Source of the DNA: Oceanirhabdus seepicola
GTDB taxonomy: Bacteria > Bacillota > Clostridia > Clostridiales > Clostridiaceae
NCBI RefSeq assembly: GCF_023684385.1
Contig: NZ_JAGSOJ010000006.1
Span: 62,001 to 126,000 of the forward strand
Length of the DNA stretch: 64,000 bases
Direction: 5' to 3'
Position numbers and translations under genes: made by a program. Positions 1 through 64,000 of this stretch are shown here, piece after piece (positions within the stretch are counted from its first letter, which is position 1; each line of letters opens with the position of its first letter). The notes below the pieces were generated by a model that saw nothing but the letters and a program-made list of their open reading frames with translations, did not search any database and was not told where the DNA came from.

Positions 1-678
1 ATAGCCAATTCCACGTACTGTTTGAATATAAAATGGATTATTGGGATCCGATTCAATTTTTTTACGCAGTTTACTGATAAAGGACATGATATTGTTATCG
101 TCAAAACAATAGTCATCTTCCCATACATGCTTATAAATCTGTTTTTTTGTATAAATTTTTCCCTTGTTAGAGGCAAGGAAATTCAAAAGTTCAAATTCTT
201 TTCCAGTTAATTTTATTTGCTTCCTACTTATAAATACGGTTCTGGTTTCTTTATCAATAGACATGTCTTTCAGTTGTAACCTAACAGCAGTTTGTTTATC
301 AAAATAATTCAGCATAGTATATCGTCGAATTAATGAATTGACACGTGCCATAAACTCATTAATTCTAAATGGCTTTGTTAGATAATCGTCTGCTCCTATC
401 CATAATCCTTTAACTTTGTCTACTTCTTCATTTTTAGCTGTTAACATAAGAACTGGTACAGCGTTTGATTTTCGTAATTCAGACAGTACTGCAAATCCAC
501 TCATGTCCGGCAGCATAATATCAAGTATGAGAAGAAAATATTTGTTTTCAGCTAATCTATTTAAACCACTTGCACCCGTATGTGATAATTCAGCTATCAT
601 TCCTTCTTTTTCGATACATTTTTTTAGTAATTGGCATAATTCTATATCATCGTCTATAATTAAAATTCTGTTTTTCAT
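1..678 (-). CDS. OmpR/PhoB-family response regulator (C-terminus cut by window edge)
   Basis: Reading leftward from an ATG at 678, an open frame of 226 codons runs off position 1. The first ~120 residues form a receiver domain: acidic pair D9-D10, phospho-acceptor D53 in the stretch LILDIMLPDMSG, and the conserved lysine in DDYLTKPF. The second half is a winged-helix DNA-binding domain (KEFELLNFLASNKGK, then SFISKLRKKIE and the terminal TVRGIGY). Such proteins are phosphorylated by a partner histidine kinase and bind direct repeats at promoters. Only a few C-terminal residues should be missing. The kinase would lie outside the window to the left. An AAAGGA ribosome site precedes the start. 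Confidence 0.93.
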   Translation of the reverse strand, partial: MKNRILIIDDDIELCQLLKKCIEKEGMIAELSHTGASGLNRLAENKYFLLILDIMLPDMSGFAVLSELRKSNAVPVLMLTAKNEEVDKVKGLWIGADDYLTKPFRINEFMARVNSLIRRYTMLNYFDKQTAVRLQLKDMSIDKETRTVFISRKQIKLTGKEFELLNFLASNKGKIYTKKQIYKHVWEDDYCFDDNNIMSFISKLRKKIESDPNNPFYIQTVRGIGY

Positions 679-842
679 AGCTTTTATTTTGTCCTTTCTT
701 TTATATGTATTATTCATGAATCTTAATATTATGGCACATTATAAATATTTATAAGCACCAAATAGGTGAAAATAATATAAAAGAAGCCCCCTCTATATTA
801 TGGTTGATTTCTGACAAAAAACCAATAAAAAGTAGACTTCAT

Positions 843-1037
843 ATGAATAGTTTAATACAAAAAATATTTAAATTCAATCCTATAATTAGTTTTAACTTTG
901 ATGGCGATCATTTAACTTCTGACTCTAGATTAATTCTTTATAAAGAATTTGATGAAGCTATTGGAGTTAACCAATGCATTAAAAACCATAATATTTTTGC
1001 ACTATTCCTTATAAATAATTACCAATATACTCCTTAA
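843..1037 (+). pseudogene. IS1380-family transposase, N-terminal remnant
   Basis: The first ~45 residues (MNSLIQKIFKFNP, then FNFDGDHLTSDS and LILYKEFDEAIG) resemble the start of IS1380-type transposases as I recall them. After that the frame degenerates and stops at 65 residues, where an intact protein would have more than 400. The DNA just upstream (about 785-830) may be the old element end. No right end or catalytic domain is seen. This is a decayed insertion; the family assignment is from memory of the motif. Confidence 0.5.
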
Positions 1038-1341
1038 AGTAGAGTCACTTATTCCTTCTTCTCGAAAATTTGTAGATTTTATTAACAGTAAGTTATAAAT
1101 CTAATCCTTTACCCAAAGGAATCTATCATTTCTAACGATTGAATATTTCTCTAAATAGATTTTGATAAGAGCAACTACTACATAACTTTAGATTTTATAT
1201 CATGTAGCAGATAAGCCCACAAAGAAATGGACCAGTAGATATTAACACTCCTTTATCTTTAGTACTGTCGTAAGTTTAATGATAGATCAAGTATTAGATA
1301 TATTAAAATGGTATTTTATTAAGTACCACTCTCAACTTCTT
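1038..1341. other. Intergenic, nothing recognised
   Basis: A+T-rich stretch between the transposase remnant and the 3' end of the convergent TauE-like gene. I see no open frame of note, no clear terminator hairpin and no repeat shared with the rest of the window. It may be eroded insertion-sequence DNA. Confidence 0.4.
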
Positions 1342-2100
1342 TTAAAGTATTTTAAGTACGTCTACCAATAAAAGTTTAAGTGATAGAAGAAGTGACATTG
1401 TAACAAATATAGGTTTTATAACTTTTGCTCCTTTTTTTAGAGCAAAGGCTGTCCCAAATCTTGCACCAAGTATGCTAAAAATTGCAACAGGTATACCATA
1501 ATAAAGATTTATTTTCAAGTTTATGGCATATAGAAAAAGTGATGAAATATTACTCACAAAATTCATAACCCTGGCATTCGCTCCTGCCTTCTTAAATTCA
1601 AATCCGAAAATGTGAATTAGCCCAAATATCAAGAAAGAGCCTGTTCCTGGTCCGAAAAAACCATCATAGAAACCTAAGGATAGTGCTAATATTACTAATA
1701 GAACAATTCTCTTTTTATCTATAGGTTTAAGATTTTCCTTCATTCCAACTGATTTTGAAAATAAAGAAGATACACCGATAATCATAACCATTACTAGAAT
1801 TATACTACTTAATGCTTTTTCATTAATCTGTAAAGCGGTAGTTACACCAATAGAGGCACCGATAAATGTAAATGGTAAAGCATGTTTTAGTAACTTTTTA
1901 TGGCCATGGCCACTTTTTAAATACTTAATCGAGCTTGTAAGTGATGCACATGTAGCAGAGAACTTATTTGTACCAAGTACCATGTGAGTTGGCAATCCAG
2001 CCATGTAATATGCGGGTACACTTATTAGACCACCACCACCTGCTATTGAATCAACAAATGCTGCTACAAAACCTGCGATACACAGAAAAACAATTGTCAT
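1342..2100 (-). CDS. TauE/SafE-family sulfite/anion exporter (DUF81)
   Basis: A 252-residue, highly hydrophobic protein of about eight membrane segments. Two internal motifs are typical of TauE/SafE permeases: FVDSIAGGGGLISVPAY near the N-terminus and GFYDGFFGPGTGSFLIF in the middle, the latter the inverted repeat of the former. The family exports small anions or organosulfur compounds across the cytoplasmic membrane; the substrate here cannot be read from sequence. A GGAGTG ribosome site lies upstream of the ATG at 2100. The gene stands alone on the minus strand. Confidence 0.9.
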   Translation of the reverse strand: MTIVFLCIAGFVAAFVDSIAGGGGLISVPAYYMAGLPTHMVLGTNKFSATCASLTSSIKYLKSGHGHKKLLKHALPFTFIGASIGVTTALQINEKALSSIILVMVMIIGVSSLFSKSVGMKENLKPIDKKRIVLLVILALSLGFYDGFFGPGTGSFLIFGLIHIFGFEFKKAGANARVMNFVSNISSLFLYAINLKINLYYGIPVAIFSILGARFGTAFALKKGAKVIKPIFVTMSLLLSLKLLLVDVLKIL

Positions 2101-2286
2101 ATATTTTCACACTCCATATTATTATGTCTAAGGACATTATAGGTTATTTAAACCATATAATAAAGAAGTTTTGGGAGAATATTAGGGAAAATAATAATAA
2201 GATATATTATTGGCATAATAAATAGTGATTGATTATTATATTAAGTAAAAAATTAGGTGTTTAAATGTACCTTAAGGAGTGATGAT

Positions 2287-2631
2287 ATGCCAATAGTAGG
2301 GAATATACATAATGAAGATATGTTACTATGTTTAAAAAGTTGTAAACTTTGCCTTCAAGCATGTGAAGAGTGTTTATCTCTTTGCTTAAGAGAAGATGAT
2401 GTGAAAGATAGAATTGAATGTATAGAAAGTTTGAGAGATTGTACTGATATATGTGCTATTGCAATAAAAGTTATGAGTAGAGGAAGTAAAAACGCTTCCA
2501 AAGTGTGTAAGGCTTGCGCAGAGATTTGTAGAGAGTGCGAGAAACACTGCAGTATGCATGAAGATAGTCATTGTCCAAAATGTGCAGAAATATGTAAGGA
2601 TTGTGCAGAATATTGTGAAAATATGAGTTGA
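2287..2631 (+). CDS. Cysteine-rich four-helix-bundle copper-binding protein (DUF326-like)
   Basis: 114 residues with many cysteines in C-x2-C and C-x3-C spacings: CLKSCKLCLQACEECLSLC near the N-terminus and CKACAEICRECEKHC later. This is the pattern of DUF326 and Csp-type four-helix bundles whose cores bind Cu(I); metal storage or detoxification is an inference from the family. An ATG 30 bases upstream is also open, but AAGGAG at 2274-2279 sits 7 nt before 2287, which fixes the start there. A terminator hairpin follows directly. Confidence 0.85.
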   Translation: MPIVGNIHNEDMLLCLKSCKLCLQACEECLSLCLREDDVKDRIECIESLRDCTDICAIAIKVMSRGSKNASKVCKACAEICRECEKHCSMHEDSHCPKCAEICKDCAEYCENMS

Positions 2632-2639
2632 TAAAATAA

Positions 2640-2669
2640 ACCCTATGATATCTTAACATAGGGTATTTT
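2640..2669 (+). terminator. Intrinsic terminator after the copper-binding protein gene
   Basis: Perfect stem ACCCTATG/CATAGGGT with a 9-nt loop followed by ATTTT, beginning a few bases after the stop codon at 2631. Confidence 0.65.
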
Positions 2670-2746
2670 CACTATAAGTAAATATTAGATATTTTAATTA
2701 AAGAAACTAAATATAAATAAACAAATATTAATTAAGTACAAGTCAT

Positions 2747-2775
2747 TGATGTGAAACAACTACGATGGTATAATA
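2747..2775 (+). promoter_or_regulatory. Sigma-A-type promoter for the hydrolase gene
   Basis: TTGATG at 2747-2752 and a perfect TATAAT at 2770-2775 are separated by 17 bp, 30 nt ahead of the start codon at 2806. Confidence 0.7.
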
Positions 2776-2805
2776 CAGACAACATAATTAAGGGCGGGTT
2801 GGTTA

Positions 2806-3669
2806 ATGGCATATAAAGAGAGTATCCAGAGTAAAATTCTTAAAAAAATTTGTTCCATGGTTTCCTTAGAGGTAACAGCTCCAAAGGGGGCATGGAGAGG
2901 AAATAAGAAGCTCTTTGAAAGAGGTTGTAAAATTGAGAAAAAGGTAATCAATGATGTGGTAGGGTATTTAATCACACCTGATGATATGAAAATAGAAAGC
3001 ATTGTATATTATTTACATGGTGGAGGATATGTTTTTCATCAGACAATAAATCATATGAAGTTCTGTACTAAGATGTCAAGAGAAAGTGGTATTAGAGTTA
3101 TGATTATCGATTATAGTGTTGCGCCAGATAATCCATATCCTGCTGCTTTAAATGAAAGTATAAATGTCTATAAATATTTATGTGATGAGTATGAAGATAC
3201 AAAAATTATACTAATGGGTGATTCAGCAGGAGGGGGATTGGCTCTTGCAGTTGCCCTTAAGATAAAGGAAATGGAATTAAAGAAACCTAGTAGAATTATT
3301 CTACTATCACCATTCCTCGATGTTTCTGGAGAAAATGCTAAAATGGTAAATATAGAACCTGATGATCCAATTTTGAGTATAGAGTTCATAAAGAAATGTG
3401 GAAGGCAGTATGCAGGTGAATTTAATCTAGATAATCCTTATATTTCTCCTATACATGGAGATTTTAAGGAACTTCCTGATATTTCAGTTTATATAGGAAC
3501 ACATGATATTCTCTATCCAGATTGTTGTATCTTCATAGATTTATTACAGGAGCAAGGGGTAAATGTGAATTTTGTTGAATATGAAAAGATGATCCATGTT
3601 TGGATGTTTTATGATATACCTGAAGGTAAACAAGTGCAGAGGGAGATTTTTGAAGAATTAGAAGGATAA
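2806..3669 (+). CDS. Alpha/beta hydrolase, hormone-sensitive-lipase type
   Basis: 287 residues. It has the oxyanion-hole motif HGGG at residues 71-74, nucleophile elbow GDSAG with Ser140, Asp234 in GTHDILYPD, and His264 in KMIHVW: a complete catalytic triad of the alpha/beta-hydrolase-3 (HSL/GDXG) family. Members hydrolyse short acyl or acetyl esters; the physiological ester is unknown. No signal peptide is visible, so it is probably cytoplasmic. The ribosome site (GGGCGGG) is imperfect. It has its own promoter and is followed by an isochorismatase-like gene 67 bp downstream. Confidence 0.9.
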   Translation: MAYKESIQSKILKKICSMVSLEVTAPKGAWRGNKKLFERGCKIEKKVINDVVGYLITPDDMKIESIVYYLHGGGYVFHQTINHMKFCTKMSRESGIRVMIIDYSVAPDNPYPAALNESINVYKYLCDEYEDTKIILMGDSAGGGLALAVALKIKEMELKKPSRIILLSPFLDVSGENAKMVNIEPDDPILSIEFIKKCGRQYAGEFNLDNPYISPIHGDFKELPDISVYIGTHDILYPDCCIFIDLLQEQGVNVNFVEYEKMIHVWMFYDIPEGKQVQREIFEELEG

Positions 3670-3736
3670 AGTTACCTTGTGTATAAATAGTTATAAAGAG
3701 ATGAATCAAGTAAATATGAGATAGGAGAGAAAACCC

Positions 3737-4270
3737 ATGGGAAAGAAAGTTATTTTAATTATTGATGTTCAAAAAGAGATGTTTATGTTTGATGGGGCGG
3801 AGCCATACAAAGGAACTGAGATGGTACGAAATATTAAGAGCATATTAGATAAGGGGAGAGCGAATAATATACCAGTATTTTTTGTTCAACATACCATGAC
3901 AGAAGGCGAATTATTCAGAGAAGGTACTATAGGATGGCAGGTTCATGAAGATATTGCCCCAGTGGAAGGTGAAAAATGCATAAAGAAATACAAATGTGAT
4001 TCTTTTCAGGATACGGGGCTACATGAAATACTTCAAAGTATAGGTGCAAAAGAACTAATAATAGCTGGAATGCAAACTGAGTATTGCATGGATACTGCAT
4101 TCAGAAGATCATTTAGTCTTGGATATGATAGTATATTGGTTAAGGATGGACATAGTACATTTGATAATGAGGTTCTTGATGGTGAAACAACTGTAAAACA
4201 TCATAACAGTATACTCCAAGGATTTGGAAGAATACTTAGTACGGAAGAGATTCTAGATACAGTTCTTTAG
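3737..4270 (+). CDS. Isochorismatase-family cysteine hydrolase
   Basis: 177 residues. The triad of the isochorismatase/nicotinamidase superfamily is present: Asp10 in LIIDVQ, a Lys around 84 in the stretch before CDSF, and Cys117 in GMQTEYCMDTAF. The short length and QTEYC nucleophile loop match the YcaC/CSHase-like subgroup that cleaves amide or related C-N bonds. The true substrate is unknown. AGGAGA lies 8 nt before the ATG. It is probably co-transcribed with the esterase upstream, and a large hairpin follows it. Confidence 0.9.
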   Translation: MGKKVILIIDVQKEMFMFDGAEPYKGTEMVRNIKSILDKGRANNIPVFFVQHTMTEGELFREGTIGWQVHEDIAPVEGEKCIKKYKCDSFQDTGLHEILQSIGAKELIIAGMQTEYCMDTAFRRSFSLGYDSILVKDGHSTFDNEVLDGETTVKHHNSILQGFGRILSTEEILDTVL

Positions 4271-4300
4271 ATTAAGTGAGTGAAAATAATATATCGTAAG

Positions 4301-4368
4301 TTTGTCTACAAGGGGCTGTCTCGTCATAGAAATCATTTTCTATTCTGAGACAGCCCCTTGTTGACAAA
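4301..4368. terminator. Large inverted repeat after the isochorismatase-like gene
   Basis: Fourteen-bp perfect arms (CAAGGGGCTGTCTC / GAGACAGCCCCTTG) are extended outward by TTTGTC/GACAAA, around a loop of about 20 nt. There is no clear U-run, so it may be a bidirectional terminator or a relic of an element end. A similar but weaker GGCTGTTTC/GAGACAGTC stem follows oppA3 at 29167-29223. Confidence 0.55.
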
Positions 4369-4427
4369 CCTAAAAAAGTAGTCACCATTCAAAAAAATGA
4401 TACAAGAGTGGTGCGAGTATTCTAGAA

Positions 4428-4604
4428 ATGAAAATGACTTTAATTTGGACTAATATTCTAAATAATATGGAGATTGATGCACTATTTTCTGGGCATACGC
4501 ATGTTTCAGAAATAATCGAAGCTGATGGAGATATCTATAAGTTTCCAATTATAATTGGAGGTGGTCATTCTGGTGATGATGACAAACTCAATAAAGGCAA
4601 CTAG
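4428..4604 (+). pseudogene. Metallophosphoesterase C-terminal fragment
   Basis: A 58-codon open frame contains ALFSGHTHV followed by FPIIIGGGHSGDDD. The GHTH box is the last metal-binding motif of calcineurin-like metallophosphoesterases, and the following glycine-rich stretch fits the C-terminal side of that domain. The N-terminal metal motifs (DxH, GDxxD, GNHE) are absent, and an in-frame stop lies upstream at about 4398. I read this as a decayed gene end rather than a functional small protein. Confidence 0.6.
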
Positions 4605-4681
4605 TGGTTGACAAAATTGTTATGTTTAATTGGTAGAAATATAATAATTCTATTAGTATACTTGAGTTAGGGGTGATTAAA

Positions 4682-5362
4682 ATGAGTTTTCAAGAACAGT
4701 TGCAGAGATTGAGAAAAGAAAAAGGATTATCACAAGAAAAATTAGCGGAAATTATTGGAATATCAAGACAAGCAGTTGCTAAATGGGAAGTTGGTAAGTC
4801 ATATCCTGATATTGCTAGATTAATTGCATTAAGTGATTTCTTTAAAGTAAGTATTGATAAATTGGTGAATGATTACGAGGAAAATTGCCGTTTGAGTATA
4901 GAAGATAATAAAGAAGATTATATAAATGAAAATATAATACAATTTTTATGTACAGCAAAAAAAGCTACATATGCAGGTAAAGGTGCGGAAGTTCAATCTT
5001 CTAGACCTAATTCGCATGATTTACAGTATACTGAAGGAAATTTAAAATATATTGATACATATTTAGGTGGAGAGCAATTTGCTGGAGAAGAGGCATTATG
5101 GAAGGACGATATGCCAATTTGGGTAATGAATTATAATGGGAGAATTATTTGTGAAGGATTTTCAATAAGTTTCTTAAAAGAGGCATTAGCTTTAGTATCT
5201 AAAGAACATCCATATCGTGGACCTATGGTATACCAAAATGGACAATATAAATATCATTGCATTGTTAATGGAAAATTTGAATGGTTTCATGGGTATGAAG
5301 AAATATTTTTTAATGATACAAAGGTATATGAATGTATTTTTCATGGCGGGTGTATAAAATAA
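4682..5362 (+). CDS. XRE-family regulator with C-terminal DUF5680-like domain
   Basis: 226 residues. Residues ~1-60 are a Cro/CI-type helix-turn-helix (LRKEKGLSQEKLAEIIGISR, KWEVGKSYPDI). The rest is a globular domain rich in aromatic and charged residues (YAGKGAEV, DTYLGGEQFAGEEALW, WVMNYNGRI) as seen in DUF5680 proteins, perhaps a ligand sensor. A GTG at 4673 is in frame but overlaps the AGGGGTG ribosome site at 4669-4675, so the ATG at 4682 is preferred. The target is unknown; the neighbours are unrelated genes. Confidence 0.88.
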   Translation: MSFQEQLQRLRKEKGLSQEKLAEIIGISRQAVAKWEVGKSYPDIARLIALSDFFKVSIDKLVNDYEENCRLSIEDNKEDYINENIIQFLCTAKKATYAGKGAEVQSSRPNSHDLQYTEGNLKYIDTYLGGEQFAGEEALWKDDMPIWVMNYNGRIICEGFSISFLKEALALVSKEHPYRGPMVYQNGQYKYHCIVNGKFEWFHGYEEIFFNDTKVYECIFHGGCIK

Positions 5363-5369
5363 TATATCC

Positions 5370-5427
5370 TTAGGAGTGTAAAAATAGAGAAGTATACTGA
5401 CTTGTTATTTATTTCAACTTGCCTTAT
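5370..5427. repeat. Family A repeat, short copy (A1)
   Basis: About 58 bp whose two ends are inverted versions of one another: TTAGGAGTGTAAAAATA on the left, and TTATTTATTTCAACTTGCC on the right, reading inward from the other strand. The same end sequences bound copies at 6766-6926, 8558-8722, 11318-11479 and 48671-48731. Confidence 0.55.
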
Positions 5428-5474
5428 GAGAATGACATGTAGTTAAATAAAATTATATGAGTAGGAGCGTGTAT

Positions 5475-6347
5475 ATGATTTTAAGTAGAAATGATAAATG
5501 TTGGTGCGGCAGTGGTCAAAAATATAAAAAATGTCATATGAATTTTGATGAAAAACTAAAAGAATTAAAACAACAAGGATATGAAGTTCCAACAAGAGAT
5601 ATGATTAAGAACAATGAACAAATTGAGGGAATAAGAAAAAGTGCTAAAATTAACAATGGTCTTTTAGATTTGATTAGTGAGAATATTAGAGAAGGCATGA
5701 GTACAGAAGAAATAAATACATTAGCTCATGAATATACAGTATCTAATGGAGGAATACCAGCTGATCTTAATTATGATGGTTTTCCAAAGAGTATTTGTAC
5801 TTCAATTAACGACGAGGTATGTCATGGGATACCCAACCAAGATATAATTCTGAAAAATGGAGATATCATAAATGTTGATGCAACCACGATACTTAATGAA
5901 TACTTCTCAGATGCATCACGAATGTTTCAGATTGGTGAGGTAAGTGAAGAAGCTAGAAGAATTGTTGATGTAGTTAAAGAATGTTTATATAAGGGAATAG
6001 AGGCGATTAAGCCATGGAAGAGTTCTTTAGGGGATATAGCAGCAGCAGTTCAAGAGCATGCAGAAAGTAATGGATACTCTGTAGTTCGGGAGTTTGGAGG
6101 TCATGGAGTTGGACTTCATATTCATGAAGAACCTTTTGTGTCCCATTTTGGAAAAAGAGGAACAGGCATGATTTTAGTACCAGGTATGGTATTTACTATT
6201 GAACCTATGATAAATGGTGGAAGTCATGAAATATTTATAGATGAAGATAATGGCTGGACAGCATTTACAGCCGATGGGGCGCTTTCAGCACAATGGGAAC
6301 ATACAATTCTTGTAACTGAAGATGGTATAGAGATAATATCAAAATAA
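5475..6347 (+). CDS. map: Type I methionine aminopeptidase with N-terminal SEC-C zinc motif
   Basis: 290 residues. An N-terminal SEC-C motif (KCWCGSGQKYKKCH, about residues 8-21) precedes a complete pita-bread aminopeptidase. Metal ligands are visible as Asp in INVDATT, Asp in FSDASRM, His in GGHGVGLHIHE, Glu in FTIEPM and Glu in AQWEHT. It removes initiator methionine from nascent proteins. The SEC-C extension is known in some bacterial MetAPs and may help ribosome or protein contact. AGGAG at 5461-5465 sits 9 nt before 5475, so the ATG at 5457 is not the start. A housekeeping copy probably exists elsewhere. Confidence 0.93.
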   Translation: MILSRNDKCWCGSGQKYKKCHMNFDEKLKELKQQGYEVPTRDMIKNNEQIEGIRKSAKINNGLLDLISENIREGMSTEEINTLAHEYTVSNGGIPADLNYDGFPKSICTSINDEVCHGIPNQDIILKNGDIINVDATTILNEYFSDASRMFQIGEVSEEARRIVDVVKECLYKGIEAIKPWKSSLGDIAAAVQEHAESNGYSVVREFGGHGVGLHIHEEPFVSHFGKRGTGMILVPGMVFTIEPMINGGSHEIFIDEDNGWTAFTADGALSAQWEHTILVTEDGIEIISK

Positions 6348-6372
6348 AAGGGGTCAAGATGAGATAGCTATG

Positions 6373-6469
6373 AAATAAAAGGAGTAAAATTCTATTGTTC
6401 ATTGAACAGTTGAATTTTACTCCTTTTATTTAGATGAACCATTGTATTTCAAATACAATGGTTCATCTA
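6373..6469. repeat. Two abutting perfect inverted repeats (terminator-like, related to family B)
   Basis: A 20-bp perfect stem (6373-6392 with 6412-6431, arms ending AAATAAAAGGAGTAAAATTC) is followed at once by a second 19-bp perfect stem (6431-6449 with 6451-6469, containing CCATTGTATTT). The ATTGTATTT/AAATACAAT and AGTAAAATTC-TATTGTTC pieces recur inside the family B repeats at 12.9, 46.3 and 48.5 kb. It probably also terminates the aminopeptidase gene and the convergent gene from 6748. Confidence 0.7.
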
Positions 6470-6496
6470 AACTAGTCACATATTGGTATGCTTAGT

Positions 6497-6748
6497 TTAC
6501 GCATTCACTAAGACTAATTGTTCAATAGCTAAAGCTAATTGATCAGGACATGAGGTGCTCTTACTACCGCAAGATATTCCTTTTAGACGATTAACAACGT
6601 CTTCTGGAGCAAGACCTTCAACCAAAGTAGATATTCCTATTAAATTACCAGGGCATCCACCAACAAACTCTACATTTGTTAATTTACCTTCTCTTATTTC
6701 AAAATTTATGTTCTTTGCGCATACACCTTTTGTTGAAAAATTATACAT
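6497..6748 (-). CDS. TSCPD-domain protein (TIGR03905 family)
   Basis: 83 residues. The C-terminal half carries the name-giving TSCPDQLA motif preceded by GISCGSKS, and two further Cys lie in VCAKNINF and GGCPGN. The family is small, widespread in clostridia and of unknown function; related TSCPD domains occur at the end of ribonucleotide reductases, where the cysteines bind metal. A GGAGGT ribosome site lies directly before the ATG at 6748. It is a stand-alone gene on the minus strand with a family A repeat immediately upstream. Confidence 0.88.
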   Translation of the reverse strand: MYNFSTKGVCAKNINFEIREGKLTNVEFVGGCPGNLIGISTLVEGLAPEDVVNRLKGISCGSKSTSCPDQLALAIEQLVLVNA

Positions 6749-6765
6749 GTTTACCTCCGAAGTAT

Positions 6766-6926
6766 TTAAGGCAAGTTCAAATAAATAACAACTCAGTATA
6801 CTCGTCTATTTTGCAAACTACTTCATCTTTGGAACCCACTGAGAGAACAACTATCAGTCCAACACGACCCATTCTTGCAAAATATACTTCGCATCTTTGA
6901 CTTGTTATTTATTTTCACATGCCTAA
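6766..6926 (-). repeat. Family A repeat, long copy (A2)
   Basis: About 160 bp with imperfect inverted ends of about 28 bp (TTAAGGCAAGTTCAAATAAATAAC on the left against the complement of TTATTTATTTTCACATGCC on the right; quoted in part). Read on the minus strand, its interior matches copy A3: CAAGTCAAAG-TGCG, ATATTTTGCA, then CTCTCAGTGGGTTC. No open frame inside. It occupies the gap between the TSCPD gene and the beta-propeller gene. Confidence 0.7.
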
Positions 6927-7042
6927 GAAATTAAACCCCCTATGGGTACCTTAAAATTATACTAAATTTCTCAAAATTTATCAATGATTTATCTATCCAT
7001 TTATAAAGATGTTTCATAATATAATGTGAGGAGGTGATAAGT

Positions 7043-7930
7043 TTGGATTGTCTATGTACTTGCAATATGGCCTCAGATGATATAACGATTTTAGACACAG
7101 ATAGCTGTAAGATAGTGAATACGTATAAATTAAGTGAAAATGAGAAGCGGATTGGACCACACGGAATATGTAGTATTGAAAAAAGAATATTTACTGCTAA
7201 TAGATATAGTAGAGGAATATCTATAATAGATTTGGAGAATGAAAAAAAATTAAATATTAACATTGGAGTAAGTTGCACGGATATAGCTGGGTTTGGCGAG
7301 CGGTTATTTATACTATGTGGAGATTCTAACAATATCATTGTATATAATAACAAGAATTATGAAATCGAAAGCTTGATACCATGTGGTAATCTTCCGCATA
7401 GTATATGGATAGAAAAAGAAAAAAGGATTATCTTAACATCAAACTTATTTGATGATTCACTTACGGTTATAAATTTAGATAATTACAATGACATTAAAAA
7501 GATAAATGTTGGAGTATATCCTATGAGTGTTGTTACAACTACGGACAATGATTATGTTTTAGTATGTGAATCTAATATTGGAATGGAGTGCAATGGAAGT
7601 CTAAGTATAGTATCTATGAAAAACTTTAAGGTAATAAATAGAGTTACTGTAAGTAAGTCTCCTATGGATATGTATTATGATGGAAAAAAATGTTATGTAT
7701 CTAATTTTGCAGATGGAATTATTTCAGTTATAGATGTTCAAAAATGGGAGTTGGTTGATGAAATCAATGTAGGAGGAATGCCACGAGGAATAATTGGAGA
7801 TAAGGATTCGCTGTATATTTGTGATAGCTATAATGATAGTTTAATTATAGTAGATGTCAAAGACTATACTAAAAAAACAATTCCCATTGGGAAAGAACCA
7901 ATGAGAATTGCTAAAATTATTACTCTATAA
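7043..7930 (+). CDS. YncE-type beta-propeller protein
   Basis: About 295 residues made of repeats of the form (S/T)-x-I-D-x2-N/K with recurring IDLENEK, INLDNYN, VSMKNFK, IDVQKWE and VDVKDY segments about 40 residues apart, as in YVTN/YncE seven-bladed propellers. The N-terminus has a CLCTC cluster. There is no signal peptide, so it is probably cytoplasmic; the function is unknown. A GTG at 7034 lies inside the ribosome site AGGAGG (7029-7034), so the TTG at 7043, 8 nt behind it, is the likely start. Its 3' end overlaps the convergent DUF4364 gene by 11 nt. Confidence 0.82.
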   Translation: MDCLCTCNMASDDITILDTDSCKIVNTYKLSENEKRIGPHGICSIEKRIFTANRYSRGISIIDLENEKKLNINIGVSCTDIAGFGERLFILCGDSNNIIVYNNKNYEIESLIPCGNLPHSIWIEKEKRIILTSNLFDDSLTVINLDNYNDIKKINVGVYPMSVVTTTDNDYVLVCESNIGMECNGSLSIVSMKNFKVINRVTVSKSPMDMYYDGKKCYVSNFADGIISVIDVQKWELVDEINVGGMPRGIIGDKDSLYICDSYNDSLIIVDVKDYTKKTIPIGKEPMRIAKIITL

Positions 7931-8444
7931 GAGTGTTGATTATTTTAACATAAAGCTCTGAAGAGTTATTTTTCCATCTTTTGCAAAGATCACTTGCTTG
8001 AGATTTTGATCCTACACTCAATTTAAGATCTATGAGAGCTGATCCGTTTTCATAAGCACTTAATTCAACGATGAAAAAGTTATTTTCATCAATTGTGTAA
8101 TCTGCATTTACGGTTATTTGTTTTTTGATGTTATCAATATTTTTACTTAGGTAGTCATCTAAAAGATCCTTTTTTTCTTGAGAAATCCTATTTGAAAACA
8201 TAGAAAGGACATTAACACCTTGATCACTAATCTCAAGCATATGTTTTCCGTTATGCTCAATATTTTTTAATAAATCAGATGACACTAATTCAAAAATATA
8301 CTGCTGAAGGGCAAAATAGTTCAGCAAGTTATTAGATAAAATAAGCTCAGTTAATGATATGTTAGATATTGGCATATTTATTTTTTTTGCTATATAAAGA
8401 AGCAATAATTTACTTTCTGCTAATTCTGTAGATGAATTCTGCAT
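7920..8444 (-). CDS. DUF4364 family protein
   Basis: 174 residues. The N-terminal ~75 residues look like a winged-helix domain (LLLLYIAKKINMPISNISLTELIL, then LQQYIFELVSSDLLKNIE), followed by a mixed alpha/beta domain. This matches DUF4364, a clostridial family thought to be transcription regulators; no target is known. AAGGAGGG lies 5 nt before the ATG at 8444. It is convergent with and slightly overlapping the beta-propeller gene, so antisense interference between the two transcripts is possible. Confidence 0.85.
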   Translation of the reverse strand: MQNSSTELAESKLLLLYIAKKINMPISNISLTELILSNNLLNYFALQQYIFELVSSDLLKNIEHNGKHMLEISDQGVNVLSMFSNRISQEKKDLLDDYLSKNIDNIKKQITVNADYTIDENNFFIVELSAYENGSALIDLKLSVGSKSQASDLCKRWKNNSSELYVKIINTLIE

Positions 8445-8557
8445 TATTACCCTCCTTAAACAAGAAATTAATGCTATTTATAATTATAACATAAAATTTA
8501 TTACTTGGAAGACTATAAATATTTTTTTGAATAGTTTAAAGCATATATGAATATAAA

Positions 8558-8722
8558 TTAGGTATATGAAAATAAATAACAAGTCAAAGGTGCGACGGAT
8601 ATTTTGCAGAAGGGGAATAGTTATGTTCTTCTGATAGATACTCTATCAGTGGGTTCTAAGGAGCAAGTATGGCACAAAATGGACTAGCATACTCACTAGT
8701 TATTTATTTGAATATGACTTGA
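8558..8722 (+). repeat. Family A repeat, long copy (A3)
   Basis: About 165 bp with inverted ends (TTAGGTATATGAAAATAAAT at left; TTATTTATTTGAATATGACT at right). The interior is alignable by eye to A2 read on the other strand. It lies between divergent DUF4364 and pdaB-like genes, just ahead of the latter's ribosome site. Confidence 0.7.
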
Positions 8723-8754
8723 TAGAGAAAAACTTATAAATAAGGAGGTGTAAG

Positions 8755-9522
8755 ATGTACCTAAAAAAAATAAAATTTAATATCAACATTAAAATTATTA
8801 TTTTTTCCGCTATTATAGTAATTGTGGGAGCTTTGATACTCAATAAATCATTTATTGATGTATTTAACTTGAATAATAAGAAGTTACCTATTTATAATGT
8901 GGATACAAATGGTGAGAAAGTGATTGCCATAACATTTGATGCGAGTTGGGGAGCTGATAATACCATAAAAATATTGGACGTGCTTGATGAGTATGATGTT
9001 AAAGCAACATTCTTCTTGGTTGGTAGATGGGTTGATGAATATAAGGCTGAAGTAGAAGAAATACATAAAAGAGGTCATGAGATAGGAAATCATTCAAATT
9101 CACATCCAAATATGACTTCTCTCTCAAAAGATGCAATTATCAGAGAAATTATTAGTACAGATAGTAAGATAAGAGCAATAACAGGAGAAGGAACAAAAGT
9201 ATTTAGGTTTCCTGAAGGGGCCTATAATGACCAGACAGTACAAATAATTGAAGAAAGTGGACATTATTGTATTCAGTGGGATGTTGATAGTATTGACTGG
9301 AAAGAACAGAGTGCTCAGAATGAATATGATAGAGTCATAAGTAAGACAATGGGGGGCTCAATTGTACTATTTCACAATAATGCTAAATATACTCCAGAAA
9401 ACTTACCTAAAATATTAAAACAACTAAAGAGTGATGGATTCTCATTTGTAACAGTGTCTGAATTGATTTATAAAGAAGATTATATAATTGATCATGCGGG
9501 AAAACAGACTAAAAAAAAATAA
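8755..9522 (+). CDS. pdaB: Polysaccharide deacetylase, sporulation PdaB-like
   Basis: 255 residues. One N-terminal membrane segment (~14-30, KIIIFSAIIVIVGALIL) precedes a NodB-type deacetylase domain. Visible motifs are ITFDASW (the usual TFDDG with Ala for the second Asp), HSNSHP for metal binding, FRFPEGAY and IVLFHNN. The membrane anchor, the DAS variant and length fit the PdaB sporulation subfamily, which acts outside the membrane on peptidoglycan or cortex sugars. A strong AAGGAGGTG ribosome site precedes the ATG. The aspartate replacement suggests altered metal chemistry, typical of this subgroup. Confidence 0.85.
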   Translation: MYLKKIKFNINIKIIIFSAIIVIVGALILNKSFIDVFNLNNKKLPIYNVDTNGEKVIAITFDASWGADNTIKILDVLDEYDVKATFFLVGRWVDEYKAEVEEIHKRGHEIGNHSNSHPNMTSLSKDAIIREIISTDSKIRAITGEGTKVFRFPEGAYNDQTVQIIEESGHYCIQWDVDSIDWKEQSAQNEYDRVISKTMGGSIVLFHNNAKYTPENLPKILKQLKSDGFSFVTVSELIYKEDYIIDHAGKQTKKK

Positions 9523-9527
9523 AAAAG

Positions 9528-9557
9528 TTGAAAATTTGATGGTATTTGTATTATAAT
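9528..9557 (+). promoter_or_regulatory. Sigma-A-type promoter for the SSB-like gene
   Basis: TTGAAA at 9528-9533 and perfect TATAAT at 9552-9557 with an 18-bp spacer, about 110 nt ahead of the start codon. Confidence 0.7.
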
Positions 9558-9668
9558 GGAAATGTACCTAAATTAATTAAATAAAATAAAAAAATAGGAA
9601 TATGTATCATGGTTAATGAATACTTTATTTATGAAAAGAACAAATAACTAAGGGAAAGAGGGGTTATG

Positions 9669-10349
9669 ATGGACAATTTAATGAACAATAACAGTATTTA
9701 TCTAGAAGGAAGAGTTGTGAGTGGTTTGGAATTCAGTCATGAGATGTATGGTGAGGGATTTTATAATTTCTATATTGAAGTTCCTAGACTGAGTGATGCA
9801 AAGGACTGTTTGAATATAACAGTTTCTGAGAGATTATTGGATGAACAAAAAATTGAAATTGGTAATGATATAGTTGTTGAGGGGCAGTTAAGATCCTATA
9901 ATAAGTATCAAGATGGAGCAAATAGATTGATATTAACAGTTTTTGCACGAGATATTTATCCTTGTTTAGAAAAGAGTAAGAATCCTAATCAGATTTATCT
10001 GAATGGTTTTATATGCAAAAGTCCTGTATATAGAAAAACTCCATTTGGAAGAGAAATTTCTGATATGTTATTAGCAGTAAATAGACCTTATAATAAATCT
10101 GATTACATACCTACAATAGCTTGGGGAAGAAATGCTAGGTATTGTAAAGGGTTAGAAGTAGGAGATAATCTTAGAATTTGGGGAAGACTTCAAAGTAGAG
10201 AATATCAAAAGAGAGTTAGTGAAGATGATGTAGTTAAAAAAATTGCTTATGAGGTGTCAATCTCAAAAATGGAAAGAGTGGCAGAAGATAATACTACTGA
10301 AGCAATATTTGATGATACTGCTGGAGATATCAAGGAAGATATAGTATAA
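9669..10349 (+). CDS. Single-stranded-DNA-binding-like protein with two OB folds
   Basis: About 226 residues containing two tandem SSB-type OB folds. The first (IYLEGRVVSG ... DIVVEGQLRSYNKY) and second (IYLNGFICKSPVYRKTPFGREISDMLLAV ... DNLRIWGRLQSREYQ) share the SSB signature. The second, with PFGREISDMLLAVNRP and IAWGRNARYC, is closer to normal SSB or PriB. It lacks the acidic DDDIPF tail of true SSB, so it probably binds ssDNA without recruiting the usual partners. Two adjacent ATGs (9666, 9669) are possible; GAGGGG spacing favours 9669. The gene is monocistronic, with its own promoter and terminator. Confidence 0.85.
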   Translation: MDNLMNNNSIYLEGRVVSGLEFSHEMYGEGFYNFYIEVPRLSDAKDCLNITVSERLLDEQKIEIGNDIVVEGQLRSYNKYQDGANRLILTVFARDIYPCLEKSKNPNQIYLNGFICKSPVYRKTPFGREISDMLLAVNRPYNKSDYIPTIAWGRNARYCKGLEVGDNLRIWGRLQSREYQKRVSEDDVVKKIAYEVSISKMERVAEDNTTEAIFDDTAGDIKEDIV

Positions 10350-10351
10350 AC

Positions 10352-10391
10352 AATAATAAAAAGGCGTTAAAAACAACGCCTTTTTATTATT
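10352..10391. terminator. Bidirectional terminator between SSB-like gene and dapD
   Basis: Perfect 17-bp stem (arms containing AAAAAGGCGTT / AACGCCTTTTT) with a 6-nt loop and flanking A and T runs on both sides. The stop codon of the convergent dapD lies within the right arm. Confidence 0.9.
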
Positions 10392-11094
10392 TTCTTAAAT
10401 CTTCTAAGATTTCTGTTTTGCTTGATGTCTTTTCATCTACAGCTTTTACAATTCTAGCAGGTGAACCTGCTACAACAACTCCGCTTGGTACATCTTCAGT
10501 TACAATAGCTCCTGCTGCAACAACAGATCCAGTACCGATTTTTACTCCTTCTAAAATTACAGCGTTAGCACCTATTAGAACGTTATCTTCAATTATACAA
10601 GGTGATTTACTAGGTGGCTCAAGAACACCAGCTATAACAGCACCAGCACCAACGTGAGAATTTTTACCTACAAAGGCTCTAGCGCCAAGAACTGCATTCA
10701 TATCAATCATAGTGCCTTCACCGACTTCAGCTCCAATATTGATTACAGCTCCCATCATTATTACAGCATGATCGCCAATTATGGCTTTATCTCTGATAAT
10801 TGCACCGGGCTCTATTCTTGCATTTACTTTTTTAAAATCTAACATTGGAATCGCAGAATTTCTTCTGTCATTTTCTAAGTGATAGTATTCTATTGTAGAA
10901 GAATTTGATTCTAAGATATTTTCAATAGAATCTTTTTCTCCAATAAGAATTGCCATATCACCACTTTGGAAAACTTTAACGTTTTCAGAGGTGTTATTAA
11001 TTGACCCTTTTACATAAACTTTCACAGGTGTAGATTTTGTAGCATCTTTTATGTACCTTGCAAGCTCATATGGATCATTCAAATTATATTCCAT
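10387..11094 (-). CDS. dapD: Tetrahydrodipicolinate N-acetyltransferase (DapD/DapH)
   Basis: 235 residues. An N-terminal helical domain (~1-80) is followed by a left-handed parallel beta-helix built of hexapeptide repeats ([24 protein letters not shown], then [16 protein letters not shown]-type turns). [21 protein letters not shown] is typical of the acetylase branch of lysine/diaminopimelate biosynthesis. It acetylates tetrahydrodipicolinate using acetyl-CoA in the cytoplasm. AAAGGAG precedes the ATG. It is separate from dapA-dapB, 2 kb away, with an aminotransferase gene divergent from it. Confidence 0.95.
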
Positions 11095-11317
11095 AATAAA
11101 CTCCTTTCCATCTAAAATATATTTTTGAAAAATAATTAACCCATTTCAAACAAAATAATAATAATAATTTGTAAATAAATATTATGCAATGTTTCTCCTT
11201 AGTGTAACATAAGATAATATTATTTGTAAAATATATCGAGTAATACATTATTATTATAACAAATTAACATAACATATATTATAATTTTAAATATATGATA
11301 TAATTTTGTAAAGAATA

Positions 11318-11479
11318 TTTGGCACATTCAAAAAATAAATTAGTCATCTTACTCGTCCTTTTGATTCTTTTCGTCGTTACTCAATTACTTACATACAGTT
11401 AGTATGCGCGTAATTGAGTGCCTAGAAAATAATTAAAATTACTTCGCAATCTGCCTTATTTATTTTTTCCATGTACCAA
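11318..11479. repeat. Family A repeat, long copy (A4)
   Basis: About 160 bp. The left end TTTGGCACATTCAAAAAATA and the right end (TTATTTATTTTTTCCATGTACC, quoted in part) are inverted versions of the family A ends. The interior differs and contains its own palindrome, ACTCAATTAC ... GTAATTGAGT (about 11379-11419). It lies directly before the ribosome site of the aminotransferase gene and so is probably within its 5' untranslated region. Confidence 0.6.
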
Positions 11480-11510
11480 TAGTAATTTTTTTCATAAAAG
11501 GAGTGGGAAA

Positions 11511-12668
11511 ATGGGTTTTATAAATAAAAACGTTGAAAAAATTCAAATTACTGGAATAAGGAAGTTTTTTAATAAAGTAATAGAAGTAGAAGATGCTATA
11601 TCTATGACAATAGGTCAACCTGATTTTCCAGTACCTGAAGCAGTAAAAGAAGAAATGATTGAAGCTATAAATAAGAATAAATCAGGTTATACAAAAAATG
11701 AAGGGTTATTTGAACTGAGAGAAGCAATAAGTAAATATCTTATAAATCAGAATATAAATTATTCACCTGATGAAATATGTATTACTACAGGTGGAAGTGA
11801 AGCAATATTTAGTTCCATACAAGGAATTCTAAATGAAGGAGAAACTATTTTAGTACCAGATCCAGCGTATCCAGCATATGAAGGATGTATTAAAATGCAA
11901 GGAGGAAATATAAAGAGGTATTCTTTAACAGAGGAATTTCAACCTAACTTTAGTGAAATAGAAGAAATTCTAGAAAATGAAGAAAGTATTAAAGGTATTA
12001 TAATTTCATACCCTTGTAATCCCACTGGTTCAGTATTAAGTAAAGAAAGCTTTAATAAATTTATTGAGGTACTTAAAAATAGAGATATAGTTATTATTTC
12101 AGATGAAATGTATAGTTCGATTATATATGATGAAGAATATTTTTCTTTGGCTCAATGTAAAGAGTTAACCGATAGAATCATATTAATCGGGGGATTTTCT
12201 AAGATATTTTCCATGACTGGTTTAAGAGTGGGGTATTTTTGTGCAAAAGAGCAGATGCTAAATAAAATCAATGTAGTTCATCAACACAATGTAACCTGTG
12301 CACCATCAATTGCTCAGTGGGGAGCGCTAGCAGGGCTTAACTTCAGTATGAATGAAGTTAAAGAAAGAAATTTAGAATTTAAAAAAAGAAGAGATTTTAT
12401 TTGTAATAGGTTAAAACAAATAGGGATAGATGTGTATATTCCTAAAGGAGCGTTTTATATTTTTATAGATATGAGTTTTACAAAGATTAAGAGTGAAGAA
12501 TTATGTGATAGATTATTATATGAGCAAAAGGTCGCCTTAGTACCAGGGAGTGCTTTTGGAGAAAAAGGCGAGGGGTTCGTTAGGTTATCATATTGTTACT
12601 CTATGAATGAACTAGAGGAAGGACTTAATAGGATAGAAACTTGGTTGAGGAATAATAAACTCCTATAA
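11511..12668 (+). CDS. PLP-dependent class I/II aminotransferase, possible N-acetyl-LL-DAP aminotransferase
   Basis: 385 residues, fold-type I. The PLP Lys lies in GGFSKIFSMTGLRVGYF, preceded by Asp in ISDEMYSSIIYD and Asn in YPCNPTGS. Overall it resembles aspartate/aromatic aminotransferases of the PatA type. Because dapD lies divergently next to it and dapB-dapA follow, it is a reasonable candidate for the N-acetyl-diaminopimelate aminotransferase of the acetylase lysine branch, but this is inference from context only. AAAGGAGTGG lies just upstream of the ATG. Confidence 0.88.
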   Translation: MGFINKNVEKIQITGIRKFFNKVIEVEDAISMTIGQPDFPVPEAVKEEMIEAINKNKSGYTKNEGLFELREAISKYLINQNINYSPDEICITTGGSEAIFSSIQGILNEGETILVPDPAYPAYEGCIKMQGGNIKRYSLTEEFQPNFSEIEEILENEESIKGIIISYPCNPTGSVLSKESFNKFIEVLKNRDIVIISDEMYSSIIYDEEYFSLAQCKELTDRIILIGGFSKIFSMTGLRVGYFCAKEQMLNKINVVHQHNVTCAPSIAQWGALAGLNFSMNEVKERNLEFKKRRDFICNRLKQIGIDVYIPKGAFYIFIDMSFTKIKSEELCDRLLYEQKVALVPGSAFGEKGEGFVRLSYCYSMNELEEGLNRIETWLRNNKLL

Positions 12669-12683
12669 TAGAAACTATAGAAG

Positions 12684-13106
12684 AAATGGAGAATTGAGAA
12701 TGTATAATCAAGATTCAATCAGTTAGTTAAATTTATTGAGAATAAGAGATTTGCACACATGTGAATGTATTAGTTAGCTGTAATACTTTGATGGCTATTG
12801 GTAAAGTAATGAAACTCAAAAGCATTAATCATATAACTTTTTAATATAGTTTCTAAACATAGACTTAAATAAAAGGAATGAAACTTTCTTGGTTTAAGAA
12901 AATAAAAATGTAGTTTCTGACTAATATCAGAAACTACATTTTTTTAGTAACAAAATATTTTTCTCCTTGATACAGATGAAACATTGAATTCTAAATACAA
13001 TATTTTATCATAAGATAAAATGAGTAAAATCTCTTTGTCCTAAAGAACAATAAAATGTAGCTTCTGCCCTAAAGCAGAAGCATCCATTATTCTCCATTGT
13101 CCATTA
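12684..13106. repeat. Family B repeat region (B1)
   Basis: Ends carry inverted GGAGAATTGAGAATG (left) and CATTATTCTCCATTG (right). The conserved core at about 12975-13090 reads as a chain of short palindromes: GAAACATTG, AAATACAATATTTTATC, AAGATAAAATGAGTAAAA, AAAGAACAATAAAATGTAGC and the hairpin GCTTCTGC/GCAGAAGC. The same core occurs at about 46360-46470 and 48465-48580. The left half (12720-12900) is not shared. A further palindrome (GAATGCATCGCATTC) follows the right end. Confidence 0.7.
12904..12947 (+). terminator. Intrinsic terminator after the aminotransferase gene
   Basis: Seventeen-bp perfect stem (arms containing ATGTAGTTTCTGA / TCAGAAACTACAT), 6-nt loop CTAATA, then a run of T. 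It lies 236 nt past the stop codon, inside the family B region; the arm ATGTAGTTTCTG recurs in that family. Confidence 0.7.
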
Positions 13107-13127
13107 AAGAATGCATCGCATTCTGTT

Positions 13128-13880
13128 CTAAAGATCAAGCATATCGTCCATATCATACAACCCTGCTTCTTGATCAACCAAATATTTAGCAGCTTTAAAT
13201 GCACCCATTGCAAAGATGTTTTTTGAAAGAGCTTCATGTTTAATTGAAACTATTTCATCATTTCCAGCGAAAATCACTTCATGCTCACCTACAATTGAAC
13301 CGCCTCTTAAAGAGTGCATACCAATTTCTTTTTTCTCACGTTTATGATATCCTTCTCTTCCATGAACATATTCATTTTCCTCAGGAATAGAATTAATTAT
13401 TGCATCACCTAAAAGATAAGCAGTACCTGATGGTGAATCTACTTTTTTATTATGATGCTTCTCTATAATCTCAATATCAAATCCATCATAAAGCACCGTA
13501 GCTGCTTTAATTAATAAATTTTTAATAAGGTTTATACCTAAAGACATATTTGCTGAGAAAAATATAGGTGTTTCTGTGCTAGCAGATTTAATTTCTTTTA
13601 TCTGACTATCTGAGAAGCCGGTTGTACATAATACAAGAGGAAGCTTGCTCTTAACACAAAATTTTAATAAGGAATCAAGAACTACAGGGTTACTAAAATC
13701 AATAATAACATCTATTTTTTCCTTTATATCTTCTAAGTTTGAATAAACGGGAAAAGAAAAATCTGAGCTATATTGTTTATCAAATCCTGCTACTATTTTA
13801 ATGTTTTCTAGTTTAGTACATTCTGTAATTAAAACTTTACCCATTGTACCACTACAGCCACTTAATAATATATTAACCAT
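13128..13880 (-). CDS. dapB: 4-hydroxy-tetrahydrodipicolinate reductase
   Basis: 250 residues. The N-terminal nucleotide-binding motif LLSGCSGTMGK, the substrate site (EKHHNKKVDSPSGTA) and FSANMSLGINL are diagnostic of DapB, which reduces hydroxy-tetrahydrodipicolinate with NAD(P)H. An upstream frame extends to 13949, but AGAGGA ahead of the ATG at 13880 and the family N-terminus set the start there. It begins 13 nt after the dapA stop codon, forming a dapA-dapB operon on the minus strand. Confidence 0.96.
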   Translation of the reverse strand: MVNILLSGCSGTMGKVLITECTKLENIKIVAGFDKQYSSDFSFPVYSNLEDIKEKIDVIIDFSNPVVLDSLLKFCVKSKLPLVLCTTGFSDSQIKEIKSASTETPIFFSANMSLGINLIKNLLIKAATVLYDGFDIEIIEKHHNKKVDSPSGTAYLLGDAIINSIPEENEYVHGREGYHKREKKEIGMHSLRGGSIVGEHEVIFAGNDEIVSIKHEALSKNIFAMGAFKAAKYLVDQEAGLYDMDDMLDL

Positions 13881-13893
13881 TAAATCATCCTCT

Positions 13894-14772
13894 CTAACAA
13901 AGTTTATGCTTTTTGAGTTCATCCATAAGAAGCTTTTTATTCTCTTCATCCATATCTAATAATGGCAATCTCAATAATCCGGTATTCATACCCATCATAT
14001 TAAGAGCAGTCTTAACTGGTATTGGATTAGTTTCTATGAATAAAGAATTTGATAATGATAAATATTTTAACTGTAAGTCTAGAGCTTCTTTTGTTTTTCC
14101 TTCTAGATAAAGGTGAACCATTTTAGAAGTATCCTCAGGGATAATATTTGCTAATACAGATATAACACCTATTCCTCCAACTGAAAGAACTGGGATTATT
14201 TGATCATCATTTCCAGAGTATATATCAAAATCGTCGTCACATAGTTCACGGATTTTTATTATTTGACTAATATCTCCGCTAGCTTCTTTAACTGCGTTAA
14301 TATTTGAAAGCTTACTAATTTTATATACAGTTTCAGGAATTATATTAATTCCTGTTCTACTAGGAACATTATATGCAATTATAGGTATTGATACGGAATT
14401 GTTTATTGCTTTGAAGTGTTCAAACAATCCTCTTTGAGTAGTTTTATTATAATATGGTGTAATAATCAATAACCCATCTACACCAATTTTTTCAGCCCAA
14501 GTACTCATATTTATAGCTGCAGCAGTATTGTTAGAACCTGTACCGGCGATTACGGGGATTCTTTTACCCACTATATCTACAACAAATTTAATTGTTTCTT
14601 TTTTCTCTTGAGTGGACATTGTTGAAGCTTCTCCAGTTGTTCCACAAACTATGATAGCATCAGTCTTTTTTTCAATATGCCATTCAACAAGTTTTTCCAA
14701 TGTTTTAAAATCAACGCCATTTTCAGTAAATGGAGTAACTATGGCAACACCAGAACCTTTGAATAATGTCAT
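13894..14772 (-). CDS. dapA: 4-hydroxy-tetrahydrodipicolinate synthase
   Basis: 292 residues, TIM barrel. The pyruvate-binding Schiff-base Lys lies in NAVKEASGD, the Tyr in [10 protein letters not shown], and the substrate motif is [11 protein letters not shown]. It condenses pyruvate and aspartate semialdehyde, the first step of the diaminopimelate/lysine branch. Although the frame is open to 14790, AAAGGAG lies 8 nt before the ATG at 14772. It is first gene of dapA-dapB and divergent from the first opp operon across 172 nt. No lysine riboswitch is evident in that gap. Confidence 0.96.
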
Positions 14773-14944
14773 AATATCAACTCCTTTCATTTATATAAAA
14801 TATCTTAAAGATACCTTTACTTTATTATATAGTTCTTTCTATTAAAATAACATAGCTTTGTTAAATTTTTGGAGAATAATAAATATTCTTATTAAGCACA
14901 ATAATTATAAATGTATAAAATAATGTGTAGAAAAGAGGGGAAAT

Positions 14945-15880
14945 ATGATTAAATTTATTATTCGAAGGATACTATATATGTTTTTTACGCTCTTAGTAGT
15001 AATAACAATAACATTTTTTTTAATAAGAGCCATTCCAGGTGATCCTTTAGCATCAATGGCTAGGAAACTACCAGAGCAAACAAAACTTAATTATTATGCT
15101 AAGTATGGTCTAGATAAACCCATAATAGTGCAGTACGGAATATTTTTAAAAAATCTTATTCTTAATGGAGATTTAGGAGAATCTTTAACTTACCCTGGAA
15201 GAAAAGTAACAAAAACAATATTTGAATACGCACCAGTTTCAGGGAGATTAGGGATACAAGCAATTACAATTGGTTTTACATTGGGAATTATTCTAGGAAT
15301 TATTGCAGGGTTTAATAGAAATAAAGGACCAGATTATGTAGTTATGTTTGTAGCAATATTGGGAATTTCAGTTCCGAGTTTCGTTATAGCTTCGTTACTA
15401 CAGTATTTTTTTACTGTTAAATTTACCCTATTGCCTACAATTGGATGGGGCGCTTTCAAGCATACTATATTGCCTTCAATAGCTTTAAGTTTTGGATCTA
15501 TAGCTAAATATGCTAGGTATATGAGGGCTAATTGTTTAGATGTAATTATGCAAGACTATATACTTACTGCAAAAGCAAAAGGGGTATCTAAATTTTCATT
15601 AGTAACTAAACATGTTATAAGAAATGCTATTTTGCCTGTAATAACATTACTAGGTCCTCAGATTGCCCTTGTTTTCACAGGATCTTTTGTAATTGAAAGC
15701 ATATTTTCTATACCTGGCCTTGGATCCTATTTTGTATCTTCAGTTTCAAATAGAGATTACACTATGATAATGGGGCAAACCGTTTTTATTTCATTTTTAT
15801 TCGTTAGTTCTCTTTTAGTAGTTGATTTAGTATATGGATTAGTTGATCCAAGAATAAGAGTAGGTACAGGAAAGAAATAG
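14945..15880 (+). CDS. oppB: Oligopeptide ABC transporter permease OppB (operon 1)
   Basis: 311 residues. Six hydrophobic segments and an N-terminal FIIRRILYMFFTLLVV helix are typical of the OppB/DppB permease. The ATPase-contact EAA loop reads ILTAKAKGVSKFSLVTKHV. It forms the transmembrane channel for oligopeptide import with OppC. First gene of a five-gene operon (oppB-C-D-F-A), with AGAGGGG ahead of the ATG. Its promoter region lacks the TTACA-N4-TGTAA plus 11-bp repeat array seen before the second copy at 21183. Confidence 0.95.
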   Translation: MIKFIIRRILYMFFTLLVVITITFFLIRAIPGDPLASMARKLPEQTKLNYYAKYGLDKPIIVQYGIFLKNLILNGDLGESLTYPGRKVTKTIFEYAPVSGRLGIQAITIGFTLGIILGIIAGFNRNKGPDYVVMFVAILGISVPSFVIASLLQYFFTVKFTLLPTIGWGAFKHTILPSIALSFGSIAKYARYMRANCLDVIMQDYILTAKAKGVSKFSLVTKHVIRNAILPVITLLGPQIALVFTGSFVIESIFSIPGLGSYFVSSVSNRDYTMIMGQTVFISFLFVSSLLVVDLVYGLVDPRIRVGTGKK

Positions 15881-15891
15881 GAGGTAGTAAT

Positions 15892-16824
15892 ATGGCTGAA
15901 AATTACAAGAACTTAAATTTAGATAAAAATAAATTCAAGAGGATAGGTGCGAGTAAAGGTGAAGGAGAGGTGATTTTAAGACCTAGCCTAACATATTGGC
16001 AAGATGCATGGCGAAGATTGAAATTAAATAAGGTTGCAATTTGTTCTATGATAGTGCTTATTTTGATTATTATTATGACAGTTGTTGGACCATGGATAGC
16101 TAAGTATCCTTTTCAGTCTATAAGTAATGATATTAATCAAGGTCCTAGCGCTGAACATTGGTTTGGAACAGATCAAATTGGGAGAGATATCTTTTCAAGA
16201 GTATGGGTAGGAGGAAGAGTATCAATATTGATAGGATTATTAGGGGCGCTAATAGATACTGTTGTAGGATCCATTTATGGAGGAATATCTGGATATTTTG
16301 GTGGAGTTGTAGATGATGTGATGATGAGAATTGTTGAAATATTAGTAAGTATACCGTATTTAGTGTTAGTAATCCTTGTTTCTTTAATTGTTGGAAAGGG
16401 TATTGGAGCACTAATACTAGCAATGACATTGACTGGATGGTGTTATATGGCTCGATTAGTGAGAGGGCAACTGTTGCAGATAAAGGAGCAGGAATATATT
16501 TTAGCGGCAACTGCTTTAGGCGCAAGCCCAGCTAGAGTTATTGGTAGGCATCTTATACCAAATACTCTAAGTATAATGATTGTTGCAATTACTTTTGATA
16601 TTCCAGGGTTTATATTTGGAGAGGCATTTTTAAGTTATATTGGATTAGGAGTTCAATCTCCAAATACAAGTTGGGGCGCACTTGCATCATCTGCTCAACA
16701 ACAATTAATGTTTTATCCTTACCAATTATTTTTCCCTGCATTATTCATAAGTTTAACAATGTTATCGTTCCAACTACTAGGAGATGGATTAAGAGATGCC
16801 CTGGATCCTAAATTAAGAACATAA
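15892..16824 (+). CDS. oppC: Oligopeptide ABC transporter permease OppC (operon 1)
   Basis: 310 residues. The N-terminal cytoplasmic stretch (WQDAWRRLKLNKVAICSM) precedes the first membrane helix, as in OppC. The motif HWFGTDQIGRDIFSRV is the hallmark of OppC/DppC permeases, and the EAA loop reads ILAATALGASPARVIGRHLI. It pairs with OppB. It begins 11 nt after oppB with AGGAGG. Very similar to the OppC at 22132. Confidence 0.95.
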   Translation: MAENYKNLNLDKNKFKRIGASKGEGEVILRPSLTYWQDAWRRLKLNKVAICSMIVLILIIIMTVVGPWIAKYPFQSISNDINQGPSAEHWFGTDQIGRDIFSRVWVGGRVSILIGLLGALIDTVVGSIYGGISGYFGGVVDDVMMRIVEILVSIPYLVLVILVSLIVGKGIGALILAMTLTGWCYMARLVRGQLLQIKEQEYILAATALGASPARVIGRHLIPNTLSIMIVAITFDIPGFIFGEAFLSYIGLGVQSPNTSWGALASSAQQQLMFYPYQLFFPALFISLTMLSFQLLGDGLRDALDPKLRT

Positions 16825-16841
16825 TAGAGGGGGAAAAATTT

Positions 16842-17879
16842 ATGGAGAAAATATTAGATGTGCAAGACTTAAAAGTATCATTTCATACATACGCTGGAGA
16901 AGTTCAAGCAGTTAGAGGAGTTAGCTTTTATTTGAATAAAGGTGAGACCTTAGCAATTGTTGGTGAATCAGGGTGCGGGAAAACAGTTACATCAAAATCA
17001 ATTATGAGATTGTTGCCAGAACCTATGCCAGCTGAAATTAAAAAAACAACTAAAATATTATTTAATAAAAATGACATTCTAAAAATGAATGAAAAAGAAT
17101 TAAGAAAACTTAGGGGTGCGGATATATCTATGATATTTCAAGACCCAATGACTTCTCTTAATCCCACAATGACTATTGGAAAACAAATAGCTGAAAGTCT
17201 AATTATTCATAGAGGAATGAATAAACAAGAAGCGCTTGATGAAGCAATTAAGATGCTTAAATTAGTTAATATTCCCAATGCAGATAAAAGAGCAAATCAA
17301 TATCCTCATGAATTTTCAGGGGGTATGAGACAAAGAGCTATGATAGCAATTGCATTAGCATGCAATCCCAAAGTGTTAATTGCTGATGAGCCAACAACTG
17401 CCCTTGATGTTACGATTCAAGCACAAATTATGGATTTAATAAAAGAGCTCCAAAAAAATCTAGGAACAGCTGTTATTCTTGTAACTCATGACTTAGGGGT
17501 GGTTGCTGATGTTGCTGATAGAATTCAAGTTATGTATGCAGGGGTGGTAATTGAGAGAGGAACAACAGATGAAGTATTCTATAATCCCAAGCATCCCTAT
17601 ACATGGGCACTATTAAAGTCAGTACCTAGATTGGAGACTGGAAATAAAGATGTTCTGTATGCTCTTGGAGGGACACCGCCAGATCTTATTAAACCACCTA
17701 TCGGATGTCCTTTTGCAGCTAGGTGTGAATATTGTATGGAGATTTGTAAAGAAATCATGCCAGAAGCAACTAAGTTAAGTGAAACTCATGAGGCTAAATG
17801 CTGGTTGCAGCACCCACTAGCACCAAAAGAAGGGGTGCCTGAAGGAGTTAATGAAGGAGGATCTAAGAATGAAGAATGA
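16842..17879 (+). CDS. oppD: Oligopeptide ABC transporter ATP-binding protein OppD (operon 1)
   Basis: 345 residues. Walker A GESGCGKT, Q-loop FQDPMTSLNP, ABC signature SGGMRQR, Walker B VLIADEPTTALD and switch His in THDLG are all present. The C-terminal oligopeptide extension has clustered Cys (CPFAARCEYCMEIC), the OppD/DppD region that can hold an iron-sulfur cluster in some homologues. It forms the ATPase heterodimer with OppF and powers import. The tail overlaps the start of oppF by 11 nt. Confidence 0.95.
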   Translation: MEKILDVQDLKVSFHTYAGEVQAVRGVSFYLNKGETLAIVGESGCGKTVTSKSIMRLLPEPMPAEIKKTTKILFNKNDILKMNEKELRKLRGADISMIFQDPMTSLNPTMTIGKQIAESLIIHRGMNKQEALDEAIKMLKLVNIPNADKRANQYPHEFSGGMRQRAMIAIALACNPKVLIADEPTTALDVTIQAQIMDLIKELQKNLGTAVILVTHDLGVVADVADRIQVMYAGVVIERGTTDEVFYNPKHPYTWALLKSVPRLETGNKDVLYALGGTPPDLIKPPIGCPFAARCEYCMEICKEIMPEATKLSETHEAKCWLQHPLAPKEGVPEGVNEGGSKNEE

Positions 17880-18843
17880 TGTTTTAATAGAAGTAAAAAA
17901 CCTTAAAAAGCATTTTAATGTAGGTCCTAAAGCCGTTCTGAAAGCTGTAGATGATGTGTCATTTGATATTTATAAAGGAGAAACATTAGGATTAGTAGGC
18001 GAGTCTGGATGTGGAAAAACAACTTGTGGGAGAACTGTTATGGGTTTGTATGAAGCAACAGGAGGTGATGTATTATTTAATAAAACCATAAATGTTCATA
18101 AATTAAACAAGAAAGAGAAAAAAGATTTTGCTAGGAAATCTCAGATAATTTTTCAGGATCCATATGCTTCTTTAAATCCTAGAATGACTGTTGGAGATAT
18201 TATTGGTGAAGGGATAGATATTCATAATATTCATAGAGGGGAGAAAAGAACAAAAAGAATATTCGAATTATTGGATCTTGTTGGATTGAATAAGGAGCAT
18301 GCTTCAAGATTTCCTCATGAGTTTTCAGGTGGGCAGAGGCAAAGGATAGGAATAGCTAGAGCGCTTGCTATAGAACCAGAATTTATTGTGTGTGATGAAC
18401 CTATATCAGCATTAGATGTTTCAATTCAAGCTCAGGTAGTAAATCTACTTATAAAGTTACAAAGGAAATTTGGATTAACATATTTATTTATTGCTCATGA
18501 TTTATCAATGGTTAAGCACATAAGTGATAGAGTTGGAGTAATGTATCTTGGAAAACTTGCAGAATTGGCTAGTAGTGATGAACTTTACTCAAATCCATTA
18601 CACCCATATACTCAAGCGTTGTTATCCGCAATTCCAATACCTGATCCAAAAGTAGAAAGAACTAAAGAAAGAATTGAATTAAAAGGAGAAATACCTAGTC
18701 CTATAAATCCAGTAGAGGGGTGTAGATTTGCTTCGAGATGCGGCTATGTAATGGAAAAATGCAAGGAAAGAACACCTGAATTATTGGAGGTAAAAAAAGG
18801 ACATTTTGTTGCATGTCATCTTGTAAATAAGGAAAACACATAA
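17869..18843 (+). CDS. oppF: Oligopeptide ABC transporter ATP-binding protein OppF (operon 1)
   Basis: 324 residues. Walker A GESGCGKTT, signature SGGQRQR, Walker B FIVCDEPISALD, switch His in IAHDLSM, and the C-terminal CRFASRCGYVMEKC segment. A start at 17851 is open, but AAGGAGG at 17854-17860 places the start at ATG 17869, inside the 3' end of oppD, so the two are translationally coupled. Confidence 0.95.
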   Translation: MKNDVLIEVKNLKKHFNVGPKAVLKAVDDVSFDIYKGETLGLVGESGCGKTTCGRTVMGLYEATGGDVLFNKTINVHKLNKKEKKDFARKSQIIFQDPYASLNPRMTVGDIIGEGIDIHNIHRGEKRTKRIFELLDLVGLNKEHASRFPHEFSGGQRQRIGIARALAIEPEFIVCDEPISALDVSIQAQVVNLLIKLQRKFGLTYLFIAHDLSMVKHISDRVGVMYLGKLAELASSDELYSNPLHPYTQALLSAIPIPDPKVERTKERIELKGEIPSPINPVEGCRFASRCGYVMEKCKERTPELLEVKKGHFVACHLVNKENT

Positions 18844-18936
18844 AAAATTAAAATTAACTAATACTAAAGTATATGAGAAACATAAAGCAATACAGTCCAA
18901 ATGAAGTTCATAAAAAATAAAAAAGGGGGACTTTAC

Positions 18937-20637
18937 GTGAAAAGAAAAAGATTAATAGCATCATTACTAGCAATATCACTTTCTGCTGGATTTTCATTAG
19001 CATCATGTCGTGGAAAGAACATAGTTGATGAAAATCGTAATGAAAATCGTAATGAAAAGGTTACTATGGATAAGGAGCAATACTTGAATATATTCTTGGG
19101 GGCGGAACCAAAATCAATTGACCCTTCAAGATCAAGTGATACTTATTCATCACAGGTTTTAAGTCATATTACTGATGGATTAACAAGAATTGAACAGGAT
19201 GAATCAGGTGATAAAATTGTTCCTGGTATAGCTGAAAAATGGGAAGTTAGTGAAGACGGAACTAAATGGACTTTCTTTTTAAGAGATGCCAAATGGAGTG
19301 ATGGAAATAATATAACTGCAAAAGATTTTGAATATGGAATAAAAAGAACTCTTAATCCAGAGACAGGGTCAAATTATGCATGGTTAATAACACCTGTTAT
19401 AAAGAATGCAGCTCAGTATAATAAAGGAGAAGGTTCTGCTGAAGAAGTTGGTGTTAATGCTATTGATGATAAAACATTAGAAATTAACTTAGAATCGCCT
19501 ATAGCATACTTTTTAGATCTTACATATTTCAAAGTAATGTATCCTCAAAGACAGGATATGGTTGAAAAGTATGGCGATGCATTTGGTTCAGAAGCTGAAC
19601 ATATGCTAAGTTCAGGAGCTTTTGTATTAGAGCAATGGGTACATGATAGTGAGGCAGTATTTAAGAAAAATCCGAGTTACTGGAATGCAGAAAATATTAA
19701 GCTTGATACAGTGAGAATGAAGATTGTAAAAGATGAGAGTGCGCAAATGAACACTTTATTCACTGGAGAAGCGGATTTAGGTAAAGTAACAAAACCAGAA
19801 TGGAAAGAAAAATTTGACGGTACAGGTGATTTTGATTATTCTTCAGTTGCACAACCTACAGTTGTATATGAAGTATTCAATCAAAAAAGTAGATATTTCA
19901 AAAATAACAAGATAAGAAAAGCTTTTGTAGTAGCATTAGATAGAGCTGCAATAAATGATACTCTATATAGAGGAGCAAATGATCCAGCATATGCATGGAT
20001 ACCACCTGCAGTTCAAATTGGTGGTGAAGATTTTAGAAAGAAAGCAGATAATTTACCAGTTAAAAAACTTATGGAAGAAAATAAAGATCCTAAAGCATTA
20101 TTAATTGAAGGATTAAAAGAATTAGGAGAAAGTGAAAATCCAGCAGATATGTCTATAGTAATGTTACAGAGTGGAACCACTTCTAGGTCTAGAGAATTTG
20201 CGGAATTTGAACAACAGAGACTACAAGAAGTTTTAGGCGTAAGTGTTTCTATTGATTATTATGAGTGGGCTGTATTCAGTGATAAAATCCATAAAGGAGA
20301 GTATGATTTTGCTTCTCAAGGTTGGATGGGAGATTATAATGACCCTATGACATTCCTTGAAATGTTTACAAGTACTGCGAATGTAGTTCCTTCTGGATGG
20401 GTTAATGAAGAGTATGATAAGTTGATTAAAGATTCAACTATGACTGTAGATCAAGAAGCTAGATTTGAAATGTTTAAGAAAGCTGAAAATATCCTGGTTT
20501 ATGAGGATACAGTAATTTCTCCTTGGATTTTCCGTAAAAGTTCTACTTACACAAGGAAATATGTTAAAAATGTAATGATTCCGTTATTTGGAAATATAGA
20601 TGTAACTAAAGCTCATACTGAAGGAAGAGGTAAATAG
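18937..20637 (+). CDS. oppA: Peptide-binding lipoprotein OppA (copy 1)
   Basis: 566 residues. Signal peptide with lipobox LASC (mature Cys near residue 24), a low-complexity linker rich in Asn/Glu/Arg, then an SBP family 5 domain (PKSIDPSRSSDTY, GIAEKWEVSEDG, FFLRDAKWSDG). It captures extracellular oligopeptides for OppBCDF. AAGGGGGA at 18923-18930 is 6 nt before GTG 18937; the ATG at 18901 lies ahead of the ribosome site, so GTG is the start, as in copy 2. Last gene of operon 1, with a terminator just after it. Confidence 0.94.
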   Translation: MKRKRLIASLLAISLSAGFSLASCRGKNIVDENRNENRNEKVTMDKEQYLNIFLGAEPKSIDPSRSSDTYSSQVLSHITDGLTRIEQDESGDKIVPGIAEKWEVSEDGTKWTFFLRDAKWSDGNNITAKDFEYGIKRTLNPETGSNYAWLITPVIKNAAQYNKGEGSAEEVGVNAIDDKTLEINLESPIAYFLDLTYFKVMYPQRQDMVEKYGDAFGSEAEHMLSSGAFVLEQWVHDSEAVFKKNPSYWNAENIKLDTVRMKIVKDESAQMNTLFTGEADLGKVTKPEWKEKFDGTGDFDYSSVAQPTVVYEVFNQKSRYFKNNKIRKAFVVALDRAAINDTLYRGANDPAYAWIPPAVQIGGEDFRKKADNLPVKKLMEENKDPKALLIEGLKELGESENPADMSIVMLQSGTTSRSREFAEFEQQRLQEVLGVSVSIDYYEWAVFSDKIHKGEYDFASQGWMGDYNDPMTFLEMFTSTANVVPSGWVNEEYDKLIKDSTMTVDQEARFEMFKKAENILVYEDTVISPWIFRKSSTYTRKYVKNVMIPLFGNIDVTKAHTEGRGK

Positions 20638-20644
20638 AATTAGT

Positions 20645-20682
20645 GAAGAAACTTGTCGGAAGATGAGTTTCTTTTCTATTTT
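20645..20682 (+). terminator. Terminator of opp operon 1
   Basis: Stem GAAACTTGTC / GATGAGTTTC with one bulged pair and extra A-T pairs, followed by TTTTCTATTTTTT, 8 nt after the oppA1 stop. Confidence 0.65.
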
Positions 20683-20745
20683 TTATTATAAATTTCGTAA
20701 AAATATGATTAAGTTTGTGAAGTTTCGTTGAATTTTCGTTAAATC

Positions 20746-20798
20746 TTACAAAAGTGTAATGTAAAATAAATGTAGGTGTAAGGTTCATTTGATAAAAT
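20746..20798 (+). promoter_or_regulatory. Opp operon 2 promoter with palindrome and 11-bp repeat array
   Basis: TTACA-AAAG-TGTAA at 20746-20759; repeat units GTAAT at 20756, TAAAT at 20767 (degenerate) and GTAAG at 20778, all 11 bp apart; the last unit begins 15 bp before the extended -10 TGA-TAAAAT (-10 at 20793-20798). Palindrome start to -10 is 47 bp. No canonical -35 is present, suggesting an activator-dependent promoter. The same layout precedes oppA3, oppA4 and oppA5. Confidence 0.7.
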
Positions 20799-21182
20799 AG
20801 AAATCTGAATTGACAGAAAAAAGCGAAAAGTTTTAAAAAAGCATAACTTGTAAGTTGAATAGTTAAATATCTTACAAATTGTATTTGCGAAACATGGAAC
20901 AATGATATAAAATGTTAATAGCTAGAATTAAATGAAGAAAGATATAACCGTTAATCATTGAATAGCAAATCTAATATTAAAAGCATATATAATAACAAAT
21001 CTATTGAAAATCAAGTAAATAAAAACATTTGAAAATGATTAAGTTTTCAAAAAATTAAAACTTAATACATAACATTATTATGATTTCATTCTTTTAATTT
21101 GACAGTGATATTTTTAAAAAAGTCATATTAAAAGATGATATAAATTTATCAATTATAAAGATAAATGATGGGAGGATGAACA
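20799..21182 (+). promoter_or_regulatory. Long untranslated leader of opp operon 2
   Basis: About 375 nt of very A+T-rich DNA between the inferred transcription start (~20805) and oppB2. No open frame is convincing; a short AT-rich frame on the opposite strand (20606-20902) is not supported by a ribosome site. The sequence is not obviously alignable by eye to the orphan oppA leaders. GGGAGGA precedes the oppB2 start. Confidence 0.5.
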
Positions 21183-22118
21183 ATGCTTAAGTTTATTGCT
21201 AAAAGAATAGGGTATATGTTTTTAACTTTATTCATTGTAACAACAATAACATTTATGCTAATACGTGCGATACCTGGAGATCCACTTGCTAGTATGGCTA
21301 GAAAATTACCGGAACAAACTAGAATTAACTACTACGCTAAATATGGTTTGGACAAGCCGGTAATAGTTCAGTATGGAGTATTTTTAAAGAATTTAGTTTT
21401 ACATGGAGATCTAGGAGAGTCTCTTTCATATCCAGGAAGAAAAGTAACTACAACTATTATGAAATATGCTCCTGTATCAGGAAGATTAGGAATTCAAGCA
21501 ATTGGAATGGGATTCACATTAGGAATTTTAATGGGGATTATAGCAGCATTTAAAAGAAATAAATGGCCTGATTATTTAGTTATGTTTATCGCTATATTAG
21601 GGGTATCAGTACCAAACTTTGTTATAGCGTCATTACTACAATATGTATTCAGTGTTAAGTTACATGTACTACCAGTAATTGGATGGGGTAGTTTTAAATA
21701 CACTATATTACCATCTATAGCTTTAAGTTTTGGATCTATTGCTAAATATGCAAGATACATGAGAGCTAACTGTCTAGATGTTATTGGACAAGATTACATT
21801 ATAACTGCTAAAGCAAAAGGTGTATCAAAAGTATCATTAGTATTTAAGCACGTTATAAGAAATGCGATTTTACCTGCAATTACGTTATTAGGACCTCAAA
21901 TTGCAATGATATTTGTTGGGTCATTTGTAATCGAGAGTATTTTCTCAATCCCAGGATTAGGATCTTACTTCGTAGCATCTATAACTAACAGAGACTATAC
22001 TATGATTATGGGACAAACAGTTTTCATATCATTCTTATTTGTTGCATCATTAGTTGTAGTAGATATTTTATATGGAGTTATAGACCCAAGGATTAAACTT
22101 GGCGGAGGAAAAAAATAA
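21183..22118 (+). CDS. oppB: Oligopeptide ABC transporter permease OppB (operon 2)
   Basis: 311 residues, the same length as OppB1 and nearly the same sequence through the IRAIPGDPLASMARKLPEQT region, the SFGSIAKYARYMRANCLDVI stretch and the EAA loop (IITAKAKGVSKVSLVFKHVI). Differences are scattered, so the copy is an old duplicate rather than a recent one. First gene of oppBCDFA operon 2, downstream of the phased-repeat promoter. Confidence 0.95.
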   Translation: MLKFIAKRIGYMFLTLFIVTTITFMLIRAIPGDPLASMARKLPEQTRINYYAKYGLDKPVIVQYGVFLKNLVLHGDLGESLSYPGRKVTTTIMKYAPVSGRLGIQAIGMGFTLGILMGIIAAFKRNKWPDYLVMFIAILGVSVPNFVIASLLQYVFSVKLHVLPVIGWGSFKYTILPSIALSFGSIAKYARYMRANCLDVIGQDYIITAKAKGVSKVSLVFKHVIRNAILPAITLLGPQIAMIFVGSFVIESIFSIPGLGSYFVASITNRDYTMIMGQTVFISFLFVASLVVVDILYGVIDPRIKLGGGKK

Positions 22119-22131
22119 GGAGGTAAAATAG

Positions 22132-23049
22132 ATGTCAGTTGAATTAAATAAAGATAAGTTTAAGATAATAGGTTGTGATGCTGCTGATGCAGAAGTTATT
22201 CTAAGACCAAGTATGACTTATTGGCAGGATGCATGGAGAAGATTAAAGCAAAATAAAGTAGCTACTTTTTCACTTATAATGCTTGGATTAATATGTCTTA
22301 TGACAATTATTGGACCTTGGATAGCAAAATATCCATATGAAGCAATAAGTGATGTAATAAATTCAGGTCCGACTGCTGATCATTGGTTTGGAACTGATCA
22401 GATTGGAAGAGATACATTTGCTAGAGTATGGCAAGGTGGAAGAATTTCAATGATTATTGGTATTGTTGGAGCTATTATTGATACAGTAGTAGGTGCCATC
22501 TATGGTGGTATTTCAGGTTTCTTTGGTGGCATTGTAGACGACATAATGATGAGAATCGTAGAAGTTTTAGTAAGTATTCCTTACTTAATAGTTGTAATCT
22601 TAATTTCTTTAATTGTTGGAAAAGGTATAGGTGCTCTTATCTTAGCCATGACAATTACAGGATGGTGTTACATGGCTAGATTGGTTAGAGGTCAACTTCT
22701 TCAAATTAAAGAGCAAGAATATGTTTTAGCAGCAACAGCTTTAGGTGCAAGCCCAGCAAGAATAATAGGTAGACACTTAATTCCAAATACTTTAGGTATT
22801 ATGATAGTTGCAATTACATTTGATATACCAGGATTTATTTTCGGAGAAGCCTTCTTAAGTTATATAGGACTTGGAGTGCAGTCACCGGATACAAGTTGGG
22901 GAGCTCTTGCTTCAGCAGCTAAAGAGCAATTAATGTTCTACCCAGAACAATTGTTTTTCCCAGCCTTATTTATCAGTTTAACAATGTTATCATTCCAACT
23001 GTTAGGTGATGGATTGAGAGATGCGCTAGATCCTAAGTTGAGACAGTAA
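22132..23049 (+). CDS. oppC: Oligopeptide ABC transporter permease OppC (operon 2)
   Basis: 305 residues with HWFGTDQIGRDTFARVW, the same cytoplasmic entry (WQDAWRRLKQNKVATFSLI) and the EAA loop VLAATALGASPARIIGRHLI. Five residues shorter than OppC1 at the N-terminus. It starts 13 nt after oppB2 with AAGGAGG. It forms the channel with OppB2. Confidence 0.95.
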   Translation: MSVELNKDKFKIIGCDAADAEVILRPSMTYWQDAWRRLKQNKVATFSLIMLGLICLMTIIGPWIAKYPYEAISDVINSGPTADHWFGTDQIGRDTFARVWQGGRISMIIGIVGAIIDTVVGAIYGGISGFFGGIVDDIMMRIVEVLVSIPYLIVVILISLIVGKGIGALILAMTITGWCYMARLVRGQLLQIKEQEYVLAATALGASPARIIGRHLIPNTLGIMIVAITFDIPGFIFGEAFLSYIGLGVQSPDTSWGALASAAKEQLMFYPEQLFFPALFISLTMLSFQLLGDGLRDALDPKLRQ

Positions 23050-23066
23050 CAGGGAGGAGTATAAGA

Positions 23067-24095
23067 ATGGAAAAAATACTAGACGTACAAGATTTGAAAG
23101 TGTCATTCCATACTTACGCTGGAGAAGTTCAAGCGGTAAGAGGAGTAAACTTTTACTTAAATAAAGGTGAAACGTTAGCTATAGTTGGTGAATCAGGGTG
23201 TGGTAAAACAGTTACTTCTAAATCTCTTATGAGATTACTACCTGAGCCAATGCCAGCAGAAATAAAGAAAACATCTAAAATATTATTCAATGGTAAGAAT
23301 ATTTTAGATATGAAAGAAAGTGAGATAAGACATCTTAGGGGAGCAGATATATCTATGATATTCCAAGACCCTATGACATCTCTTAACCCTACTATGACAG
23401 TAGGAAAGCAAATTGCAGAAAGTTTGATTATTCACAAAGGATTAAGTAAAGGTGAAGCTTTTGAAGAAGCGGTTAAGATGTTAAAGTTAGTTAACATTCC
23501 TAATGCAGAAAAGAGAGCTAAACAATATCCTCATGAGTATTCAGGTGGAATGAGACAAAGAGCAATGATTGCTATTGCACTTGCTTGTGAACCAAAAATC
23601 CTTATAGCAGATGAACCTACAACAGCATTAGACGTTACAATTCAAGCGCAAATTATGGATTTAATTAAAGACCTACAAAAGGATCTAGGTACAGCTGTTA
23701 TTCTTGTTACACATGACCTTGGAGTTGTTGCTGATGTAGCAGATAGAATTCAAGTAATGTATGCAGGAGTCGTAATTGAGCATGGGACAACTGATGAAGT
23801 ATTCTATAATCCAAAGCATCCATATACATGGGCGTTACTGCAGTCGGTTCCTAGACTTGAAACTGAAAACAAAGATGTGTTATATGCATTAGGAGGAACA
23901 CCTCCAGATCTTATAAAACCTCCAGTAGGATGTCCATTTGCAGCTAGATGTGAATACTGTATGGAAATATGTAAAGAAGTTATGCCAGATGCCACTAGAA
24001 TAAGTGATACTCATGGTGTAAGTTGTTGGTTACAAGATCCATTAGCTCCAAAGGTAGAAGTACCTGAAGTATTAAGAAAAGGAGGAGCTGAATAA
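23067..24095 (+). CDS. oppD: Oligopeptide ABC transporter ATP-binding protein OppD (operon 2)
   Basis: 342 residues with Walker A GESGCGKT, SGGMRQR and ILIADEPTTALD, and the Cys-rich tail CPFAARCEYCMEIC as in OppD1. The stop codon TAA overlaps the ATG of oppF2 by one base (24095), a coupling arrangement different from that of operon 1, where the overlap is 11 nt. GGGAGGAG precedes its start. Confidence 0.95.
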   Translation: MEKILDVQDLKVSFHTYAGEVQAVRGVNFYLNKGETLAIVGESGCGKTVTSKSLMRLLPEPMPAEIKKTSKILFNGKNILDMKESEIRHLRGADISMIFQDPMTSLNPTMTVGKQIAESLIIHKGLSKGEAFEEAVKMLKLVNIPNAEKRAKQYPHEYSGGMRQRAMIAIALACEPKILIADEPTTALDVTIQAQIMDLIKDLQKDLGTAVILVTHDLGVVADVADRIQVMYAGVVIEHGTTDEVFYNPKHPYTWALLQSVPRLETENKDVLYALGGTPPDLIKPPVGCPFAARCEYCMEICKEVMPDATRISDTHGVSCWLQDPLAPKVEVPEVLRKGGAE

Positions 24096-25060
24096 TGGCT
24101 AACAAAGAAGTATTAGTTCAAGTAAAAAATTTGAAAAAACATTTTAATGTTGGGCCTAAAGCTGTGCTTAAAGCTGTAGATAATGTATCATTTGATATCT
24201 ATAAAGGGGAAACATTAGGTCTTGTTGGTGAATCTGGATGTGGTAAAACTACATGTGGTAGAACTGTAATGGGACTATATAAGGCAACTGATGGAGAAGT
24301 TATCTTTGGTGGAGATGTCAATGTTCATAAGTTAAATAAAAAAGAAAAAAAAGACTTCGCAAGAAAATCACAGATAATTCTTCAAGACCCATATGCTTCA
24401 CTTAATCCAAGAATGACAGTTGGAGATATAATCGGTGAGGGTATTGATATACACAATATACATTCGGGTAAAAAAAGAACAGAGAGAATATTTGAGCTTC
24501 TTCAGTTAGTTGGTCTTAACAAAGAGCACGCATCAAGATTCCCTCATGAATTCTCAGGTGGACAAAGACAGAGAATTGGTATTGCAAGAGCACTAGCAAT
24601 AGAACCAGAGTTCATAGTGTGTGATGAACCGATATCTGCTCTAGACGTGTCCATACAAGCACAGGTTGTTAACTTGTTAATTAAACTTCAAGAGGAATTT
24701 GGACTTACTTACTTATTTATTGCACATGATTTATCTATGGTAAAACATATAAGTGATAGAATTGGAGTAATGTACTTAGGTAATATGGCTGAACTTACAA
24801 CTAGTGAAAAGTTGTTTGCTGAACCACTTCACCCATATACACAAGCTTTATTATCAGCTATTCCAGTTCCAGATCCAGAAGTTGAGAGGACTAAAGAGAG
24901 AATACCTCTAGAAGGTGAAATTCCAAGTCCAATCAATCCAAAACCAGGTTGTAGATTTGCCACTAGATGTAGATATGTTAAAGACATCTGTAAAGAGCAA
25001 ACACCTGAACTACTTGAAGTTAAAGAAGGTCATTTTGTAGCTTGTCACTTGGTGAAATAA
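24095..25060 (+). CDS. oppF: Oligopeptide ABC transporter ATP-binding protein OppF (operon 2)
   Basis: 321 residues; Walker A GESGCGKTT, SGGQRQR, FIVCDEPISALD and IAHDLSM, with C-terminal CRFATRCRYVKDIC. Almost collinear with OppF1. Where OppF1 has IIFQDPYASLNP this copy has IILQDPYASLNP, so the residue before the Q-loop differs. GGAGGAG lies at the end of oppD2, directly ahead of the start. Confidence 0.95.
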   Translation: MANKEVLVQVKNLKKHFNVGPKAVLKAVDNVSFDIYKGETLGLVGESGCGKTTCGRTVMGLYKATDGEVIFGGDVNVHKLNKKEKKDFARKSQIILQDPYASLNPRMTVGDIIGEGIDIHNIHSGKKRTERIFELLQLVGLNKEHASRFPHEFSGGQRQRIGIARALAIEPEFIVCDEPISALDVSIQAQVVNLLIKLQEEFGLTYLFIAHDLSMVKHISDRIGVMYLGNMAELTTSEKLFAEPLHPYTQALLSAIPVPDPEVERTKERIPLEGEIPSPINPKPGCRFATRCRYVKDICKEQTPELLEVKEGHFVACHLVK

Positions 25061-25165
25061 TACCAAGTGACCGCTAGTAAAATAAATTTTATTTATATTA
25101 AATTATTTAGGGAAAGTATTAAACAATAAAACTAGTTTAAGTGACTAGACGAGGGAGGTTTTTTT

Positions 25166-26881
25166 GTGAAGAGCAAAAAAATGATTGCAGCTTTAATGGC
25201 ATTGACTGTTGGAACGGGTACAGTATTAACAGCATGTGGAGATAAAGCAACAAACAATGCAGCAAATAATGGAAATGACAACACGTCAAAGGCAACTGAA
25301 GAAGAAAATAATGGTATGGATAAAGAGCAATACATGAACATACTTATGGATTCAGAGCCTAAAACTATTGACCCATCAAGATCATCAGACTTATATGCTA
25401 ATCAAGTTTTAACTCATATTATTGATGGTTTAACTAGAATTGAGCAAGATGAGAATGGCGATAAGATTGTTCCGGGAATTGCTGAAAGTTGGGAAGTTAG
25501 CGAAGACGGACTAGTATGGACATTCAAATTAAGAGATGCTAAGTGGAGTGATGGAGTTCCTGTTACAGCACAAGACTTTGAGTATGGTGCGAAAAGAACA
25601 TTAGATCCTGAAACAGGTTCAAATTATGCTTGGTTAATAACTCCAGTTATTAAAAACGCAGCTGCTTTTAATAGTGGTGAAGGTACAGCAGATGAGGTTG
25701 GAGTAAAAGCATTAGATGAAAAAACAATACAATATACATTAGAAAGTCCTGTAGCATATTTCTTAGACCTTTCATATTTTAGAGTTTTGTATCCTCAAAG
25801 ACAAGATATTGTTGAAAAATATGGAGATGGTTTTGGTTCAGAAGCTGAGCATATGCTTTCAAATGGTGCGTTTACATTAGATCAGTGGATTCATGATAGT
25901 GAAGTAACTATGAAAAAGAATCCTGATTATTGGAATGCTGATGCAGTTAAACTTGATAATGTAACAATAAAGATCATTAAAGATGAGAGTGCTAGAATGA
26001 ACACTTTATTCACTGGAGAGGTTGACTTAGCTGGAGTATCTAAAGCAGAATGGATGAATAAATTCAATGAAATGGGAGAATTTAATTATTCTTCAGTAGC
26101 TAAACCAAGCGCTGTTTATGAAGTTTTCAACCAAAAGAACAAATACTTCCAAAATGATAAGATAAGAAAAGCATTTATTACTGCAATTGATAGAGAAGCT
26201 ATTAATGAAACTTTATACAGAGGAATATACATGCCAGCATATGCTTGGATTCCTTATGCAGTTCAAATTGGAGGAGAAGAGTTTAGAGATAAAGCTGACA
26301 ATCTTCCAATTAAGAAATTAATTGATGAAACAGAAGATCCTAAAGCTTTATTAATTGAAGGATTAAAAGAACTTGGATTAAGTGAAGATCCAGCTGATGT
26401 GACTATAACTATGCTTCAGAGTGGAACAAATTCAAGATCAAGAGAGTTTGCAGAATTTGAGCAACAAAAATTACAAGAGGTTCTTGGAATTAATGTTAAA
26501 ATTGACTACTATGAGTGGGCAGTATTTAGTGATTTAATACATAAAGGTGAATATGATTTTGCTTCACAAGCATGGAATGGAGATTATAACGATCCTATGA
26601 CATTCTTAGAAATGTTCGCTTCAACTGCTAATGTTGTACCATCAGGATGGGTAAATGAAGAGTATGATAACTTGATCAAAGAATCTACAATGACTATAGA
26701 TCAAGAGAAGAGATTTGAAATGTTCAAGAGAGCTGAAGAAATCTTATTATATGAAGATGCTGTAATATCTCCTTGGATTTTCCGTAAGACATCTACTTAC
26801 ACTAGAAATTATGCTAAGGGTGTTATGAGTCCATTATTTGGAACAATTGATGTAACTAAAGCTTACACAGTAGGAAGATAA
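25166..26881 (+). CDS. oppA: Peptide-binding lipoprotein OppA (copy 2)
   Basis: 571 residues; lipobox LTAC, linker rich in Asn/Thr, then SBP family 5 domain. The GTG start 8 nt after GGGAGG mirrors copy 1. The peptide pocket segments differ from the orphan copies (YEWAVFSDLIHKGEYDFASQAWNGDYND here, YDWAIFSEK in copies 4 and 5; quoted in part), suggesting different peptide preference. Last gene of operon 2; a strong terminator follows. Confidence 0.94.
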   Translation: MKSKKMIAALMALTVGTGTVLTACGDKATNNAANNGNDNTSKATEEENNGMDKEQYMNILMDSEPKTIDPSRSSDLYANQVLTHIIDGLTRIEQDENGDKIVPGIAESWEVSEDGLVWTFKLRDAKWSDGVPVTAQDFEYGAKRTLDPETGSNYAWLITPVIKNAAAFNSGEGTADEVGVKALDEKTIQYTLESPVAYFLDLSYFRVLYPQRQDIVEKYGDGFGSEAEHMLSNGAFTLDQWIHDSEVTMKKNPDYWNADAVKLDNVTIKIIKDESARMNTLFTGEVDLAGVSKAEWMNKFNEMGEFNYSSVAKPSAVYEVFNQKNKYFQNDKIRKAFITAIDREAINETLYRGIYMPAYAWIPYAVQIGGEEFRDKADNLPIKKLIDETEDPKALLIEGLKELGLSEDPADVTITMLQSGTNSRSREFAEFEQQKLQEVLGINVKIDYYEWAVFSDLIHKGEYDFASQAWNGDYNDPMTFLEMFASTANVVPSGWVNEEYDNLIKESTMTIDQEKRFEMFKRAEEILLYEDAVISPWIFRKTSTYTRNYAKGVMSPLFGTIDVTKAYTVGR

Positions 26882-26893
26882 TAATTAATTTTT

Positions 26894-26927
26894 AAAAGTC
26901 AGAGTATTAATACTCTGACTTTTTTTT
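26894..26927 (+). terminator. Terminator of opp operon 2
   Basis: Perfect stem AAAGTCAGAGTA/TACTCTGACTTT with TTAA loop and a following T run. Near-identical stems (GCCAGAGTA/TACTCTGGC) follow oppA4 and oppA5, marking the duplication unit. Confidence 0.9.
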
Positions 26928-27044
26928 GTGCCCGCAGAATCAGAATGTCGTAATGAACCACTGTGTATCTAACGATGGAATCTGATGTTGGTAGATAAAA
27001 GGATTATATGCATTATATTTGGGATTCCTACAAATAACGTAATC

Positions 27045-27108
27045 TTACAACAATGTAATTAGATGGTTAAAGTAATGTCATGTAAAAACAAGGAAAATAT
27101 GTTAAAAT
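27045..27108 (+). promoter_or_regulatory. oppA3 promoter with palindrome and 11-bp repeat array
   Basis: TTACA-ACAA-TGTAA at 27045-27058; units at 27055 (GTAAT), 27066 (GTTAA), 27077 (GTCAT) and 27088 (ACAAG), 11 bp apart and increasingly degenerate; extended -10 TGT-TAAAAT with the -10 at 27103-27108, 15 bp after the start of the last unit. Palindrome start to -10 is 58 bp. Confidence 0.65.
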
Positions 27109-27419
27109 ACTATTAAAATAAGCTAAAGAAAGTGCTTAACTCATAAAGAAACACAGAATATCAGTAATAATTTCAAAGTTATTCAAATCACATCAAGTTT
27201 TGAACTCCATTATATTATGAATATAACTTAAGGTCATTAATTGTTTTAAAAGAAATTTTTAGCTTAAACATATAGATAAATAAGTTAAGTATTATTTTAA
27301 AGTGAATTTTCAGAATATATGGAATTTTGCAAAAAAATAATTAAATGATGTGATGATGTTCATTTAAACAAAGGAAAAGAAGTTACGTTACAAAGTTAAA
27401 TTTAAAAGGGGGATTTAAA
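27109..27419 (+). promoter_or_regulatory. Long conserved leader of oppA3
   Basis: About 305 nt from the inferred start to the ATG. It aligns by eye with the leaders of oppA4 and oppA5 in blocks such as CACAGAATATCAGTAATAAT, TTCAAATCACATCAAGTTTT and CATTTAAACAAAGGAAAA. At 27305-27319 a 15-mer matches 13 of 15 positions of the CodY box AATTTTCWGAAAATT. No coding frame is conserved. AAGGGGG precedes the ATG. Confidence 0.55.
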
Positions 27420-29159
27420 ATGAAAAGTAAAAAATTAATTGCGCTTACCGTGGCTGCAACAATGGTTATTGGAGGAATGTTTACTTCATGTGGTAACAAG
27501 AATGACAATGCTAAGGGTAATGGAGAAACAAAAAACAATCAAGCAGCTAAAGATAAGGACAATCAAGGGGATAAGGCAGAAGGAGAGAACCTTGACAAAG
27601 AACAGTATATGAACGTTTTCTTAGATCATGAACCAAAATCACTTGACCCTTCAAGATCATCAGATATGTATTCTAATCAAATATTGACACACATCGTTGA
27701 TGGCTTAACTAGAATTGAACAAGATGAAAACGGGGACAAGATTGTTCCAGGAATAGCTGAGAGTTGGGATGTAAGTGATGATGGATTAGTATGGACATTC
27801 CATTTGAGAGATGCAAAATGGTCCGATGGAGAAAAGGTAACTGCTGAACAGTTTGAGTATGGTCTTAAGAGAACATTAAATCCTGACACTGGATCTAAAT
27901 ATGCGTGGATTATAACACCAGTTATTAAAAATGCTGCAGCATTTAATACAGGAGAATGTACTGCTGAAGAAGTAGGGGTTAAGGTGATTGATGAAAAAAC
28001 AATACAATACACATTAGAAATTCCAGCTCCATACTTTTTAGATCTTACTTACTTTAGAGTATTATTCCCACAGAGAAAAGATATGGTTGAGAAATATGGG
28101 GAGGGTTATGGTTCAGAAGCTGAACATATGATTTCAAATGGTGCATTCACACTTGAAAGTTGGATACATGATAGTGAAGTAACTTTCAAGAAAAATCCTG
28201 AATACTGGAACGCAGAAGAAGTTATACTTGATAAAATTAATATGAGTATTATTTCAGATCGAAGCTCTAGATATAACACATTATTAACTGGAGACATAGA
28301 TCTAGGTCCTGTTGCTGCCCCAGAATGGATTGAAAAATTTAATGCTATGGATGATATGGTTTACAATGAATCAGTAAAACCTTCTACTAGTTTTCAATTT
28401 TTCAACCAAAACGGTAGATATTTTAAAAATGACAAAATTAGAAAAGCGTTCATTATAGCTTATAATAGAGAAAAGTATATTGATGTTCAATTAAACGGTA
28501 TGGCAATGCCAGCATATGCTTGGATACCACCAACAGTACAAATCAGTGGAGTAGATTTTAGAGACAAAGCTAATTCTGCGCCAGTTCAAAGACTTATTGA
28601 TGAAAATCCAGATCCTAAAGCATTATTGATTGAAGGACTAAAAGAGCTTGGAGAAAGTGAAAACCCATCAGATATGACAATAAGGTTTCTTAAAGGTTCA
28701 ACTACTGCTCGATCTAAGCAAGCTGCTGAATTGGAACAACAGATGTTTCAAAATACTTTAGGGGTTAATTTGGAAATTGATTTCATGGACTGGGCTATAT
28801 TCCAAGAGAAAACTGATAACATGGAATATGAACTTGCAGGAATGATGTGGACTGGAGACTACAATGATCCAAATACTTTCTTAGAAATGTTTACTTCAGC
28901 AGCTGCAATGACACCAACTGGATGGGTGAATAAAGAGTATGATAAATTGATTGCAGATGCTGCTAAAACAATTGATCAAGAAGAAAGACTAAAAATGTTT
29001 AAGAGAGCTGAAGAAATTCTTATTTATGAAGATGCAAATATCTGTCCAACGAATTATGATATAGAACCAACATTTACTAGAACTTATGTTAAAGGTTACA
29101 TGAAACCTTTATTTGGAGGAATGGACTTAACTAAAGCTTACACTGTTGGAAGAAAATAA
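27420..29159 (+). CDS. oppA: Peptide-binding lipoprotein OppA (orphan copy 3)
   Basis: 579 residues; signal peptide MKSKKLIALTVAATM with lipobox FTSC, an Asn/Lys/Asp-rich linker of about 35 residues, then SBP family 5 domain. It is the most divergent of the three orphans: QFFNQNGRYF in place of YEIYNQ, EIDFMDWAIFQEK, and CPTNYDIEPT near the C-terminus where the others have SPW. No permease or ATPase genes adjoin it, so it presumably feeds OppBCDF of operon 1 or 2. It has its own promoter, leader and terminator. Confidence 0.93.
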   Translation: MKSKKLIALTVAATMVIGGMFTSCGNKNDNAKGNGETKNNQAAKDKDNQGDKAEGENLDKEQYMNVFLDHEPKSLDPSRSSDMYSNQILTHIVDGLTRIEQDENGDKIVPGIAESWDVSDDGLVWTFHLRDAKWSDGEKVTAEQFEYGLKRTLNPDTGSKYAWIITPVIKNAAAFNTGECTAEEVGVKVIDEKTIQYTLEIPAPYFLDLTYFRVLFPQRKDMVEKYGEGYGSEAEHMISNGAFTLESWIHDSEVTFKKNPEYWNAEEVILDKINMSIISDRSSRYNTLLTGDIDLGPVAAPEWIEKFNAMDDMVYNESVKPSTSFQFFNQNGRYFKNDKIRKAFIIAYNREKYIDVQLNGMAMPAYAWIPPTVQISGVDFRDKANSAPVQRLIDENPDPKALLIEGLKELGESENPSDMTIRFLKGSTTARSKQAAELEQQMFQNTLGVNLEIDFMDWAIFQEKTDNMEYELAGMMWTGDYNDPNTFLEMFTSAAAMTPTGWVNKEYDKLIADAAKTIDQEERLKMFKRAEEILIYEDANICPTNYDIEPTFTRTYVKGYMKPLFGGMDLTKAYTVGRK

Positions 29160-29166
29160 TTTTTTT

Positions 29167-29223
29167 AAAAAGAGGCTGTTTCAAAATAGAAAGATATTTC
29201 TATGGCGAGACAGTCATTTTTGT
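29167..29223 (+). terminator. Terminator after oppA3
   Basis: Imperfect stem AAAGAGGCTGTTTC / GAGACAGTCATTTTT with an internal AGAAA/TTTCT hairpin. It differs from the AGAGTA stems after the other orphans. Confidence 0.65.
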
Positions 29224-29550
29224 GTAGCGCGGTAATAGGCAGTCGCATTATGACTTGGCTACATTTTGAATAAGTTGCATGCAAAAATATAAAGTGACAG
29301 ATGTGGTGTAACTTTGTATAAAAAAGTTACCGCATAAAAAGAGTATAAAATGGTGTTTTTGGTATAAGGTCGTTAGATCTCTATTTGTTAGGCATAAAAT
29401 TATATTATTCAGCTATCAGTATATGGGAATACTTCAATTATCTATTCAGTGTAGAAAAAAAATCAAACGATATTTAGATAGCTAAGAGCGTATAAATAGT
29501 AATGGAAAGCTTTTGGGTTTAATCTATAATTATGACAAAAAAACAGAACC
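29224..29550. other. Intergenic, nothing recognised
   Basis: About 325 nt between the oppA3 terminator and the oppA4 promoter. A short inverted pair (GGTAAT at 29231 region, GTTACC at 29329 region) may be fortuitous. No frame, known RNA or repeat shared with the window was seen. Confidence 0.35.
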
Positions 29551-29625
29551 TTACAAAAATGTAATGTAAGATTGTAAGTAATGTAAGGTAAATGTAAGGT
29601 AGAAGTAAGAAAAATATGTTAAAAT
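29551..29625 (+). promoter_or_regulatory. oppA4 promoter with palindrome and 11-bp repeat array
   Basis: TTACA-AAAA-TGTAA at 29551-29564; in-phase units at 29561 (GTAAT), 29572 (degenerate), 29583, 29594 and 29605 (each GTAAG), the last 15 bp before the -10 TAAAAT at 29620-29625, which is preceded by TGT. Palindrome start to -10 is 69 bp. Further out-of-phase GTAAG copies sit at 29566 and 29574. Confidence 0.75.
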
Positions 29626-29971
29626 ACTATTAACATAAAGCTAAAGAAAAGTGCTTAACTGATAAATAAACACAGAATATCAGTAATAATTTCAAATTTA
29701 TTCAAATCACATCAAGTTTTGAAGTGTATCACATTATATTATGAATAAAACTTAAGGTTATTAATTGATTTAAAGAAATTTTTTTTAGCTCAAACATTAC
29801 AATTACATAAGTTAAGCATTACTTTAAGTTAAACTTTCAGAATAAAAAAACTTTATTCAAAATGAATTAATTAGGTGTGATGATATTCATTCATACAAAG
29901 GAAAAAAAGTTACTTTAAAAATAAACACTTTATTGTATCTAATAAAGTTAAATTTAAAAGGGGGATTTAAA
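29626..29971 (+). promoter_or_regulatory. Long conserved leader of oppA4
   Basis: About 340 nt, the closest relative of the oppA3 leader. The shared blocks include AGTGCTTAACTGATAAATAA, ATCACATCAAGTTTTGAA, TTTCAGAATA and CAAAGGAAAA, and the last 27 nt before the ATG, including AAGGGGG, are the same as for oppA3. Confidence 0.6.
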
Positions 29972-31708
29972 ATGAAGAGTAAAAAATTAATTGCGCTTAC
30001 CGTGGCTGCAACAATGGTTGCTGGAGGTATGTTTACTTCATGTGGTAACAAGAAAGATGATGCTAAGGGTAATGAAAAAGCAAATGCCAATCAAGGGGAT
30101 AATGATAAGGGCAATCAAGGGGATAATGAAGAATCAAAGCTTGATAAAGAGCAGTATATGAAAATATTCATAGATGCTGAACCAAAAACAATTGACCCTT
30201 CTAGATCTACTGATTTGTATTCAAATCAAATATTGACACATATTGTTGATGGATTGACTAGAATTGAGCAAGATGAAAATGGGGACAAGATTGTTCCAGG
30301 AATCGCTGAAAGTTGGAGTGTAAGTGATGATGGATTAGTATGGACATTTAATTTGAGAGATGCAAAATGGAGTGATGGAGTAGCAGTAACTGCTAATGAC
30401 TTCAAATATGGTGTTACTAGAACGTTGGATCCTAACACTGGATCAAAATATGCATGGTTAATAACACCAGTTATTAAAAATGCTGATGCATTTAACTCTG
30501 GTTCAGCTACTGCAGATGAACTAGGAATAAAAGTAATTGATGAGAAGACTATTGAATTTACATTAGAATCACCAATAGCTTACTTCTTAGATCTTACTTA
30601 CTTTAGAGTAATGTTACCTCAGAGACAAGATATTGTTGAGAAATATGGTGAAGGTTATGGTTCAGAAGCCGACCAAATGATATCAAATGGTGCATTTGTA
30701 CTTGATACTTGGGTGCATGATAGTGAAGTAACTTTCAAGAAAAATCCTACTTACTGGAATGCTGATGAAGTTATACTTGAAAATGTAACAATGAGTATTG
30801 TTAAAGATGAAAGTGCTAGAATGAATACTTTATTAACTGGTGATGTTGATTTAGGTGGAGTTTCTAAACAAGAGTGGAGAGATAAATTTGACGCTATGGA
30901 AGAAATGGTTTATTCTTCAAAAGCTAAGCCATCTGCATCATATGAGATATATAACCAAACTAATAAGTATTTTAAGAATGATAAGATTAGAAAAGCATTT
31001 ATTATTTCATTAGATAGAGAAAGGCTTGTTGAGGTTTTATATAGAGGTATTGGTGAGCCTGCATATGCTTGGGTACCACCTTCAGTGCAAATTGGTGGAA
31101 AAGATTTTAGAGGAGAAGTTAATTCAAATCCAGTACAAAAACTTATGGATGAAAATCCAGATCCAAAAGCATTGTTGATTGAAGGTCTTAAAGAACTTGG
31201 ACTAAGTGAAGATCCAGCAGATATGACTGTAACTATGCTTCAAAGTGGAACAGATGCTAGATCTAAAGAGTTTGCAGAATTCGAACAACAATTATTAGAA
31301 AAGAAATTAGGAATTAATGTAAAAGTTGATTATTATGATTGGGCTATATTTAGTGAAAAATGTGATAATCTTGAATATGAATTTGCTTCAATGGGATGGG
31401 GCGGAGACTACAATGACCCGAATACTTTCTTAGAAATGTTTACTTCAACAGCTGGTATAGCTCCAACTGGATGGGTAAATGAAGAGTATGACAAGTTAAT
31501 TGCAGACGCTGCTCAAACAATTGATCAAGAAGCAAGAACAAAAATGTTTAAGAGAGCTGAAGAGATTCTTATTTATGAAGATGCTAATATGTCACCATGG
31601 TTATACAGATCAAGTTCAACATTCTCAAGAGAATATGCTAAAGGTGTTATGACTCCTTTATTCGGAACAATTGATGTAACTAAAGCTTACACAGTTGGAA
31701 GAAAATAA
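29972..31708 (+). CDS. oppA: Peptide-binding lipoprotein OppA (orphan copy 4)
   Basis: 578 residues; the signal peptide is nearly the same as copy 3, lipobox FTSC, linker with two tandem GDN(D/E)-type repeats rich in Gly/Asn/Asp, then SBP family 5 domain. The frame is open from 29933, but the ATG at 29972, behind AAGGGGG, aligns with copies 3 and 5. SKAKPSASYEIYNQ and YDWAIFSEK pocket segments are shared with copy 5, making these two the closest pair. Monocistronic. Confidence 0.93.
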   Translation: MKSKKLIALTVAATMVAGGMFTSCGNKKDDAKGNEKANANQGDNDKGNQGDNEESKLDKEQYMKIFIDAEPKTIDPSRSTDLYSNQILTHIVDGLTRIEQDENGDKIVPGIAESWSVSDDGLVWTFNLRDAKWSDGVAVTANDFKYGVTRTLDPNTGSKYAWLITPVIKNADAFNSGSATADELGIKVIDEKTIEFTLESPIAYFLDLTYFRVMLPQRQDIVEKYGEGYGSEADQMISNGAFVLDTWVHDSEVTFKKNPTYWNADEVILENVTMSIVKDESARMNTLLTGDVDLGGVSKQEWRDKFDAMEEMVYSSKAKPSASYEIYNQTNKYFKNDKIRKAFIISLDRERLVEVLYRGIGEPAYAWVPPSVQIGGKDFRGEVNSNPVQKLMDENPDPKALLIEGLKELGLSEDPADMTVTMLQSGTDARSKEFAEFEQQLLEKKLGINVKVDYYDWAIFSEKCDNLEYEFASMGWGGDYNDPNTFLEMFTSTAGIAPTGWVNEEYDKLIADAAQTIDQEARTKMFKRAEEILIYEDANMSPWLYRSSSTFSREYAKGVMTPLFGTIDVTKAYTVGRK

Positions 31709-31717
31709 TTGATTTCA

Positions 31718-31750
31718 AAGCCAGAGTATTAATACTCTGGCTTTTTATTT
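31718..31750 (+). terminator. Terminator after oppA4
   Basis: Perfect stem AAAGCCAGAGTA/TACTCTGGCTTT, TTAA loop, T run. Confidence 0.9.
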
Positions 31751-31832
31751 TTGGATAATTAATGATTAGAAGGAACCAAATAGATATTGAGATGCTTGGT
31801 CTTTATTAATAATCATGACAAAAAAAGACATC

Positions 31833-31907
31833 TTACGACAATGTAATGTAAGGTTGTAAGTAATGTAAGATAAAAGTAAGGTAAGAGTAAGTTGAATATG
31901 TTAAAAT
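31833..31907 (+). promoter_or_regulatory. oppA5 promoter with palindrome and 11-bp repeat array
   Basis: TTACG-ACAA-TGTAA at 31833-31846; units at 31843 (GTAAT), 31854 (degenerate), 31865, 31876 and 31887 (each GTAAG), the last 15 bp before -10 TAAAAT at 31902-31907, preceded by TGT. Palindrome start to -10 is 69 bp, exactly as for oppA4. Confidence 0.75.
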
Positions 31908-32262
31908 AATATTAACAGAAGAGTTGAAGAAGACTTCTGATTGCTTGAAACCACAGAATATGAGGGTGTATTTCAGAATTATTAAGATTACATCAAATTT
32001 TAGAATTTCATTATATTGTGAATAAAATTTAAGAATATTAAATAATTTACAAAGAAAGAATTTTTTTTAGCTAAAACATTACAAATACATAAGGTGGATA
32101 TTACTTTAAACAAAGGTTTCAGAATAAAGAAACAATTATTTAAAATTAATTTTAAGAAGATATGTTGATAATCATTTAAACAAATGAAAAAAATATTAAG
32201 TACATCAAGATTAAACACTTTATTATACAAATTAAAGTGAAATAAACAAAGGGGGATTTGTG
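31908..32262 (+). promoter_or_regulatory. Long conserved leader of oppA5
   Basis: About 350 nt, alignable with the oppA3 and oppA4 leaders but more diverged (CCACAGAATATGAGGGTGTA, GATTACATCAAATTTTAGAA, GGTTTCAGAATAAAG). The order of blocks is kept. No conserved open frame. Confidence 0.55.
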
Positions 32263-33978
32263 ATGAGAAGTAAAAAATTACTTGCACTTACTATGGCTGC
32301 AACAATGGCTGTTGGAGGGGTGTTAACTTCATGTGGTAAAAAAGATGAGAGTGCTAAGGTGAATGAAAAAACAAATGATTCGCAAGGGACGAAGGATGAA
32401 GGGGAGAAGATTGACGAAGAGCAGTATATGAAAATTTTCTTAGACCAAGAGCCAAAATCAATTGACCCTTCAAGATCAACTGATATGTATTCTAATCAAA
32501 TATTAACACATATGGTTGATGGATTAACTAGAATTGAGCAAGATGAAAATGGGGACAAGATTGTTCCGGGAATCGCTGAAAGTTGGAATGTAAGTGATGA
32601 TGGATTAGTATGGACATTCAATTTGAGAGATGCAAAGTGGAGTGATGGAGTAGCAGTAACTGCGAAAGATTTCGAGTATGGTGTTAAAAGAACATTAGAT
32701 CCTCAAACTGGATCAAGATATGCGTGGTTAATAACACCAGTTATTAAAAACGCAGCTGCATTTAACTCAGGTGAGGGTACTGCAGATGAACTAGGAATTA
32801 AGGTGATTGATGAAAAGACAATAGAATTTACATTAGAATCTCCAATAGCATACTTCTTAGATCTTACTTACTTTAGAGTAATGCTACCACAGAGACAAGA
32901 TATAATTGAGAAATATGGTGAAAGTTATGGTTCTGAAGCCGAGCAAATGGTTTCAAATGGTGCATTCACACTTGAAAGCTGGATACATGACAGTAAGCTA
33001 ACTTTTAAGAAAAATCCTACTTATTGGAATGCAGATGAAGTTATACTTGAAGATTTAACAATGAATATTGTTAAAGATGAAAGTGCTAGAATGAATACTA
33101 TATTCACTGGAGATGTTGATTTAGGTGCAGTTTCTAAAGCGGAATGGAGAGAAAAATTTGAAGCAATGGATGAGTTAGTATATTCATCAAAAGCTAAGCC
33201 ATCTGCATCATATGAGATATATAACCAAAATAATAGATACTTTAAGAATGATAAAATCAGAAAAGCGTTTATTATATCTTTAAATAGAGAAGATGTTGTT
33301 GATGTACTATATAGAGGTGTTGGACAACCAGCATACGCGTGGGTACCACCTTCAGTACAAATTGGAGGAGCAGATTTTAGAGAAAAAGCTGATTCGTTAC
33401 CAGTTAAAAAACTTATGGACGAAAATCCAGATCCAAAAGCATTATTGATTGAGGGACTTAAAGAACTTGGAGAGAGTGAAAATCCAGCAGATATGAGTAT
33501 TACTATGCTTCAAAGTGGAACAGATGCAAGATCAAGAGAGTTTGCTGAGTTCGAGCAACAATTATTAGTTAATAATTTAGGAATTAATGTAAGTGTTGAA
33601 TACTATGATTGGGCTATATTTAGTGAGAAACTAGATAATCTTGAGTATGAGTTTGCTTCATTAGGATGGGGAGGAGATTATAACGATCCTAATACTTTCT
33701 TAGAAATGTTTACTTCAACAGCTGGTATAGCACCAACTGGATGGGTGAATGAAGAGTATGACAAGTTAATTGCTGATGCTGCTCAAACAATTGATCAAGA
33801 AGCAAGATTAAAAATGTTCAAGAGAGCTGAAGAAATTCTTATTTATGAAGATGGTAATATGTCTCCATGGATATTCAGAGCAAGTTCAACATTCACAAGA
33901 AAATATGCTAAAGGTGTTATGACTCCGTTATTCGGAACAATAGATGTAACTAAAGCTTACACAGTAGGAAGAAAATAA
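32263..33978 (+). CDS. oppA: Peptide-binding lipoprotein OppA (orphan copy 5)
   Basis: 571 residues; lipobox LTSC, short Lys/Glu/Asp linker, SBP family 5 domain ending TPLFGTIDVTKAYTVGRK like copy 4. A GTG at 32260 is adjacent, but ATG 32263 aligns with the other orphans and sits 7 nt behind AAGGGGG. Monocistronic with its own promoter, leader and terminator. Confidence 0.93.
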   Translation: MRSKKLLALTMAATMAVGGVLTSCGKKDESAKVNEKTNDSQGTKDEGEKIDEEQYMKIFLDQEPKSIDPSRSTDMYSNQILTHMVDGLTRIEQDENGDKIVPGIAESWNVSDDGLVWTFNLRDAKWSDGVAVTAKDFEYGVKRTLDPQTGSRYAWLITPVIKNAAAFNSGEGTADELGIKVIDEKTIEFTLESPIAYFLDLTYFRVMLPQRQDIIEKYGESYGSEAEQMVSNGAFTLESWIHDSKLTFKKNPTYWNADEVILEDLTMNIVKDESARMNTIFTGDVDLGAVSKAEWREKFEAMDELVYSSKAKPSASYEIYNQNNRYFKNDKIRKAFIISLNREDVVDVLYRGVGQPAYAWVPPSVQIGGADFREKADSLPVKKLMDENPDPKALLIEGLKELGESENPADMSITMLQSGTDARSREFAEFEQQLLVNNLGINVSVEYYDWAIFSEKLDNLEYEFASLGWGGDYNDPNTFLEMFTSTAGIAPTGWVNEEYDKLIADAAQTIDQEARLKMFKRAEEILIYEDGNMSPWIFRASSTFTRKYAKGVMTPLFGTIDVTKAYTVGRK

Positions 33979-34001
33979 GTAATAGAAAATAATTAATTTT
34001 C

Positions 34002-34035
34002 AAAAGCCAGAGTATCAGTACTCTGGCTTTTGCTT
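34002..34035 (+). terminator. Terminator after oppA5
   Basis: Perfect stem AAAAGCCAGAGTA/TACTCTGGCTTTT with TCAG loop, then GCTTTTCTT. Confidence 0.85.
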
Positions 34036-34115
34036 TTCTTCTCTTTGTCTATATTGAATAAAAATCTTCTTTAAAGTTAAAAATAAAAATATAATAACTT
34101 AAAGGAGATTTTGTT

Positions 34116-34364
34116 ATGGGAAATACACCTTTGAAAAAAGTAATAAAAGCTAAATTGAAGGCAAATAGAGAACTTACTGAAATGGAAAAATTAAGAGAGA
34201 AGCTTAAATACGAAATTGCTGGAGAATTAGGGTTAGATGAGAAAGTTAAAAAGGAAGGTTGGGGAGCGCTTACTGCTGAAGAGAGCGGAAGAATTGGTGG
34301 AATGATGACTAAAAGAAAAAAAACATTAAATCTTCCGAAAAATAAAGACATATTAAAAAATTAA
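34116..34364 (+). CDS. Small acid-soluble spore protein, alpha/beta type
   Basis: 82 residues. The conserved block LKYEIAGELGLDEKVK, then GWGALTAEESGRIGG and MTKRK is that of alpha/beta-type SASPs. These coat spore DNA in the forespore and are degraded at germination by GPR protease, which cuts at the EIA site. AAAGGAG precedes the ATG. Expected to be transcribed by sigma-G in the forespore; I could not fix the promoter with confidence. It is a monocistronic gene just after the opp block. Confidence 0.95.
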   Translation: MGNTPLKKVIKAKLKANRELTEMEKLREKLKYEIAGELGLDEKVKKEGWGALTAEESGRIGGMMTKRKKTLNLPKNKDILKN

Positions 34365-34482
34365 TATCTTTAATAAAAGAGAGTTTTTTGGTATAATACA
34401 TAATTAGAGAAAAGTGAGTTTGTTGAGCAAACCCTAAAAGTGTAGAAATATACAATAGATGTTAAACAAGGCTTTTTAATAA

Positions 34483-34519
34483 AGTGTAGCTTTTAGATGT
34501 TATTCTAAAAGCTTATACT
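34483..34519. repeat. Hairpin ahead of the methyltransferase gene
   Basis: GCTTTTAGA and TCTAAAAGC form a perfect 9-bp stem extended by AGTGTA/TATACT with one bulge. It lies 17 nt before the ATG at 34536, without a T run, so it is more likely a 5'-UTR structure than a terminator. Confidence 0.4.
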
Positions 34520-34535
34520 GTTTTGAGGTGAAATT

Positions 34536-35276
34536 ATGATATGTTATAATAGGTTAGCAGAAATTTATGATCAATTAATATATGAAGATATTGATTATAA
34601 TAATATTGGAAATTTTATAATGAATCAAATGGAACAATTGGACATAAATAAAAAGAAGTATTTAGACCTCGCCTGCGGTACGGGGAATCTTACAGCTAGT
34701 ATCGGGGAAAATTTTAATTCGGTATATGGTTTGGATTTATCACAAGATATGTTATGTAAAGCTGAAGATAAATTGAGAGATAATAAATTGAACCATAAAT
34801 TATTTTGTATGGATATAACTGATTTCTATATAAATGATAAAGTTGATTTAGTAACAAGTTGTCTTGATTCTACCAACTATATTATAGAAGAGAAAAAATT
34901 GATAAACTATTTTAAATGTGTCTATAATGTTCTAAATGAAAAAGGAATATTTGTATTTGATATAAATTCGGAATATAAACTGAAAGAGATATTAGGAAAT
35001 AATACATATACATATGATGAAGAAGATGTATTCTATGTATGGGAAAATGAAATTGAGAATGAATGTATTAATATGTATTTAACTTTTTTTATTAAGAATG
35101 GACAAGTATACGAGAGATTTGATGAAGAACATTTAGAGAGAATATATTCTGTTAATATGATGGAAAGTATTTTAAAATCATGTGGATTTGATATAATTAA
35201 GATTAGGGATAACTATTCAGAGAATAAAGTTACGGAAACTACAGAGAGAATTGTATTTGTAGTTAAGAAAAGATAA
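34536..35276 (+). CDS. Class I SAM-dependent methyltransferase
   Basis: 246 residues. Motif [12 protein letters not shown] (~residues 45-55), followed by [15 protein letters not shown] and CLDSTNYI, forms a Rossmann-type methyltransferase core of the Methyltransf_25 kind. It is cytoplasmic; the substrate (small molecule or tRNA) is unknown. GAGGTG precedes the ATG. It lies 14 nt ahead of hslO and is probably co-transcribed with it. Confidence 0.9.
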
Positions 35277-35290
35277 TAGGAGGAAGAAAG

Positions 35291-36169
35291 ATGCAAGATA
35301 AATTAATAAGAGCAATTGCTCATAATGGAGATATTAGAATTATTGGAGCTCAAACTACTAATTTGGTTAATGAAGGAATATCTATTCATAAATGTGCACC
35401 GACTGCGGCTGCTGCATTAGGAAGAATGTTAACGGCTGGTGCTTTAATGGGTTCAACCTTAAAATCAGAGAAAGATAAGCTTACGTTGAAGATGGACGGC
35501 GGTGGAATTGCAAAAGGTGTAATTGTTACTGCTTCAAGTGATTGCAGCGTGAAAGGATATATTGGTAATCCAGACGCTCATTTACCAGCAAATGATAAAG
35601 GAAAGCTAGATGTAAGTGGTATAATTGGAAAAGATGGTAGCTTTGTAGTTATAAGGGATATGGGGTTAAAAAAACCCTATGTAGGTCAAATACCTATATA
35701 TACTGGAGAGATAGGCGATGATATTGCATATTATTATACTACTTCTGAGCAAACACCATCAGCTGTTGGGTTAGGTGTCCTTGTAGAGCCTGACTATACA
35801 GTAAGTGCAGCGGGAGGATTTATTATACAGATGATGCCTGGAGCTAGCGAAATGGTAGCAGAAATATTAATGTATAGATTAGAAGAAATACCTTCAATAA
35901 CTCAGATGTTATCAGAGGGAAAAACAATTGAAGACATACTAAATATAATTTTTGAAGATATGAACCTTCAAATTTTAGATGATGTAAAACCAGAATATAA
36001 ATGCGATTGTAGCAGAGAAAAAGTTGAAAAAGCTCTCATAAGTATAGGTAAAGAGGAATTACAGAAGATTGTAGATGATAATAAGGTTGAAGAAATCGCT
36101 TGTCAATTCTGCAGTACTAAATATGAATTTAAGCCAGAAGATATAAATAAATTAATAACTGAAATTTAA
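35291..36169 (+). CDS. hslO: Hsp33 redox-regulated chaperone
   Basis: 292 residues. An N-terminal substrate-binding domain ([32 protein letters not shown]) and a C-terminal zinc switch with CDC (in [14 protein letters not shown]) and CQFC. Zinc-bound, reduced Hsp33 is inactive; oxidation of the four cysteines releases zinc and activates holdase function. In an anaerobe this protects against oxygen exposure. AGGAGGAAG is the ribosome site. A bidirectional terminator follows. Confidence 0.96.
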
Positions 36170-36170
36170 T

Positions 36171-36216
36171 AAAAACCCCTTTAATGAGATTTTACAGTTT
36201 CATTGAAGGGGTTTTT
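36171..36216. terminator. Bidirectional terminator between hslO and GME-fold gene
   Basis: AAAAACCCCTT ... AAGGGGTTTTT with an inner TAATGA/TCATTG stem; A and T runs on both sides serve the two convergent genes. Confidence 0.88.
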
Positions 36217-36232
36217 CATCTTTATTCCTATA

Positions 36233-36931
36233 TCATAACCTAATAATGCTTCCACGATCTATTAAATGTGAATCAGAAAGGTAAATAGGTTTAACATCAT
36301 GTTTAATCAAAAACTTTATTATTTCTTTTCCATATTTGAATTTGTCTAGACTACCGAAAAATGCCAACTCTCCTTCTGAAATTAAGCCACAGGTTCCACC
36401 AATAAAACCATAATTTAATCCAGGAAGTTCAATGTCACCAGGAGGAATTTCTAAAACATCAATATCATAAGGGTCCAGAGCTTTTATTATGGATTTATCT
36501 GATGTTATTAATGCCTTATTAGAAACGATAGCAGTTGAACATTTTGTATATCCTTGTTTGACATTTATACATATTTTATCATCTATGAAGGGTATAATAC
36601 TTCTATCTGTGAATTCAAGTGCTGCGATATAATAATCCTTAAGTGAAACGGCATTAAGCAAAATGTTTTTTGGATATGTAGCACCTAAAGAAGATTCAGT
36701 TGATATGACATCAATTTTTTGAGAAGTTAGGCTGTTTATAAAATCATATTGAGCGTCTTTATGGATGATAGCTTTTGAGGTATAAGGAGAGAAAACTTGA
36801 ATGTCAGGATGACCAGCAATTGCATTATATAATATAGGATGTTTTTTTGTCTTAATAATATTGGAACATATCTTTTTTAAAGAAGAAATTTCTTGTAGTG
36901 TAGTTCTATAATCAATAATAATAGTGTTCAA
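36233..36931 (-). CDS. DUF6873-type GME-fold protein
   Basis: About 232 residues. IAGHPDIQVFSPY, VKQGYTKCST and GFIGGTCGLISEGELAFFG resemble proteins annotated with the GME (amidinotransferase-like) fold in clostridia; the Asp/His/Cys in GHPD and GGTCG recall the arginine-deiminase-type catalytic groups, but no activity is known. A GTG at 36940 lies within the GAGGTGA ribosome site, so the TTG at 36931 is the likely start. Stand-alone on the minus strand. Confidence 0.75.
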   Translation of the reverse strand: MNTIIIDYRTTLQEISSLKKICSNIIKTKKHPILYNAIAGHPDIQVFSPYTSKAIIHKDAQYDFINSLTSQKIDVISTESSLGATYPKNILLNAVSLKDYYIAALEFTDRSIIPFIDDKICINVKQGYTKCSTAIVSNKALITSDKSIIKALDPYDIDVLEIPPGDIELPGLNYGFIGGTCGLISEGELAFFGSLDKFKYGKEIIKFLIKHDVKPIYLSDSHLIDRGSIIRL

Positions 36932-37147
36932 ATATATCACCTCACATATATTATATATTGAGTAGGTGTTTAATTGAATATAAATCTTAAAGTTTTAAAA
37001 AAGTTTCAAGTTTTTACACTGGAATATTTAAATTCCTATTAAAGATAAATAAGTAAGCTACTACTATATTTTCATTCTTATAAAGTGCTGAACAAAGTAT
37101 ATATATAAGGCCCTTAGGTGCATACTAGATATGAAGGGAGTGAGAGA

Positions 37148-38083
37148 ATGTTAATTTACAGCGTTGTCTATAACAAAAAAAATGATGATATTATAGAGGA
37201 ACTTAATGATATAAAAAAACTCCTTGAAATGAAAGGAATAAACTTAGGATATTCTGAATGTGTAGAAGAAAATAATCATTTTATTAAAATTTATTGTTGT
37301 AATGATGAAAATGTGGAGAGGGGAAAAAAACTCTTTAATATATATTTAAGTAACTATCTAAGTAAGGTGGTAGCAGAAGAATACATTGATAGAGAATTGA
37401 ATAAGTTGATAAAAGAAATGTATTTCTTCTTAAAGGGGAATGATATTGCTCATGTAAGTCAAGAGATGCAAAGAATCTTAATAAAACAAGAGAATATTAA
37501 TGATGAAGATTTTGTTTATTTCATGAATATTAAAAACGATATTAATGAAAAAATAATAAAATGCTTGAATGAATATGAAGTTATGAATGTAAAAGGGTTC
37601 TTAACATTTAGATTAAAAGACTTAAAACGAGATTTTGAATTAATTGTGGATAAAATAGTTGAAAGGTATATGGTAAAGAAAGAATATGATGAGTTTATAA
37701 AATTACTAAGATATTTTGTTGAAATACAAGAAAGTAAAATTGATGAAGTAAATATTGTTATTAGCGATTGTGGAGAATATGGAATACTAGATAAAAGTGG
37801 AAGAGATATCTTAACAAGATTTCTTGAAGATGTAAATAATTATAAAATACCTGGAAGTATTAATATCGATGATGTTATAATAAGTGGATTGATAACCAAT
37901 GTTCCAAAACGATTAATTATACATGGCTGCGATAATTGCAAAAACCAAGAATTAATAGACACTATTAAAAATGTATTTCTTGATAGAGTTGCTTTCTGTA
38001 ATGGATGTAGTTTATGTATTGAGGATTTGGAAAGGTTTAAGGAAGAAGAAATTAGAAAATATGAAGAATTAAATTTAGAATAA
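37148..38083 (+). CDS. ytxC: Putative sporulation protein YtxC
   Basis: 311 residues, mainly helical, with VVAEEYIDRELNKLI, FLTFRLKDLKRDFELIVDKIV and a C-terminal CDNCKN ... FCNGCSLC cysteine cluster. It matches the YtxC-like sporulation family, whose molecular role is unknown. The frame is open from 37118, but AGGGAG about 8 nt before ATG 37148 fixes the start. It lies just upstream of the infC operon, a common clostridial arrangement. Confidence 0.85.
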   Translation: MLIYSVVYNKKNDDIIEELNDIKKLLEMKGINLGYSECVEENNHFIKIYCCNDENVERGKKLFNIYLSNYLSKVVAEEYIDRELNKLIKEMYFFLKGNDIAHVSQEMQRILIKQENINDEDFVYFMNIKNDINEKIIKCLNEYEVMNVKGFLTFRLKDLKRDFELIVDKIVERYMVKKEYDEFIKLLRYFVEIQESKIDEVNIVISDCGEYGILDKSGRDILTRFLEDVNNYKIPGSINIDDVIISGLITNVPKRLIIHGCDNCKNQELIDTIKNVFLDRVAFCNGCSLCIEDLERFKEEEIRKYEELNLE

Positions 38084-38086
38084 GTG

Positions 38087-38259
38087 TTGACAAGAATAAG
38101 AATATGTTGTACTATAATAACTGTGATAAGTTAATAGTGAATGTAAAGAAGAAACCGAATTTCTCACCTTACGGCAAAGCTTAGTAAGGTTCCTTTTAAT
38201 GATTGAATATTATTTATTTATATATCAATAATTAAGGACGGTTTTTGACCGTCCTTTTT
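38087..38259 (+). promoter_or_regulatory. infC operon promoter and L20-leader-like attenuator
   Basis: TTGACA at 38087-38092 is followed by TACTAT (17-bp spacer) or TATAAT at 38113-38118 (20-bp spacer). The leader contains GAAACC and CACCTTACGG ... CTTAGTAAGG pairing segments and ends in a perfect terminator AAGGACGGT/ACCGTCCTT plus T run at 38234-38259, just before infC. In Firmicutes such leaders let ribosomal protein L20 repress its own operon by premature termination; identity here is by position and layout. Confidence 0.75.
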
Positions 38260-38285
38260 CTTATAAACCTTGGGAGGTGGAGAGT

Positions 38286-38807
38286 ATAGCTACAAATAAA
38301 AAGCAAACTCTAATTAATGAACAAATTAGGGTAAATGAAGTGAGATTAATAGGACATGATGGTGCTCCATTAGGAATTATGTCAAGTAAAGAAGCAATGA
38401 ATCTTGCGGATGAAAAGAATATGGATTTAGTAATGATTTCTGAAAATGCTAAACCACCAGTATGTAGAATCATGGACCATGGCAAGTATGTTTATGAACA
38501 ACAGAAAAAGCTAAAAGAAGCTAAGAAGAAGCAAAAGACAGTTACTTTAAAAGAAGTTAGAATGAGTCTTAGCATAGAGGATCATGATATTAATATTAAA
38601 GCTAAAAGAGCTCATAAGTTCTTGGAAAGCGGCGATAAAGTGAAGGTGACTGTTAGATTCAGAGGAAGAGAAGCTGAACATAGTCATCTTGGTAGAAAGA
38701 TATTGGATAACTTCTATTCAAAGGTTGAAGACATCTGTATAATAGAGAAACCTGCGAAAAAAGAAGGAAGAAATATGCTAATGATATTAGCTCCAAGAAA
38801 AGCGTAA
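38286..38807 (+). CDS. infC: Translation initiation factor IF-3, likely with an ATA start
   Basis: About 173 residues; [20 protein letters not shown] and [20 protein letters not shown] are the IF-3 N- and C-domain signatures. It binds the 30S subunit and polices start-codon choice. No ATG, GTG or TTG is well placed: GTG 38277 lies inside the GGAGGTG ribosome site, while ATA at 38286 is 8 nt behind GGAGG (38273-38277) and gives [14 protein letters not shown] as the N-terminus. IF-3 genes of E. coli and Bacillus use ATT for autoregulation, so a rare ATA start is plausible. Confidence 0.93.
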
Positions 38808-38828
38808 CATTGGAAGGAGGAACTTAAA

Positions 38829-39026
38829 ATGCCTAAAATGAAAACTCATAGAGGTGCAGCAAAAAGATTCAAAAAGACTGGTACTGGAAAACTAAAGAGA
38901 AGAAAAGCTTTTAAAAGCCATATCTTAACTAAGAAGAGTGCTAAAAGAAAAAGAAATCTTAGAAAAGGTACTCTAGTAGATTCAAGCCAATTAAAAGTAA
39001 TGAAGAAAGTATTACCATACATCTAA
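38829..39026 (+). CDS. rpmI: Ribosomal protein L35
   Basis: 65 residues, very basic, with [20 protein letters not shown] at the N-terminus: the L35 signature. Structural protein of the 50S subunit. Second gene of infC-rpmI-rplT; GGAGGA precedes the ATG. Confidence 0.98.
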
Positions 39027-39053
39027 GTTGTTGGTAAAAGGAGGTAGAAAGAA

Positions 39054-39413
39054 ATGGCAAGAGTAAAAAAAGCTGTCAACGCACGTAAGAAACATAAAAA
39101 AGTATTAAAACTTGCAAAAGGTTATTATGGAAGAAGAAGTAAGACTTTTAGAACTGCTAATGAAACGGTTTTAAGAGCAATGAGAAACGCATACATCGGT
39201 AGAAAACTTAAAAAGAGAGAATATAGAAGATTATGGATTGCTAGAATAAATGCTGCATGCAGAATGAATGGGTTATCTTATTCAAGATTCATAAACGGAA
39301 TTAAAATCGCTGGAATCGATATGAACAGAAAAATGCTTTCTGAGATAGCTATCCACGATTCAAAAGCTTTCGCTGAATTAGTAGAAGTTGCTAAGAACGC
39401 TTTAAACCAATAA
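39054..39413 (+). CDS. rplT: Ribosomal protein L20
   Basis: 119 residues with [35 protein letters not shown] and [20 protein letters not shown]. It is a 50S assembly protein and, in this phylum, the repressor acting on the operon leader. AGGAGG precedes the ATG; a terminator follows directly. Confidence 0.98.
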
Positions 39414-39416
39414 TAT

Positions 39417-39445
39417 AAACGTAGCGTATGCTACGTTTTTTTATT
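39417..39445 (+). terminator. Terminator of infC-rpmI-rplT
   Basis: Stem AACGTAGC/GCTACGTT, loop GTAT, run of seven T. Confidence 0.92.
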
Positions 39446-39630
39446 TTATAAATTTTGACAAATGCTCATTTAATGATATAATTTTCTTATTAGTTAGAGG
39501 GATTATGGTATGAATTTTCATTATTGAGTATTATTAACTAAAACATTATAGCTTAAAAGGTCAATTTTTTACCAATAATAAAACAGAACAGTTTTAAGTT
39601 ATAGGTGTAATAAAAATGGGAAGGGGGAAT

Positions 39631-39678
39631 ATGTCTAAAGGACATTATAGAGAATATGAGAACAACCTTCAATTCTAA
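39631..39678 (+). CDS. Possible 15-residue leader peptide overlapping ktrB start
   Basis: ATG at 39631 lies 4 nt behind AAGGGGG, a far better ribosome site than that of ktrB itself, and encodes MSKGHYREYENNLQF before a TAA at 39676-39678. It overlaps the first 23 nt of ktrB in a +1 register. It could be a coupling leader. Alternatively, the true ktrB start could be here if a base is missing from the sequence. Confidence 0.3.
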   Translation: MSKGHYREYENNLQF

Positions 39679-41011
39679 ACAAATAAAAAATAAACTTACT
39701 CCAGTGCAAATTTTGGCCGGTGGTTTTTTTGTATTAATATTATTAGGAGCAATTCTTTTAACATTACCTATTGCAACAGTAGATAGAGTAAGCACTAATT
39801 TTATTGATGCTTTTTTCACATCAACATCTGCAGTATGCGTAACTGGTTTAGTAGTGGTGGATACCGGTACTTATTGGAGTATGTTCGGGAAGACAGTTAT
39901 AATAACATTGATCGAAATTGGTGGATTAGGATTCATGTCTGTGGCAACATTATTTTTTCTTTTATTAGGAAAGAGAATAACTTTAAAAGAAAGAATGGTA
40001 ATGCAAGAGGCTATGAATTATTTTTCTTTACAAGGACTTGTAAAGATGGCTAGATACATATTAATATTCACTTTTTCTGTACAACTTGCAGGTGCGGCGA
40101 TTCTTTCTATTCAGTTCATACCAGAGTATGGACCATTAAAGGGTATTGGATATAGTTTGTTTCATTCCATATCAGCTTTTTGTAATGCTGGATTTGATCT
40201 TATGGGTAACTTTACAAGTATTACAAAATATTCAGGGAATCCACTTGTAATGATTACTATAACAGTGTTGGTTATTGTTTCAGGGCTCGGTTTTTTTGTG
40301 TGGACAGATATATATAATTATAAGAAAAATAGGAGATTAACTCTTCACTCAAAAATTGTTCTTACTATGACGGCTATATTAGTTGTAGGTGGCGCAATTC
40401 TTATGTTTATATTCGAATATAATAATCCAGATACAATAAAAAATGTTCCGGCTGGTGAGAAAATATTATCATCAGTGTTTGCATCTGTAACACCAAGGAC
40501 TGCGGGAATGAACTCTATAAGTACAGATGCTATGACTAATGCTGGTAAGTTTCTAACAATGATACTTATGTTTATTGGTGGGTCACCTGGTTCTACAGCT
40601 GGAGGAATTAAGACGGTTACAGCAGGTGTATTAATACTTACATTAAAATCTTTTGTTAAAGGAAAAGAAGATGTAGAGGCTTTTGGAAGAAGAATAAATA
40701 GAGAAACTGTTTTTAAAGCTGTTGTAATTATGCTTATAAGTTTGTTACTTGTTATAGTTTCAACTCTTTTATTATCAGTTACTGAATCAAATGCAGACTT
40801 TGAAATGATTTTCTTTGAAGCTATTTCAGCTTTCGGTACAGTTGGTTTATCAATGGGACTAACGCCAAAACTAAGTTTAGGCGGAAAGTTAATAGTAGCA
40901 ATTGCAATGTATTGTGGAAGAGTTGGGCCGTTGACAGTAGCATTAGCGTTGGGTAATAAGAAGAGAAAAGGTGCCATTAGGTATCCAGAAGATAAAATAC
41001 TAGTAGGATAG
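39656..41011 (+). CDS. ktrB: Potassium uptake membrane subunit, TrkH/KtrB family
   Basis: 451 residues with four repeated pore modules; selectivity-filter loops are visible as SAVCVTGLVVVDTG, SAFCNAGFDLMGN, TPRTAGMNSI and SAFGTVGLSMG. Forms the K+ (often with Na+) translocating channel. It is paired with the KtrA-type regulator 11 nt downstream. The ribosome site for ATG 39656 is weak. A 15-residue frame beginning at ATG 39631 behind AAGGGGG overlaps the start in another register and may couple translation. Confidence 0.93.
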   Translation: MRTTFNSKQIKNKLTPVQILAGGFFVLILLGAILLTLPIATVDRVSTNFIDAFFTSTSAVCVTGLVVVDTGTYWSMFGKTVIITLIEIGGLGFMSVATLFFLLLGKRITLKERMVMQEAMNYFSLQGLVKMARYILIFTFSVQLAGAAILSIQFIPEYGPLKGIGYSLFHSISAFCNAGFDLMGNFTSITKYSGNPLVMITITVLVIVSGLGFFVWTDIYNYKKNRRLTLHSKIVLTMTAILVVGGAILMFIFEYNNPDTIKNVPAGEKILSSVFASVTPRTAGMNSISTDAMTNAGKFLTMILMFIGGSPGSTAGGIKTVTAGVLILTLKSFVKGKEDVEAFGRRINRETVFKAVVIMLISLLLVIVSTLLLSVTESNADFEMIFFEAISAFGTVGLSMGLTPKLSLGGKLIVAIAMYCGRVGPLTVALALGNKKRKGAIRYPEDKILVG

Positions 41012-41022
41012 AGGTGTGTTAA

Positions 41023-41685
41023 ATGAGTAAAAAGCAATATATTGTTATTGGTCTTGGAAGATTTGGAATTTCTGTAGCACAAACTTTATTTAATCTTGGG
41101 CATGATGTTTTAGCACTTGATTCTAATGAGGAGAGTGTTCAGGATATTGCAGACACAGTTACTCATGCAATAGTAGCTGATGCGACAGATGAAAAAAGTT
41201 TAAGAGCTATTGGTATTAGAAATTTTGACGTTGCAATTGTATCTATTGGTGAAAATATTCAATCAAGTATCATGGCAACATTGTTATTAAAGGAGCTTGG
41301 GGTAAAGTATATTATAACTAAAGCAAATAATGCAATGCATGCTAAGGTATTAATGAAAATTGGAGCAGATAGAGTTGTATTTCCAGAGAAAGACATGGGA
41401 TTAAGAGTAGCACATGACCTTGTTTCATCTAATATTTTAGAGTACATCGAACTTTCAGCAGATTATAGTATAGCTGAATTCTTATGTCCAAAAGTATGGA
41501 TAGGAAAGAGTTTAGTTGAAATTGATGTAAGATCTAATTATGGTATAAACGTAATTGGTATAAGGCACAACGAAGAAATTGACGTTTCACCTTCTGCATA
41601 TAAGAAATTAGAATCTGGAAGTGTGATTATTGCAATAGGTAGAATAGAAGATCTTAATAATCTAGAAACTAAGATTAAGAAGTAG
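41023..41685 (+). CDS. ktrA: Potassium uptake regulatory subunit, KtrA/TrkA family
   Basis: 220 residues: an RCK_N Rossmann domain (VIGLGRFGISVAQTL, then Asp in LALDSNEE) binding nucleotide, and a C-terminal RCK_C ligand domain from about residue 140. Forms a cytoplasmic gating ring on KtrB. GAGGTG precedes the ATG. Second gene of the ktrB-ktrA pair. Confidence 0.94.
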   Translation: MSKKQYIVIGLGRFGISVAQTLFNLGHDVLALDSNEESVQDIADTVTHAIVADATDEKSLRAIGIRNFDVAIVSIGENIQSSIMATLLLKELGVKYIITKANNAMHAKVLMKIGADRVVFPEKDMGLRVAHDLVSSNILEYIELSADYSIAEFLCPKVWIGKSLVEIDVRSNYGINVIGIRHNEEIDVSPSAYKKLESGSVIIAIGRIEDLNNLETKIKK

Positions 41686-41696
41686 GGATGATAAAT

Positions 41697-42479
41697 TTGA
41701 ATATTATTGAAAGTAAGAATAACAATAAGATAAAAGAACTTAAGAAGCTTAAAGATAGAAAGTGGAGAAAAAAAACAGGCGAATTTCTTGTTGAAGGATA
41801 CAGGTTTGTCCATGAAGCATGGAACTCTGAATTTCATATAGAAACTATTATAATAAATGTTGATAATAAAGACAAATATGAAGATTTTAAGATGAAGCAT
41901 AATATCTCTGTTGAAGAGGAGATTTATGTATCTGAAGTGATTTATAAGGAAGTGGCACAGACTCAAAATTCACAGGGGATTATCGCTGTTGTTAAAAATA
42001 AAAGTATAGAACATAATATTGAAGATGGTCTTTATGTATTATTAGATAGATTACAGGATCCTGGTAATGTGGGAACTATTATTAGAACATCTCATGCAGC
42101 AGGCGTCAAGGGGATAGTTCTTACAAAAGGCTGTGTTGATATATATAATGATAAAGTGTTAAGGTCCACAATGGGTTCTATTTTTAAAATTCCAATAATA
42201 GAAGATTCCAATCTTGAATTCACAAGAAAATTGAAGGAAAGTGGTTTTAAATTCGTAGTGAGTTCCCTTGAAGAAAGTGAAGATTTCTATGATTGTTATT
42301 TAAAAGGAAATACTGTTATAGCAGTAGGAAATGAAGGAAATGGACTGAGTGAGGAGATATATTCTCTTCAGGATGTGAAAGTGAAAATCCCCATGCCAGG
42401 TGGAGCAGAGTCCTTAAATGCAGGTGTAGCAGCATCTATTATGATATATGAATGTGTTAGACAGAAAAATTGTGATTGA
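41697..42479 (+). CDS. TrmH/SpoU-family RNA 2'-O-methyltransferase
   Basis: 260 residues. An N-terminal L30e-like substrate-binding domain (ESKNNNKIKELKKL, EFLVEGYRFVHEA) is followed by the SPOUT knot with LQDPGNVGTIIRTSHAAG, VGNEGNGLSEE and IPMPGGAESLNAGVAASI. It methylates a ribose in rRNA or tRNA. ATG 41688 lies inside the AGGGATG ribosome site, so TTG 41697 is preferred; the gene follows ktrA within a few bases. The pheS promoter overlaps its stop codon. Confidence 0.88.
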   Translation: MNIIESKNNNKIKELKKLKDRKWRKKTGEFLVEGYRFVHEAWNSEFHIETIIINVDNKDKYEDFKMKHNISVEEEIYVSEVIYKEVAQTQNSQGIIAVVKNKSIEHNIEDGLYVLLDRLQDPGNVGTIIRTSHAAGVKGIVLTKGCVDIYNDKVLRSTMGSIFKIPIIEDSNLEFTRKLKESGFKFVVSSLEESEDFYDCYLKGNTVIAVGNEGNGLSEEIYSLQDVKVKIPMPGGAESLNAGVAASIMIYECVRQKNCD

Positions 42480-42503
42480 AAATTTTCTTTTTCGTGATAT
42501 AAT
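42476..42503 (+). promoter_or_regulatory. Promoter of the pheST T-box transcript
   Basis: TTGAAA at 42476-42481 and TATAAT at 42498-42503 with a 16-bp spacer; the -35 overlaps the stop codon of the TrmH-family gene. Confidence 0.7.
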
Positions 42504-42509
42504 AAGAAA

Positions 42510-42755
42510 AGATTAATAATTAAACGATGATAAAGAGAGTAGGTTTATGAAGACAATCAGAGAGAGGTAGCCTTAGGCTGTAAGCTATCTTATGAAACTA
42601 ATAAACTGAAGTTCACTTTGGAGTTCTTGTGATGAATATATTAGTTACAAGCGGCGATGGCCGATAAAACATAGAGTGGGTGTATACATATATATATCAA
42701 CTAGGGTGGTAACGCGGAATATCTTCGTCCCTTTTTAGGGATGGAGTTTTTTTAT
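42510..42755 (+). ncRNA. T-box riboswitch (tRNA-Phe) controlling pheST
   Basis: The T-box core AGGGTGGTAACGCGG is at 42703-42717, followed by terminator stem GTCCCTTTTTAGGGAT with a T run (about 42726-42755). Upstream is a long stem I with an AGTA motif and a specifier loop in which TTC (42612-42614) precedes ACTTTGGAG, the usual position; TTC is a Phe codon. Uncharged tRNA-Phe would stabilise the antiterminator and turn on pheS-pheT. Confidence 0.95.
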
Positions 42756-42820
42756 TGCAAAAAAGTATAATAATGCTGAATTTGTAGAAGAATTTTATAA
42801 TAAGTAAAGGAGGAATTACC

Positions 42821-43840
42821 ATGAAAGATATGTTATTAGAAATAAAACGCAATGCTATTGAGCAATTGAATAATACTGATTCAAAAGAAACGCTTGAAGA
42901 AATAAGAATAAAATATCTTGGTAAGAAAGGTGAACTTACTGCAATTTTAAGAGGAATGGGTAAGTTATCTAAAGAAGAGAGACCTGTAGTTGGTAAAGTA
43001 GCAAATGAGGTTAGAAGTGATATTGAGGAACTTTTAGAAGAAAAGATCCAAGGGATCAAGAATGTTGAGAAGGCTAAAAAGTTAAAAGAAGAGATAATTG
43101 ATATTACAATGCCAGGAATTCTTCCTAAAGTAGGTAGAAGGCATCCATTAGAGATGACACTTGATAAAGTTAAAGAAATATTCATGTCTATGGGATTTGC
43201 AATAGAAGAAGGGCCTGAAGTAGAATATGATCATTATAACTTTGAAGCATTAAATATACCAAAAGGGCATCCTGCAAGAGGTGAACAAGATACCTTCTAT
43301 ATTAATGAAAATATAGTTTTAAGAACACAAACATCACCAGTACAGATAAGAACAATGGAAAATCAGAAACCACCTATAAAGATGATTTCTCCGGGTAAGG
43401 TTTATCGTTCAGATGACCTTGATGCAACACACTCACCAATATTCTATCAGATAGAAGGGCTTGTAATAGATAAAAATATTACTTTTGCAGATCTTAAAGG
43501 TACTCTTGATGTATTCTTTAAAAAAATGTTTGGAGAGAATATGAGAACTACATTTAGACCACATCATTTCCCATTCACTGAACCTTCAGCTGAGATGGAT
43601 GTAACATGTTTTGTTTGTGGTGGAGAAGGATGTAATGTCTGTAAAGGTAGTGGATGGATAGAATTAGTTGGTTGTGGAATGGTTCACCCACAAGTACTAA
43701 GAAATTGTGGAATTGATCCTGAAGAGTACAGCGGATTTGCATTCGGATTCGGATTAGATAGAATGGTTATGCTTAATTATGGAATAGATGATATAAGACT
43801 TCTATATGAAAGTGATATGAGATTCTTAGATCAATTCTAA
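42821..43840 (+). CDS. pheS: Phenylalanyl-tRNA synthetase alpha subunit
   Basis: 339 residues. The N-terminal coiled coil binds tRNA; then class II catalytic core with [33 protein letters not shown] (motif 2 region) and [15 protein letters not shown] (motif 3). A CxxC-type cluster ([17 protein letters not shown]) is present, as in many Firmicute PheS. Works as alpha2-beta2 with PheT. AAGGAGG precedes the ATG. Confidence 0.98.
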
Positions 43841-43864
43841 AAATAAAATCAGGAGGTAGTTGAT

Positions 43865-46243
43865 ATGAAAGTACCATATACTTGGCTTAAAGATTATGTT
43901 GATATAAATATTGGACCTCAAGAACTTGGAGATAAACTTACAGTTAGTGGATCAAAGGTTGAAGAGGTTATAATTTCAGGTGGAGATATTACAAAGGTTG
44001 TTACTGGAAAAATAGAGAAGATTGAGCCACATGAAGAAGCTGAAAGGTTAAAGATTTGTTCAGTTAATATTGGTAAAGAAGAAAATATTCAAATAGTTAC
44101 TGCTGCAGATAATATGAAGGAGAATGATATAGTTCCTACTGCTTTACATGGATCTACTCTTGCAGGTGGTTTAAAGATTAAAAAGGGTAAGTTAAGAGGA
44201 GCAAAATCTGAAGGAATGTTCTGTTCAGAGGTTGAATTAGGATTAGCTGATGAAAAGGATATAGATGGATTAATGATACTTCCAGCAGATACTCCTATTG
44301 GAGTTGATATTAAAGAAGTTGTTGAAATAGAGAGTGCTGTGCTTGATTTTGAGATAACTTCAAATAGACCAGATTGCTTAAGTATTATTGGAATGGCTAG
44401 AGAAACAGCTGCTACATTAGGAACTAAATATAGAATGCCTGAATTTTGTTATAAAGAAAAATGTAGTGATAAAATCGAAGAAGCATTAAAAGTAGAAATT
44501 AAAGATGAGCTATGTAAGAGATACATGGCTAGAGGAATAAAGAATGTTAAGATTGAACAATCACCTAAGTGGATGCAGGATAGGCTACTTGATGCAGGTA
44601 TTAGACCAATCAATAATATAGTGGATATAACAAACTTTGTTATGGTAGAGATGGGGCAGCCAATGCATGCATTTGATGCTAGAGAGATATCATCAAACAA
44701 AATTGTTGTTGAGAAGGGTAATTGTGAAGAAAAGTTCACTACACTTGATGAGGTAGAAAGAGCTTTACCTGAGGGGACTCTTTGTATTAAGGATGGAGAC
44801 AGAACAGTAGCTGTTGCAGGAATAATGGGTGGACTAAATAGTGAAGTAAAAGATGATACAGCTGAAATTTATCTTGAATGTGCTTCATTTGAACCTGTTA
44901 ATATTAGAGAAACTTCAAGTAAGCTTGCATTAAGAACTGATGCATCTACTAAATTTGAGAAAGAGCTTGATCCTAACAATGTTGAAGCTGCTATGAACAG
45001 AGCTTGTTACTTAATTCAAGAATTAGGTGCAGGAGATGTAATGGAAGGCATCATTGATGTTTATAATCAAGTAAAAGAATCTCATTCCCTTGAAGTTAGT
45101 GCCACATGGGTAAATAAATTCCTTGGAACAGAGATTCCAGGAGAAGATATGGTAAAATATTTAAACAGTTTAGATATGGAAACAATTCTTGAGGGGGATA
45201 CTCTCAAGGTAAATGTTCCTACATTCAGATGTGACATGTATATAAAAGAAGATGTTGCTGAGGAGATTGCAAGAATATATGGGTATAACAAAGTAGAAGC
45301 AACAATTGATACAACAACTACTTTAAGAGAGCCAATGAATAAAAGAATGTTAAATGAAAGATTTATCACAGATGTACTTATTAACTGTGGCTTAAGTCAA
45401 TCAATCAGTTACTCATTCATCAGTCCTAAGGTTTTTGATAAGATACTTGTATCTGAGGATAGTGAATTAAGAAATGCTGTGAAAATTAAAAATCCATTAG
45501 GTGAAGATTATAGTATTATGAGAACAACAATGATACCTTCAATAATGGAATCATTAGGAAGAAACTATGCAAGAGGAAATGATGTTGTTAGATTATTTGA
45601 GACTGGTAAAGTGTATATCCCGAGTGAAGATAGTAACAAAATACCAGAGGAGAGCAATACAATTGCTATAGGTATGTACGGAGAATGTGATTTCTTCACA
45701 TTAAAGGGTGTTGTTGAGACTCTTGTTGAGAGACTAGGTGTTGCAAAATCTAAGTATGAGAGAGTAACAGATAATCCAAGTTTCCATCCAGGAAAAACAG
45801 CAGCATTAAAAGTTAGAAAAGATGTTATAGGTGTATTTGGTGAAATGCATCCAGACATAATAGAAAACTATGGAATAGAGAAAAACTGTTATGTTGCTCA
45901 ACTTAACATGGATATTCTTTGTAAGCTAAGCAATATTGATAAAAAATATTCTGCACTGCCTAAGTATCCAGCTGTTACAAGAGATATTGCAGTACTTATA
46001 GACCGAGAAATTCTTGTTGGTGAAATTGAAGAAAGTATAAAAAAAGCAGGCGGAAATCTTTTAGAGAGTTTCAAATTGTTTGATGTATATGAAGGGGAGC
46101 AAATTCCTGAAGGTAAGAAAAGTGTTGCATATGCATTAACTTATAGATTGCCAGATAGAACTTTGACTGATAAAGAAGTTAATAAAGTTCATGATAAAAT
46201 TCAACGTTCACTTGAGCACAAGCTTGGAGCACAACTTAGATAA
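43865..46243 (+). CDS. pheT: Phenylalanyl-tRNA synthetase beta subunit
   Basis: 792 residues: N-terminal tRNA-binding EMAP/Arc1-like domain (~40-150), B3/B4 editing domain ([16 protein letters not shown] onward), B5 domain, catalytic-like core and C-terminal anticodon-binding FDX-ACB domain ([18 protein letters not shown]). Hydrolyses Tyr-tRNA-Phe. AGGAGG lies before the ATG, 24 nt after pheS. Confidence 0.98.
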
Positions 46244-46246
46244 AAG

Positions 46247-46533
46247 CGTAGTTGAGAGTGTAGAGTTGAGAGTGGAGAACGAAGGAGGGTTCTGACCTAG
46301 GTCAGAACCTTTGTTTTATATTGCTAAAGAAACAATATAATGTTACTCGTTTCATTTTAAATGAAACATTGTATCTTAAATACAACATTTTATTCTTAAG
46401 GATTAAATGAGTAAAACCTTATTGTTCTTTAGAATAATAAAATGTAGTTTCTGCTTAAAGAGCAGAAATATCCATCGTTCTCAACTCTACACTCTCAACT
46501 TTCCACTTCTTTTAAAGCATCGCGTGCTTTATT
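46247..46533. repeat. Family B repeat (B2)
   Basis: Inverted ends GTTGAGAGTGTAGAGTTGAG and, at right, CTCAACTCTACACTCTCAAC. The core (about 46350-46470) has the palindromes TTTCATTTTAAATGAAA, TTGTATCTTAAATACAA, TTGTTCTTTAGAATAA and TTTCTGCTTAAAGAGCAGAAA shared with B1 and B3. Between left end and core is a GGTTCTGACC/GGTCAGAACC hairpin near 46288-46312. A GCATCGCGTGC palindrome follows at about 46518. Confidence 0.72.
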
Positions 46534-46612
46534 GAAGAGTTAAATAATTGATTTACTGTATTAGAAATATATGTTACAATAATTGTAACTCTGAAAGTGA
46601 GAAGGTGTTTTA

Positions 46613-47236
46613 ATGAATGTTGTAACCGTTAATATAAACGGAATAGAATACAATCTTAGGGGTGAAGAGAGTGACTCGTACATTCTAAAAGTTTCTGATA
46701 TTGTAAATGATACTATTATGAAGATAAAATCTAAAAATAACATGCTTAATGCAACTGACGTAATAGCACTTGCTTCTATTAGAATAACTGATGAGTTTTT
46801 AAAGAGTATAGAAGAAAGAGACATGATACAAAAACAAGCAAGAGAGATATATGAGAAGAATGCCTCAATGAATGAAGAGTTAAAGGAAATTAGACAAGCT
46901 TTTGAAGAACTCCATGAGGAGAATAATACTTTATTAGAGAAAAATGAGAAGTTGTCTAGTGAACAACATATTCTTGATTATGAGAAAGAAATTGCTTCTC
47001 TCAGAAGTCAGTTGGACATTATAGAAGATAAGAGCAAAAAGTACATAAAAGAAAATAGTGAATTTAAAAATATTAGAAACGAACTTCTAAAACAAATTGA
47101 AGATGCAGAAATTAAGCATAAAACAATTAGGGATAAAAATTCAAAATTAAGTAAAAAAATAATTAGAATGGAGCAGGATTTAATGGATAGCAACATCGCT
47201 CTGGCTAAGACTCTACAGATGCAAAATGAAAAATAA
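46613..47236 (+). CDS. zapA: ZapA cell-division protein with long coiled-coil extension
   Basis: 207 residues. Residues ~1-75 (VNINGIEYNLRGEESDSYIL, then TDVIALASIRITDEFL) match ZapA, which cross-links FtsZ filaments. The remaining ~130 residues are heptad-rich coiled coil, so the protein is about twice the usual ZapA length of ~90-100. AAGGTG precedes the ATG. A likely promoter with extended -10 TGT-TACAAT lies 38 nt upstream. It follows pheT, as is usual in clostridia. Confidence 0.88.
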   Translation: MNVVTVNINGIEYNLRGEESDSYILKVSDIVNDTIMKIKSKNNMLNATDVIALASIRITDEFLKSIEERDMIQKQAREIYEKNASMNEELKEIRQAFEELHEENNTLLEKNEKLSSEQHILDYEKEIASLRSQLDIIEDKSKKYIKENSEFKNIRNELLKQIEDAEIKHKTIRDKNSKLSKKIIRMEQDLMDSNIALAKTLQMQNEK

Positions 47237-47246
47237 GAGAATAGGT

Positions 47247-47292
47247 TAAAAGGATTTTTAATTATTTTAATTAAAGATCTTTTTTTTTTATA
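47247..47292 (+). terminator. Terminator after zapA
   Basis: AAAAGGATTTTTAATTA and TAATTAAAGATCTTTT form an imperfect A-T-rich stem, followed by a run of nine T. Confidence 0.65.
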
Positions 47293-47379
47293 TCAAAACA
47301 AGTGAATTATATAATGTAATAATTGAAAATATAAGTGCATACTTTAGTAACATAAAGAGATGATTAATTAGGGGGAACT

Positions 47380-48360
47380 ATGAGAGTACTTCTGTGTCTG
47401 AGACAGAATTGTTATAAATATTATTCTGCTGATACTCAGCAGTGTCAGAAAATCTATAAATTTTTAAAAAAGAGAAATATACAGGTGGATATTAACAATG
47501 GAGGAAAATGTGATTTTTCAAAATATGATGTTGTTCACCTATTTGATTTGAATTCTACGGGGGAAATGTATAAGTATTATAAAGAAGCTGTGAGAAATAA
47601 ATGTGATATTGTAATATCTCCTTTGTATTGGAATTATGAAAGATACTTCAAATTTAACAAGAAGATAGAATCTATAAAGCTGTGGAAGCGATGTAACTTG
47701 TATAGAGGGGAGATACTTAAAAAAAGCAAGGGTGTAATCTGCAGTAGTGAGATTGAAATGGGATTCTTGAATAGAGATTTTGGTCAAATAAATGGGGAGG
47801 TTGTTTATTATGGGAGTGAGATAGAGTACGATGATATTCCTTTGTACTCCTTCAAGGAAAGAAATAATCTCGACAAATATGTGTTATGCGTTGCCAGAAT
47901 AAATCCAATTAAAAATCAGAAAACATTAGTGGATATAACAGAGAAGTTAGGGATGTCACTAGTACTTGTGGGAAATATTGATGATAAGAGTTATTTTAGT
48001 GAGTGTATGAAAAAAGAACATGTGAAGTACTTTGGATTTTTTGATAGTTATAATATTTATAATGCATATAGGTTTGCAGAAGTTCATGCAGTACCAGGGT
48101 TTTGTGAGATGCCAGGACTCTCTACACTAGAAGCAGCAGGAAGTGGATGTAAGGTATTAACTTCAAGTGAAGGATGTGCTAAAGAGTATCTTAAGGATAA
48201 GGCATACTATTGTAATCCATTTAATACAGAAGATATAGAGAATAAATTAATTGAGGCTCTCAATGGGAGAAAGAGTAATATATTAAAATTATATGTTCAA
48301 CAAAGGTTCAAATGGGAAAAATATGGGGAGAAAATACTGGATATATATGAATCACTATAA
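47380..48360 (+). CDS. Glycosyltransferase, family 4-like
   Basis: 326 residues of GT-B type. The C-terminal half has the nucleotide-sugar site: LCVARINPIKNQKTL, VHAVPGFCEMPGLSTLEAAGSG (the E-x7-E region) and CAKEYLKDKAYYCNP. The acceptor is unknown. It is an isolated gene between zapA and the U32 peptidase, where clostridia often have these two adjacent. Many Tyr/Lys codons and an unusual N-terminus (LLCLRQNCYKYYSADTQQC) suggest a divergent family member. Confidence 0.88.
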   Translation: MRVLLCLRQNCYKYYSADTQQCQKIYKFLKKRNIQVDINNGGKCDFSKYDVVHLFDLNSTGEMYKYYKEAVRNKCDIVISPLYWNYERYFKFNKKIESIKLWKRCNLYRGEILKKSKGVICSSEIEMGFLNRDFGQINGEVVYYGSEIEYDDIPLYSFKERNNLDKYVLCVARINPIKNQKTLVDITEKLGMSLVLVGNIDDKSYFSECMKKEHVKYFGFFDSYNIYNAYRFAEVHAVPGFCEMPGLSTLEAAGSGCKVLTSSEGCAKEYLKDKAYYCNPFNTEDIENKLIEALNGRKSNILKLYVQQRFKWEKYGEKILDIYESL

Positions 48361-48365
48361 AGAAC

Positions 48366-48613
48366 ATAATGGAGAATTGATAATGTATAATGGATAATGA
48401 TTGACATTTCACTCTGTGAAATTTTAATCCTATTGTTTAAGAAACAATAGGATTTTTCTCGTTTCATTTAGATTGAAACATTGTATGATAAATACAATAT
48501 TTTATCAAAGATAAAATGAGTAAAAACCTGTTGGTCTAAAGAACTATAAGATGTGGCTTCTGCGTAAGTAGAAACATCCATTATTATACATTATCAATTA
48601 TACATTATACAAC
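48366..48613. repeat. Family B repeat (B3)
   Basis: Inverted ends: AATGGAGAATTGATAATGTA at left; TACATTATCAATTATACATT at right. After the left end comes GACATTTCACTCTGTGAAAT (a palindrome) and CCTATTGTTTAAGAAACAATAGG (quoted in parts), then the shared core of TTTCATTT, TTGTAT-AAATACAA, TTTTATC/GATAAAA and TTCTGC pieces. The left 65 bp reappear, inverted, at about 56030-56100 next to a broken esterase. Confidence 0.75.
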
Positions 48614-48670
48614 TCTTTTCGTGGGTGGGTGTGCATTTTTTTTGTATATATGATAAAATATCTTATAACA

Positions 48671-48731
48671 TAAGGTAGCTGAAATAAGAAAAACTAGCAT
48701 ATAGACTAGTTATTTTTTTGAAGATGCCTAA
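48671..48731. repeat. Family A repeat, short copy (A5)
   Basis: 61 bp made almost only of the two inverted family A ends (TAAGGTAGCTGAAATAAG; AGTTATTTTTTTGAAGATGC) around a small AACTAG/CTAGTT hairpin. It lies 18 nt before the start of the U32 peptidase gene. Confidence 0.6.
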
Positions 48732-48749
48732 AGATGAATAGGTGGTATT

Positions 48750-51086
48750 ATGAAAAAAATAGAATTATTAGCTCCAGCAGGGAGTAAAGAAAGTTTAATT
48801 GCAGCTGTTCAGAATGGAGCAGATGCAATATATTTAGGTGGTACAAAGTTTTCAGCTAGAGCATATGCAAGTAATTTTGATAATGAAACCATTGAATGGG
48901 CAATAGACTACTGTCACCTCTATGGGGTAAAAGTATATGTAACCCTTAATACATTAATAAAAGATGAAGAAATGGAAGAAGCTTTAGAATATGCCCAGTT
49001 TCTTCATAATATCGGTGTAGATGCGGTGATTATTCAAGATTATGGTCTTGCCTATTGTCTTAGAAATAGATTGCCAGAACTTGAAATACATGCATCAACA
49101 CAGATGACGGTGCATAATGCTGAAGGTGCAAAATTTCTAAATGATAAAGGTTTTAAGAGGATAGTTCTTAGCAGAGAATTATATATAGGAGAGATAGAGA
49201 AAATATCCAAGGAATACAAAATAGAGACAGAGATTTTTGTTCATGGAGCATTATGTATATGTTATTCAGGTCAATGTCTTATGAGCAGTGTGCTTGGTGG
49301 GCGAAGTGGTAACAGGGGAAGGTGCGCTCAACCATGTAGATTACCTTATAAGATATTGAATAAAAAAGGTGATAAAAAAGAAGGCTATCTTATGAGTCCC
49401 AAAGATATATGTACTATTGAAGACCTACAGAAGATAATAGATAGTGGAACCAAATCCCTTAAAGTTGAAGGGAGAATGAAACGACCTGAGTATGTAGCAG
49501 GTATAGTTTCGAGTTACAGAAAAGCTATAGATTCCATATATGAGAAAAAGAAAGCCGATAAAGTAAAAATCCAGAAAGAAAAAGATAGGTTAATGCAATT
49601 ATTTAATAGAGAAGGATTTTCAAAAGCGTATTTATTTGGTAATATAGGAAGAGATATGATGTCTTTCAGATTTCCTAAGAATACAGGTGTTAGAATTGGA
49701 AAAGTCAAGAGTGGAAAAGTTGAATTGTTAGGGAATGTGGCATTAAATGATGGAATCAGAATAGGTGATGGTGGTTTCACAATATCTAAAATTATTAAAG
49801 AGAATAGGGAGGTAAAAGGGGCAGTTAAAGGGGATAAAGTTGAGTTAAAACCAAAGAAATATAAAGAAGGGGATATTCTTTTCAAAACATCAGATGTTAA
49901 TCTTAACAAGGAACTTTCCGAATCATATAAGAGCATGTATGGGAAGCGGATTCCTTTGAATTGTAATATTGAGTTCAATATTGGATATCCTGTTGAACTG
50001 AGCTGTGATTATGGAAATAAAAGATATAAAGTTAAGGGTGAGGTTGTTCAAGTACCTATAAAGAAACCTGTTTTAAAAGAAAAGATAGAGAATAGTCTTA
50101 AGAAAAAAGGAGATACGCCTTTTAAGATTGACAAAATTATATTTAATTCTTATGAGGAAGGGTTTGTTCCAGTATCGACTCTTAATGAGTTAAGAAGAAA
50201 ACTTATAGATCAGATAGAAGAAAATATAAAACTAGTTTATAAGAATAAGGATTTATTGAGAGATATAAATGAAACATCAGAGGAAAAAGAACTAGAAATT
50301 CCAGAGAGTATTATAACTGTTAAAAATAGAGAACAGATGAAAGTTGTAAGAAATAATGGTAAAGAGGATATATGCGTAGATATAACATTCAGAGATATGT
50401 GGAATTTAGAACCACATAAATTAGAAGGGTGTTACGTGAAAATATCTAATATAATAAAAGATAGAGAATATGATGTTGTGGTAGGTAAGATTAGAGAATA
50501 TCTACCATATATAAAAGGGATTATAACTTCAAACCTTGGAATTATCAATCAATTCTCAAATCAAACTCATATAATTGGTGATTATAAGTTGAATATATTC
50601 AACAAATATGGAGTTGACTTTTTTGAGAATGACTTAAAGGGAATATATCTTTCAACAGAATTAAATAGGAAGCAGATAAACAGCATTGCTAGGGAAAGAA
50701 AAGGAAAAATCGCTGTAATTATATATGGAAAATATGAGCTCATGGTGAGTCAATACTGTCCTATTGGTGCAACATTTGGAGGAAGAAGTTCAAATAATAA
50801 TTGTAATAGGATATGTGAAAAAGAAAGTTTTGTATTAAATGATAGAATGAATATAAACTTTAAGATTTTCACAGATCTTTTCTGTAGAAGTTACATATAT
50901 AATAGCGTTCCTGTAGAACTAATTTGGAATAAGGAATCCTTTACTAAGAAAGGCATGGGATTAAGGATTGACTTTATTGATGAAAGTGCTAGAGAGTGCA
51001 GAACAGTATTGGAGTATTTACACGGCGAGAGAGAAAAAATAGATATAAAGTCCACAAAGGGGCAATTTTCTAAAGGAGTGTTATAA
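48750..51086 (+). CDS. U32 family peptidase / RNA-hydroxylation-type protein
   Basis: 778 residues. The U32 signature EIFVHGALCICYSGQCLMSS, followed by GGRSGNRGRCAQPCRLPY, lies at ~160-195; a middle DUF3656-like region and a second Cys set (YCPIGATFGG ... CNRICEKESF) follow. Once called collagenases, such long U32 proteins (YrrN/O, RlhA, TrhP relatives) are now linked to prephenate-dependent hydroxylation of tRNA or rRNA with an iron-sulfur cluster; which RNA is unclear here. AGGTGG precedes the ATG. Confidence 0.92.
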   Translation: MKKIELLAPAGSKESLIAAVQNGADAIYLGGTKFSARAYASNFDNETIEWAIDYCHLYGVKVYVTLNTLIKDEEMEEALEYAQFLHNIGVDAVIIQDYGLAYCLRNRLPELEIHASTQMTVHNAEGAKFLNDKGFKRIVLSRELYIGEIEKISKEYKIETEIFVHGALCICYSGQCLMSSVLGGRSGNRGRCAQPCRLPYKILNKKGDKKEGYLMSPKDICTIEDLQKIIDSGTKSLKVEGRMKRPEYVAGIVSSYRKAIDSIYEKKKADKVKIQKEKDRLMQLFNREGFSKAYLFGNIGRDMMSFRFPKNTGVRIGKVKSGKVELLGNVALNDGIRIGDGGFTISKIIKENREVKGAVKGDKVELKPKKYKEGDILFKTSDVNLNKELSESYKSMYGKRIPLNCNIEFNIGYPVELSCDYGNKRYKVKGEVVQVPIKKPVLKEKIENSLKKKGDTPFKIDKIIFNSYEEGFVPVSTLNELRRKLIDQIEENIKLVYKNKDLLRDINETSEEKELEIPESIITVKNREQMKVVRNNGKEDICVDITFRDMWNLEPHKLEGCYVKISNIIKDREYDVVVGKIREYLPYIKGIITSNLGIINQFSNQTHIIGDYKLNIFNKYGVDFFENDLKGIYLSTELNRKQINSIARERKGKIAVIIYGKYELMVSQYCPIGATFGGRSSNNNCNRICEKESFVLNDRMNINFKIFTDLFCRSYIYNSVPVELIWNKESFTKKGMGLRIDFIDESARECRTVLEYLHGEREKIDIKSTKGQFSKGVL

Positions 51087-51121
51087 GCACTCCACTATAA
51101 AAAAGAAGTAGGTGAATATTT

Positions 51122-53491
51122 ATGCATGAAAGATCATTAAGAATATTAGAATTTGATAAAATTAAAGAAAAAATAAAGAAATATACTAAATCTCCTGTTG
51201 GGAGAGAGGTTATAGATGCATTAAAACCGTATAATACTGTTAAAGATGTTCAGGATAGATTAATAGAAACTAATGAAGCTCTTAATATAATCATGAAAAA
51301 GAGCAATCCTCCTTTTGAAGGGTTATATGATATACGTGAAGGTGTCAGCAGAGCTGGAAAAGGTGCAGCGCTTCAAGCTGGACAATTACTAAAAATTGCT
51401 CAAGCTATGAGTTGTGCTAGAAGATTTAAGACATATGTGAAAAATGATGATGATACTATAGCATATAAAAAGTTACAAGATTTATGTGCTGGAATAACAC
51501 CATTAAAATTTATAGAAGATAGAATTTTCACAGCTATTATAAGTGAGGAAGAGGTTAGTGATAAAGCAAGTGAAAAGTTATTTTCTATTAGAAGATCACT
51601 AAAGAATAAAAATAGTGATGTTAAAGATAAGGTTGGGTCACTTGTGAGAACATATTCAAGCTTTCTTCAGGAAAATCTCTATACAGTAAGAGGAGATAGA
51701 TATGTTATTCCTGTAAAGGCAGAGCATAAGGGATCTGTAAAAGGTCTTGTTCATGATGTTAGTGCTTCAGGGGCAACCTTGTTCATAGAGCCTATTTCAC
51801 TTGTGAATTTAAACAATGAAATTAAAGAGCTTATGATAAAAGAAAGGGCAGAGATTCAAAAGATTTTGGCTGAATTATCAGCACTTATATATGAAAGTTA
51901 TTCTGTGATAAAGATTAACTGTGATATAATTTGGGAGCTAGATTTTATATTTGCTAAGGCAAAATATGCTTTAGAGTTAAATTGTACTATGCCTATAATT
52001 AATGATGAGGGAATTATTGATATAGTTCAGGGTAGACATCCTCTTATAAGTCAGGATGAGGTTGTAGCTAATGATATCTATGTTGGGAAGCATTATAACT
52101 CACTTGTTATAACTGGTCCTAATACAGGAGGTAAAACAGTTACCTTAAAAACTCTTGGATTGATTCAGATAATGGCATTGAGTGGCTTAATGATACCAGC
52201 AAGAGATGGGTCAACAGTTAGCTTCTTTGAAGATGTATATGCAGATATAGGTGATGAACAAAGTATTGAACAGAGTTTATCAACATTCTCTTCTCATATG
52301 ACAAATATAGTTCATATAATGGAGAATGCTAATGAAAAATCATTGGTACTTTTCGACGAGCTTGGGGCAGGAACAGATCCAACTGAAGGAGCTGCACTTG
52401 CAATATCAATTCTTGAAGACCTTAGAAAAAGGGGATGCAGAATTGCAGCTACAACCCATTATAGCGAACTTAAGGGATATGCCCTTAAAACAGAAGGTGT
52501 TGAGAATGGTTCTGTTGAATTTGATGTAAATACATTAAGACCAACTTATAGATTAATAATTGGTGTCCCAGGTAAATCTAACGCCTTTGAGATATCAAAG
52601 AGACTAGGATTAAGTGATTATATTATTGAGATTGCTAAGAGTAATATATCAGAGATAAATCTAGAATTTGAGAGCTTAATAGAGAGCCTACAGCATAAGA
52701 AAATAGAAGCAGAGAAGAATGAGAGAGAGAGTTTAAGGATTAAGATGGAAGCTCAGAAGATTAAGGAGCGATATCAAGAAAAATCTGAGAAACTTGAAAA
52801 TGTGAGAGATAAAGCAATCATTGAAGCTCAGAGAGAAGCTAAGATGATACTGAAGCAAGCTAAGGAAGAAGCTGATGAGATATTAAAGAACATCAGAAAG
52901 ATGGAATCAATGGGATATTCTTCAGAGGCAAGACAACAGCTTGAAAAAGAAAGATTAAAGTTAAGAGATAAGATTGCTTCAAAAGATAAGGCGATTTCAA
53001 TAACTGAAAATGATAAAGGTAAGAAATTAAAGACTGTTCAAGAAGGGCAGATAGTTCTTCTTACAACCTTAAATCAAAAAGTAACAGTACTTAACAAACC
53101 TAATTCAAAAGGGGAAGTTATGGTTCAGGCTGGTATAATGAAGGTTACTGTTAAGGTTGATCAACTCAGAGCATGTGGTCAAGGTGATACAGCTTCAGAA
53201 TATAAAAATAAAAAAAGAAGTAAAGAGATGAAACTAAAGATAAGCAGTGTTAAGTCATCTGTTGATTTAAGAGGAATGGATTCACAAGAAGCTCTTATGA
53301 CGGTAGATAAATACCTTGATGATGCTTACTTGGGAGGTCTAGGTGAGGTTACAATAATACACGGATTAGGAACAGGAGTACTTAAGAAGGCTGTTACAGA
53401 CATGCTCAGAAGACATAATCATGTTAAGGAACATAGACCAGGGGTTTATGGCGAAGGTGGAGCAGGTGTAACAATCGCAATCCTTAAATAA
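51122..53491 (+). CDS. mutS2: MutS2, DNA/ribosome-associated ATPase with Smr domain
   Basis: 789 residues: clamp region, ATPase with Walker A GPNTGGKTVTLKT (~residue 340) and Walker B LVLFDELGAGTDPTEG, a long coiled coil (~520-640), KOW-like segment and C-terminal Smr nuclease domain (VDLRGMDSQEALMTVDKYLD, IIHGLGTGVLK). MutS2 suppresses recombination and, in Bacillus, rescues collided ribosomes. It follows the U32 gene closely. Confidence 0.97.
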   Translation: MHERSLRILEFDKIKEKIKKYTKSPVGREVIDALKPYNTVKDVQDRLIETNEALNIIMKKSNPPFEGLYDIREGVSRAGKGAALQAGQLLKIAQAMSCARRFKTYVKNDDDTIAYKKLQDLCAGITPLKFIEDRIFTAIISEEEVSDKASEKLFSIRRSLKNKNSDVKDKVGSLVRTYSSFLQENLYTVRGDRYVIPVKAEHKGSVKGLVHDVSASGATLFIEPISLVNLNNEIKELMIKERAEIQKILAELSALIYESYSVIKINCDIIWELDFIFAKAKYALELNCTMPIINDEGIIDIVQGRHPLISQDEVVANDIYVGKHYNSLVITGPNTGGKTVTLKTLGLIQIMALSGLMIPARDGSTVSFFEDVYADIGDEQSIEQSLSTFSSHMTNIVHIMENANEKSLVLFDELGAGTDPTEGAALAISILEDLRKRGCRIAATTHYSELKGYALKTEGVENGSVEFDVNTLRPTYRLIIGVPGKSNAFEISKRLGLSDYIIEIAKSNISEINLEFESLIESLQHKKIEAEKNERESLRIKMEAQKIKERYQEKSEKLENVRDKAIIEAQREAKMILKQAKEEADEILKNIRKMESMGYSSEARQQLEKERLKLRDKIASKDKAISITENDKGKKLKTVQEGQIVLLTTLNQKVTVLNKPNSKGEVMVQAGIMKVTVKVDQLRACGQGDTASEYKNKKRSKEMKLKISSVKSSVDLRGMDSQEALMTVDKYLDDAYLGGLGEVTIIHGLGTGVLKKAVTDMLRRHNHVKEHRPGVYGEGGAGVTIAILK

Positions 53492-53509
53492 AGTATAAGA
53501 GGTGAACAC

Positions 53510-53977
53510 ATGAAGATAATTTTAAGTGCATGCTTGTGTGGAATTAACTGCAAGTATGATGGTGGAAATAATCTTAATGATAAGGCAGTTGAATTACTTA
53601 AGAGTGGGAAAGCTTTACCAGTATGTCCAGAACAGCTGGGAGGTCAATCAACACCAAGGATACCTCATGAGATAATAGATAGTACAGGTGAAGAAGTATT
53701 AGATGGAAAAGGTGTCATTAAAGGTCCAGAAGGTGATGATGTAACTGATGAGTTTTTAAAAGGAGCTCAAGAGACATTGAAGATTGCTCAAGCTATTGGA
53801 GCTGAATATGCTGTGCTTAAAGCTAGGAGCCCATCTTGTGGGTTTGGCAAGATTTACGATGGGAGTTTTACTGGAAATAAAAAATATGGTAATGGAGTTA
53901 CTGCAGCACTTCTGAAAAGAAATGGAATCAAAATTTATACAGAAGAGAATATTGAAGAACTTATAGATTTAATATAA
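53510..53977 (+). CDS. DUF523 family protein
   Basis: 155 residues. ILSACLCGINCKYDGGNN at the N-terminus, VCPEQLGGQSTPR, and KARSPSCGFGKIYDGSFTG are the conserved Cys-containing motifs of DUF523, a family of unknown function with likely metal- or cluster-binding cysteines. It starts 18 nt after mutS2 and ends 17 nt before the FMN enzyme, so the three are probably one transcript. Confidence 0.92.
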   Translation: MKIILSACLCGINCKYDGGNNLNDKAVELLKSGKALPVCPEQLGGQSTPRIPHEIIDSTGEEVLDGKGVIKGPEGDDVTDEFLKGAQETLKIAQAIGAEYAVLKARSPSCGFGKIYDGSFTGNKKYGNGVTAALLKRNGIKIYTEENIEELIDLI

Positions 53978-53994
53978 TTTAAGGGGAGAGAACG

Positions 53995-55011
53995 ATGAGT
54001 TATAAGGAAACGTTGATGAACGCAAGAACAAACCTCAATGGTTCATGTAAGGTTTGTAGAGAGTGTAATGGTATTGCTTGTGCTGGAGAAGTTCCTGGTA
54101 TGGGCGGAAGAGAAACTGCATCATCATTTACATCAAACCATGAATCTTTAAAGAATATAAAGGTGAATATGAGAACCATACACAATGTGAAGGAACCAAA
54201 TATGAAGAGCAATTTTTTTGGTAAAGATATGGATATTCCTGTATTTGCTGCTCCTGTATCAGGAACAACATTAAATATGGGAGGTAAATATTCTGAAGAA
54301 GAATATATTACATGGGTTATTGAAGGATGTATAAAGAATGGAATATATCCTATGGTTGGAGATACTGCAGTAGATTCTTTCCTTACAACAAATCTAAAAA
54401 TGCTTAAGGAATATAATGGCGATGGTATAGTATTTATAAAACCTTGGGAAAATGAAAATGTCATAAAAAAAATAAAACTTGCTGAGGAGGCAGGAGCTTT
54501 CGCAGTAGGCATGGATATAGATGCATGTGGACTTATTACACTTGCATTGCATGGGAAACCTGTAATGCCAAAAACAGTTGAAGATATAAGAAAAATTGCA
54601 AATTCAACTAAACTTCCTTTCATACTGAAAGGAATAATGACAGTGGATGAGGCATTATTAGCAGTTGAAGCAGGTGTAGATGGAATAGTAGTATCAAATC
54701 ATGGAGGAAGAGTACTTGATCATACTCCAGGAGTAGCAGAAGTATTACCAGCCATTGCAGAAGCTGTTAAAGGGAAAGTTAAAATTTTTGCTGATGGTGG
54801 TATTAGAACTGGAATAGATGTGCTTAAAATGCTAGCATTAGGAGCTGATGGCATTTTAATAGGAAGACCATTCGTATGGGCGTCATTTGGAGGGAAAACA
54901 GAAGGCGTTCAAGAATATATCGACACCTTAAAGAGTGGATTAAAATCAGCTATGATATTAACAGGATGTGCGGATGTTAATGAGGTTGATTCTAGAATAA
55001 TATACAAATAA
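53995..55011 (+). CDS. FMN-dependent alpha-hydroxy-acid oxidising protein
   Basis: 338 residues, TIM barrel. The active-site loop IVVSNHGGRVLDHTPG holds the catalytic His/Arg pair of the lactate/glycolate oxidase family, with phosphate loop FADGGIRTGIDVLKMLALGA. The N-terminus has a clostridial Cys-rich motif (CKVCRECNGIACAGEVPGMGG). The substrate cannot be assigned. AGGGGAGAG precedes the ATG. Last gene of the mutS2 cluster; a hairpin follows. Confidence 0.9.
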   Translation: MSYKETLMNARTNLNGSCKVCRECNGIACAGEVPGMGGRETASSFTSNHESLKNIKVNMRTIHNVKEPNMKSNFFGKDMDIPVFAAPVSGTTLNMGGKYSEEEYITWVIEGCIKNGIYPMVGDTAVDSFLTTNLKMLKEYNGDGIVFIKPWENENVIKKIKLAEEAGAFAVGMDIDACGLITLALHGKPVMPKTVEDIRKIANSTKLPFILKGIMTVDEALLAVEAGVDGIVVSNHGGRVLDHTPGVAEVLPAIAEAVKGKVKIFADGGIRTGIDVLKMLALGADGILIGRPFVWASFGGKTEGVQEYIDTLKSGLKSAMILTGCADVNEVDSRIIYK

Positions 55012-55017
55012 AAACAT

Positions 55018-55058
55018 AGTGGACAGTTGACAGTTGAAAACGTTGTCAATTGTCCACT
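55018..55058 (+). terminator. Hairpin after the FMN enzyme gene
   Basis: AGTGGACAGTTGACA pairs with TGTCAATTGTCCACT (one mismatch), loop of 11 nt, no strong T run. The repetitive make-up resembles the end arms of family B repeats, and a small GCATGCAGCACGTGC palindrome follows at about 55092, as after B1 and B2. Confidence 0.5.
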
Positions 55059-55126
55059 GTCCATTTATTGTAAAGATTTTTAGGGTTTACTGTGCATGCA
55101 GCACGTGCATTTGTTTGCATTTGATT

Positions 55127-55306
55127 CTAATATTTATCTTTTGTTATAATTGGTTTTCCCTCTGAATCTAATAAGACTGTCAATCCACCAGAACTTCCAT
55201 TACTAACATACAGGTAATTTACTCCAGTCTCTTTATCAACTATTACTCTATAACTTTGAAAATTTCCTTGGGTAGATACAACTTCAAATCTTTTGTCTCC
55301 ACTCAT
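55127..55306 (-). CDS. DUF6440-type small protein
   Basis: 59 residues: a small all-beta protein with RFEVVSTQGNFQSYRVIVDK, TGVNYLYVSNGSSGGLTVLLD and a short tail. It matches DUF6440 proteins of unknown function, common in clostridia. The frame is open to 55372, but AGGAGGTAAAATT ahead of ATG 55306 fixes the start. It has its own promoter at 55372-55400. Confidence 0.85.
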   Translation of the reverse strand: MSGDKRFEVVSTQGNFQSYRVIVDKETGVNYLYVSNGSSGGLTVLLDSEGKPIITKDKY

Positions 55307-55371
55307 AATTTTACCTCCTAATTTATTCTTTATTCTCTGTTCTTTGTAAACATCATAATTATGTCTTTTCA

Positions 55372-55400
55372 ATTATACAGAATATTGAAGCGAATTTCAA
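55372..55400 (-). promoter_or_regulatory. Sigma-A-type promoter of the DUF6440 gene
   Basis: On the minus strand TTGAAA (55400-55395) and perfect TATAAT (55377-55372) with a 17-bp spacer. Confidence 0.75.
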
Positions 55401-55446
55401 AAAATTAACATAAGTGCATCTTGTTAATCTTTAGATATAAAAGGTC

Positions 55447-56070
55447 TTACTCCTTTATTAAAAGAGATATTGGTGTATCACATTCTCTCGTTAGATATCT
55501 CAATCCTTTTGCCAAGGTTTCTCTCCAACTTAAGTAGTCATGTCCACCTTGGAATTCTGAGTATTGAACATGGTAACCTTTGGAAAGTAATATATCTCGC
55601 ATATTTTTACTTCCATTAATTATTCTATCCCTTTCTAAAGCTCCAACTTCTAAGTAGAATTTCAGATTTAATTTTTCATGTTCTTGAAAGGATTCAGCCA
55701 TCCAAGTAATACCATTAGATTTATATTTTTTAAGTGGCTTACCAGAATCATAATTTGGATACCACCAATAGGAACCAGATTGGGATAAAACATTTCCGAA
55801 TATATTTGAATGATTTAATCCCATATATGATGCGAATAAACCACCAAGACTTAATCCACTTATTATACAATCCTCAGGTTTATGTGAAATATTATATCGT
55901 TTCCTACACCATGGAATTACTTTATTTACAAAAAAATCAGCAATATTATTATCGCAGGATAATTTATAATTTCTGCAATCCTCACACTCCACAAAAAATG
56001 CAACTATTGGTGGTATTCTTTTTCCAAGGAACAACAAGATTAAAATTTCACAGAGTGAAATGTCCATCAT
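55447..56070 (-). pseudogene. Esterase (enterochelin-esterase-like), N-terminally truncated
   Basis: The frame from about 56028 leftward encodes KRIPPIVAFFVECED, the nucleophile elbow SGLSLGGLFASY, SQSGSYWW and GGHDYLSWRE, the C-terminal two-thirds of an alpha/beta-hydrolase esterase of the IroE/Fes type. The usual N-terminal part (cap or carbohydrate-binding region, R-x-V-x-V-Y-P and YLHDG) is missing. The first ~15 codons (MMDISLCEILILLFL) are translated family B repeat, not esterase. I read it as a broken gene; the Ser and His are still present, so residual activity cannot be excluded. Confidence 0.75.
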
Positions 56071-56100
56071 TCTCTATTCTCCATTTTCCATTTCTTTTAA
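56030..56100 (-). repeat. Family B repeat end fragment (B4)
   Basis: Read on the minus strand, AAATGGAGAATAGAGAATGA, then GACATTTCACTCTGTGAAAT and TTTAATC match the left end of B3 (48366-48430) almost base for base. The match stops where the esterase coding similarity begins. Confidence 0.72.
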
Positions 56101-56213
56101 AGGTTCTCTGTTCTTTATTCTTTTTTCTTTTTGTCTTCTCCCCTCCCCCTAAAGAATGAATATAATCTATAAATAAACAAAAGATATGTATAATAACACT
56201 TTAGGAGCTGAAT

Positions 56214-57722
56214 ATGAATAAAGATTTTAAAATTACAAAGAATCTATCGGAAAATATCGAAAACCTAAAGACTGAGGTTTTTGATAAAAATGGAACAATC
56301 CAATATAGAAAAATTATAAACATAAATTCAAAATTTGAATGTTATGTAATATTCAATGAGGGTATGATCAATGGTAAAGTAATTAATGATAACGTGATTA
56401 AAACATTGATAAATGAAGGAGATATATCACAAGAAAATTTTATGGAGGAGCTGGCATATAGCAAAATTGTTGCTAAGTCCATAAAAATAGAGAAATGTGA
56501 AAAACACATGATTGACAGTGTGCTCAGAGGAGATTCATTAGTACTTTTTGAAGGGGAAAACAGAGCATTAGTAATAGATACAAAGGAATATAGTGGTAGG
56601 AGTATAACAGAACCACAATCGGAAAGCGTTCTTAGAGGACCAAGGGAGGGTTTTACTGAAATTCTCATGGGGAATTTAGAGCTTGTGAGAAGACGAATAA
56701 GTAATCCGGAATTGAAATTTGAAATGATGAAGATAGGAAGACGAAGTGGGACTAAAATTGCTATATGCTATTTAGATGATCTTGTAAACGATACAATTCT
56801 TGAGGAGGTAAAAAAAAGACTCAATAAGATAGATATTGATTATATCTTATCAACTGCCAAAATAATGGAATTTATAGAAGATCACCCAAAGTCAACCTTC
56901 AGAACAATAGGAGTTACAGAGAGACCGGATGTTGTATGTGAAAAAATATTGGATGGGAAATTAGCAATACTATGTGATGGCTCTCCAGTAGCTCTAACTA
57001 TTCCATATATTTTTCATGAAAGTTTTGATTCTAATGAGGATAACTATAACCATTACATATATAGCAGTATAAATAAAATGTTGAGATATTTAGCTTTTTT
57101 TATTGGAAGTAGCACTCCTGCTTTATATGTGGCAGCATGTACATTTCATAGAGAGTTGATACCAACACAACTTGCAATGAGTATATATTTATCTAGAGTA
57201 GGGGTACCTTTTCCAACATTTTTTGAATGTCTTGCAATGTTATTAGTATTTGAGATATTAAGAGAGGCATCGGTACGGTTACCAAAACATGTAGGTTCAG
57301 CAATATCAATTGTAGGAGCATTAGTATTAGGAGATGCTGCTGTAAAGGCAAAATTCGTTAGTGCCCCAATGGTAATAGTTATTGCCCTCACAGAGATATC
57401 AGCACTTGTATTGGCTAATATGCAAGAGGCACTGATCTTCTTAAGATTTTTATTTTTGATTTCCTCATCAATTTTAGGGTTGTATGGATATATATTTTCT
57501 GTAATGGGAGTATTCATACATCTCATGTCCATGAAGAGCTTTGGTATTAATTATATGCTTTATATGGGAAATTTAAAAATGGAAGATTTGGGTCGAACAA
57601 TTTTCAGGGCACCATGGTGGAAATTAAAAAGGCGTACTAAGCAAATCGCAAAAGATAGTATAAAAACATCTAACGATGAAAATTTAGGTGATAATGGTGA
57701 CGATGATGAAGAAAATAATTAA
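56214..57722 (+). CDS. gerKA: Spore germination receptor subunit A (GerKA-like)
   Basis: 502 residues. An N-terminal ~250-residue soluble domain (GDSLVLFEGENRALVIDT, EPQSESVLRGPREGFTE) and a membrane region of about five helices (FIGSSTPALYVAACTFHRELIP onward) are typical of the GerA/GerKA family. It sits in the inner spore membrane and senses germinants with the B and C subunits. TTTAGGAGCTG precedes the ATG. First of a four-gene operon. Confidence 0.94.
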   Translation: MNKDFKITKNLSENIENLKTEVFDKNGTIQYRKIININSKFECYVIFNEGMINGKVINDNVIKTLINEGDISQENFMEELAYSKIVAKSIKIEKCEKHMIDSVLRGDSLVLFEGENRALVIDTKEYSGRSITEPQSESVLRGPREGFTEILMGNLELVRRRISNPELKFEMMKIGRRSGTKIAICYLDDLVNDTILEEVKKRLNKIDIDYILSTAKIMEFIEDHPKSTFRTIGVTERPDVVCEKILDGKLAILCDGSPVALTIPYIFHESFDSNEDNYNHYIYSSINKMLRYLAFFIGSSTPALYVAACTFHRELIPTQLAMSIYLSRVGVPFPTFFECLAMLLVFEILREASVRLPKHVGSAISIVGALVLGDAAVKAKFVSAPMVIVIALTEISALVLANMQEALIFLRFLFLISSSILGLYGYIFSVMGVFIHLMSMKSFGINYMLYMGNLKMEDLGRTIFRAPWWKLKRRTKQIAKDSIKTSNDENLGDNGDDDEENN

Positions 57723-58860
57723 AGTTTGGTTAATACTAATATTAGTGATTTGTAACTGCTTTATAAGCAGCTCATGTTGGGATTATACTGAGTTTAATAA
57801 TGTAATACCAGTTGCAGGAATAGCAATTGATAAAGATGATAAGACGGGGGAGTATTTATTGACATTAGAGGTGATACAACCTACAGAAGATGGCAATTCT
57901 ATTCAATCAGTAGTACTTGAAGGAAGAGGGAAAACAGTCCACGGTTGTTTTAGAGAGACAATTACTACCACAGGTAATATGGTTAGTACTAGACATGCTG
58001 CGTTGTACATAATAGATAAAGAGATTGCAGAAGAAGGGATAATACCAGTTATTGACCTTGTAGATAGAGATGTTGATGTAAGATCAGATATGCTTGTTTT
58101 TGTATGCGATGAAAAGAATGCTGGAGATATTTTTAAAAAAACAAAGGATTTGGAAGAGATAATATCTTATCAGATAATCAACACAGTAGAATCACAAAAA
58201 TTAAGTGGTAGATTTTTATCTACCAAATTATATGAATTCGTTGATGAACTTACTAGAGAAGGGATATCACCTACTCTTACTAACATATATGTAGGGCATA
58301 CAGCTAATGATATTATTGCGAAAACAAAAGGTACTCATGTATTTAAGGATGATAAAGTTGTGGGTTTTTTGGATGGAGAAGAAACCTTCTATCTCACATT
58401 TATAAAAGGCAATGAAAAATTGAAGACTGTGTTTCCAATAAGTCTTTCAGATGGAACAAAGGTTTCATTAGAGATGGTAGGATTTAATAAAAAAATAAAA
58501 CCATACCTAAAGAATGATGAAATGACTTTTGATATAAATTTAGATGTAAATGTAATTGTATCAGAAATTGGAGGAGCTAAGGAAGATTATTTATCAAAAG
58601 CTGGAAGATACGAGATAAAGAGAGTAGCAGAAAAATTATTAGAGAGTAACATAAAAAAAGTTATTTATAAAGCACAAAATGATTTAGATAGTGATATCTT
58701 TGGCTTTGGAGAAATACTTAAAAAGAAGGAACCAAAATATTGGAAAGAAAATAAGGGTATGTGGGATGAGGAATTCAAACTATTAAAGGTAAATGTTAAC
58801 TGTGATGTTCATATAAGAGGTAGTGCTTTAAAGAAAAATACTATAAAGGTTGGCAAGTGA
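57703..58860 (+). CDS. gerKC: Spore germination receptor lipoprotein (Ger(x)C family)
   Basis: About 385 residues. Signal peptide with lipobox ending SSSC at ~residue 23, then CWDYTEFNNVIPVAGIAIDKD, the standard entry of GerC proteins, and a C-terminal GerC domain (NCDVHIRGSALKK). Several in-frame starts exist (GTG 57688, ATG 57694, 57703, 57706); GGTGACG ahead of 57703/57706 favours those. It overlaps the end of gerKA by 20 nt. Confidence 0.92.
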   Translation: MMKKIIKVWLILILVICNCFISSSCWDYTEFNNVIPVAGIAIDKDDKTGEYLLTLEVIQPTEDGNSIQSVVLEGRGKTVHGCFRETITTTGNMVSTRHAALYIIDKEIAEEGIIPVIDLVDRDVDVRSDMLVFVCDEKNAGDIFKKTKDLEEIISYQIINTVESQKLSGRFLSTKLYEFVDELTREGISPTLTNIYVGHTANDIIAKTKGTHVFKDDKVVGFLDGEETFYLTFIKGNEKLKTVFPISLSDGTKVSLEMVGFNKKIKPYLKNDEMTFDINLDVNVIVSEIGGAKEDYLSKAGRYEIKRVAEKLLESNIKKVIYKAQNDLDSDIFGFGEILKKKEPKYWKENKGMWDEEFKLLKVNVNCDVHIRGSALKKNTIKVGK

Positions 58861-58861
58861 A

Positions 58862-59074
58862 ATGGTATTAATACTCATTATAGTTTTTTATGTCTTAATT
58901 ATTTATTTTGAATTCAAAAATAATTTAAAAAAGGGGCAATTTAAAGAGAAAATTTTATATTCAATACTCATGTTTTTTCAAGTGATTCTTAGTATAATAA
59001 TTTATTTTGAGATAGAAATGAAAACCCCAGTAGATTTAATAGAAGAGATTGTTATTTACTTCAAGAATTTGTAA
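58862..59074 (+). CDS. Small membrane protein within the ger operon
   Basis: 70 residues: one N-terminal hydrophobic helix (LILIIVFYVLIIYF), a charged stretch (KNNLKKGQFKEK) and a second helix (ILMFFQVILSIIIYFEI), then an acidic tail. It starts 1 nt after the gerKC stop and ends 12 nt before gerKB. Position and topology recall GerD-independent small D-type subunits found in some Ger operons, but I cannot assign it. Confidence 0.7.
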   Translation: MVLILIIVFYVLIIYFEFKNNLKKGQFKEKILYSILMFFQVILSIIIYFEIEMKTPVDLIEEIVIYFKNL

Positions 59075-59086
59075 AAGGAGTTAATA

Positions 59087-60169
59087 ATGAATGAAAAATT
59101 AAATGACAGTGAATTGAATGCAGTAGTGGTATTATTTACTATAGGAACCACTGTATTGTTTGGAGCAGGGACTGTGGCAAGAGAAGATAGTTGGATAGCA
59201 GTAATAATTTCTACCATAGTAGTCATACCTATTGCTAAGGTGTATTGCAAATTATTAAAACTATATCCTGGAAAAGATCTTTTTCAAATTTTTGAATTGA
59301 TAAGTGGAAGGTGGATAGGGAAGTTCTTTACTATACTTTATTTATGGTTTGCAATACATTGCACTACATTAACTTTTTTTAATATAGTGGATTTTATTAA
59401 CTTTACTGGACTTCCAAATACCCCTATATTGGTATTAGTAATGTGTTTGGCTATCTTAGATATTTGGATGGTAAATAAGGGCTTAAAAGTTATTGGTAAA
59501 TGGAGTGTGTTTTTTTTATTTGTTACAGCAATATTAATAATTGGTACTATTTACTTTAATATACAATTATATAATTATGAGAATATAAAGCCCATATTAT
59601 CACAGGGATTCTATAATATTTATCTGGGAATAGTCTCTATAGTTAGTACATCTTTCTCAGGAGTAATAATATTTACTTTCTTTGTAGATAGTTATAGTTC
59701 TATAGAAAAATTTGAAAAAGTCTTAATAAGATCAATTGTGATTATTGGGATAATATTTCTTGTATATACATTAGAGAATATTTTTGTATTAGGTGTTGAG
59801 AATACTATAAGGGCTCACTTTCCAGGATATGAGCGCTTAAGAAAAATTCATATAGGAATGGCATTTCAGAGATTGGAAAGTGTTATATCAATAGTTTTTA
59901 TAATAAGTGAATTTCTTAGAGGAAGCATATTTGTGTTAGCTGGTTCTAAAGCTATTCAGAGGCTATTTGAACTTGAAAAAAATGAATTTTGGGTAATACC
60001 TGCTGTTATGACTAGTGTTAATCTGTTTTTTATTGAATATCAGAGTATATTGATTGGGGTAGAATTCCTAATAGAGGTATGGCCATATTATAGCGCAGCT
60101 GCAAATATCTTCATACCAATTGTCTTATTAATCGCTGCAAATATTAAAAAATATCTAGGAACTTTATAA
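59087..60169 (+). CDS. gerKB: Spore germination permease subunit B (GerKB-like)
   Basis: 360 residues, about ten membrane helices, of the GerAB/APC-transporter-like endospore germination permease family (SELNAVVVLFTIGTTVLFG near the start, then GRWIGKFFTILYLWFAIHC). It is thought to bind amino-acid or other small germinants. AAAGGAG precedes the ATG. Last gene of the A-C-small-B operon, a gene order found for gerK in clostridia. Confidence 0.93.
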   Translation: MNEKLNDSELNAVVVLFTIGTTVLFGAGTVAREDSWIAVIISTIVVIPIAKVYCKLLKLYPGKDLFQIFELISGRWIGKFFTILYLWFAIHCTTLTFFNIVDFINFTGLPNTPILVLVMCLAILDIWMVNKGLKVIGKWSVFFLFVTAILIIGTIYFNIQLYNYENIKPILSQGFYNIYLGIVSIVSTSFSGVIIFTFFVDSYSSIEKFEKVLIRSIVIIGIIFLVYTLENIFVLGVENTIRAHFPGYERLRKIHIGMAFQRLESVISIVFIISEFLRGSIFVLAGSKAIQRLFELEKNEFWVIPAVMTSVNLFFIEYQSILIGVEFLIEVWPYYSAAANIFIPIVLLIAANIKKYLGTL

Positions 60170-60187
60170 ACGCTTTAGCACTTAGAA

Positions 60188-60217
60188 TTGACATAAAAAA
60201 ACGGTTAGTATTATACT
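60188..60217 (+). promoter_or_regulatory. Promoter of glnA
   Basis: Perfect TTGACA at 60188-60193 and TATACT at 60212-60217, spacer 18 bp, ~50 nt before the glnA start. No glutamine riboswitch-like structure is evident. Confidence 0.7.
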
Positions 60218-60270
60218 AAAAATATAAACAATTTTGAAAATAATATTTATAACCATAGGGGGAATTAAAT

Positions 60271-61701
60271 ATGTTTAAAAAACTTGAAGAGCTCCAACAA
60301 TACATACAAGATAATGAAATAAAAATGGTGGATTTTAAAGTAATAACTTTGAATGGTAGATGGAGACACTTAGCAATACCGGTTGAGAGGTTAAACGAAA
60401 GAACATTTACAGACGGCATTGGATTTGACGGATCAAGTTATGGTTATTCTAAGATTGAAGAATCAGATATGAGATTCATACCAGATATAACAACAGCATT
60501 TATTGATCCATACTGTGGGGTAAAAACAATAAGTATGATTGCTAATATTCATACTATTGGAAAAAAAGAAGGAAGATTTTCAGGAGATCCAAGATATTTG
60601 GTAGAAAAGGCCAATAAATATTTAAATAACTTGGGGATAGCTGATGAGTATATGATTGCACCAGAGTTTGAGTTTTATATTTTTGATAAAGTAAATTTTG
60701 GTGTTGAGAATCATCACCAGGAAGTTTTTATAGATTCATATGAGGCACCATGGAATTCAAATTCAAAAGAAGATAATAAAGGGTATAAAGCACCATTCCA
60801 AGCTTCATATCATCTTGCATTACCATATGATGTTAACAACGATTTAAGAAGTGAAATGACTCTTAAGCTTCTTCAAATGGGAATAGATGTTAAATATCAT
60901 CATCACGAAGTTGGATCTGCAGGTCAACATGAGATTGAAGTTGAATTAGGAAATATGGTTAGTATGGCAGATAATACAATGATTGCAAAATACGTTATAA
61001 AGAATGAAGCTCTAAAACATGATAAAAGTGCTACATTTATGCCAAAACCTCTTTATGGAGAGGCTGGAAGTGGTATGCATGTTCATATGTTATTAAGAAA
61101 AAATGGACAAAATTTATTCTATGATGCTGATGGATACTCAGGATTAAGTCAAGAAGCATTATACTTCATTGGGGGTATATTAAAACATTCTAAAGCTTTA
61201 TTGGCATTTACTAATCCATCAACGAATTCTTATAAGAGATTGATACCAGGATTTGAAGCACCAGTTTCAGTTTGTTTTGCAACAGGAAATAGAAGTGCGG
61301 TTATAAGAGTTCCAGGATATGTTAGAAATCCTGAGGAAAAAAGATTTGAATTTAGATCATCAGACGCTACTTGTAATCCATACATAGCATATTCAGCTAT
61401 GTTAATGGCTGGTATTGATGGAATAGTTAATAAGATTGATCCTACTAAAGAAGGATATGGACCATTTGATGTGAATGTATTTGATCTTCCAAAAGAAGAA
61501 CAAGATAAGATTGAAGCTCTTCCAAAATCTCTAGAAGAAGCATTGGAAGAATTAAAGAAAGATTATCAATTCTTACTTGAGGGAGGAGTATTTGATAAAG
61601 ACTTTATTGATAATTGGATTCATAAGAAGTATGAAAAGGAAATTAAGAAGATTATGCCTGTTCCTACACCTTTGGAATTCCAGTTATATTATGATTTATA
61701 A
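60271..61701 (+). CDS. glnA: Glutamine synthetase, type I
   Basis: 476 residues. The signature FDGSSYGYSKIEESDM (~50-65), the metal and ATP sites (PEFEFYIFD, HHHEVGSAGQHEIE, KPLYGEAGSGMHVHMLL) and glutamate-binding loop NPSTNSYKRLIPGFEAPV are all present. It makes glutamine from glutamate, NH3 and ATP as a dodecamer. The C-terminal adenylylation site that in proteobacterial GSI-beta reads NLYDLPPEE is NVFDLPKEE here: the acceptor Tyr is Phe, so control by adenylylation is not expected. GGGGGA precedes the ATG. Confidence 0.96.
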   Translation: MFKKLEELQQYIQDNEIKMVDFKVITLNGRWRHLAIPVERLNERTFTDGIGFDGSSYGYSKIEESDMRFIPDITTAFIDPYCGVKTISMIANIHTIGKKEGRFSGDPRYLVEKANKYLNNLGIADEYMIAPEFEFYIFDKVNFGVENHHQEVFIDSYEAPWNSNSKEDNKGYKAPFQASYHLALPYDVNNDLRSEMTLKLLQMGIDVKYHHHEVGSAGQHEIEVELGNMVSMADNTMIAKYVIKNEALKHDKSATFMPKPLYGEAGSGMHVHMLLRKNGQNLFYDADGYSGLSQEALYFIGGILKHSKALLAFTNPSTNSYKRLIPGFEAPVSVCFATGNRSAVIRVPGYVRNPEEKRFEFRSSDATCNPYIAYSAMLMAGIDGIVNKIDPTKEGYGPFDVNVFDLPKEEQDKIEALPKSLEEALEELKKDYQFLLEGGVFDKDFIDNWIHKKYEKEIKKIMPVPTPLEFQLYYDL

Positions 61702-61718
61702 TTGAAAGGATGATTAAG

Positions 61719-62618
61719 ATGATAAAGAGCTTAGATGCTTTATTAGAAAAAGCGAAAGCAGGAAAGAAAATAACATTAGCTGTAGCAGCAGCAGAGGATA
61801 AGCCAGTTCTTCAGGCGGTTTGTGAAGCTGTAAAAGAAGGTATTGTAGATGCAATATTAGTTGGTGATGAGAAAGAAATTTGTGAGATAGCTAAGAATGA
61901 AAAATTAGATATTAAAGATATGAGAATTATTCATGCAGATAATGTTAAAGAAGCTGCAAGACTAGCGGTTAAGTGTGTTAAAGATGGAGAAGCGCAATTC
62001 TTAATGAAAGGATTATTAGGAACTTCAGTGCTTTTGAAGGCTGTTCTTAATAAAGAAGAAGGATTAAGAGGAGGCGGATTACTTTCACACGTTATGGTGT
62101 ATGAGAGTAGTGCATATCACAAATTGCTATTACTTACTGATGGTGGAATGGTAACATATCCTGAGTTGAGTGATAAAGTTGGTCTTATTAACAATGCGGT
62201 TAAGGTTGCAAAGGCTCTTGAAGTTGAAACACCAAAAGTAGCACCTCTTTGTGCTGTTGAGGTTGTTAACCCTAGTATGCCAGCTACACTTGATGCTGCA
62301 GCATTGGTTCAAATGAATAGAAGAGGACAGATTAAAGGTTGTATCATAGATGGTCCTTTAGCTTTCGATAATGCAATTTCTAAAGAAGCAGCCGAGCACA
62401 AAGGCATAGTTAGTGATGTTGCTGGAGATGCTGATATTTTATTGGTTCCCAATATTGAAGCTGGTAATCTTCTTGGAAAATCTTTAACATATATGGGTGG
62501 AGCAGTCAGTGCTGGAGTTGTAATGGGAGCAAAATGTCCTATAGTATTAGTTTCTAGAGCTGATAGCGCAAAGTCAAAACTGTACTCAATTGCTTTAAGT
62601 GCTATGATTTCTAAATAA
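61719..62618 (+). CDS. ptb: Phosphate butyryltransferase (PTA/PTB family)
   Basis: 299 residues. EDKPVLQAVCEAVKEGIVDAILVG, MKGLLGTSVLLKAVLN and DGPLAFDNAIS are typical of Ptb, which turns butyryl-CoA and phosphate into butyryl-phosphate. ATG 61710 overlaps the AAAGGA ribosome site, so ATG 61719 is the likely start, 17 nt after glnA. The partner kinase (buk), usually next to it, is not found between here and iorA. A substrate other than butyryl-CoA (branched-chain acyl-CoA) is possible. Confidence 0.92.
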   Translation: MIKSLDALLEKAKAGKKITLAVAAAEDKPVLQAVCEAVKEGIVDAILVGDEKEICEIAKNEKLDIKDMRIIHADNVKEAARLAVKCVKDGEAQFLMKGLLGTSVLLKAVLNKEEGLRGGGLLSHVMVYESSAYHKLLLLTDGGMVTYPELSDKVGLINNAVKVAKALEVETPKVAPLCAVEVVNPSMPATLDAAALVQMNRRGQIKGCIIDGPLAFDNAISKEAAEHKGIVSDVAGDADILLVPNIEAGNLLGKSLTYMGGAVSAGVVMGAKCPIVLVSRADSAKSKLYSIALSAMISK

Positions 62619-62683
62619 AACAAATAGGTTAGCTGAAAAAGTTGCTAAATATTGTTTTCATTCTGTTTTCTATCTTCAGAGTT

Positions 62684-62808
62684 TCAGGCTCTTTAAAAAG
62701 CCTAAGGTCAAGCAACAAGGAGAGTGAGCAGGGTTAGTCAGTAATAAGGTGCTTGAGCAGCGCAGCGATCCGTAGTGACGATGAGATTAGGCTTTTTCAA
62801 GAGCCTGA
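62684..62808. repeat. Family C element: 125 bp with 22-bp inverted arms
   Basis: The arms at 62684-62705 and 62787-62808 (both with CAGGCTCTT and AAAAAGCCTAA cores) match at 21 of 22 positions. The interior (62706-62786) is markedly richer in G+C than its surroundings and contains GAGCAGCGCAGCGATCCG. No open frame. It is placed between ptb and iorA. Only one copy is in the window. Confidence 0.65.
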
Positions 62809-62848
62809 TAAATAGTGAATTTTATAGATAAACTACTTATATTGTTTA

Positions 62849-62904
62849 AAAGTTAATGGGAGGAAATAATGGTCAAGCTATAAAAATTTCCTCCCATTAA
62901 CTTT
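62849..62904. terminator. Strong hairpin upstream of iorA
   Basis: Nineteen-bp perfect arms (62849-62867 and 62886-62904), each containing AATGGGAGGAAAT or its complement, loop of 18 nt and TTATT after. Probably the terminator for glnA-ptb, though the left arm carries a GGGAGGA ribosome-like site followed by ATG. Confidence 0.7.
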
Positions 62905-62985
62905 ATTAATAATAATTATAAATAAACTTAAAACGATAAATACGCATCTATATTGCATATACGAATTTACATGGGAGGAATATTT

Positions 62986-64000
62986 ATGAAAGCTATAATG
63001 ACTGGTAACGAAGCTATAGCTAGAGGGGCTTTTGAAGCAGGTGTAACAGTTGCATCAGCATACCCAGGAACACCAAGTACTGAGATACTTGAGAATTTCG
63101 CAAAATATGAGAAGGTTTACGCTGAGTGGGCCCCAAATGAGAAAGTTGCTTTTGAAGTAGCTTCTGGAGCATGTATTTCAGGAGTTAGAGCGTTGTCAAC
63201 AATGAAACACGTTGGATTGAATGTTGCTGCTGATCCGTTTTTTACAATGGCTTATACTGGTGTTAATGGAGGATTCGTTGTTGTTTCTGCAGATGATCCA
63301 GGAATGCATTCGTCTCAAAACGAACAGGATAATAGATTTTATGCACCACATGCAAAAGTAGCTATGATGGAACCGTCAGATTCACAAGAATGTATAGATT
63401 TTATGAAAGAAGCTTATAAGGTTTCTGAAGAATTTGATACTTTAGTTCTTTTCAGAGTTACAACTAGAATTTCACATTCTAAGACAGTTGTTGAATTTGG
63501 TGAGAGAGTTGATGTTCCTCAAAAAGAGTATAAGAAGGATGTTACTAAATATGTAATGTCTCCTGGTCATGCAAAGGTTAAACATCCAGAAGTTGAAGAG
63601 CGATTAGAAAAGTTAAGACAGTACTCAAATAGCTGTTCATTAAATAAAATTGAGATGGGTGATACTAAAATTGGTATTATAACTAGTGGTATCACATATC
63701 AGTATTCTAGAGAAGTTTTTGGTGATAATGCATCATATTTAAAGATTGGGTTCAGTTATCCATTACCAGACGATATGATCAGAGAATTCGCTGGAAAAGT
63801 TGATAAATTATATGTTATTGAAGAAAATGATCCTTACATTGAGACTGCGGTAAAAGCAATGGGGATTGAGTGTTATGGAAAAGATATTATTCCAATATGC
63901 GGGGAGTTAAATCCAGATATAATAAGAGAAGCAATTCTTGGAGAAGAAGCGAAAACTACTTACTCTGTAGATGTCCAACCACCATCAAGACCACCAGTTT
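62986..64000 (+). CDS. iorA: Indolepyruvate:ferredoxin oxidoreductase alpha subunit (cut by window end)
   Basis: 338 codons of an open frame running off the window. AIMTGNEAIARGAFEAGVTVASAYPGTPSTE and EWAPNEKVAFEVASGAC are the pyrimidine-type ThDP domain entry of IorA; VVVSADDPGMHSSQNEQDNR follows (quoted in parts). The missing C-terminus should hold the ThDP-binding GDG motif and two 4Fe-4S clusters. It oxidatively decarboxylates aryl-pyruvates from aromatic amino acids with ferredoxin. GGGAGGA precedes the ATG; iorB is expected next. Confidence 0.94.
   Translation, partial: MKAIMTGNEAIARGAFEAGVTVASAYPGTPSTEILENFAKYEKVYAEWAPNEKVAFEVASGACISGVRALSTMKHVGLNVAADPFFTMAYTGVNGGFVVVSADDPGMHSSQNEQDNRFYAPHAKVAMMEPSDSQECIDFMKEAYKVSEEFDTLVLFRVTTRISHSKTVVEFGERVDVPQKEYKKDVTKYVMSPGHAKVKHPEVEERLEKLRQYSNSCSLNKIEMGDTKIGIITSGITYQYSREVFGDNASYLKIGFSYPLPDDMIREFAGKVDKLYVIEENDPYIETAVKAMGIECYGKDIIPICGELNPDIIREAILGEEAKTTYSVDVQPPSRPPV

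Follow-up and report, generated by a model that had tools for sequence, protein, structure and literature searches.

A Fes-like esterase fragment joined in frame to the left end of a dispersed palindromic repeat in Oceanirhabdus seepicola, a probable remnant of a local deletion

In the window, the 64,000-nucleotide stretch of DNA analysed here, which comes from a Clostridium-like marine bacterium, the ORF list gives a single ORF of 207 codons on the minus strand at 55447-56070 (start at 56070), in which 16 codons encoded by the left end of a dispersed repeat (henceforth referred to as family B) are followed by the C-terminal part of a Fes-like esterase. We consider it probable that this arrangement arose when a deletion joined the esterase at about codon 240 to a repeat copy that was already resident, and that the product is most likely a non-functional, recent remnant. 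The ORF would thus represent a gene remnant that has a start codon and a ribosome-binding-like site from a dispersed repeat, and one that annotation by gene callers will present as an ordinary short protein. The original prediction, which had described a direct in-frame run of the repeat's left end into a truncated esterase on the minus strand, was correct on this point, and its estimate that about 15 of the first codons translate repeat DNA was close to the 16 seen here. The join itself, which it had put at about 56028, lies 3-12 bp away at 56025-56016.

The repeat part of the fusion belongs to family-B copy B3 (56020-56092, minus strand), of which only the left end is present: 73 bp that match positions 14-86 of the family model (260 positions, built from 21 complete copies; E = 8e-15) and comprise the tag, the first hairpin and most of the second. 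A query of 141 bp (56020-56160, minus strand) matched at least 40 places in its own genome (40 of 251 candidates were scored), and the best other match among these 40 had 92% identity over 73 bp (E = 1.9e-23). By eye, the fused ORF begins with ATG ATG at 56070, with GGAG, which resembles a ribosome-binding site of the Shine-Dalgarno kind, 8 nt 5' of it, and sigma-70-like sites before the ORF occur at background level (7 found compared to 7.8 expected from shuffling). The frame that is used here, [D/E]ISL[R/C]E..., is shared by 56 left-end copies that have the arm motif, and a stop closes it in 55 of them, many of which read DISLREILILLFLGQ-stop; the window copy is the only one that opens into an esterase. 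In the copy alignment, other family-B copies extend the arm as TTRTTGTTCCTTGGAcAATA and, since they continue through CTTGGA, the codons of the fused ORF belong to the repeat as far as GGA (56025-56023). At the corresponding point, however, L016 (genome G032), the nearest of the full-length homologues, has YGK-E-IPP, so that GGA AAA is possibly esterase and the join can only be placed within 56025-56016, an ambiguity of about 10 bp.

The esterase-derived part (55447-56019, minus strand) matches PF00756 (E = 6e-15, 56.1 bits against a curated cut-off of 22) over columns 91-250 of 251, and thus contains an incomplete catalytic domain, compared to columns 1-250 in the paralogues. It aligns with chain residues 217-392 of the enterochelin esterase 2b20 and retains the motifs GLSLGG and GGHDYLSW, which we take to contain the catalytic Ser and His, respectively. 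The two-domain layout of Fes (PF11806 followed by PF00756; PDB 2b20 and 3mga) is common to the full-length paralogues, and the window copy differs from it in having neither the N-terminal domain nor the first third of the catalytic domain. PF11806, the Fes-type N-terminal domain, is absent from the fused ORF and is seen weakly, below its cut-off of 27.1 bits, in two full-length homologues (20.2 and 26.5 bits). As the IPP motif that opens the esterase part is found at residue 232-251 in the nine full-length homologues considered, which are 405-420 aa long (the tenth, L019, was left out of this count because its ORF starts late), the loss amounts to the first 56-60% of the protein, that is, the part corresponding to PF11806 and the first ~90 columns of PF00756, and not to an N-terminal third as had been proposed.

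The genome contains six other esterases of the family in its 5.3-Mb assembly, all of them full length with open frames of 412-445 codons; in one of the six, the matched stretch runs across a TAG. The original prediction suggested that the missing N-terminal part be sought in this genome; a profile of eight N-terminal halves detected only the six known esterases and no orphan half in the assembly. It had also named relatives with the same short protein as contrary evidence, and none was found among 58 genomes, 24 of which gave some esterase match. Full-length relatives are present in the congener described below and in G032, L019 (G034) has a 330-codon open frame with a late start, L018 (G053) begins at a contig edge, and most of the remaining matches are remote. 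A protein scan of named relatives returned no match for the esterase query and, for the GerA query, Oceanirhabdus sp. W0125-5 only.

This strain (G001, NZ_CP115913.1; henceforth the congener) was the sole congener compared, and its genome is collinear with the window contig, C6, at 2.52-2.74 Mb. The locus is flanked by two syntenic anchors, a gene for an FMN-dependent dehydrogenase on the left (53995-55011, plus strand; 88% DNA identity to the congener) and the gerA gene for a GerA-family germination protein on the right (56214-57722, plus strand; 88% protein identity). Between them, in addition to the fused ORF, are a DUF6440 gene (55127-55306, minus strand; profile match) and, 3' of the FMN-dehydrogenase gene, a terminator-like hairpin (55016-55060, plus strand) that consists of a left and a right tag, as judged by eye, with no core. 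The corresponding interval of the congener contains a 228-aa ORF and a family-B copy, and neither an esterase nor a DUF6440 gene. This copy lies beside gerA at the same place as that of the window and has kept model positions 2-166, compared to positions up to 86 in the window; gene order on the gerA side is the same, with 83-88% collinearity across the outer end of the repeat, and on its other side each lineage has about 1 kb with non-homologous genes. That the two genomes share this copy and its position indicates that the repeat was resident before the lineages split and that its outer junction is ancestral; the inner side is, on this comparison, the one that changed later than the split, in the window's lineage at least. 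In so far as the original prediction placed one end of a break within the repeat, it is upheld by the longer inner side of the congener's copy and the identical gene order towards gerA. A relative with an intact esterase and no repeat had been expected; the congener has, instead, a longer version of the same repeat and no esterase.

In the explanation we favour, the family-B repeat upstream of gerA predates the split of the two Oceanirhabdus lineages and, in that of the window, its inner part was lost from model position ~86 and the esterase joined to it from about codon 240. A single deletion, by illegitimate or short-homology recombination, probably removed the remaining repeat with any spacer and deprived an esterase gene, presumably transcribed away from gerA, of its 5' ~56-60%. 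The join is, by chance, in frame with the short frame of the left arm, the remnant having gained an ATG and a GGAG from the repeat tag, which it may use. This is the simplest account because one event suffices and the orientations fit, the missing part of the repeat facing the missing 5' part of the esterase. It is further favoured by the full length of the six other esterases, to which the hits of the N-terminal profile are confined, and by the congener, which keeps a longer inner repeat, has no esterase and is collinear on the gerA side. None of the genomes compared has an intact esterase at this locus, and we infer a full-length ancestor there. Having lost its entire N-terminal domain as well as the alpha/beta-hydrolase domain's first third, the product would most likely be non-functional. 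Whether homology guided the join was considered for the repeat arm and esterase codons 225-240, with scoring against paralogues only: an in-register stretch ranked 1/1191 and 3/1191 in two of ten homologues, but 341/1197 in the closest homologue and 20-645 in the other seven. A homology-guided join is therefore unsupported by the closest homologue, and we keep it as a weak lead.

Since the slot that runs from the FMN-dehydrogenase gene to the repeat has different genes in the two lineages, gene turnover there is high, and an import into the slot, which we regard as rather unlikely, stays alive as an explanation: the esterase, already truncated, would have been carried in with DUF6440, and the 228-aa gene independently in the congener. 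The different slot genes, each in about 1 kb of non-homologous DNA, are in keeping with this, as are the positions of the 228-aa gene, which is found at 2577717-2578400 in the congener and at C6:212081-212761, about 94 kb from the locus and inverted, in the window contig. The closest DUF6440 copy of the congener (70%) adjoins two tandem full-length esterases at 633-636 kb; at the corresponding position in the window's genome (C5:174 kb) a single esterase stands without DUF6440, a gene that is widespread, occurring in 29 of 96 genomes of the family. Moreover, the closest homologue of the window esterase (55% identity) is from another genus (G032), with which it pairs in the tree (support 96/96), and its grouping there and not with the Oceanirhabdus paralogues means that it could have arrived already cut. 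However, neither a donor fragment nor a source copy turned up, no family-B half borders the 228-aa gene in the window contig (C6:212064), and an esterase that abuts the inner repeat at codon ~240 needs a break inside the gene in any case. The absence of a family-B half beside this C6 copy also led us to reject the idea that the 228-aa gene moved as a clean unit of cargo. The 228-aa gene matches the prokaryotic STING domain below threshold, with 15.1 bits against a cut-off of 27.1.

Like import, a working, domesticated enzyme whose start is supplied by the repeat has to be weighed against the deletion, and we judge it to be quite improbable. The 207-codon frame is intact, with the GGAG 8 nt before its ATG, the Ser and His motifs are retained, the esterase part has no stops, and only one of 27 columns invariant in the other ten homologues is changed; such deviations number 0-2 of 26-28 in nine of these ten; L015, the most divergent, has 11 of 37. 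The tip branch is 0.68 for the window esterase and 0.59 for its sister. Against function are the loss of PF00756 columns 1-90 together with the whole N-terminal domain, the lack of a sigma-70-like site above background before the ORF, and the lack of the same short form in any relative. Such slight decay implies that the event is recent or that the fragment is under some constraint; of the two we prefer a recent event. Assemblies tend to break at repeats, but an assembly error or chimera is scarcely credible here: the join is internal to a single contig (118 kb from the contig start), synteny towards gerA is unbroken, the repeat piece has variants of its own, and no second copy of the esterase piece is present in the genome.

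Returning to the deletion as the preferred explanation, the junction is no proof of a role for family B in rearrangement and looks like the product of an ordinary local deletion. The original prediction had taken it as evidence that family B takes part in genome rearrangement; that inference does not hold for a repeat that was already resident with an ancestral outer junction. The abundance of half-copies speaks for a part of family B in rearrangement, but the synteny data do not indicate that it drives the process. In the one collinear block available (148 kb, C6 96-245 kb), and thus in a small sample, 4 of the 13 large synteny gaps had a family-B copy, compared to 5 of the 26 small ones (Fisher p = 0.45), and we rejected the proposal that family-B copies mark rearrangement points in view of this lack of enrichment. 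Furthermore, the inner ends of half-copies bunch at the centre of the model (left halves end at 127-147 in 7 of 22 cases and right halves start at 119-133 in 9 of 24), and the break in the window copy, at position 86, falls outside this central cluster (~119-147). Among the esterase loci examined, another family-B match was seen in L088 only (model 101-255), some 4 kb away from the cluster of DUF6440 and esterase genes.

Family B as such is of more interest than the single junction, being a dense palindromic repeat whose half-copies bracket genes above chance. We found nine pairs of a left and a right half in the same orientation, within 4 kb and with no family B in between, compared to a mean of 1.16 and a maximum of 5 in 5000 label shuffles; seven of the nine pairs enclose ORFs of at least 60 aa and two enclose none. 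Examples are located at 2446005-2448325, 2525900-2528162, 2831160-2832133, 2819887-2820671 and 2400591-2402191 in the congener and at C7:48034-50083 in the window's genome. By eye, the cargo consists of one or two genes (an acetyltransferase, a sugar-nucleotide pyrophosphorylase, PhnB-like, beta-lactamase-like and other ORFs), and at 2455364-2458707 of the congener a family-B copy is split by about 3.1 kb with transposase-like and integrase-like ORFs. If the half-pair units move, they would constitute a cargo-carrying MITE- or MIC-type repeat in Clostridiaceae. An extension of this idea, which we find doubtful, is that family B serves as a platform for gene exchange in which palindromes are split at their centre by passengers, the slot from the FMN-dehydrogenase gene to gerA being a decayed unit with lineage-specific cargo (esterase and DUF6440 in one lineage, the 228-aa gene in the other).

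Complete family-B elements are ~260 bp long, palindromic with at least five hairpins (DNA fold z -9.25), intergenic and dispersed, and have the features of MITEs in that they are short, non-coding, multi-copy and end in terminal inverted repeats. Counted over 2.19 Mb from both genomes, copies and partial copies total 92 (41 complete, 22 left, 24 right and 5 middle). The congener has a copy at the place that corresponds to the complete copy at 48363-48616 (plus strand) and none at that of the complete copy at 46244-46510 (plus strand). The right half at 12947-13105 (plus strand) of the window is present in the congener as well, where a left half and then a sugar-nucleotide pyrophosphorylase-like gene come before it. 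The adjacent window sequence (12700-12950, C6:74700-74950) is devoid of the 452-aa gene that the congener has between its halves, and a terminator-like hairpin resembling the one 3' of that gene persists, an apparent case of gene loss at a family-B copy. Of 17 copies or parts in the syntenic stretch of the congener, 5 have a partner in C6, 9 do not and 3 could not be judged (two have one flank only and one is the left half of a split copy). In one of the cases of absence the tag hairpin alone is left. Such differences in presence between congeners indicate that family B has been either active or decaying over such a span of time. By eye, eight congener-only sites revealed no clean target-site duplication. 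The complete copy at 2718685-2718929 of the congener corresponds to a tag-tag hairpin without a core at C6:226759-226837, and hence core and tags are separable. In the 33 of 41 complete copies with cuttable tags, left and right tags agree by class (ATG/ATG in 21 and ACG/ACG in 8, with 3 mixed and one unclassed). We rejected the tags as copy-specific barcodes because a copy's own right tag ranked only at a median of 16 of 33, and for this reason tags cannot tell whether split halves come from one element.

A complete element used as query matched in at least 21 of 96 genomes of the family (up to 8 candidates per genome were scored); among the matches listed in the 96, full-length ones occur only in the two Oceanirhabdus genomes, the others being pieces of about 23-70 bp, with at least ten tag-like ones in G066. 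No description of family B was found in a literature search that covered few subscription journals. MITEs and MICs such as MIC231, reportedly a mobile insertion cassette of Bacillus cereus, are like family B short, non-coding, dispersed, bounded by inverted repeats and present or absent between congeners, and MICs, like some family-B copies, comprise two halves with a gene in between, although no family-B half pair was seen to have moved as a whole; for family B, no clean target-site duplication was seen at the eight sites read by eye and, among the Y1 transposases checked, none is tied to it. REPINs with their RAYT share with family B a palindromic, doublet-like and intergenic nature, and Y1 transposase genes are present in both genomes (14 matches). 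Family B differs from them in its length of ~260 bp, its five or more hairpins and its absence within 1.5 kb of Y1 transposase genes (0 of 12 loci examined of the 14 matches). The bcr repeats of B. cereus are described as genus-level, dispersed, intergenic and mobile-DNA-like (PMC6542083), and by description family B is alike in its genus-level intergenic dispersal. Family B has no match in Rfam, a gathering search of the window with which returned only a T-box leader (42518-42735, 128.9 bits). Lastly, the left ends at 2028847, 2145270, 3093011 and 3162298 of the congener share a near-identical 3' sequence after model position ~65, and may represent a sub-family with another core.
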